32,447 nt of DNA from Deltaproteobacteria bacterium (GTDB taxonomy: Bacteria > Desulfobacterota > Syntrophobacteria > BM002), in NCBI GenBank assembly GCA_020353215.1, contig CP070692.1:451517-483963 (forward strand). Reading direction: 5' to 3'. Positions within the stretch are counted from its first letter, which is position 1. Every line of letters starts with the position of its first letter. The translations under genes were made by a program, and so were the position numbers. This document shows positions 1-32,447 of the stretch, in pieces. Under the pieces are notes generated by a model that saw only the letters and a program-made list of their open reading frames with translations, had not been told where the DNA came from and made no database searches.

Positions 1-1
1 T

Positions 2-148
2 TTGGTACGTGGCATAAACACTACCCACATCTTGGACAGCAAGCGAACCAACGTGCATCGACTCTCAAAACACGGTACGGTAAAGGGGACCAGGATAATC
101 TACGACTGCCTTGATCCTCGACAGTTGGGACTGAAACCAAATGATTGA
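2..148 (+). CDS. C-terminal end of an unrecognised protein (partial)
   Basis: A frame open from the window edge encodes 48 residues and stops with TGA at 146-148, eight bases into deoC (AATGATTGA). The peptide is charged and ends in IIYDCLDPRQLGLKPND. I do not recognise the family. The overlap with the deoC start is the arrangement expected of translationally coupled genes, which is the main reason for calling it coding. Against it, a 48-codon open stretch can occur by chance. Confidence 0.4.
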   Translation: MVRGINTTHILDSKRTNVHRLSKHGTVKGTRIIYDCLDPRQLGLKPND

Positions 149-812
149 CTTCAACAGCCGCCAAGCTGTGGCCGCCATCATCGACCAGACCCTTCTTCAA
201 CCCTCAGTCGACCGTCATCAAGTCCAGAGTTTCTGCGAGAAGGCAGCTGAACTGGGCTTTGCTGCTGTGTGTGTTGCGCCCTGTTGGGTGCAAATCGCAG
301 TCAGTATTGTCGGCGGAAGTGGGGTACGGGTCTGCACTGTGGCTGGGTTCCCACTAGGGTTCGAACCTGTGGAAGTCAAATCGAAAGCCGCGAAAGCTGC
401 TCTGTCCGCAGGAGCTGACGAACTCGACTATGTGGTTAATTTAGGTGCTGTTAAGGGGGACGAGCAGCAATTTATCGCCGAGGAAATGAAGGCACTGCGC
501 CGTGCCGGTGAAAGAAGGGTATTGAAGGTCATCCTGGAAACCGGATATCTTACTCGAAGAGAGAAGGAATGGCTTTGTTCGCTCGCGGTGGAATCGGGAC
601 TGGATTTTGTCAAAACCGCCAGCGGTTTCGGTCCAGTTGGAGCCACTGTGTCGGATGTCAAGTTGTTGGCCGAACACGGTCAAGGACGGATCAAGGTAAA
701 GGCCGCCGGCGGGATACGAACGCTTGAGGATCTGGAGAAAATGGTGCTAGCTGGCGCCAGCCGTATTGGCACTAGCGCGGGCGCAGAAATAGTGGTCCAG
801 GCTGGGGAGTAG
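141..812 (+). CDS. deoC: Deoxyribose-phosphate aldolase
   Basis: Cytosolic class I aldolase that cleaves 2-deoxy-D-ribose 5-phosphate to glyceraldehyde 3-phosphate and acetaldehyde in deoxynucleoside salvage. The 223 residues match the usual family length of about 220. Visible family blocks are the IDQTLL start (14-19), the VCVAP strand (44-48), GADELDYVVN with D95 (91-100), the Schiff-base lysine K158 in DFVKTASGFG (155-164) and the proton-relay lysine K187 in KVKAAGGIRT (185-194), followed by RIGTSAG at the phosphate site. The ATG overlaps the stop of the upstream frame. The ribosome binding site is weak (GGGACTG), consistent with coupling to that frame. No other nucleoside catabolism gene is next to it. 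Confidence 0.95.
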   Translation: MIDFNSRQAVAAIIDQTLLQPSVDRHQVQSFCEKAAELGFAAVCVAPCWVQIAVSIVGGSGVRVCTVAGFPLGFEPVEVKSKAAKAALSAGADELDYVVNLGAVKGDEQQFIAEEMKALRRAGERRVLKVILETGYLTRREKEWLCSLAVESGLDFVKTASGFGPVGATVSDVKLLAEHGQGRIKVKAAGGIRTLEDLEKMVLAGASRIGTSAGAEIVVQAGE

Positions 813-1188
813 GGGATACGGGGTATTGAAAGGTTCACACCCAGCGGGCGTCGCTTCAGTAGGCATTCAGGAGGGAACAACAATTTCAGGTAATGGGAAA
901 GGTGGATTTCGGAACACGAAACTTGGAAACTTGCATCAGCAACTAAATCGTTCTGCTCCGAACTCCTATCTGAAACCCCTACTTTGGTACACCACGACAT
1001 CTCGTCTAGGCTGCAGGGTCAACCTCTCGCCCCTCCCTGCCTACATGTTCTCACGTGTTCGGATGAAATTATCCCAGATACATTCAGGTGGGGTAGCTTG
1101 TGCCCATTGTCAGGAGATGTGACCGTAGTTATATTCATAAGGATCAATCAGATTGACGGAACGAAAAGGTTCGGATCTTGGAGGAAAG
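813..1188. other. Gene-free spacer
   Basis: About 375 bp between deoC and the metallo-hydrolase. An open frame at 826-1122 has no ribosome binding site and no protein-like composition. I see no tRNA, terminator hairpin with a T-run, or clear promoter. Confidence 0.5.
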
Positions 1189-1821
1189 ATGATCATAGAA
1201 CAGGTGCAGGTTGGTAACTTCGCAGTTTTTGCCTATGTTGTCGCTTGTGAGGAAACGGGAGAGGGAATTGTGATCGATCCGGCAGATCAGGTGGGTCTAC
1301 TTCTAGATGTTGCCAACAATAGAAATATTGCCAGGATCAAGTATATCGTCAATACTCATTGCCACGCAGATCATGTTGGCGGTAATCGCGAACTAAAAGA
1401 ACTTAGCAACGCCCAAATCGTGGTCCACAAAGATGATGCTGATAGGCTTGCAAATCCTTCTGCATTCGCCCTGCAGATTTTTCAGTGTGAAGCCTCACCT
1501 CCTGCAGACATAACCGTTGAGGATGGAGAAAGAATCGACTTCGGCCGCAATTCCCTGACGGTCATCCATACCCCCGGACATACCCCGGGGGGAATGTGTC
1601 TTTACGCTGACGGTCACCTCTTCACCGGTGACACTTTGTTCGTTGGCGGCGTCGGTCGCACCGATTTGCCAGGAGGGTCCATGTCAGAGCTTCTCCTTTC
1701 CATCAAAACAAAGCTTTTTACTCTGCCCGACGAAACTCTCGTTCTTCCTGGGCACAATTACGGTACCTCGCCGCAGTCGACCATCGGAAGAGAAAAGCAA
1801 TTCAACCCATTCGTCCGATGA
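1189..1821 (+). CDS. Glyoxalase II-like metallo-beta-lactamase-fold hydrolase
   Basis: A 210-residue MBL-fold hydrolase of the hydroxyacylglutathione hydrolase-like group, predicted cytosolic; its substrate is probably a thioester or related ester. The metal motif THCHADHVGG gives H57, H59, D61 and H62. It is followed by HTPGHTPGG (third His ligand), FTGDTLFVGGVGRTDLPGG (bridging Asp) and LPGHNYG near the end, the complete set for a two-metal site. The ATG at 1189 is preferred because GGAGGA lies just upstream (1180-1185) and it gives the normal length; an in-frame TTG at 1153 would add 12 residues. Lone thioesterases of this type are often called GloB-like without proof of substrate. There is no linked glyoxalase I. 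Confidence 0.88.
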   Translation: MIIEQVQVGNFAVFAYVVACEETGEGIVIDPADQVGLLLDVANNRNIARIKYIVNTHCHADHVGGNRELKELSNAQIVVHKDDADRLANPSAFALQIFQCEASPPADITVEDGERIDFGRNSLTVIHTPGHTPGGMCLYADGHLFTGDTLFVGGVGRTDLPGGSMSELLLSIKTKLFTLPDETLVLPGHNYGTSPQSTIGREKQFNPFVR

Positions 1822-2602
1822 GGTTCAGTTCTAGTGCTCTCTTACTAGTTGTCTATGCTCTTTGCAGGCGACACCGTCTTGTTGCCTTCAGCGGCTCTCC
1901 ATATCTGCAGAGAGCTTCGACAGCACGTCGCGAGGACTCAAGATCCGAGGACGCCGGAAGACGTTCCAATCCGCGGTCGGTGCAGCCAGTAGGTGAATCA
2001 TCCGGGATCGTCCCTCTTGAGCTAAATCTGCCTGCGACACTTCAGTTTGTCAACACTCCTTGGCCACCTCCTCGTACCAGAGGTTTCCACTGCCAGTAAG
2101 ACCCCAGCGAACTTCATAGACGAGGTGCACACGGAAAGTCGAGGAATAACGACATTTGACAGCGAGGATAACGCTAGATATTGTGTTTGATATTGCGGGA
2201 GATCTACTCTTGGTATCCGCAACGGAAACAAGAAGCCCTGGCTTCACTTGTGAACGGGCCCCCGAAAACAAACTGAAGTGTTCAAGGACCTGCGAGCGGC
2301 TGGCTCTTTTTCAGCAACGCCTGCCACGGGTTGTTCAGTATGTTCAGGAAACGCCGTACCGTATTGGGCGGCCCAGCAGGAGGGTGTTACGGCGTTAACA
2401 TCAACGATCCTTCCTCCGCGGTGACTGGGTAACCTCTCCTAAACTTCGTCCCCTGGTGGCGTCTCAAGGGCATTTCTTTCTCGGACTGCGTAGCATAGGT
2501 TTAGTTGGGCACGGCTGAGTGGTCTTTCCTGAAGAAGTCGGGCTGCACTATATATGGTTGGCCTGCTGCCGAGCCGATGGGCGCATAATTGACTGCAAAT
2601 CA
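1822..2602. other. Long spacer without a recognisable gene
   Basis: About 780 bp between a plus-strand gene end and a minus-strand gene end. Short open frames exist on both strands (for example 1818-2099 and 2050-2271) but lack ribosome binding sites and family motifs. It may be decayed sequence. I see no structured RNA or intrinsic terminator with a T-run. Confidence 0.45.
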
Positions 2603-3625
2603 CTACATGTCGGTCTGAGAGGCAGGACTTCGCCGCAGGATCCGCTTCGCCGCCTCCAGGGCAGCTTCGGCCACTTCTGGATTCGGATCCGAGTGGAGTG
2701 GCTGTAGGCGGTCTAACACACTGAAATCACCGATACGTCCAAGCAAGTAGGCAGTATCTCCGCGTATGTTGGCATCCTGATGGCCGAGCAGCACTTTAAG
2801 GTAAGGATAGGTCCGGCGCACCAAATCGGATTTGCGAGCAGCCACCTCTTCCAGAACGACCATCATACCCATCCGCACCGACCAATCTGAATCGGCCAAC
2901 AACTCCAGTGCTTTCGAGTAAACCTCGCCTTCTGCGACCATCATCTCAGCTAGTCGTTCGGCGCCCCCCTCCTTAACAATCTTTTTGAAAGTATCCGGAT
3001 GAGATACAGATAGTAAAGGTTTGGCCAGCCGATCAACTAGGGTTGCTTCTGTCACCTGTCCAGTGAGCTGGTCTTGGTCGTTGATGACCACGGTCGGCAC
3101 CGCTCGAATACCATTTCTTTCTGCATAGCTGGTGAATCGAGAAATGTCGATGATATTCACTTCCAGATAAGTGCTGGCCAACGCCAACTGACATCCAAAA
3201 CCCACCACCACAGGGCAGAAAGGACATGTCGGACTCATCATGACTTCAACCCGGGTGGGGGTGATAAAGCCATCCAGCGCCGAAAGGCTCCTTTCGGTGA
3301 GCAACGTTCTTCCGCTAGCCTTAGAGCTCAAGTATGACAAGAAAGGATCGAGCTCCCGTCCGATAGGGAGAGCCAGGTAGCGAAGGTTAGGTTGAGGCTC
3401 TATGGTAGGTGGCCGATCCGTGGCTTCAGTTAGGTAGATCGGTTTGAGATTATCGCTAATAATGGCTAGGTCTTCAATAAATCGACTAAATTGGCCTGAC
3501 AACGGATGTCTGGTTCTAATTACCTTGATAACCAACGGACTTTCGAGAGCGGCCAACGTGATTCGTGCTGTGGCCAAGTCCTGGGGAGTCCGTTCGTGGT
3601 CCTCAAGTCGATCCGGCATGGGCAT
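2603..3625 (-). CDS. Tandem thioredoxin-fold protein with C-terminal HEAT repeats
   Basis: About 340 residues. The N-terminal third resembles the redox-inactive first thioredoxin fold of AhpF/protein disulfide oxidoreductases (ALESPLVIKVIRT, then LPIGRELDPFLSYL). It is followed by a second fold with a CPFC redox motif (VMMSPTCPFCPVVV) and the cis-Pro loop AVPTVVIND. The last ~120 residues are HEAT-like helical pairs (SDWSVRMGMMVVLEEVA, DANIRGDTAYLLGRIGD, DPNPEVAEAALEAAKRIL). The likely job is thiol-disulfide exchange with a partner held by the HEAT surface; no signal peptide is seen, so cytosolic. The start is uncertain: ATG 3625 (or 3619) is preferred, while a GTG at 3691 would extend the protein by 22 residues without a ribosome binding site. 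Confidence 0.75.
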   Translation of the reverse strand: MPMPDRLEDHERTPQDLATARITLAALESPLVIKVIRTRHPLSGQFSRFIEDLAIISDNLKPIYLTEATDRPPTIEPQPNLRYLALPIGRELDPFLSYLSSKASGRTLLTERSLSALDGFITPTRVEVMMSPTCPFCPVVVGFGCQLALASTYLEVNIIDISRFTSYAERNGIRAVPTVVINDQDQLTGQVTEATLVDRLAKPLLSVSHPDTFKKIVKEGGAERLAEMMVAEGEVYSKALELLADSDWSVRMGMMVVLEEVAARKSDLVRRTYPYLKVLLGHQDANIRGDTAYLLGRIGDFSVLDRLQPLHSDPNPEVAEAALEAAKRILRRSPASQTDM

Positions 3626-4008
3626 TGGGATTCCGATGGCGCTTATGCGAAAGAAGGTGTTACGAACCAGACTCTCGCCGCTCTCTGTCACGGCTTTATA
3701 TTCGGAGCATTGCCGCTATCGCACTCCACTCCTCCCGCCGCCGGAAGACGAGGTTGGACCATTCAAGCATATCTTCCCAGTCGGAGAGCAAAGTACTTTC
3801 TTCTGCACAGAGGAGAAGCCAGCTTTGGCGATGAATGCGCACTCAGCATCACGCCCTCGTGGGACATACAGCGATTGACCGCCTCGGGTGTCCTGTCCAA
3901 TGCCGCGGGCATATTCTGCTAGGCTATCGCTTTCCTCATTCTCTTCTATTGTTAAGCGGGCAAAGTTCCTTGCCGATTATCCTCTCGCTGCGTGGTAGAT
4001 TCAATGTA
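3626..4008. other. Spacer with an unexplained open minus-strand frame
   Basis: Lies between the Trx-HEAT gene and the upstream MBL gene, both on the minus strand. A minus-strand frame is open for 86 codons (about 3976 down to 3716) and has a protein-like stretch (EENEESDSLAEYARGIGQ), but it has no ATG, GTG or TTG at its beginning. No gene is called. Confidence 0.4.
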
Positions 4009-4791
4009 CTAGAGGCGAAACCACATGAGATCCTCTGCAACAATGATTTCCCCCGCATACTCATGACGGCACGCCGAGATGACGTCGATTTCATCGCAAG
4101 CAGGATAGAGATGCAGTAGCACCAGACGTTTACAGCCGGACTCTCTCGCTACTCTAGCGGCCCAATGCGGCGATAGATGTCCTTCGGTCTTGAGATGGTC
4201 CGGAAACGAGCACTCACAAAAAAAAAGGTCTGCATCCCTGCTCAATTCCACCGCATTGGCGCAGTAGTCTGTGTCGCCTGAATATGCCATGACCAGTCCA
4301 TCCTCGGTTTCCAACCGATAGCCGAGACTCTCCGGTGTATGCGCCATCGCCATGGTGACTAGGTTGCCGATTGGCAGATCCAGTTTGGCGGGAGCAGTCG
4401 GCACTATCTCCCTCAGGTCGAGTAATTCCGCACTCAGTTCGATCCAGTGGCCGTAGACCCTTCGTAGCCGACGGTAGAGATCCTTCAGCCCCACTGCCCC
4501 GCCGATGACCAGGGGTTTTTCTCGACCGTAGAGAGGTGACCTGGCCGCAAAGAGCAGTGGAACCAAATCGCCGGTGTGGTCCGGATGAAAATGACTGAAC
4601 CAGAGCCAGTCCAGATCGCGAAAATCCATGCCCGCCGTGGCAAGAGACCACAGAGTACCAGCGCCACAGTCAAAAAGGACGACATGTCCACCCGACCGGA
4701 GGACCAAAGCCGGTGGGCGCCGCCTCGGGCTAGGAACGCCGGTGCCCGAGCCGAGAATACAGACTTCTATCTTCGGACTCTTGTGACTCAC
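4009..4791 (-). CDS. RNase Z-like metallo-beta-lactamase-fold hydrolase
   Basis: A 260-residue MBL-fold protein of the RNase Z/ElaC-like group. It opens with the ILGSGTGVPSPRR strand-loop typical of that group and carries the metal motif SHFHPDHTGD (H67, H69, D71, H72), then MAMAHTPESLGYR, AYSGDTDYC (bridging Asp), CSFPDHLKTEGHLSPHWAA and LLHLYP. Real tRNA 3'-processing RNase Z is longer and has an exosite arm I do not see, so a generic phosphodiesterase or hydrolase is as likely. The start ATG overlaps the stop of the upstream PHP gene by four bases (4788-4791), implying translational coupling and a shared role, perhaps in nucleotide or RNA turnover. Confidence 0.85.
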   Translation of the reverse strand: MSHKSPKIEVCILGSGTGVPSPRRRPPALVLRSGGHVVLFDCGAGTLWSLATAGMDFRDLDWLWFSHFHPDHTGDLVPLLFAARSPLYGREKPLVIGGAVGLKDLYRRLRRVYGHWIELSAELLDLREIVPTAPAKLDLPIGNLVTMAMAHTPESLGYRLETEDGLVMAYSGDTDYCANAVELSRDADLFFCECSFPDHLKTEGHLSPHWAARVARESGCKRLVLLHLYPACDEIDVISACRHEYAGEIIVAEDLMWFRL

Positions 4792-5666
4792 CCAAGGGGC
4801 TCCCGAATTCTCCCACTTGTCCGCAATCTATCTTTCAGATCCTGCAGCAGCCCGTAGCACAGGTTCTCTACGCCCCGACCACCTCCCAAGTACGATCCAT
4901 TTCTCAGAGTTCCGTGAAAGTCCGAACCTCCAGTGCACAGGAGCCCGAACCTATGGGCCACTTTCTGATAGAGAACCATCATCTCGTCGGTATGCCCGGG
5001 GTAATAAACCTCCATTCCCTCGAGACCATTGGTCTGGAGGTCCTCCACCAGTTGGGCCAGATGCGTGGGCTCTTCGATTTCAAGGCTAGAAGGATGGGCT
5101 AGAACCGCAAGCCCACCAGCTTTACGTATCATGGTGATGGCTTGCTGAGGAGAGAAACGAAATTTCTCCACGTACCCCGGCCCGCCCTTTTTCAGATAGC
5201 GCCTGAAGGCCTGGTCGATGCTGGAGACATACCCTTTACGTACTAAGGCTTGGGCAATATGAGGACGCCCCAACTGACCACTATGGAAGGGCTGTATTTC
5301 AGCTTTGGTTATGTCCAGTCCAAGTGTTTGAAGCCGTTCAATTATTTTCGGATTTCTGGCGGCGCGCTCCCGCTGTAACCTCTCTAGTTGACTGACGAGT
5401 TCTCGGTTGCCCGTGCAGAGATAGTAGCCCAGGATATGCATCGTCCCGCCTGGGTACTGAGCGCTGATTTCCACTCCGGGCACGACCTCGACGCCGAGTT
5501 CCTTACCGGCTGTCAAAGCTTCTTCCACCCCAGCCACAGTGTCGTGGTCCGTCAGAGCGATAGCTCGCAGAGCTTCTTTCCGAGCGAGTCGCACCAGTTG
5601 CCGGGGGGTAAAGCTACCATCCGAGTGGCTAGAGTGGGTGTGTAGATCGATCCGATCCATGGACAT
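4788..5666 (-). CDS. PHP-domain phosphoesterase (RNase AM/TrpH-like)
   Basis: A 292-residue polymerase-and-histidinol-phosphatase (PHP) protein. Metal-binding motifs are in order: DLHTHSSHSDGS (7-18), ALTDHDTVAGV, PGVEISAQY, VLAHPSS and GGSDFHG near the C-terminus. The E. coli relative YciV (RNase AM, ~290 residues) is a 5'-3' exonuclease and 3',5'-bisphosphate nucleotidase, and the length and motif order fit that group. Predicted cytosolic, probably two or three divalent metals. Start ATG 5666 or, two codons in, ATG 5660; neither has a clear ribosome binding site. First gene of a two-gene minus-strand unit with the RNase Z-like gene. Confidence 0.88.
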   Translation of the reverse strand: MSMDRIDLHTHSSHSDGSFTPRQLVRLARKEALRAIALTDHDTVAGVEEALTAGKELGVEVVPGVEISAQYPGGTMHILGYYLCTGNRELVSQLERLQRERAARNPKIIERLQTLGLDITKAEIQPFHSGQLGRPHIAQALVRKGYVSSIDQAFRRYLKKGGPGYVEKFRFSPQQAITMIRKAGGLAVLAHPSSLEIEEPTHLAQLVEDLQTNGLEGMEVYYPGHTDEMMVLYQKVAHRFGLLCTGGSDFHGTLRNGSYLGGGRGVENLCYGLLQDLKDRLRTSGRIREPLG

Positions 5667-5780
5667 GGTTCAGGTTTCATTAGCCGTTTGTCATTTCTCA
5701 CCTGTCAGTGGTGCTTATTGGTCCGGTGCAAAACGGCTATGCGATCTGCGCGATGCTGATTTACCCATGCGCCAACCAAG

Positions 5781-7397
5781 TTAGCGATAATACTTTTCCA
5801 AATACTCCTTGACCATTCGCTGGGTATTAAATCTAGGCGCGCAGTCACAGATTGAAGCTTTCATGATCTTGAGCCACTGGGGACGGTTGGCATAGTAGTT
5901 GGTTACAGCTTCCTCCAGTACCGCATAGAAATCAGCTGCGGTCTCTTCGTCGGAAGTGTTTTCATCATCGCCGATGGCCCAACCGTTGCTTCGATTTCTG
6001 CAAACCTCACGCCACCAGCCGTCCAGTACGCTCATGTTAATCCCGCCGTTGAAGGTGACTTTCATCCCGCTTGTGCCTGAAGCCTCTCTGGGACGCCTGG
6101 GGTTGTTGAGCCAAAGATCCACACCTTGGGTAAGCAGGCTCGCCTGCCACATGTTATAGTTCTTCAAGTAAACCAACCGCAACCGTCCTTCGTACATCTG
6201 GGTAGTACGGATAATGTCTTGAATCACTTTCTTGCCGGCCTCATCTTGAGGATGAGCTTTCCCAGCAAAGATAAATTGGACACGGTTTCTGGTAAGGTTG
6301 AGCAGACGCTCCATGTCCGTAAAGAAGAGGGTAGCCCGTTTGTAGGAGGCAGCCCGTCTGGCGAAGCCAACCGTTAGGAACTCTTCTGTGAAACCTGCGT
6401 TTGTGGTAGCGTTTACATAGCGGATAAGTCGACGCTTGGCTGACGTTTCAGCTTCAGCCAGGAGCTCATCTGGGATCAGCTCGGCACTCCCAAGGACCTC
6501 TGGGTAACGACGCCAATGAGGCAGAAACTGGTCATACAGACGAGCGTAGTCTGGCCCTGTCCAAGTAAGGTGGTGAGCGCCGTTTGTTATGTGTCCAATT
6601 TCATGATTTGGGAACATTTGCCGGCTTACCTTCCCGTGCAGTTCACTGACCCCGTTGCAGCCTCGACTCAGGTTCAAGGCTAGCCGCGTCATATTGAGGC
6701 CATCCTCGCCAGCAAACTGTTTTATCTCCCGAGGCAGAAATGAACCTAGAGTCTCCTCTGCCAGGTCATATTCGAATAAATCATGGCCTGCAGGCACAGG
6801 AGTGTGGGTGGTGAAAACGCACTTGTCCCTCACCCGGTCCTCGTCACCATCGAATTCATGATAGAGAGCCAAAGTAATGAAGGCGGAATGTCCTTCATTC
6901 ATGTGGTAGGTGGTAACCTTCTCCCCCAGTCGCTTTAATGCCTTATACCCCCCAATGCCGAGGATCGCTTCCTGACATATCCGTGTATGGCTGTCGCCTC
7001 CGTAAAGGTATTGGGTAAGCATACGATCATCTGCAGTGTTGTCTTCCAGATCTGCGTCTAGAAAGTATATCGGAACCTTTCCAGTAACTCCTTGGTACGT
7101 ATATTTCCAGACTCCCACCTTAACCTTTCGACCGTTAATCGGAACAGTCACCTTCAGGGGTAAGGGCTCCATGAAAGCGCGAGGGTCAAAATATGGGTAC
7201 ACCTCCTCTTGCCAGCCCATGGGGCTGATGTTTTGCATGAAGTAACCCCGCTTGTACAACAGGCTCACGGCCACCAATGGCAGATCGAGATCAGCGGCTG
7301 ATTTGATGTGATCTCCAGCAAGAATGCCCAGACCTCCACTGTAGGTAGGGATGTTCTCGTTAAGGCCAATTTCCATCGTCAAATACGCAATCTTCAT
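5781..7397 (-). CDS. glgP: Alpha-glucan (glycogen/maltodextrin) phosphorylase, short form
   Basis: A GT35-family enzyme that phosphorolyses alpha-1,4-glucan to glucose 1-phosphate with pyridoxal phosphate. The ATG at 7397 is chosen because AGGA lies eight bases upstream and the protein then begins MKIAYLTMEIG, the usual start of the short form; an in-frame start at 7490 would add 31 unlike residues. The 538 residues fit the ~540-residue short clade rather than the ~800-residue E. coli type. Visible blocks are PTYSGGLGILAGD (18-30), HMNEGHSAF (about 165-173), TTHTPVPAGHD, HITNGAHHLTW, FAGKAHPQDEAGK and EASGTSGMKVTFNGG, whose K446 should bind PLP. No other glycogen gene is adjacent. Low expression control can be inferred only from the long upstream spacer. 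Confidence 0.92.
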   Translation of the reverse strand: MKIAYLTMEIGLNENIPTYSGGLGILAGDHIKSAADLDLPLVAVSLLYKRGYFMQNISPMGWQEEVYPYFDPRAFMEPLPLKVTVPINGRKVKVGVWKYTYQGVTGKVPIYFLDADLEDNTADDRMLTQYLYGGDSHTRICQEAILGIGGYKALKRLGEKVTTYHMNEGHSAFITLALYHEFDGDEDRVRDKCVFTTHTPVPAGHDLFEYDLAEETLGSFLPREIKQFAGEDGLNMTRLALNLSRGCNGVSELHGKVSRQMFPNHEIGHITNGAHHLTWTGPDYARLYDQFLPHWRRYPEVLGSAELIPDELLAEAETSAKRRLIRYVNATTNAGFTEEFLTVGFARRAASYKRATLFFTDMERLLNLTRNRVQFIFAGKAHPQDEAGKKVIQDIIRTTQMYEGRLRLVYLKNYNMWQASLLTQGVDLWLNNPRRPREASGTSGMKVTFNGGINMSVLDGWWREVCRNRSNGWAIGDDENTSDEETAADFYAVLEEAVTNYYANRPQWLKIMKASICDCAPRFNTQRMVKEYLEKYYR

Positions 7398-8303
7398 CTT
7401 CGTCATCCTGAACGCGATTAGAGTGTCACTAAACTTGACGGCTTTGAATTCTTCGCCTGCGAAAGCTCTCCCAACTACGGGAGTTCCCATTTAAACCCAA
7501 AACCGTCAATAACACAAGAAACTATTGCCCATTTTCCCTTCTTCCCAGTTTTGCGCAGATGACTGTTCCGCGCATGGAGGGTCTTTTCACTCTCGAACAG
7601 CTTATCCTGGTTGGACGAGACTTCTGTTTGGCGCCTACGGAAAACTGGGAAGAACCCCACTTTCACGTTGGCTAATCAGACGCCACTGAGCGCTTACATA
7701 CTCATGTATCCACTGCTGAGTCCTTTGCTCTCCGAAGCGACTTGGTTCCACGAGTCTAAAGGCGCAATCGAAAAATAACGAACGGTTAACCCGAGGTCAA
7801 CTTTATCACAGGCAGCGCGATGTCGCCCTAATCTGCTCAATGTGGATATACGAAGCATGGTTCTGAGGGTGATGCCCCCAAGAGGTCAACCGAGTTACCT
7901 GCATATCAAGCATGAGTCTGAGGAGAATCGGAAAATCCAGATTCTTCTTGATTCAATTCGATGGTTTCAACAGCAGATTGCGATACCATGACCATTTCTT
8001 ATTGACGAGCATAATGGCATTGAGTACGTGCCGTGCTCCAAACGACGCCCCATTTTTCCTCCTTTGGCCCCGAAGCAACACCCAGCCAATCAGAGGCTTA
8101 CAGCGAGGGAACAATTCGCTGACATTTTTGTCTCCAGAGATAGTTCTTTCCATACTTCGACAAAAATGTTATAAATACCCACAATAATATTCGATAACAA
8201 ACAATGATTCGATTTGAGTTAACCTGCCGGGGAGTATTCATCGCACCACTTGCTCTGCTCTGAATACTAGCTCGACCCAGGGTATGAGGAGGCAAAGACA
8301 TTA
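7398..8303. other. Long spacer holding a 14-bp inverted repeat
   Basis: About 900 bp upstream of glgP and of the four-Cys gene (divergent). No frame shows family motifs. It holds a perfect 14-bp inverted repeat (7539-7552 and 7641-7654, listed separately) and an AT-rich stretch around 8160-8220 that may contain promoters for the gene at 8304, though I could not place convincing -35/-10 boxes. Confidence 0.45.
7539..7654. repeat. Perfect 14-bp inverted repeat, 88-bp spacing
   Basis: TTCTTCCCAGTTTT (7539-7552) is exactly reverse-complemented by AAAACTGGGAAGAA (7641-7654). The spacing is too long for a terminator and no T-run follows. It could be a miniature element or an RNA stem with a large internal domain; no target duplication is evident. 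Confidence 0.5.
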
Positions 8304-8498
8304 ATGCCCACGCCCGCTAAAGAGCTTCATAAAGAACTAAGATACGGCAATGTGAATGCCCATCGTTACTTTGACTGCCCTTACTACCAGAAGTGCCTTG
8401 AAGAGGCGGTCCGGAAGTACTGGGTTAGTTTTTCGTGCCGGAATTGTCCGGAGTTCAAGAAATACAAGAAGACGCAAGGGGCTATCAAGCAACGCTAG
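8304..8498 (+). CDS. Four-cysteine mini-protein, possible zinc or Fe-S binder
   Basis: A 64-residue basic protein with a AGGAGG ribosome binding site at 8287-8292, eleven bases before the ATG. Four cysteines sit at C25, C31, C45 and C48 (CPYYQKC then CRNC), i.e. C-x5-C-x13-C-x2-C, with aromatic residues between them, which fits a small metal-binding fold. I do not recognise a characterised family, though it looks like a conserved Desulfobacterota-type hypothetical. No signal peptide or TM segment; the tail is lysine-rich. It stands alone between long spacers. Confidence 0.65.
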   Translation: MPTPAKELHKELRYGNVNAHRYFDCPYYQKCLEEAVRKYWVSFSCRNCPEFKKYKKTQGAIKQR

Positions 8499-8985
8499 CC
8501 ATCCGGCCTTAGCCCGCGACACTGGCCGGGCCTAGCATTCCCCATCTACATGCTTTCTCCCAATCCTGCCAGGTTTCACTTGGATTGCTCAAGTCTAGCC
8601 GAAAATCCGCGAGTTGTACCATATTGCCCGCCTGGTCGTCTGCTGTCCCTTTCCGGTTGACAGCTCGGGCCAATAATTGACGACAATTGTCAGGGCGTAG
8701 GGGTTGAAAACTCCCTGAGTTAGGATCTCTCTTTGCTCTGTCGAAGAGGAATTCATATCAATAACCTTTCATTATATCAAGCACAATTCGCGTGACTGCA
8801 CACATCCAACTGGGCGACTTAGCGCATGGTGGAACGGCTGCTGGCTATTGGCATCAATGTTGCTAGAGCGGTAAGACGAGGAATTGGCAACTGTATCATT
8901 CGGAGATACTCCGCCTGAGCGGAAAACCCCCTGGAGGGTCGCGAAGATTCTTAAAGGTATCTGTGAAGCTGAGAGGAAAAAGCCC
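8499..8985. other. Gene-free spacer
   Basis: About 490 bp. CCGGCC (from 8503) pairs with GGCCGG about 20 bases later, a possible hairpin after the four-Cys gene, but no T-run follows. No supported gene. Confidence 0.4.
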
Positions 8986-9510
8986 ATGCGACTTACAAAA
9001 CCATTATCGCCCATTCGTAATCAAAGAGGTATGACGTTTGTTGAGTTGTTAATGGTAATGGCCATCCTTGTGGTTCTAGGTAGCATGGCTTATGGCGAAT
9101 TCTACCAACGGCGTATGGAGGCCTTCAACAAGCAGGCCGTGAGCTACGCCAGAAACTTGCTTACCATGGTCGGTGCTGCTTTCGCGAACGATGAGATACC
9201 AGTGGGCCTCGCAACTGGCGTTTCCAACGGCGCTGTGCCAGGTTTTGACTCATTCGCGGGGAATCCAGGCACAGTTGTCTCCCTCACAATTCTCGACGGT
9301 GGTGACGCTGCAGATCCCGACGACGACTTATATCAATTCCATGTGGGTACGGAAGGTGGCGATAGCGCCTATTATTTCTGGGTTCCCGGTCCGGCTCACC
9401 CAGTTGATCAGGATGCCGACGGACTGAGTTCTGACACTATATTTGACAACCGTGACGTGATTGGAATCGTCGGTGTAAACTGGCGTGATATCCCGCTTAA
9501 TTTGATCTAG
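8986..9510 (+). CDS. Type IV prepilin-like protein
   Basis: A 174-residue secreted/membrane pilin-like protein. The short basic leader (MRLTKPLSPIRNQRG) ends in Gly and is followed by MTFVELLMVMAILVVLG: this is a prepilin peptidase site with the conserved Glu at mature position 5 and a hydrophobic helix, but Met instead of Phe at mature position 1. ATG 8986 is preferred because GAGAGGA lies eight bases upstream; an upstream in-frame start at 8884 would bury the leader. The C-terminal half is acidic and contains DQDADGLSSD, resembling a DxDxDG calcium loop. No cysteines suggest no disulfide loop. Likely a pseudopilin or minor pilin; the only possibly related neighbour is the PilP-like gene 0.5 kb downstream. 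Confidence 0.82.
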   Translation: MRLTKPLSPIRNQRGMTFVELLMVMAILVVLGSMAYGEFYQRRMEAFNKQAVSYARNLLTMVGAAFANDEIPVGLATGVSNGAVPGFDSFAGNPGTVVSLTILDGGDAADPDDDLYQFHVGTEGGDSAYYFWVPGPAHPVDQDADGLSSDTIFDNRDVIGIVGVNWRDIPLNLI

Positions 9511-10034
9511 AATTTAGTTGGTATTTTTTCGCACCCAAAGGTTCTGTCGTTAGTCAATGGCTCGCGCAGCCTGGTCTCGCTTTCTACGCATACGTATTTT
9601 GCTCCCTCTGATCCAACCGATCCCTGAAAAGAACTGAACCGTTTCCCCAGACCTCTTTGCCTCTCTTGCCTGTTGCGCACAACTAGATCAACCTTACCTG
9701 ACTCGTGAGACTAACGAGAATAGAAAGTTTGGGAAATGCAGTTGGACCGACTTCCCCTCGTTTCTTCCCACGAGCTGTTGCCATAGCAATCCCAGCATTT
9801 CCCGTCTCCCGCAGCCGCTCGCGCTCGAGGCCTTCCATGCCCTCGGTCTTCTCCCCAGAAACAGTGAAGCTCACTTCAAGGATGACAGGGAAGGAATTGA
9901 AGGAATTCTCCTGTGAATACTAATCATCCACACTAACTTGCTTAATTCTTGCTATTGGTATAAAGTGTGCAGGCGACGATAGCAGCACGCAATTCATAAC
10001 TCCTCCGCGCGCTCGAAGAACAGGAGAGCTGTGA
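9511..10034. other. Gene-free spacer
   Basis: About 520 bp between the prepilin and PilP-like genes. Open frames near 9683-9923 on both strands are low complexity and lack ribosome binding sites. No terminator or structured RNA recognised. Confidence 0.4.
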
Positions 10035-10853
10035 ATGAAAGATAAACGAACCATCATCTTTGCCGTGATTCTTCTGACTATGGTTGGCGTCTATGTCTGG
10101 CATGCCAATAGGATTCGGAGTAAGAGAATCACGGAAGACAAAGTCACCAGGAAAGTGCCCTTGGCCCCGGAACAGGTGGCGATGAAGAAAGTCGTCAACG
10201 CCTTAAGAGCGTATAAGAAGGAGAAGGGTACCTATCCGCGCAGCCTAGATGCACTTAAAGGCAATTATTTGGATGCAAGAGCTTACGAAGAGGCGAAAGA
10301 GAGAAAGCTGCTCTACGCTTACGTGAACCCCGAGGCTTACCGCCTCACTGCACCAACTTTAACAAGAACTCAGGTTGCCAAGGCTACAAAGACGAAGACA
10401 AAGAAGCCCGGAGCCGCTGCATCCCCGGCGACTACATCAGAGTCGGCTACGAAGAAACTCGCCGTAATGGAAACCGGCTGGAAATATGATCCTCAGGGCA
10501 AACCTGATCCATTCAAACCTTTTATCGTCGCCAGCCGGACTCCAGATGCGACCCCCGAAGTCAAACGCCAACCTTTGACACCTCTTCAGAAGATGCCTTT
10601 GAGTGAGATCCAAGCCGGCCTCAAGGCGATCATTTGGGGCCAATTGGGCAGCAAAGCGTTGGTTGAAGATGCTACCGGTAAGGGTTATGTGGTCCAAGTC
10701 GGTACTTACGTTGGCCAGAATGATGGGATCGTCAAGAAGATATTCGAGGACAGGATAGTTGTTGAAGAGTATAGACGAGATCGAGTCGAAAATCGTTTGG
10801 TGACCAACGAAGTTGTGCTCAAACTGAAGAAGGGCGAGGAGGCCGAGGAGTAA
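10035..10853 (+). CDS. PilP-like pilus assembly protein with pilin-like N-terminal region
   Basis: 272 residues. A single TM anchor (about 7-22) replaces the lipobox usual in PilP. Residues ~45-80 (VVNALRAYKKEKGTYPRSLDAL) resemble the soluble part of GspG-type pseudopilins. A Lys/Thr/Ala-rich linker (115-141) follows. Residues 157-262 match the PilP periplasmic domain: DPFKPF, LTPLQKMPLSEIQ, LKAIIWG, ALVEDATGKGYVVQVGTYVG and DRIVVEE. PilP normally bridges PilN/PilO to the PilQ secretin; here pilM, N, O and Q are absent nearby. ATG 10035 has AGGAGA seven bases upstream. The architecture suggests an inner-membrane protein reaching into the periplasm, for a type IV pilus or type II-like machine encoded elsewhere. 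Confidence 0.8.
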   Translation: MKDKRTIIFAVILLTMVGVYVWHANRIRSKRITEDKVTRKVPLAPEQVAMKKVVNALRAYKKEKGTYPRSLDALKGNYLDARAYEEAKERKLLYAYVNPEAYRLTAPTLTRTQVAKATKTKTKKPGAAASPATTSESATKKLAVMETGWKYDPQGKPDPFKPFIVASRTPDATPEVKRQPLTPLQKMPLSEIQAGLKAIIWGQLGSKALVEDATGKGYVVQVGTYVGQNDGIVKKIFEDRIVVEEYRRDRVENRLVTNEVVLKLKKGEEAEE

Positions 10854-11159
10854 TCAGTCGCCCCAACTGCTTTTAGCAACCAGAATAACAAGAGATCCCT
10901 GCCACTTTGAAAAGCGCTTCTATTACCCCCAACAGATGAGAATCCAAATACCCTTCCACGGTACCTGCGCCTGCAGGACACACAGCTCAATAACTGCGCA
11001 TCCCGGGCAAGCAACCTTCATTGCAGCAGACTTGCTAAGTAACGGCTTATTTTGTTTGAGTAAGTGTCGCCAAAATCAGCGTTGGCGCAAAGTGAGTTGT
11101 ATTATGAACTTCAAGATGGTAAATGCAAGCTTGGTCCAGAAGACATCTGAGGATGATTT
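10854..11159. other. Leader region of the nuoE-like operon
   Basis: 306 bp. A small inverted repeat (GTCGCCAAAATCAGCGTTGGCG, around 11066-11087) lies about 75 bp before the first gene and could be an operator or leader hairpin. A sigma-54-like TGGC element there lacks the GC half, so I do not call a promoter. Confidence 0.35.
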
Positions 11160-11714
11160 ATGGCGGAGTTAGTGTGCATGACAGTGTTCGAGTCGGATCC
11201 CGAAGAAAGGGCCGTGTTAGAAAACGTGGCGGCTATGCTGGAGGAATTTGAAAAACAGAGGGGAAATCTGATTCCTATTCTTCAGGCTATCCAGGATAAG
11301 CATTCTTATCTTTGCGGCGGTGCCATGGAGATGGTAGCAAACCACCTCGACGTCGCTCTCGGAGAAGTTTACGGGGTAGCCACCTTTTACAACCAGTTTC
11401 GCTTTCATCCCCCTGGCAGGCACCAGATCAAGGTTTGTTTGGGTACCGCCTGCCACGTCGCAGGTGGCGACATCATTCTGGAGAACTTCGAGCGAAAACT
11501 GGGAATAAAGGACGGGGAAACTACTCCGGACCGCGAATACAGCGTAGAACGCGTAGCCTGTGTTGGGTGCTGCGCTTTGGCACCAGTTGCTGTGATCAAC
11601 GACACCGTGGAGGGACACATAAAGCCGAGTAGAGTCGAGGGGATATTTGTACAATTCCAAGTTGAACGAGAACGTGAGGAGAGGGAAGAAGCGGAAAGGG
11701 AATCCAGTGAATAA
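11160..11714 (+). CDS. NuoE-like [2Fe-2S] diaphorase subunit
   Basis: A 184-residue relative of NuoE/HoxE/HndA, the thioredoxin-fold subunit that carries a [2Fe-2S] cluster in NADH-dependent complexes. The helical N-terminal domain (to ~75, including LIPILQAIQDKH and LGEVYGVATFYNQF) is followed by the cluster ligands C93 and C98 (KVCLGTACHVAGG) and C134 and C138 (ACVGCCAL), the normal C-x4-C/C-x3-C pattern with one extra Cys at 137. The tail (168-184) is a run of Glu and Arg, likely disordered. ATG 11160 has GAGG seven bases upstream. First gene of a three-gene operon; its stop overlaps the start of the NuoF-like gene. Confidence 0.92.
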   Translation: MAELVCMTVFESDPEERAVLENVAAMLEEFEKQRGNLIPILQAIQDKHSYLCGGAMEMVANHLDVALGEVYGVATFYNQFRFHPPGRHQIKVCLGTACHVAGGDIILENFERKLGIKDGETTPDREYSVERVACVGCCALAPVAVINDTVEGHIKPSRVEGIFVQFQVEREREEREEAERESSE

Positions 11715-13635
11715 AGACGATCTGACGGAACGTTTTGCATCAATCCTGCGACGGGCGGATAGGAGGGCCCGGGAAAGGAGAAACGAAGCCATTCCAACGA
11801 TTTATATCGTTATGTCAACTTGCGGACTGGCCTCCGGCGCAGCTGAGACGAAGCAAGCTTTCGAAGAAGCCCTTTCTGACAAGGATATTGGGGCCCGGAT
11901 CGTTCCTGTTGGCTGTCTCGGCCACTGCTATGCGGAACCGTTGGTGGTGATCGATCATCCTGCAACTGGTTTTCCACCCATCTGTTATCATCAAGTCACT
12001 GTGGCCAGAGCACGAAGGCTGGTCAGGTCCTACCTGGAGAAGGGCGACCCCGTTTTCGAATACGTCCTGGGAGCCTTGGAGGAAAACGACTTGATTCCTG
12101 CCGTGACAGACTTCGCCCGCTTCAATCTGGAACAACGACTGGTGATGGAACATTGCGGCCGAATCGATCCTGACGACATCTATCAATACATCGCTGCAGG
12201 AGGATATTCCGGCTTGGTTAAAGCCCTGTGTCTAGAGCCTGAAGAGCTCATTGATGAAATCGAGACCTCGGGGTTGCGCGGCAGGGGCGGTGCCGGTTTC
12301 CCTGCTGGGCGGAAGTGGAGGCTGGCGAGCACCGCCAAAGCGGACGGAAAAATTATCATTTGTAACGGTGACGAAGGGGACCCTGGCGCCTATATGGACC
12401 GAACTATTCTTGAAAGCAATCCTCACCAGTTACTCGAAGGCCTCGCTATTTGCGCTTACGCCGTCGGGGCCGATCAGGCCATTGTCTATGTCAGGGCGGA
12501 ATACCCGCTCGCGGTAAAGACAATCAAAGGAGCCATCAAGAGCGCCGAGGGCGTTGCTCTCTTGGGATCTACCATTCTTGGCACAACCTTCAGTCTTAAC
12601 GTGTCCGTATTTCAGGGGTCAGGGGCCTTTGTTTGCGGAGAGGAAACTGCGCTCATTCAGTCGATCGAAGGCAAGCGTGGAATGCCGCAGCATCGCCCGC
12701 CCTACCCCGTGGAAAAAGGGCTTTGGGGAAGACCAACCGTGGTCAATAACGTGAAGACTCTGTCCTCCGTACCTCCCATCATTAAGAACGGTACCGAGTG
12801 GTTTCGAGGAAGTGGTACTGAAACCAGTCCGGGTACCGCCATTTTTTCTGTGGTTGGCAACGTCAAGCATCCAGGGCTGGTGGAGATTGCCATGGGAACA
12901 AGTCTTAGGACGCTAATCTTCGATGTCTGTGGCGGAATCCCCAACAAAAAGAGCTTCAAGGCGGTGCAAATCGGCGGTCCTTCCGGAGGCTGTTTACCGG
13001 AAAGCTTTCTTGACACGCCCATTGATTTCGATTCGCTCACCCAGGCAGGAGCGATGATGGGTTCCGGGGGTATGGTGGTCATGGACGAAGACAGTTGCAT
13101 GGTGGACGTTGCTCGGTATTTCATCGACTTTACCCAGAAGGAATCCTGCGGCAAATGTACCTTTTGCCGCATCGGTACCCGGCACCTTCTTAACATCCTT
13201 GATCGCATAACCAACGGGGAAGGCAGCGAGCAGGATCTGGAGCTTCTGGGAACGCTAAGCGAGGACATCAAACTTGGTTCGCTCTGTGGGCTGGGAGAAA
13301 CCGCTCCCAATCCGGTACTCACTTCACTCAGGTATTTCTTGGACGAATACGAGGCTCACATCAAGGAAAACCGATGCCCAGCGCATAAGTGTCGGGCTCT
13401 CACGGCCTTCTACATCGACCTTGAGAAGTGCGCCCGGGGATGTGAGGTCTGTGTCGGCTGCTGCCCGGTCGAAGCCATTTTTACCACAAGGGGACGGAAG
13501 AAAGCGATTGACCAGAAGCTTTGCGTCAAATGCGGGGAGTGTGCGGTGGTTTGTCCGCCGGAATATGATGCGGTGCTGAAGGTTTCGCCGCCGGAGCTGG
13601 CCCCCACCCTCGAACGAACCCCTGACGGAAAATAG
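11707..13635 (+). CDS. NuoF-like FMN/NAD(H)-binding diaphorase subunit with extra Fe-S domains
   Basis: 642 residues from a GTG at 11707, overlapping the NuoE-like stop by eight bases. Domains: thioredoxin-like [2Fe-2S] domain (~30-115, with C39, C70 and C74); NuoF core with GRGGAGFPAG (192-201) and CNGDEGDPGAYMDR (219-232) for NADH and FMN; the N3-type [4Fe-4S] site ESCGKCTFCRIGT plus LCGLG (C481, C484, C487, C527); and a C-terminal 2x[4Fe-4S] ferredoxin (~565-625). This is the architecture of HndC/HydB subunits of electron-bifurcating or NAD(P)-reducing hydrogenases and some formate dehydrogenases. Oddity: the first ferredoxin motif reads C-x3-C-x2-C-x3-C-P instead of C-x2-C-x2-C-x3-C-P, whereas the second is canonical. 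Cytosolic. Confidence 0.93.
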   Translation: MNKDDLTERFASILRRADRRARERRNEAIPTIYIVMSTCGLASGAAETKQAFEEALSDKDIGARIVPVGCLGHCYAEPLVVIDHPATGFPPICYHQVTVARARRLVRSYLEKGDPVFEYVLGALEENDLIPAVTDFARFNLEQRLVMEHCGRIDPDDIYQYIAAGGYSGLVKALCLEPEELIDEIETSGLRGRGGAGFPAGRKWRLASTAKADGKIIICNGDEGDPGAYMDRTILESNPHQLLEGLAICAYAVGADQAIVYVRAEYPLAVKTIKGAIKSAEGVALLGSTILGTTFSLNVSVFQGSGAFVCGEETALIQSIEGKRGMPQHRPPYPVEKGLWGRPTVVNNVKTLSSVPPIIKNGTEWFRGSGTETSPGTAIFSVVGNVKHPGLVEIAMGTSLRTLIFDVCGGIPNKKSFKAVQIGGPSGGCLPESFLDTPIDFDSLTQAGAMMGSGGMVVMDEDSCMVDVARYFIDFTQKESCGKCTFCRIGTRHLLNILDRITNGEGSEQDLELLGTLSEDIKLGSLCGLGETAPNPVLTSLRYFLDEYEAHIKENRCPAHKCRALTAFYIDLEKCARGCEVCVGCCPVEAIFTTRGRKKAIDQKLCVKCGECAVVCPPEYDAVLKVSPPELAPTLERTPDGK

Positions 13636-13696
13636 AAACGCGGTTGGTCGGACATCGTTCCGGGTATTAGGAAATCGGAAAGACACAAGAGTCATC

Positions 13697-14362
13697 ATGG
13701 TCAAACTGATTGTCGATGGAAAAGAGATCAAGGCAGACGAAGGAAGGAGTGTTCTCCAATCATGCATTGAAAACGGTATGTTCATCCCCAATATGTGTTT
13801 CATCAAGAAGAGGCAGCACCCTCCCGCCTCCTGCAGGCTGTGCTTTGTCGAGATTGATGGCTTTGATCCGCCGGTGACCTCGTGCACAGAAGAAGTGCGG
13901 GAAGGTTTGGTGATAAGGACCGACACGGCAGCGGTGAGACGCCTCCAGCGCACGGCGTTCAAACTGCTGATGTCTGCGCACCACTGTGAGCCAAAGCACT
14001 GCCCGGTCAAAGGCAATTGCCAGCTCATCCGCATCGCCAAACACCTGAACGTCGGTCTGACGCCGAAGCCCCTGGAACTTCTTGAACGCGATGTCGAGGA
14101 AGAAGTCGACTTTGCTTTCTTCACCTACTATCCATTTCGCTGCGTACTATGCGGTAAGTGTGTTTACATTTGCCGACAAATAAACGGTCATAACCTTCTG
14201 ACCTTTGCCAACCGCGGCTTCGATACGGTGATCGCATTTTTCGGCAGTGGTGATCCGGCCCGGTTCCCCTGTCACCGCTGCGGCGCCTGTGCCTCAATTT
14301 GTCCCACAGGAGCTCTCGTGCGAAAGCCCGAATGCAAGAGAGCGAGCGGTGTCACACCTTAA
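13697..14362 (+). CDS. NuoG/HoxU-like Fe-S subunit, short form
   Basis: 221 residues, i.e. only the N-terminal electron-wiring part of NuoG, as in HoxU or the front of HndD. It shows a plant-type [2Fe-2S] domain (C34, C46, C49, C63), a His/Cys [4Fe-4S] region (H95, H96, C97, C102, C108) and two ferredoxin motifs (C149, C152, C155, C159; C192, C195, C198, C202). The His/Cys spacing differs from the usual H-x3-C-x2-C-x5/6-C. It should pass electrons from the NuoF-like subunit to a catalytic or carrier protein, but no hydrogenase, formate dehydrogenase or molybdoenzyme gene follows. Start ATG 13697; 61 bp after the NuoF-like stop. Its stop is interleaved with that of mltC at TTAA 14359-14362. 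Confidence 0.92.
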   Translation: MVKLIVDGKEIKADEGRSVLQSCIENGMFIPNMCFIKKRQHPPASCRLCFVEIDGFDPPVTSCTEEVREGLVIRTDTAAVRRLQRTAFKLLMSAHHCEPKHCPVKGNCQLIRIAKHLNVGLTPKPLELLERDVEEEVDFAFFTYYPFRCVLCGKCVYICRQINGHNLLTFANRGFDTVIAFFGSGDPARFPCHRCGACASICPTGALVRKPECKRASGVTP

Positions 14363-15501
14363 CCACCATCAAATAGCGGTTGATACATTCCTATCCGGTC
14401 GGTGACCCGATGCAGATAGTTGCGGGTTTCTTCCGGCGTGCGCTCTCGGAGCACTTGGTAGAGCTTCTCTGGGCTCATACGCGAAGTAGGATAGCGCCCG
14501 ACAATCTTGCGGCGAACAGCACCCGGGCCCCAGTTGTATCCACAGACGGAGAGGTAGAGGTTTTTCAGCGGGTCGGTCTCGCTGATGAAATGCTTGTAGA
14601 TGAGGAGGTGCAGATATCCGGCTCCCAGCTCAATGTTGTTTTCTGGAACATAGAGGTAAGTTGCGGGGAGGAGACGGTCTTGCTTGTGGAGGAACTGGTA
14701 GGCTTCGCGAGCCCCGTACTGGGGTACCAGCTGCATGAGCCCGTACGCCGGCGCATGCGAACGCGCCATGGGATCAAAGTAAGATTCTGTGTGCATCACC
14801 GCCATGATCAACTCTGGCCGCAGTCCAAATTTCCTCGCCTGACGACTCACTTCGGGAATATAAGGGCGGGCACGGACCATGGTGTGCTCGGGAATTAACT
14901 TGATCGGAACGGAGATCTTGTAGCGCCTCACGCCATCTCGGCCGACGACGGGCTGCGGCTCCTGCCTCAGCCGAGGAAAGACTTCCTTGTTGAGATAGCT
15001 ATCCAGTGTCTCTGAAGTCACCTTTTTGCCTCGGCTGTCGGCTATTTGCCCCGCCAGAATTGACCGACCCGACGGGTTATCCGCTGAGAGGATTTTTGAC
15101 AGTTGCCGGGATATTCGCTCTTTACTCAGCTCTCTGATACGCGCCTCGCTAGTTCCGACCATGGTGGCCAGTACGATGTCCCCGGTTTCAAAGTTCACGT
15201 AGGAGCGTGTAGCGTAGCGGTCACTGTAATCCACCCACTCCTTTCTGGTCGTGGTGAGACTGTCCAGCCAAATTCTTTCGATTTCAGCCTTCATCCTCTC
15301 CCAGGCAGCCTGTTGCTCCCGTAACATACGATTCCACGTCTGCTCACTCTCCACAAGCAGATGCTGTCCTTTCTGGTTGAGCGTTTCCCACTCCTGTTGT
15401 TGGAGTCTCCGTGCTTTGTCGAACTCATCTTCTTGGCCCAAAGTCGTCCCGCTCCAAAACACAAAGACTGCAGCCAGAGACGCAGCCACAAACTTACGCA
15501 T
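14359..15501 (-). CDS. mltC: MltC-type lytic murein transglycosylase
   Basis: 380 residues. An N-terminal signal peptide (MRKFVAASLAAVFVFWSGTTLG) lacks a lipobox Cys, unlike E. coli MltC, so it is probably periplasmic rather than a lipoprotein. A charged, Gln/Glu/Trp-rich helical segment (25-90) and the MltC N-terminal domain (~90-205) precede the SLT catalytic domain, whose catalytic glutamate is E239 in AVMHTESYFDP, followed by APAYGLMQLVP and CGYNWGPGAVRR. It cleaves peptidoglycan between MurNAc and GlcNAc to give 1,6-anhydro products. The gene is convergent with the diaphorase operon and shares its stop region. Confidence 0.92.
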   Translation of the reverse strand: MRKFVAASLAAVFVFWSGTTLGQEDEFDKARRLQQQEWETLNQKGQHLLVESEQTWNRMLREQQAAWERMKAEIERIWLDSLTTTRKEWVDYSDRYATRSYVNFETGDIVLATMVGTSEARIRELSKERISRQLSKILSADNPSGRSILAGQIADSRGKKVTSETLDSYLNKEVFPRLRQEPQPVVGRDGVRRYKISVPIKLIPEHTMVRARPYIPEVSRQARKFGLRPELIMAVMHTESYFDPMARSHAPAYGLMQLVPQYGAREAYQFLHKQDRLLPATYLYVPENNIELGAGYLHLLIYKHFISETDPLKNLYLSVCGYNWGPGAVRRKIVGRYPTSRMSPEKLYQVLRERTPEETRNYLHRVTDRIGMYQPLFDGG

Positions 15502-16033
15502 CGTCCACCTCTAGAAGGAAAACAAAGTGATAATTAAACAGCAGTCAAAGTTTTCGGGCATTATCCCTTTTCCTGATCACCTAGTCAATCGCGGCTCCTA
15601 TCTGCAAAACTGTCAGGGCTTTGGGTTCGGTCTAGGTTCTTTACCATACTGCTGTAGACTTGCATCGAAGAAAAACGCGGTAGAGGCTTCCGATGTGGCT
15701 GCGCACAGGTTCGGGCAGGTCCAAGCGTACTTGACCGTATGTTAGAATCTGTTCGAGCCGAGCCCTGTTCGGCCCGAGCTCACAGCCGAGGGTAGCCGCA
15801 GATGGTGCGCTATCGGGTCAGCACGGCTTTTTTGCCGGTGTGGGATTGCAGCATCAGGGTTTACTCTGGTCTTGGCAGGTTTGCAGAGTTGCCCTGGTTG
15901 GGCGAATATTGGTGGTTTCCATCGTCAGCTGATTTGGCTATAATTTTGTGTCACGCTGCTATACTGCTGAGAGCACCTGCAAAGGCTTTGGCTTGGAAGA
16001 CAACTGCTACCATCGGTTGACGAGGATGTGCTT
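15502..16033. other. Divergent intergenic region between mltC and the FKBP gene
   Basis: About 530 bp expected to hold promoters for both genes. An imperfect GC-rich hairpin (GAGCCGAGCC...GGCCCGAGCTC, about 15754-15780) is present without a T-run. A plausible promoter for the plus-strand gene is listed separately. Open frames here lack support. Confidence 0.4.
15916..15944 (+). promoter_or_regulatory. Candidate sigma-70 promoter for the FKBP gene
   Basis: A perfect -10 hexamer TATAAT (15939-15944) lies 17 bases after a weak -35 TTTCCA (15916-15921), about 90 bp before the start codon. Only the -10 is convincing. Confidence 0.35.
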
Positions 16034-16471
16034 ATGCCACAGGTGGGGCCGGGAACATACGTAACCATAGAGTACGATGCTTACTTGGAGTCAGGAACAA
16101 GGGTGCTGGGGAACACGAAGCAGGACCCCTTGATTTTTCGTTTCGGCTCAGGCGAGGTCTTTGCGAAAGTTGAACAGGAAATAATCGGTCTGACTCCTGG
16201 GGCTGAAAGGGAGTTTGTGGTAGATCCTGATGAAGCGTTTGGTGAGTTCGACAACTCACGGGTCATTCGTGTACCTCTGGAGGAATTTCCCAAAGGCAGA
16301 AAACTCCGGAAGGGCCTGCTTCTGAAGGTGGAAACGGAACCCGGGCGAAAAGGCCTCTGTTTTGTGGGCGATATTCAGGAAGACCATTTCGTGCTCGACT
16401 TCAATCATCCCCTGGCCGGGAGGGCTCTCAGATATAGGGTTAAAATTCTGGACGTGCATCAGATTACCTGA
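16034..16471 (+). CDS. SlyD-type FKBP peptidyl-prolyl isomerase
   Basis: 145 residues. FKBP fold with an inserted-in-flap chaperone domain: GTYVTIEYDAYLESG (start of the FKBP domain), IFRFGSGEVFAKVEQEIIGL, then the insert DPDEAFGEFDNSRVIRVPLEEFP and the SlyD hallmark DFNHPLAGRAL near the C-terminus. It would catalyse prolyl cis-trans isomerisation and aid folding in the cytosol. The Cys/His-rich nickel-binding tail of E. coli SlyD is absent. ATG 16034 is chosen over the in-frame GTG 16028 because GAGG (16022-16025) is eight bases upstream. Followed 65 bp later by the rhodanese gene on the same strand. Confidence 0.92.
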   Translation: MPQVGPGTYVTIEYDAYLESGTRVLGNTKQDPLIFRFGSGEVFAKVEQEIIGLTPGAEREFVVDPDEAFGEFDNSRVIRVPLEEFPKGRKLRKGLLLKVETEPGRKGLCFVGDIQEDHFVLDFNHPLAGRALRYRVKILDVHQIT

Positions 16472-16536
16472 AGGTTCCCATCGTTCCTTTGGATGGGATG
16501 AGTCCGCGTCTTTCCATTCCGTAACTCCTCGAAGAC

Positions 16537-16944
16537 ATGAACAAGGTTCTCGCTGCGCTCATTGGTGTTACAGTACTAGTCATCATTTGGGAGGTCTTCT
16601 GGTGGGCATTAGGTGTTAGGCCCTTGCTGCCGTGGCGTTTAAAGGCATCTTTACACAATTACCCTGCCGAAGATCTGTACCTGGTTGATGTGAGAACTGC
16701 ATTCGAATATGAACTGTTCCACATTGACGGTGCAGAGAATCATCCGGAGCTTCTGCTCAACCCTGACCTGCTCAAAGAACAGGATCCAGGTAAAACGGTG
16801 GTGGCTATTTGCATGACCGGTCATCGGTCGCCCCTGGTCGCCTATGGGCTAAAAAGACGAGGCTTTCGAGAAGTTCATAATCTAACCTGGGGTATGGCAG
16901 GATGGTTGCTGAGCGGCGGGAGAATCAAGAAAGGAAAAGACTAG
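16537..16944 (+). CDS. Membrane-anchored rhodanese-domain protein
   Basis: 135 residues: an N-terminal TM helix (about 4-26) followed by a single rhodanese domain with LVDVRTAFEYELFHIDGAEN (49-68) and an active-site loop CMTGHRS with C92. The six-residue loop is typical of sulfurtransferases rather than Cdc25-type phosphatases. A sulfur-transfer or persulfide-binding role at the cytoplasmic membrane is inferred; the topology cannot be read from sequence alone. The stop codon TAG (16942-16944) lies inside the left terminal repeat of the 169-bp element, so the last residues and stop may have been altered by that insertion. The ribosome binding site is weak. Confidence 0.88.
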   Translation: MNKVLAALIGVTVLVIIWEVFWWALGVRPLLPWRLKASLHNYPAEDLYLVDVRTAFEYELFHIDGAENHPELLLNPDLLKEQDPGKTVVAICMTGHRSPLVAYGLKRRGFREVHNLTWGMAGWLLSGGRIKKGKD

Positions 16945-17109
16945 GAGTCTGTCGGAGTGCCTCCTTATTAGACAGTTGGTGGTCACTGTGGCCCTAATAC
17001 CACTTGGAAGCAGCGGCTAAAGTGGCCAATGTCGCACATATTTGCACTGAATGTGACACTTGCGTCCCTATGTTTATGTTGAAAGCTATGTAGTTCGACA
17101 GACTCCTAG
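16941..17109. mobile_element. MITE-like element with 14-bp perfect terminal inverted repeats
   Basis: CTAGGAGTCTGTCG (16941-16954) is exactly reverse-complemented at 17096-17109, enclosing 169 bp with no coding capacity. The match weakens but continues beyond 14 bp. The outermost CTAG on both sides would fit a YTAR-type (IS5-family) or TA target duplication, but being palindromic it cannot be told apart from the repeat itself. An internal imperfect dyad (GTCGCACAT/ATGTGAC) is present. No parental transposase is in the window. Confidence 0.5.
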
Positions 17110-17403
17110 CCTGCATGGGTCATGAATTGCCGTCACGAGACCACCAGGATGGGAGTGCCACGCGGCCATCGCAGGGGTTCGGGAGGCGTACTTGGGCTGA
17201 ACCTGCGAGCGCATTCCCCGTCGCAGTCAACGAGCGGGGCTGCAGGGAGCTTCAGGAGGACGCTCGGCAGCACGCCTATATTGGCGGTCGCAGTAGCTCA
17301 TTGATGAAATATGAGGGCGAGATATTACTTCTAGCTGGTAAGACTGGGGCCTCGACTTACGGCTTTCAAGTCGTTTGTTCCTCTCCTCCGGTTGATGGGT
17401 ATT
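17110..17403. other. Gene-free spacer downstream of dinB
   Basis: About 290 bp between the MITE-like element and the dinB stop. GACTT and AAGTC flank a short loop near 17350-17370, a weak hairpin on the dinB strand without a T-run. The plus-strand open frame crossing it is not protein-like. Confidence 0.4.
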
Positions 17404-18585
17404 TCAGGATTCGAGTAGTGTCCCTGGAACTATCGTCGTATCGTCGTATTTGTCGGAAATCTTATCAATGGCCTGGTTCAACCTCTCCCTTTTTTGCGCT
17501 CCAACCGTTCGTGAGAAAAGGACCAGTTGCTTGCCTTCTCCTGGTTGACTCAGCTGGGACAGAGAAACACCAAGAAGTCGCACCGCCCGCTTGCCCACGT
17601 CCGTTCTTTCAAGCAGAGTGCAGCAATGCTGGAAAATCTCCCTACCGTCGTTGCTGGGCGCTGGAAGAGTCACTGAGCGGGTAATCTGGGAGAAATCGTT
17701 ATATTTGACTTTCAGCGTGATCATCCGGCCGGTAAGCCCATTGCCACGAAGCCGTCGGGCCACTCTGTTGGCGAGGTGAAGCAGTTCTTTCTTTGCCACT
17801 TTCGTATCTAGGACGTCTTCCTGATAAGTCTGTTCATGTCCAACGGACTTCAGCTCTCGCTCTGGTTCAACCTTTCTCTCGTCCACTCCTCGGGTAAGGA
17901 GATGCAGATGTACCCCTTGCTTCCCTAACCGCCTTTCCAAAAGTTCCGCAGGAAGACAACCCAGGTCCCCGATACTCTGCACTCCGAGGCGAGAAAGAAC
18001 CTTGCGGGTCGCCTTTCCGACCCCCCAGAGTTTCTCAATGGGAAGTGGATCTAGGAACTCTTTAACCTTCCCCCGAGGCACAATGGTAAGCCCGTCTGGC
18101 TTGTCCAAGTCTGACGCGATCTTGGCCACAAACTTGGTGGTTGCAACTCCCGCAGAAACCGTAAGCCCCGTCTCTTCAACCACTTTTGTTTTAATCATTT
18201 GTGCAATCTCCTCCGGCGGGCCGAAAAGACGGATTGATCCTGTAACATCCACAAACGCCTCATCCAACGACAGGGGTTCCACCAGCGGACTAAAGCGGTG
18301 AAATATTTCAAAAATTAGGCGTGAGACTTCGTTGTACCTCAGCATCCGCACGGGTAGAAAAATGCCACTGGGGCACAGGCGCATGGCGGTAGCAACGGGC
18401 TGGGCCGAATGGACGCCGAACTTACGAGCCTCGTACGAGGCCGACGAAACCACTCCCCTTTTCCGACTGCCGCCGACGATGACCGGTTTTCCTCTCAGGG
18501 CCGGGTTGTCTAAAACCTCAACGGCAGCATAGAAGGCATCCATGTCAAGGTGGATGATTGCTTTATGCCACTTCTTAGTTCCCAT
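17404..18585 (-). CDS. dinB: DNA polymerase IV (Y-family translesion polymerase)
   Basis: 393 residues, slightly longer than E. coli Pol IV. It inserts nucleotides opposite damaged bases during translesion synthesis. Catalytic acidic residues are in HLDMDAFYAAVE (D14, D16) and SLDEAFVDVT (D108, E109). Other blocks: PVIVGG, VSSASYEARKFGVHSAQP, the palm KFVAKIASDLDKPDGL, the helix-hairpin-helix-like KLWGVGKATRKVLSRLGV, and the little-finger domain (~250-350). The C-terminal clamp-binding peptide is plausibly QLVLFS. Start ATG at 18585 has no close ribosome binding site. A LexA box was not recognised upstream. Confidence 0.95.
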   Translation of the reverse strand: MGTKKWHKAIIHLDMDAFYAAVEVLDNPALRGKPVIVGGSRKRGVVSSASYEARKFGVHSAQPVATAMRLCPSGIFLPVRMLRYNEVSRLIFEIFHRFSPLVEPLSLDEAFVDVTGSIRLFGPPEEIAQMIKTKVVEETGLTVSAGVATTKFVAKIASDLDKPDGLTIVPRGKVKEFLDPLPIEKLWGVGKATRKVLSRLGVQSIGDLGCLPAELLERRLGKQGVHLHLLTRGVDERKVEPERELKSVGHEQTYQEDVLDTKVAKKELLHLANRVARRLRGNGLTGRMITLKVKYNDFSQITRSVTLPAPSNDGREIFQHCCTLLERTDVGKRAVRLLGVSLSQLSQPGEGKQLVLFSRTVGAQKRERLNQAIDKISDKYDDTTIVPGTLLES

Positions 18586-18814
18586 GGTACTGTTTAGGGA
18601 CTCCTTAGCTTACCTTATAATTTGGACGGCTACTCATTTAGCCGGTTGAGTCTTTCTGGCCCGATGGGGCCTTGGATGCTGCCAACAATCCAATCCGGCA
18701 GACTTCTCAGTTTTCATCTACTGCCCCCGTCCCTGTTCATAAGCCTGCCAGCGGATTTGACCGGCTAACTGGCTTACCTAGCGAAACTGGCTCAACTCGC
18801 TTAACCACCCAAGC
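18586..18814. repeat. Spacer with short degenerate repeats
   Basis: Between dinB and the radical SAM gene. AACTGGCT occurs twice 18 bp apart (near 18766 and 18784) with related AGCCGGT/CCGGCTA words on either side, giving a locally repetitive stretch. Function unknown; may be simple sequence. Confidence 0.3.
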
Positions 18815-19702
18815 CTACAATGCCCGGAGCCATTCCGGCTTGAGACCCACTTCTCCTCGCAATGCGGCATCAATCAGTTCCAAGGTCTTCTCGCGATCCT
18901 TTGGTAACCGAGCCTTCACGGGAAGATAATTTGAGGCATGGTTGGAGAAGAACAGCCCCCCACTCAAATGAGTGTGGTAAAATATCTTTCGCAATTCTAA
19001 GAGAAGCGCGCGTCGATCAGGAAGCTCGAAGCGACCTGCTTCGTAATCCTTTTCCAGCGCGGTGTTAGGAAGAATCATCACCGTGAGAGCCCCTATGTAA
19101 TTCGGGTCCATGGCGGTTAGCAGCTCACCCGTTGCCCTGGCGTGTTCTAGAGAGCCAGACGAACCCGCAATACCCAAAAGCACTGTGACTGATAACTTGA
19201 TCCCGGCCCTTTTCACTCGTTTTCCCTGAATGATGAGGTTCTGTGCGGTGGTCCCTTTGCACACCTTCGTGAGAACTGCGTCGTCTCCACTCTCAACCCC
19301 CAGGTAAACAATTCCGAGTCCCTTTTCCTTTAGCTGAGTCAAGTCCTCATCACCTTTCATTTTGATGCTTTTTGCATTGGCATAGACCCCCACCCTTCTC
19401 ACCCAAGGTAGGTGTTCCTGTATCCGTTCCAGTATCCAGACCAGTTTGTGCTGGGGAACAATGAGAGCATCTCCGTCCATCAGGAAGAGACGATGCTGGT
19501 TGCGCATATATTTCGACGCAAACACAATATCGTTCAGGATGGTCGCGTCATCTTTGATGGTGAAACGTTTATCTTTGTAGGTCCCGCAAAAGGTGCACTT
19601 ATTGTGTGAACAGCCTAATGTCACTTGAAGGAGTATGCTGAGGGCTTCACTGGGGGGCCGAATGATGGTTCCTTCGTAGTGCATTTCTTCTGGTTCTTGC
19701 AT
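18815..19702 (-). CDS. Radical SAM protein of unknown function
   Basis: 295 residues. The cluster motif is GCSHNKCTFC (C31, C36, C39), a C-x4-C-x2-C spacing rather than the canonical C-x3-C-x2-C, followed by GTYKDKRF. SAM-domain strands follow: FLMDGDALIVP, VGVYANAKSI, LGIVYLGVESGDDAVL and VTVLLGIAGS. The C-terminal ~60 residues hold a conserved-looking SGGLFFSNHASNYLPVKARLP. The Elp3/coproporphyrinogen-oxidase-like superfamily arrangement fits, but the substrate is unknown. GGAGGAG eight bases upstream supports ATG 19702. Divergent from the MFS gene, with dinB 230 bp downstream on the same strand. Confidence 0.88.
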   Translation of the reverse strand: MQEPEEMHYEGTIIRPPSEALSILLQVTLGCSHNKCTFCGTYKDKRFTIKDDATILNDIVFASKYMRNQHRLFLMDGDALIVPQHKLVWILERIQEHLPWVRRVGVYANAKSIKMKGDEDLTQLKEKGLGIVYLGVESGDDAVLTKVCKGTTAQNLIIQGKRVKRAGIKLSVTVLLGIAGSSGSLEHARATGELLTAMDPNYIGALTVMILPNTALEKDYEAGRFELPDRRALLLELRKIFYHTHLSGGLFFSNHASNYLPVKARLPKDREKTLELIDAALRGEVGLKPEWLRAL

Positions 19703-19832
19703 CGCTTACTCTCCTCCTCAGACTCAATTTGTCAGACATGACCACGCAGCGTCCAAGGGAATCGACTATCTCAGTACAGAACCCACCGTTAAAGAGGCAA
19801 GTCATCTCGCCCCTCGCTCTTCTTCTATTTTG

Positions 19833-19861
19833 CTGACCATTGATTGCATCCTTGGTATATT
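19833..19861 (+). promoter_or_regulatory. Candidate promoter for the MFS/HD operon
   Basis: CTGACC (19833-19838), 17-bp spacer, TATATT (19856-19861): four of six and five of six consensus bases. It lies about 120 bp before the GTG start of the transporter gene. Confidence 0.35.
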
Positions 19862-19979
19862 AGGCCCTTCGCACTCTTTTGGGAAGACATTTCAGAAGCG
19901 ACTTTCTTGGTGCACTTGTCATGGATTATGGATGCCCACTTGTCCAAGCTGAGATGCGTTCACTGGGGGAAGGCAGACT

Positions 19980-21497
19980 GTGCCCAGAGAAACACCAGAT
20001 AGATCACGATTTCTCGTTCTGATCGCTGCGCTGTTAGCAGTGTTTTTGGGTGCGCTGGATGCTCTAATCATCGGAGCGGCAATGCCTACCATCGTTGCCG
20101 ATCTGGGAGGTCTGGAACTCTACAGCTGGGTATTTTCAGCATACATGCTGGCCAGAACCATTTCCTTGCCCTTATTCGGAAAACTCGCCGACCTGTACAG
20201 TAGCAAGAGACTGTTCGTGTTGGCTGTAGGAATTTTCCTTATCGGCTCCGTTCTGGTCAGCTTGGTGAAGAGCATGCCTTACCTTGTGTTCTTGCGGGGC
20301 TTGCAGGGAATTGGAGCAGGCGGATGTTTTGCCCTGGCATACATCGTCGTATCAGAGATATCTGCCCCGGAAGAGCGGGGAAAAATGATGGGCCTAATCA
20401 GTTTCGTCTGGGGAGTTTCAAGCGTGCTGGGTCCACTGTTAGGAGGCTTCATCGTCACCTACTTGACCTGGCCTTGGGTGTTTTACATTAACGTACCCAT
20501 CGGCGGCTTGGTACTTTTCTGCATCCTTCGTTACTTCCGAGATTCCCGCCACAAGAAGAGGGACGTAGCTATAGACTACCTGGGCGCTTTTGCTTTGAGC
20601 ATCTGCGTTTTGGCTTCGTTATCTGCTGTTCTCCTCCTGGGTGAAACCTACGCCTGGTATGCCCCCCAACCCGTTAGCCTGTTTACCCTTGCACTCTTTG
20701 CCAGCGGTATCTTCTGGTATGCTGAAAGGCGAGCCACAGAACCCATACTGCCCCTCGATTTTTTTCGGATACCTGGTTTTACCCTGTCTAACGGTGCCGC
20801 TTTCTTTAGCAGCTTTGCGATTTTCTCTCTGTTGGCATTTCTTCCACTTTTCGTTCAGGGTACTCTGGGAAGAACTGCTGCGGAGTTGGGTATCGTGATG
20901 GTTCCCTTAAGTCTGGGGTGGTCGGCCGGTGCTCTGATTTGCGGTCAGGTGATTAACCGACTTGGAGAGAGGTTTGCAGGCGTGGCTGGGGCAATCGTCA
21001 TGTCTGTCAGTATTGCCTTGACCCTTACGTTCAATCCCATGACAGGTCTCATCTACTTCAGTGCTGTGGTGTGTCCAATCGGCATTGGTATGGGTTTTGT
21101 CTCTGTGGCCACCTTGCTCAAAGTCCAAAACAGTCTCCCTGAGAGTGATTTGGGAATTGCCACCTCATCGCAACAATTCGCTAGAACTCTGGGCGGCACG
21201 ATAGGTATAGGCATCTCCGGCGCCCTGTTGTCTCATACTACTGATAAGGCCATCGAGGGATTGTTGGACTCGCCTCTGCGGTCGGAGTTCCCACCAGATC
21301 TCGCTACCCAGTTGACCCAAAATCTCCAGGAATTCCTTCGCCCGGAAACTGTGGCGTCACTATCGAGTCCGGCTCTGGATGCAATCCGCCAATCCATCGG
21401 CGGAGGTGTGAAGTCTGTTCTCTGGTCGGCGTTGCTGGTATCCTTTGTCAGCATTATCTTGTGTCAAAAGATGCCGGGAAGGACCCATCCGCAATGA
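19980..21497 (+). CDS. MFS multidrug efflux transporter, EmrB/QacA (DHA2) type
   Basis: 505 residues with about 14 hydrophobic helices, as expected of proton-driven DHA2 exporters. The first TM carries ALDALIIGAAMPTIVADLGG, the family's usual motif region; LPLFGKLADLYSSKR is the antiporter motif A loop; RGLQGIGAGG and GPLLGGFIVTYLTWPWVFYINVPIG (motif C region) follow. Inner membrane; substrate unknown. GTG 19980 has GGGGAAGG six bases upstream. The gene ends in TGA inside ATGA, overlapping the start of the HD-domain gene, so the two are co-translated. No regulator gene is adjacent. Confidence 0.93.
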   Translation: MPRETPDRSRFLVLIAALLAVFLGALDALIIGAAMPTIVADLGGLELYSWVFSAYMLARTISLPLFGKLADLYSSKRLFVLAVGIFLIGSVLVSLVKSMPYLVFLRGLQGIGAGGCFALAYIVVSEISAPEERGKMMGLISFVWGVSSVLGPLLGGFIVTYLTWPWVFYINVPIGGLVLFCILRYFRDSRHKKRDVAIDYLGAFALSICVLASLSAVLLLGETYAWYAPQPVSLFTLALFASGIFWYAERRATEPILPLDFFRIPGFTLSNGAAFFSSFAIFSLLAFLPLFVQGTLGRTAAELGIVMVPLSLGWSAGALICGQVINRLGERFAGVAGAIVMSVSIALTLTFNPMTGLIYFSAVVCPIGIGMGFVSVATLLKVQNSLPESDLGIATSSQQFARTLGGTIGIGISGALLSHTTDKAIEGLLDSPLRSEFPPDLATQLTQNLQEFLRPETVASLSSPALDAIRQSIGGGVKSVLWSALLVSFVSIILCQKMPGRTHPQ

Positions 21498-22060
21498 TTC
21501 CTACAATTGGACAGTGTTATACCCTGATGAAACATTACCGGATGCTGGACAATATCAAAGAGCACAGTGTTGTGGTTGCTAAGATTGTCCAAGTTATCTC
21601 CCTAGGACTGATCAAGGCGGGTATCCATATTTCACTGGAGAAAGCCGTGGCCGGTGCATTGCTACACGATATCGCGAAGACTGCTTCCTTGAAAGTGGGA
21701 GGAGATCACGCCGCCGCGGGTAAAGAAATCTGTCTGAAGCACCAGCTTGATGAAGTTGCCGACATCGTTGGAGAGCACGTTTGGCTGAAAGATTATTCTC
21801 CCGATGGAGAGTCTTCTGAAAAGGAACTTGTGTACTATGCCGACAAGAGGGTGCTGCACACGTCAGTAGTCCGTTTGGACGAACGGCTGCACGACATTCT
21901 CGAGCGATATGGGCGGAACAACGACGTACTTCGCCGATGTATTGAAGCAAATTTCAGAGTTTGCAGGGCCGTTGAAAACGAGCTCTTTTCAAAACTGCAC
22001 TTCGGACCTGCTGATTTGGCCGATCAGATAGATAAGACCGAGCTCCGGTCTCTGAGGTGA
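21494..22060 (+). CDS. HD-domain (HDIG-type) phosphohydrolase
   Basis: 188 residues from ATG 21494, which overlaps the transporter stop by ATGA. Metal-binding residues are visible as H24 (KEHSVVVAKI), H58-D59 (GALLHDIAKT), H72 (GGDHAAAGKE) and a later His in VGEHVWL, plus DKR in YADKRVLH. The pattern fits the small cytosolic HDIG hydrolases that act on nucleotides or other phosphate esters; no partner domain is attached. Coupling to an efflux transporter is unusual and does not explain the function. GGAAGGA lies about ten bases upstream. Confidence 0.88.
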   Translation: MIPTIGQCYTLMKHYRMLDNIKEHSVVVAKIVQVISLGLIKAGIHISLEKAVAGALLHDIAKTASLKVGGDHAAAGKEICLKHQLDEVADIVGEHVWLKDYSPDGESSEKELVYYADKRVLHTSVVRLDERLHDILERYGRNNDVLRRCIEANFRVCRAVENELFSKLHFGPADLADQIDKTELRSLR

Positions 22061-22425
22061 CGCCATGTGCTGGCGATACGTCAGGCTGAGTTGCATAACG
22101 TATCACAGCTAATGCACTCTAACATCTAGCCCGCAATACTCACAAAACGACGGCGTGAGACCGTAAAGATGGGCTTGCCACAGGGGCAATCCCGCGGAAC
22201 CGCGGGAAGCCGAGGTGTACTTGAACAATACGTCGCTGGGTTTTAGGCCCGAGGGCGCCCGGAAGGACGGTCATATCCACGGTCGCAGTAGGCCATTCGT
22301 TAAACATCTGGGCTAAGGCCAGGAAAGCATCGCCGGCTTTCTCAACACCGGCGTCAGTAGACCAGTACTGGGCGAAGCCAGTAGTCATCCAACGGTGTAT
22401 GGTCCCATTTTTTCTGTGGGATTAG
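22061..22425. other. Intergenic region with a possible small ORF or structured segment
   Basis: 365 bp between convergent genes. A minus-strand frame of 82 codons (22140-22388, beginning MTTGFAQYWS) has no ribosome binding site and an unknown sequence. The plus strand holds a strong hairpin CCCGCGG-AAC-CCGCGGG (about 22191-22207, one base overlap), and other GC-rich stems. It could be convergent-terminator structure, a gene remnant or an RNA element. Confidence 0.35.
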
Positions 22426-22623
22426 TCAGATATATTCCCAGCCGATACAGTCGGCCGGACACATCTTGATGGCTTCCTGAACCGCTTCCTCAGGGTACTC
22501 TTCGAGGTCGAACACCTCAATATAGCCCATGGCTTCATTGCGATGAAAAACGGCTGGGCAGATCTCTATGCAGCCATCGCAGTCAGTGCATTCGCTCAAA
22601 TCAATCGCAGGAACTTTCGCCAT
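22426..22623 (-). CDS. Single-cluster [4Fe-4S] ferredoxin
   Basis: 65 residues. C12-x2-C15-x2-C18 (ECTDCDGCIEIC) plus C55-P (KMCPADC) provide four cluster ligands, as in Desulfovibrio ferredoxin I. C22 and C59, at the positions of the second-cluster or disulfide cysteines, are the remaining two and could form a disulfide. The protein is acidic, as normal for an electron carrier. ATG 22623 has GGAG nine bases upstream. It follows the SDR gene by 26 bp on the same strand and is probably in its operon; it could exchange electrons with the Fe-S OYE reductase or the diaphorase nearby, which is inference. Confidence 0.93.
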   Translation of the reverse strand: MAKVPAIDLSECTDCDGCIEICPAVFHRNEAMGYIEVFDLEEYPEEAVQEAIKMCPADCIGWEYI

Positions 22624-22649
22624 ATGCTACAACTCCGAAACCAATCCTC

Positions 22650-23384
22650 TTAGAGTGCAGGGGCGCGGCCGATCCAGTCTCTGGCTTCCACACTTTTGCC
22701 GGTTATTCGGGTATCCGGCCGGGCCAACCACACAAAGACCTGGGCGATATCCTCCGGAGTCGGGAGGGTGAGTGGATCTTCTTCCGGGTAGGCGGCGGCG
22801 CGCATACGGGTGCGGGTTCCTCCGGGATTTACCGCATTTACTCTGATCCCTTCTTCCCGCAACTCATCGGCCCACACCTGGGCGAGCCCTTCAACGCCGA
22901 ACTTGCTCACCGAGTATGCACCCCAATCAGCCCGACCCGCGCGGCCGAGGCCGCTGGAGATAAATACCACCGATGGTGCGGCACCTTTCCGCAGCGCCGG
23001 CAGGAGAGCCTGGGTGACGAGGAACGTGGCGTTCAGGTTGATCCGAAGAACTTCTTCCCAGGCTTCAGCCGGGTATTCACTGAGGGGAGTCTTTGGACCG
23101 AGAATCCCCGCGCTGTGGATGAGAACGTCCAGCCTTCCATGCATCCGGTTCAACTCCTCAGCTATTGCCCGTGGTCCCTGCGTTGCGTTCAGATCGGCGG
23201 CAATATAGCGGTGTTTTGCAGGATCGAGTAGATCGTTCAGACATGAACGCAGTGTGCTCCCATCTCTGCCATGCAATACGACCTTAGCCCCGTTTGCGGC
23301 CAGGGACTTGGCAATCCCGAGACCAATTCCACGGCTCGATCCTGTAATTAGACAAATCCGACCAGCAAAAAGGGTGGAAGTCAT
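22650..23384 (-). CDS. Short-chain dehydrogenase/reductase, YciK-like
   Basis: 244 residues from ATG 23384 (GGAG upstream); a GTG at 23414 is a poorer alternative. Rossmann motif TGSSRGIG for NAD(P)(H), NAG-equivalent HSAGILG, and the catalytic Ser-Tyr-Lys in ISSGLGRAGRADWGAYSVSKFG. The stretch LRINLNATFLVTQALLPALR and NPGGTRTRMRAAAYPEEDP closely resembles E. coli YciK, an SDR of uncertain substrate. Base composition is more GC-rich than its neighbours. Upstream of the ferredoxin gene by 26 bp; a keto-reduction role in acyl metabolism is possible but unproven. Confidence 0.9.
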   Translation of the reverse strand: MTSTLFAGRICLITGSSRGIGLGIAKSLAANGAKVVLHGRDGSTLRSCLNDLLDPAKHRYIAADLNATQGPRAIAEELNRMHGRLDVLIHSAGILGPKTPLSEYPAEAWEEVLRINLNATFLVTQALLPALRKGAAPSVVFISSGLGRAGRADWGAYSVSKFGVEGLAQVWADELREEGIRVNAVNPGGTRTRMRAAAYPEEDPLTLPTPEDIAQVFVWLARPDTRITGKSVEARDWIGRAPAL

Positions 23385-23607
23385 AAGAAATCGACTCCAA
23401 ATTTCTGATGCCACTCAGTTCGAAGTCATCCCAGGGAGTCATCCGCCTGCGGGTGGGTCCCAAGCTCCAATGGCAAAAGCCGAGAACCCTCGAACGGTTG
23501 ACTTGGAATGTGCAGTGTGGCACGGGAAAGGGGCCATACCAAAAACCATCTAACTCAATTCTCACATCGCTGATCCGGATCTTTTTCGTGTTCCTTTTTC
23601 GGGATTT

Positions 23608-24354
23608 CTATCGAAGCCCCATCCAGAGATTAGGAAGTCCTTCAACTGCTTCTGCCAATCTATCGCGTTTGCCGGTGGAAAGAATATCGCGGACAGTTTC
23701 AAATTTCAGCCGAACTGCCTCAGCCATGCCAAACGTCAACGAAGCCAGCAAGAAACTCAAATCTGAAAAATACCTTTGCCGAAAGGATAGGTGCCAAGCT
23801 TCAAACTGTCCTGAAATTGTTTCCACCGTGTCCAGGACGTTAAGAAGCTCTTGATCGTCAATTCTCACATCCCCTTCTATCTCTACCTGGGAGCAATAGG
23901 GCAGCTGGAAATCAACAACCGCCTGTGGCAGTGACACACCTAACCCTTCCCACTGCTGCTGATTTAGACGCTTGGCTTCCCGACTGCGCGCGACTTGTTC
24001 TTCATAGTATCGACGTGACCACAGTCCGTAGGCTCTACAACCAAAAAACCTGTCTGCGTAAATTAGACAGGCATCACCATCTAAAAATGGACAAAATGCG
24101 ATCTCCACTGCATTCAAAAAGAAATAGTGAACAAGACCTCTGCTGAGTTTGATCTGGTTGGGGGTGGTCATATTCGCCAGCAACTGGATCACTGATAAAG
24201 CCTCCACCAACGTCATTTCAGGTAACAGGGAGCAGCAAAGTGTTCGGCGTCGACAACGGGTTGTCGGCAAACGACCATAAACCTGTCTAAGAGCCTGCCG
24301 CTGCTCACTCGATTGGCTCAGCAATTGATGAATGGTTTGTGAAGAGAATACCAT
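23608..24354 (-). CDS. YkgJ-family cysteine-cluster protein
   Basis: 248 residues. Six cysteines in the YkgJ/UPF0153 pattern: C34, C40-C41 (CRRRTLCC), C88 (CPFLDGDAC with C96) and C106 (FGCRAYG), with the IYADR stretch before C106. The family binds zinc or iron and has no firm function; roles in metal sensing or Fe-S handling have been suggested. The C-terminal ~100 residues (QVEIEGDVRIDDQE onward) are helical and unlike the core. It starts 46 bp after the OYE gene on the same strand, so the two are likely co-transcribed. Confidence 0.78.
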   Translation of the reverse strand: MVFSSQTIHQLLSQSSEQRQALRQVYGRLPTTRCRRRTLCCSLLPEMTLVEALSVIQLLANMTTPNQIKLSRGLVHYFFLNAVEIAFCPFLDGDACLIYADRFFGCRAYGLWSRRYYEEQVARSREAKRLNQQQWEGLGVSLPQAVVDFQLPYCSQVEIEGDVRIDDQELLNVLDTVETISGQFEAWHLSFRQRYFSDLSFLLASLTFGMAEAVRLKFETVRDILSTGKRDRLAEAVEGLPNLWMGLR

Positions 24355-24400
24355 TTAATTTACTTCTTCTCATGGTGGACGGTGCCCACCTCCATTATCG

Positions 24401-25519
24401 CTACTCGAACTTGTCCTTCCAGGCGTGCAGTTTCTCGTGTGGCCACCTCACGCAAAAGGCGGGCTTTCCTTTCATCACCAATTGCATACAGGTGTCGCAC
24501 TCAGGGTCGCAATGCAGGATCTCGCTTTCTCGCCCCTGTTTCACCTTGGCGGGCCATTCTGGATCCGTCCACAAAACTCGTGCCAGCCCAATCAAATCTG
24601 CCTGACCACTGCCAATCACTTGCTCTGCCAGCGCTCCGGTGTCGATCCGACCAGCTGTGATTACCGGCACGTTTACCTCCTTTTTGATAGCGGCGGCAAG
24701 GTCAATCATATAACCCGCGTTTTTGGATTTCTCCACAACTTCCGGCAAGAAAAAGGACTCATACGTGCCACCCATTACGGAGATATAAGCCACGCGCCCA
24801 TCAGCCAGTGCTCCTGCAAACTGGGCCGATTCCCCTAGTTTCAACCCGTCAGGCAACCACTCATCCGCCAGGAATCGATAACCCACAGGGAAATCCCCCA
24901 CCGCACTCTTGACTTCCCTTAACACCTCTAAAGGAAATTTCTGGCGATTTTCCAAAGAACCGCCATATTCATCCTCTCTTTTGTTGGTCCAGGGCGAGAC
25001 AAACTGTGCCAGTAGATAGCCGGTGCCTCCATGCAACTCTACCATATCGAAGCCCGCCTTCTTAACCCTGAGGGCCGCGTTCACAAATTTGTCAACGATG
25101 GTGTTTAGTTTCTTTTTGTTAAGTGTCCTCGGTAGCCGGCCGAACGTTTCCACGGCTGAAGGAGCCACTGGTTCCTCAGTGCCAGCAAATCGACCTGCGT
25201 GGTTGATTTGGAGGCAGGCGAGGGCTCCCTCGTTCTTTATGGCAGCAGCAAGCAGTGCCAAACCCTTGTCATTCTCGTCGGTGTCCGCCCTTATCGTTCT
25301 GTTGGAGCCACTGCCGAGGGGATGGTCAACTGTGGCGTTTTCTACTACCACCAGAGCTACCCCGCTCTGCGCCATAATACGGTAGTAGTCCAACAAGAGT
25401 TTGGTCACCTTGCCGCCTTCTCCTGCGTAACCCAAGTAGAGGGGAGCCATGGTAAGGCGGTTCTTTAGGGTAAGTTCTTGGACCTCCAGTGGCGAAAAAA
25501 GGCGGGAATAGCCAGTCAT
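24401..25519 (-). CDS. Old-yellow-enzyme family NADH:flavin oxidoreductase with Fe-S site, short form
   Basis: 372 residues: the FMN-binding TIM barrel of 2,4-dienoyl-CoA reductase-like OYE enzymes, without the C-terminal FAD/NAD(P) domains. Blocks: LKNRLTMAP, LQINHAGR, AALRVKKAGFDMVELHGG, YLLAQFVSPWTNKREDEYGGSLENR, ITAGRI and GLARVLWTDP. The active-site pair is H163 with T166 (HGGTGYL) where HGAHGYL or HSANGYL is usual. A C-terminal cluster motif C337-x3-C341-x2-C344-x11-C356 differs from the standard C-x2-C-x3-C-x11-C. AAGGAGGTG before the ATG is a near-perfect ribosome binding site. Without reductase domains it must receive electrons from a partner, plausibly the nearby ferredoxin. Confidence 0.92.
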   Translation of the reverse strand: MTGYSRLFSPLEVQELTLKNRLTMAPLYLGYAGEGGKVTKLLLDYYRIMAQSGVALVVVENATVDHPLGSGSNRTIRADTDENDKGLALLAAAIKNEGALACLQINHAGRFAGTEEPVAPSAVETFGRLPRTLNKKKLNTIVDKFVNAALRVKKAGFDMVELHGGTGYLLAQFVSPWTNKREDEYGGSLENRQKFPLEVLREVKSAVGDFPVGYRFLADEWLPDGLKLGESAQFAGALADGRVAYISVMGGTYESFFLPEVVEKSKNAGYMIDLAAAIKKEVNVPVITAGRIDTGALAEQVIGSGQADLIGLARVLWTDPEWPAKVKQGRESEILHCDPECDTCMQLVMKGKPAFCVRWPHEKLHAWKDKFE

Positions 25520-25638
25520 ATAACACCTCCTTCAGTGAATAGGCGACGGTAGCTAAGCCTTAAGCTGACAGCCAGGCAACTCAATCCTCAAGATACTCTG
25601 ATCAGCAGACAACGATAATCCATAAGCTTGTCCAATGC

Positions 25639-26628
25639 TTACCACAGAATCAAGCTGCTGCCCCAAGTGAGACCACCACCAAAACCACACAGCAACACGA
25701 GATCGCCTTTCTTCAAACGGCCGTTTCGCCTCGCCTCATCCAGAGCAATAGCCATACTCGCGGAGGACATATTACCATAGCGGTCGAGGTTCACGAAAAT
25801 GCGCTCCATGGGAACCTGTAGCTTTCTGGCCATTGCCTGGATGATTCGGATGTTGGCTTGATGGGGGATGTACAAATCTATTTGATCCGGCGTCAATCCG
25901 TTTGTTTCCAGGGCTTCCTCGCAAGCCAAGGTAAAATATTCCACCGCCACTCTGAATGTGGCCGGTGCCTCAACCAGCTGCAGATAGTGAAGACCGCGAT
26001 CCACACTCTCATGACATATGGGAGTGGTTCTGGAGCCACCCCCCGGCATCAGGAGATTTTCCCCCTTTGAACCATCGCTATGCACTTTAGTAGAAAGTAT
26101 CTCCGCACCGTCACCCTTCCCGGAATCTAGCACCACAGCCCCCGCCCCATCACCCCAGAGAATACAGGAGGCTCGATCCTGCCAGTTGACGGTCCGAGTC
26201 ATAACTTCAGCAGCCACTACCAGAGCATTGGTATAGGTGCCGCTTTTCAGATACTGTTCCGCCACGGATAACCCAAAAAGAAAGCCGCAGCAGGCGGCTG
26301 TCACGTCGAATGAGAGTGCGCGATTGGCAGAGAGTTTTCTCTCCAACCAGTTCGCCCCTGAGGGGCAACAAGTATCGGGTGTTATCGTGGCCATCACTAA
26401 CAGATCTAGATTCTCGGGTTCCATTTTTGCCTGAACCAGTGCCTTCTGAGCTGCATCTTTACCTAGATCCGATGCGCTTTGATCTGGTCGTGCCTGCCGT
26501 CGTTCCCTAATGCCGGTCCGTTTTAGGATCCATTCATCAGAGGTGTCGACCAGCTTTTCAAGATCAAAATTGGTCAAAACCCTTTCCGGTAGGAATGACC
26601 CCGTGCCTGTGATCCTGACCGTAGTCAT
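25639..26628 (-). CDS. fabH: 3-oxoacyl-ACP synthase III (KAS III)
   Basis: 329 residues. It condenses an acyl-CoA primer (usually acetyl-CoA) with malonyl-ACP to start fatty acid synthesis; cytosolic. Catalytic triad: C113 in TAACCGFLFGL, H256 in IPHQANIRI and N286 in RYGNMSSAS (NTSAAS is more usual). TSDEWILKRTGIRER near residue 30 and GDGAGAVVLD are family blocks. AAAGGAGAG precedes the ATG by six bases. It is not next to plsX, fabD or acpP as is common; instead OYE, YkgJ, SDR and ferredoxin genes follow on the strand, so a specialised KAS III-like enzyme is also possible. Confidence 0.93.
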   Translation of the reverse strand: MTTVRITGTGSFLPERVLTNFDLEKLVDTSDEWILKRTGIRERRQARPDQSASDLGKDAAQKALVQAKMEPENLDLLVMATITPDTCCPSGANWLERKLSANRALSFDVTAACCGFLFGLSVAEQYLKSGTYTNALVVAAEVMTRTVNWQDRASCILWGDGAGAVVLDSGKGDGAEILSTKVHSDGSKGENLLMPGGGSRTTPICHESVDRGLHYLQLVEAPATFRVAVEYFTLACEEALETNGLTPDQIDLYIPHQANIRIIQAMARKLQVPMERIFVNLDRYGNMSSASMAIALDEARRNGRLKKGDLVLLCGFGGGLTWGSSLILW

Positions 26629-27359
26629 ACGGAACTCTCCTTTCTGCTAGCCCACTCAGAAAGCACTAGGCAAACGTCTAACAAATATCCACTTGGCATG
26701 TCAAACAACAGCGAATTTCCTTTTCAGGTTGTCCGTTTTGGTCTGACCAAACACTCATCGCTAACCACTGCGAGCATTCCGATAACCCACCGCTGCCAAA
26801 CTCGGATTCAGTTGACGAACCCCAGTAGTTCCGCCGCAAGTTCTGACGCCTGAACTCTCGAGCCTTTTAGCACTTGAAATCCGCCTCTAGTAGATTTATA
26901 AAGGAAATACGAGCTAGTTGGAAGGAATCTTCGCGCTGAAATGATTACTTTGTAGTCCTATGCGGGAGATCCCAAATCGGACAAGAATCAGTCAAAGAAT
27001 GGTTAGCAATGACGGCAGGGTAAGTTCGGCGATGTAAGGGCTCTATCATTATCAAATTCGGAGAAGCTCCCCTCGATCTGCTGTCCGGCATCAGCGATTT
27101 TCGGCCTGAGCTTGGAAGTTAAGGGAGTTGAAGTCATCAGGGCTGACGCTTCGTTACCTCGGCCATGGATGTGAGCCAGCCAAATCCTTAATTCCACGGG
27201 TGGACTGAACCACCGATCGCAGTCCCTGCCCCGCCCTTCGGCAATGAGGGGTTGGAGAACGATCCAATAAAAAGGGATAATTCCTTATCGTCGAATCACC
27301 CCCAAGTTGGACTGCCGGAAGCTTCAACTTGAACACCAAGAGTTCCGGGTGAAAGAGAT
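26629..27359. other. Long divergent intergenic region
   Basis: About 730 bp between fabH (-) and the histidine kinase (+). A 7-bp inverted repeat CAAGTTG/CAACTTG (27303-27309, 27325-27331) sits ~30 bp before the kinase start, where it could act on translation. No gene or known RNA motif is recognised; minus-strand frames at 27003-27339 are unsupported. Confidence 0.4.
26676..26704 (-). promoter_or_regulatory. Candidate promoter upstream of fabH
   Basis: On the minus strand TTGACA (26704-26699) is a perfect -35 hexamer; after 17-18 bases the -10 region is poor (TTAGAC or TAGACG). About 50 bp before the start codon. Confidence 0.3.
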
Positions 27360-28778
27360 ATGTTTCAAAGCAAGGTGGAAACAGTGCGACAAAGAGTGAG
27401 AGAAAAGCGAAAGAGTTACACCAAGTACAACTTCAAGCGCCTCCAAGAAGAGGCATTCGCTACATTCTTCGATCTGGCTCAGGAGTATACCACCCTCGAC
27501 AACCTGTATCTCGTGTCCACCTTGGTGCCCAAGGAGTTCTTCGGCCTCGATGCTCAGCTCTATCTGCTGGATGAGGAAGGTAAGACCCTGAGCCTAATCT
27601 GCTCTAGCACCAACGGACTTACGAAAGATTTCTCCGCTGGAAGCCAGGAGATTGTGGTCAAGGATAGCCCTTACTTTGCGGGGAACTCCTACGTTATTCC
27701 CATTCGTGGAAACAAGGCGGTGAGCGATCTTTTGCCTTTTCAGGACTTCAAACAGATACTCGGCATGTTTGAATTATCACCATCCGAGAAGATCAGCGAA
27801 CAGGAAAGTTTTTTTCTCGAGAAGTTCACCAACCGAATAGGTTATAATCTGCATCAGAAGCAGTTAATCCAACAGAATCTTCACCATATCAAGTTTATTA
27901 ACCAACTTGTAGCTGACATCGAGCACAATGTCATCTCGCCCAATATCTACTACAGGCTCTTTCTCAAAAAACTCCAACGACGTATTGAAGAGAGTCGTAA
28001 GATTCAGGATAAAGTAAGAGAATTGGTATCGTTCTGCCCTGAAATAGATGATCGGACCTGTCGAAAGCTCCGTGACATCTTCCAGTCAATGGGAACAAAC
28101 CTTGAAGCCCTGACCGAATCCAGAAAGGAAATGGAGAGGCAGTACGAACATACCAGTCTATACCTGGAGACCTTGTTGCGCCGCGAACACTTCCGGCGTG
28201 GCACATACGTGCTGCGCAAACAACGGTGCAATTTCAAGACGGAAATCATTGAGCCGACACTCGCTCGCTATCTGCCGCGTTTCAAGAACAAGAATATTAA
28301 GGTGGACAATCGGTTGGAGGAAGTTCCCGATGAACTTCTGGAGTTGGTGGTTGACAAGGGACTCCTGGCTCAGGTTTATGACAATTTTTTCTCTAATGCC
28401 GTCAAATATACCGAGGAGATCGTCGACGAGTACGGCTACCGGGTAAAATTCCTCTCTTACGGCAAGAAACTTTTGAAAGACTATTTCGGCCACGGCGTGG
28501 ATGGTATTAAGTTCACCGTCTTCACCACCGGCAAACCCATCGCTGACAACGAGGGCGAACGGCTTTTCGAAGAAGGCTACCGTCGTGCGGGGAGCGATTT
28601 TGAAGTTGGCAGCGGCCACGGTCTTCATTTTGTCCAGCAAATCATCGAAATCCACGGGGGCGAGGTGGGAGCGGAACCCCAGAAGTATGGCAATACCTTT
28701 TACTTCATTTTACCGCAACGTCACGAGCAGCTGACCGTCGCCACCGCCCAGGAAGATGCCAGGAGCAGAGCATGGTGA
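27360..28778 (+). CDS. Soluble histidine kinase with degenerate motifs
   Basis: 472 residues, no TM segment. A GAF-like sensory region (~30-135) is followed by a dimerisation helix with the candidate phospho-acceptor H189 in LVADIEHNVISPN, a coiled-coil-like stretch (195-280), and an ATPase domain: N-box DNFFSNAVKYT (341-351), G1 region FTVFTTGKPIA (385-395) lacking the usual Asp or Asn, and G2 box GSGHGLHFVQQIIEIHGG (417-434). The residue after H189 is Asn, not Glu or Asp. No response regulator is adjacent, so the partner is distant or the protein is a sensor with little kinase activity. Its TGA overlaps the next gene by seven bases. Confidence 0.85.
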   Translation: MFQSKVETVRQRVREKRKSYTKYNFKRLQEEAFATFFDLAQEYTTLDNLYLVSTLVPKEFFGLDAQLYLLDEEGKTLSLICSSTNGLTKDFSAGSQEIVVKDSPYFAGNSYVIPIRGNKAVSDLLPFQDFKQILGMFELSPSEKISEQESFFLEKFTNRIGYNLHQKQLIQQNLHHIKFINQLVADIEHNVISPNIYYRLFLKKLQRRIEESRKIQDKVRELVSFCPEIDDRTCRKLRDIFQSMGTNLEALTESRKEMERQYEHTSLYLETLLRREHFRRGTYVLRKQRCNFKTEIIEPTLARYLPRFKNKNIKVDNRLEEVPDELLELVVDKGLLAQVYDNFFSNAVKYTEEIVDEYGYRVKFLSYGKKLLKDYFGHGVDGIKFTVFTTGKPIADNEGERLFEEGYRRAGSDFEVGSGHGLHFVQQIIEIHGGEVGAEPQKYGNTFYFILPQRHEQLTVATAQEDARSRAW

Positions 28779-29011
28779 GGGCCTTGCTTTGGTGGGCCAT
28801 GAACGCCGCTGGGGCAGTGTTGTCCATTTTTTTTCTCGTCTTCGGTATCGATTTGTGCCGAGCCGCCTATCACCTCCAGCATCCTTACCAGTTCATCATT
28901 ACCTTCTTTGCCTCTAATCTGATTATCTTGATCAGTGTTGTTTTCCTGGCCGGTGTGGTGGTACGGGTCGTCAGCCGCCTCCGCCACGGTCAGCCACGTC
29001 CCGGCGTTTGA
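28772..29011 (+). CDS. Small two-helix membrane protein
   Basis: 79 residues with two hydrophobic segments (about 5-27 and 42-66) separated by a short His-containing loop and a basic C-terminus, suggesting both ends are cytoplasmic. I do not recognise the family. AGGAG seven bases before ATG 28772, and overlaps with the kinase stop upstream and with an alternative TTG start of the methyltransferase downstream, support a real coupled gene. It could give the soluble kinase a membrane contact; this is inference. Confidence 0.68.
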   Translation: MVRALLWWAMNAAGAVLSIFFLVFGIDLCRAAYHLQHPYQFIITFFASNLIILISVVFLAGVVVRVVSRLRHGQPRPGV

Positions 29012-29049
29012 GTCTTTTTAAATTCCCGACCACAGCGAACTGGATTCCC

Positions 29050-29967
29050 ATGACAAGCCGGTCTCCTGAACAGTGCTTTGCTTCATATCGCAGTATCATT
29101 TTAGACTTTGCCGACTTTTGCGAGAAGCTCCGTCATCCCCTGCCGGTACACCTGCGTATCAATACCCTCAAAGCTTTGGTCACAGAAACTTGCTTGCGAC
29201 TGACTCGCCTTGGCATCCAATGGATCTTAGAAGACCCCATCGACATTGTACTGCGAGTCAGAAACGGTGTTCGACCAGGCCACCTCCGGGAGTACTCGCT
29301 GGGCCACCTCCACTCCCAGGCATTTTCGTCTGTGCTGGCGGGTCTGATCCTGGATCCCAAACCTGCCAGTCTGGTGCTGGATCTATGTGCCGCCCCAGGC
29401 AGCAAGACGACCTTGCTCGCCCAACTCATGCGCAACAATGGCGTCATAGTGGCAAATGAGAAGAACCCAACCCGTCTCATACCTTTACGAACCAACCTGA
29501 AGCGACTTGGCGTTACGAACACCATTAGCGTTTGCTATCCGGGCCAGCATTTTCCCAAACTCCTCGCTTTTGACCGGGTGCTGGTGGACGTTCCATGTTC
29601 GGGGGAGGGAACGCTTAGGACCGGTCCTGACGGTACACTGCGGTGGTCGGGCCAGAGTGGGAGCCGTTTACCCTCACTTCAGCGCGAGCTTCTTCTCAGG
29701 GCTTTTGATCTACTGGCACCGAATGGAATCCTTGTCTATTCCACCTGTACCTATAATCCGGATGAGAATGAGAGTGTGGTGCAGTGCCTTCTCGATAACC
29801 GACCGGCAAGCATTGAGCCCATTTCTCTGGACATACCGCATGCGCCTGGTTTGGAAAGATGGCAGGAGATAACATATGACCCCTCCATACGTCTGTGCTG
29901 GCGTATCTACCCCCACCAACTCGACACAGTGGGATTCTTCCTGGCCAGAGTGGGTAGAGCAAACTGA
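29050..29967 (+). CDS. RsmB/NOP-family RNA cytosine-5 methyltransferase
   Basis: 305 residues from ATG 29050; a TTG at 29008 overlapping the previous stop is possible but adds 14 residues that do not look like the family. SAM-binding motif I LDLCAAPGSKTT (about 111-122), the motif IV PCSGEGT with C183, and the motif VI STCTYNPDENE with catalytic C233 are all present, so it should be an active m5C methyltransferase on rRNA or tRNA. The NusB-like N-terminal domain of RsmB is missing. The protein ends soon after RIYPHQLDTVGFFLARV; the PUA-like region that can follow in this family is in another frame downstream. Confidence 0.9.
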   Translation: MTSRSPEQCFASYRSIILDFADFCEKLRHPLPVHLRINTLKALVTETCLRLTRLGIQWILEDPIDIVLRVRNGVRPGHLREYSLGHLHSQAFSSVLAGLILDPKPASLVLDLCAAPGSKTTLLAQLMRNNGVIVANEKNPTRLIPLRTNLKRLGVTNTISVCYPGQHFPKLLAFDRVLVDVPCSGEGTLRTGPDGTLRWSGQSGSRLPSLQRELLLRAFDLLAPNGILVYSTCTYNPDENESVVQCLLDNRPASIEPISLDIPHAPGLERWQEITYDPSIRLCWRIYPHQLDTVGFFLARVGRAN

Positions 29968-30412
29968 ACGAAAGCGCTTACTGGGATTTCTGCAAGATCG
30001 CTTTGGTATGCCCCAGACAATTTTCGCCGATTACCATCTCCTGAGACGAGGCGCGACTGTGTGGTTATTGAGCCAGCACAGTCGACTACCTGCTCTGGCT
30101 TCACTGCGGGTAGAATCCGTTGGTCTCCCCTTACTTCGTCAGGTGAATACATACCTTAAACCTACCACGGCTGCGCTGCAGGTCTTTGGGAATTATGCGA
30201 CTAGGAATGTCGTCAACTTGGCATCGAGTCAACTGACAGAGTTGGTGGCAAACGGAATACTCACCAGTGATTTCGCTTTCAGCTCAGGCTATGTAATAGT
30301 TGAGACGGAAGGCATAATCATTGGTTGCGCTCTTTATCTTCCTGGACGCCTCATAAGCCAGTTTCCTCGTCATCTGTTCACGGCTCAAACCTGGGAAGAC
30401 CTATCGAAATAG
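29876..30412 (+). CDS. PUA-like RNA-binding domain protein (RsmF C-terminal type)
   Basis: 178 residues in the +1 frame, overlapping the methyltransferase by 92 bases. The first ~30 residues are encoded by sequence also coding for the methyltransferase end; the recognisable part runs from KRLLGFLQDRFG through the ADYHLLRRGATVWLLS, LLRQVNTYLKPTTAALQVFG and SGYVIVETEGIIIGCALYLPGRLISQFPRHL stretches typical of the RNA-binding C-terminal region of RsmF-like methyltransferases. AGGAGA seven bases before the internal ATG is a good ribosome binding site and no other start exists before 30008. Either a genuinely separate subunit or half of a broken fusion gene. Confidence 0.72.
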   Translation: MTPPYVCAGVSTPTNSTQWDSSWPEWVEQTERKRLLGFLQDRFGMPQTIFADYHLLRRGATVWLLSQHSRLPALASLRVESVGLPLLRQVNTYLKPTTAALQVFGNYATRNVVNLASSQLTELVANGILTSDFAFSSGYVIVETEGIIIGCALYLPGRLISQFPRHLFTAQTWEDLSK

Positions 30413-30708
30413 GACTGCAAGAAGGTCTTGCGTTGATCCGGAATTCCCTCCTTGCCTGCAAGTACCTGCGCTGCAAGTCCAGTTGGTCGCGTTGACTAGC
30501 CCGCACGCCATCGTGTTGTATTTTGCTAGATTCCTGTGCATTCGTCACCGGTCTCCATACGGGGAAGTCCTGAAGGATGGTGCTATGGACGCGAGGGCTT
30601 GTGGACTGTAGGAAATGAGATATCGGAAGGTTCTACCTAAGGGATTGGAAAACTGAGATCTTCGATGCGAGATCCCTCAATTCCCGAATTCCTTGGTTTA
30701 TCGAAGGC
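30413..30708. other. Spacer between convergent genes
   Basis: About 295 bp. GCAAGA-AGG-TCTTGC immediately after the PUA gene forms a compact perfect 6-bp hairpin (about 30417-30431), but no T-run follows. No gene supported. Confidence 0.4.
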
Positions 30709-30990
30709 CTAGTCGGTTTCCTTCACAGTATCGGATTTTTTGGTCTTATCGGCCTTTTCTTCTTTGGTGCCTTCTTCGTTAGCACTTTTCCCCGACTCAA
30801 TTCCGGGTTTCTTGCCAGCATAATCGGTCACGTACCAGCCGGTTCCTTTGAGGTGAAAGCTGTTCAATGACATCAATTTGTTCAGTTTACCACTGCACTG
30901 CGGACAGTCCGTCAGAGGGGGATCAGAAAACTTCTGCAGACTTTCGGTTATCTTGCGACACTTATTGCACTCATACTCGTAAATGGGCAC
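30709..30990 (-). CDS. FmdB-family zinc-ribbon protein
   Basis: 93 residues. The N-terminal zinc ribbon (MPIYEYECNKC, C8, C11; CPQC, C29, C32) matches the FmdB regulatory-protein family, small DNA- or RNA-binding proteins of unclear role. The conserved core ends near WYVTDYAGKK; the rest is a highly charged Lys/Glu/Ser tail that is probably disordered. Start is GTG with GGAGG nine bases upstream. A good sigma-70 promoter lies upstream. No connection to formamidase genes here. Confidence 0.9.
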   Translation of the reverse strand: MPIYEYECNKCRKITESLQKFSDPPLTDCPQCSGKLNKLMSLNSFHLKGTGWYVTDYAGKKPGIESGKSANEEGTKEEKADKTKKSDTVKETD

Positions 30991-31568
30991 TGATTCTTAC
31001 CTCCGGGTAATAATCGGTCTGGCTGTGCGCCTGTTTTCACGACCTGTTCATATATAATCAGGACTGTGTGTTTGTCAAGGGGGATGTTGCAAAAATCGGT
31101 CCAAACACACTTTGGTCGGCTTTTCACCGGAAAATGGCCCTATTGGCACACGCCAACCACGGCTCAATTCGTCTTGACCATACCTTCCCACCTTGATCCA
31201 AGAGACCAGCAAAAACTTGTCAGGAATGGCTACAGACCAACGACATCGATCATTCCATATGATCCCGCAAACACTCCATGAATTGGTAATTCTACCAGTG
31301 GGAGAAAGCGGCTGGTAATTTCAGGCACTTACGACACGGCTACGTCGTGCAGAGGGGAACAAAACAACCTCGATTTGCACCCGATACGCACCTGATTTAA
31401 CCCCAAATCATGCACTTTAGACGGGCCTGCTTCGGCGGGCTCTGTTTTTGAGGACGGCTGATACTTGTCTTTTTTTGCAGTAGTTGACTTTTACCCTGTA
31501 ATAATATTAACCACATGCTAAAAGGGAATTACAGTTTCACCCAACCGAGTGGTATAGCAAGGTGAACA
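30991..31568. other. Mostly gene-free region upstream of the broken reading frames
   Basis: Contains the FmdB promoter and then ~490 bp without a supported gene. A plus-strand frame at 31066-31281 (GTG start) has no ribosome binding site in position and no family motif. T-rich sequence near 31462-31480 has no clean stem before it. Confidence 0.4.
31051..31078 (-). promoter_or_regulatory. Sigma-70 promoter of the FmdB gene
   Basis: On the minus strand a perfect TTGACA (31078-31073) is followed after 16 bases by TATATA (31056-31051). The start codon is about 60 bp downstream, giving a leader of roughly 50 nt. Confidence 0.6.
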
Positions 31569-32046
31569 ATGACAAGAGCTTTCTTCCAATGGGGAAATGT
31601 TCCCGGCTGTACACGCTGGATGGACCTGAAGGAGTCCGAGTACCTGACTTTACATCCAGACATTGGCGAAGACCCGAATAAAGTCCCGCGCAAAGGCGTT
31701 GTGCCTGGAGACCAGTACCCATATTCTCTGTCAAAATACGTCGCTGCGCACGCGGTTGTCCTGTATGGCAAGCCAAAATCCCGTGGCATAGAGTTAGAAT
31801 CGTCGATATTGCCAGATTTCTTGGCCCGTATTCCGTAACCCCTAACCTGCTGCGCGTCTGGCGAACCCAAGATAGATTCCTTGCGATGATCGCAGAACTA
31901 CGGCGGGAGTTTGCAGCGTACCATATCGACTTTATTGGCGACCCCAAACACTCGGTCCGAGACAAGCTTGGACTGGCCCAGGAATCGTCCTTTTATACTT
32001 TGGAATTGGGGAAGAAATACAGCACTTGGTATCCAGCAGAAAGATA
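31569..32046 (+). pseudogene. Unrecognised coding sequence, apparently frame-shifted
   Basis: Two protein-like frames overlap. The first starts at ATG 31569 (RDQYPYSLSKYVAAHAVVLYGKP stretch: PGDQYPYSLSKYVAAHAVVL, near 31707-31766) and stops at 31838. The second is open from 31682 to the TAA at 32046 and reads convincingly from about 31796 (IVDIARFLGPYSVTPNLLRVW, then FLAMIAELRREFAAYHIDF). Joining them with a frameshift near 31790 would give a protein of about 159 residues. I do not know the family. A sequencing error, a true mutation, or two small overlapping genes would all fit. Confidence 0.4.
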
Positions 32047-32447
32047 ACGGATAAACCGACAACGGAAAGTAGTGAGTCTGATTTGCCGACTAGATATTTC
32101 CATTTTCTATTGCACCTTCACATCCTATTTGACCCACTTCCACATGGGGACGTCACCGATCTTACTCGGTATGTTGACGTGGCCTCCAGATTCGGAAACG
32201 CTTCCAGGTTCGTTACGGATTTACCAGAATGCAAAACCAAAGAACAGGAAATCGGGGCTGTCAAAGCCCTCTACATTGACGTGCTCAATGATATCATCAA
32301 GCATGAGACCTGCATGTTGCCGAGACAGGAGAACATTCTATCCGTGGACGATATTCATTTGGGAATTGAGGCTTTAGTGATCCCCGAAAATATACGTCTC
32401 ATATGGCAGCCACTTTATTCACCGCAATGCAATCCAGTGGAAAACAT
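31876..32447 (+). mobile_element. IS630-like transposase C-terminal region, partial or degraded
   Basis: A frame open from 31876 to the window end (190 codons) finishes with IPENIRLIWQPLYSPQCNPVEN (about 32380-32445 in pieces), which matches the IS630/Tc1-type signature of PeNIrLi-LPpYSPelNPvE, where the last Glu is the third catalytic residue. Just before it, SVDDIHLGIEAL could be the remnant of the second-Asp motif (VLDGAGWHxS-like) with residues lost. The N-terminal half has no clear match, and no start with a ribosome binding site is seen. The element continues past the window. Confidence 0.45.

Follow-up and report, generated by a model that had tools for sequence, protein, structure and literature searches.

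A MITE with IS1182-type ends at the CTAG stop codon of a rhodanese gene

Insertion sequences of the IS1182 family offer the closest described systems for the element treated here. According to the report on IS1272 of Staphylococcus, this IS1182 member replaces stem-loops without target duplication, and palindromic targets are found in only some members of the family (PMC5678879). Our element has the family of its partner transposase and a palindromic target in common with IS1272. Unlike the situation reported for IS1272 (PMC5678879), the flanks beyond the CTAG are non-palindromic in 76 elements of this type and the CTAG is apparently duplicated. A second system is the Chunjie MITE of Geobacter uraniireducens, for which a review gives 178-235 bp (PMC10969869). 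Chunjie, too, is a many-copy MITE in a Geobacter genome and differs in size. A third system is a complete IS of the IS1182 family on a plasmid of Methylobacter sp. YRD-M1 (NZ_CP091426.1), whose ends and CTAG on both sides match our element; it is about 1.55 kb long and includes a transposase gene, whereas our element is non-coding and has 161 bp. In the literature, searched by titles and abstracts with subscription papers mostly beyond reach, no description of this MITE family was recognised.

The element and its second genomic copy

The window, i.e., the whole stretch of 32,447 nucleotides that was analysed, carries at 16537-16944 (forward strand) a gene for a rhodanese-domain protein of 135 aa, with PF00581 at residues 42-124; the assignment is based on the ORF, the domain match and orthologue lengths. 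Its stop codon TAG (16942-16944) lies within the CTAG that opens the segment 16941-17109. A first-pass annotation had described this segment as a 169-bp MITE-like element with perfect 14-base terminal inverted repeats, which is borne out by the arm comparison. The left arm (CTAGGAGTCTGTCG, 16941-16954, forward strand), whose ends recur identically in at least 120 elements, and the right arm (17096-17109, reverse strand) have 14 nt each, are complementary at 14 of 14 positions (100%) and are separated by 141 nt, and CTAG forms the outermost four bases of both. The annotation had further placed the rhodanese TAG in the left repeat and possibly in a CTAG target site. The TAG is indeed part of the outer CTAG, and empty sites in Geotalea (see below) suggest a duplication. 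From its own sequence and the second genomic copy, the MITE proper is assigned to 16945-17105 (161 bp), between two putative target-duplication copies at 16941-16944 and 17106-17109. Even with its flanks, the 169-bp element is short, non-coding and leaves no room for a transposase. At gathering score, no Rfam match overlapped any element from ten sources, the window segment included.

The MITE is located between the rhodanese stop and a second dispersed repeat (CTAGCCYG.AT.TTTCATGAATTG...), which starts at the MITE's right CTAG and extends from 17106 to about 17323. Its right end is approximate, and the probable inverted counterpart there is degenerate. This repeat was found at 11 further genomic places and opens with CTAG in seven of the eight other copies examined.

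The annotation had named a single-copy sequence, conserved at the locus in relatives and without related IS ends, as evidence against its reading. The sequence is not single-copy, and its ends are more than a chance arrangement: a search of the genome returned a second copy at G000:C1:928790-928959, 77% identical and on the opposite strand, which shares the ends and is bordered by CTAG on either side, in an ATTGG-CTAG...CTAG-CCAAT context. In the 4.70-Mb one-contig genome, exact matches to AGGAGTCTGTCGNA are confined to the termini of the two copies, four in all, and ends with at most two mismatches (49 and 57, versus 43 and 52 for the controls) stay near background. The window element gave no match in 11 other genomes of its family, in the other 394 of the 395 genomes of the phylum searched, or among plasmid sequences. 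A lone CTAGGAGTTTGTCGGA at 133112, beside a gene which we take to be OmpA-like, was discarded as a candidate, since by our estimate one-mismatch matches are about as frequent as chance predicts. Separately, a 119-bp segment bounded by inverted ends that resemble those of the MITE (GACTGTCGAAAA... / ...TTTTTCGACAGACTC), and lacking CTAG flanks, was observed in the region of G000:C1:1324595 (L017, 1394-1512).

Related elements, predicted partner transposase and target site

Paired ends at a spacing like that in the window occur in at least 117 stretches of public species genomes, comprising at least 120 elements, and 116 of 120 measure 158-166 bp from GGAG to CTCC. By record title, hosts among the first 80 matches listed are Mariprofundaceae, Nitrosomonas, Geotalea, Sedimenticola, Nitrospinaceae, Sulfurovum and others. 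Geotalea toluenoxydans carries 44 exact ends and Nitrosomonas C12 carries 80; copies at unrelated sites amount to two in our genome and to tens for the relatives in these two hosts. A Geotalea element gave only weak matches to phage sequences. A search of the collected loci with relaxed ends found 150 elements, and CTAG stands on both sides of 83 of the 147 with readable flanks. Most of the 120 elements share a common interior and are referred to as the main family; its model was made from 116 elements, of which 46 non-redundant ones were kept and those without an interior match left out. Since neither copy in the window genome matches this interior (1.0 bit for the window copy, none for the second), the window element is, by sequence comparison, a separate subfamily, tied to the main family via ends, length and CTAG.

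In the Methylobacter plasmid, the transposase gene is bounded by the ends CTAGGAGTCTGTCGGACTTA and TCCGACAGACTCCTAG, and its product reaches 369.7 bits against the model NF033551 transpos_IS1182 (cut-off 270). This provides the IS with the same ends for which the annotation had advised a search, and thus an autonomous counterpart. In the genomes of two hosts, G013 and G023, fragments of IS1182-type transposases adjoin these ends. The window element is a genuine MITE whose partner is of a known kind, while the partner role of the IS1182 transposase itself is predicted from the identity of the ends and the co-occurrence in hosts. Searches of the window genome detected neither a DUF772 nor an IS1182-type transposase, and for this reason its copies are probably immobile by now and represent a relic.

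Eleven sites in Geotalea toluenoxydans were examined against the corresponding position in relatives. The empty allele holds a single CTAG at five of the 11, cleanly at L224 and L236 and with further differences in the flanking bases at L229, L057 and L109. Another four-base word is present at L220 (CTCG), L234 (CCAT) and L226 (CCCG), and no clean single CTAG was seen at L106, L222 and L219:16940; later mutation or another target may account for the unclean sites. Because of the five single-CTAG alleles, the CTAG is best read as a 4-bp target duplication. This evidence comes from the main family, and the window copy itself presents CTAG on both sides; an empty allele was not found for the rhodanese locus. 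A longer palindromic target was rejected, as the flanks of the 76 elements show no complementarity at 15 positions beyond the CTAG, although the second genomic copy does lie in such a palindrome; likewise, insertion into longer stem-loops as by IS1272, which is not required of the whole IS1182 family, was not observed among these elements.

Gene ends at the element boundaries

Among ORFs of 100 codons or more near 240 boundaries, 35 have the TAG of the element's CTAG as their stop (position -2), compared with 0-4 ending at each other position up to 30 bases upstream, eight at +15 and nine at +75. Stop codons account for 19 of 46 non-genic insertions versus 13 of 68 non-genic background CTAGs (p=0.012; odds ratio 3.0, i.e., 19:27 vs 13:55), in a comparison covering the 51 of 120 elements that are bordered by CTA/TAG on either side and have flanks of 300 bp or more. 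Under stricter flank rules, which admitted 147 of the 240 boundaries, the figures are 28/147 against 67/706 other CTAG strands (p=0.0015). Insertions at stop-codon CTAGs are thus two- to three-fold above the local background, a modest excess among elements that are not independent within one genome. Three elements (L048, L129 and L134) have an ORF ending at their CTAG on both sides. ORFs end on both sides of L099 as well, with TTAG as the right flank when read along the gene's strand. For L048 and L099, one gene in either flank is covered by a Pfam match. At the element, HisG (290/290) and FlgE (538/538) stop exactly where their family models end, and CcsB, NadC and DapL stop close to that point. 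In Geotalea, the empty alleles end the protein at the same codon in five of five gene ends, four with CTAG and the fifth with GTAG; these ends were chosen because the gene ended there, and two L236 ends were left out.

This bears on the proposal of the first-pass annotation that the element may have shortened the rhodanese or redefined its C-terminus. Such an event would mean that the element brought its own stop, with CTAG as part of the terminal repeat, and that insertion close to the 3' end truncated or redefined the protein. The location of the TAG inside the terminal repeat fits this view, as do the empty alleles L220, L234 and L226 without an exact CTAG. We nevertheless consider it improbable. 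The length comparison suggested along with the proposal places the window protein within the range of its orthologues: five rhodaneses of the family with 58-66% identity end between two residues before and seven beyond its stop, using stops of their own (TAA, TAA, TGA, TAG and TGA). Moreover, four genes carry the identical CTAG stop in their empty alleles, and random truncation should spread over three frames, at odds with the accumulation of ORF ends at -2. The claim of a trimmed protein is therefore not upheld. At the window locus, the CTAG duplication most likely preserved the stop and no new one arose, a conclusion drawn by analogy with the Geotalea insertions. Different again is the possibility that the segment is not mobile and serves the host as a transcription terminator or 3'-stabilising hairpin. 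It directly follows a stop codon, its predicted RNA fold is stronger than that of shuffled sequences (z -4.2), and the related main family has a covarying hairpin. Against this, elements of this type are patchily distributed, occur at unrelated sites for which alleles without them exist, and have a matching IS; moreover, no long ORF ends at either boundary of the second genomic copy. We therefore regard a host terminator in place of a mobile element as highly improbable, whereas an element, once inserted, may act as a terminator. Least credible of all is an IS630 (Tc1/mariner-type) element. IS630 elements prefer CTAG and duplicate its TA, and the resulting C-TA...TA-G flanks would look identical to those found here. 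Yet PF13358 (DDE_3) was undetected in nine of the 13 hosts, among them the window genome, Geotalea and Nitrosomonas C12 (tens of ends), and the one complete IS that was found to carry these ends encodes a transposase of the IS1182 type.

We therefore hold it to be very probable that the window contains a non-autonomous MITE with IS1182-type ends, which duplicates CTAG and was inserted at the rhodanese stop with the stop left intact. An IS1182-type transposase would presumably cut at GAGTCTGTCG...CGACAGACTC, and the element would enter a 4-bp CTAG, which thereby becomes duplicated. Since CTAG reads TAG on both strands, stops would survive the insertion: on the upstream side if the CTAG contains the TAG stop of one gene, and on both sides if convergent genes have a CTAG in common. 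Such insertions should be harmless and hence persist, and we infer this to be the cause of the enrichment at stop codons. In the window, the element would have landed at the border of another repeat, on the CTAG with which the rhodanese gene ends. A mobile element could thus enter gene ends harmlessly if its target word carries the stop and is duplicated. For annotation, this calls for caution, as a stop codon within a transposon end need not indicate a truncated protein.

The hairpin and minor variants

The 46 non-redundant elements of the main family fold into a hairpin of 45 pairs, which is formed in 90.2% of the cells of the alignment. Changes on both sides occur in 31 pairs, and two-sided changes amount to 376 cells versus 29 cells with one-sided ones. 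Covariation is 0.454 compared with 0.142 in shuffles, none of 500 being as high; the hairpin was derived from the same alignment, so that the slide control is biased in its favour, and relatedness among the sequences can by itself give values above those of shuffles. As two-sided changes far outnumber one-sided ones, they hint at constraint or repair at the DNA level. For the window subfamily with its two sequences, a hairpin beyond the terminal repeats is not significant (12 of 200 shuffles were as good), and outside these repeats the pair shows nine one-sided changes and one two-sided change. The long covarying hairpin is a property of the related main family and not demonstrably of the window copy.

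From a wider point of view, it is conceivable, though less likely than not, that a widespread family of CTAG-targeting IS1182 MITEs uses CTAG stops, including those shared by convergent genes, as a safe harbour, and that its hairpin is kept as DNA, through single-strand recognition or hairpin-templated repair, rather than for an RNA function. A hairpin covarying across many groups makes it possible to ask, on a concrete example, whether the bodies of MITEs are kept up as DNA or as RNA.

A few arrangements among the collected loci deviate from the single full-length element. In Nitrosomonas C12, an end pair spaced at 2.0 kb (L162, 1993-4006) was considered as a full IS and rejected, as it encloses two ORFs, presumably resembling flhDC, and no ORF of transposase size. 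L074 (5452-5775) holds a tandem pair of elements with one CTAG common to both, an arrangement that would arise if one element entered the CTAG of another. Finally, 54-bp derivatives with little left beyond the two ends are present in Geotalea toluenoxydans at L219 (16940-16993) and L220 (612-665), and at the place of L219 the relative G024 has a full-length element.
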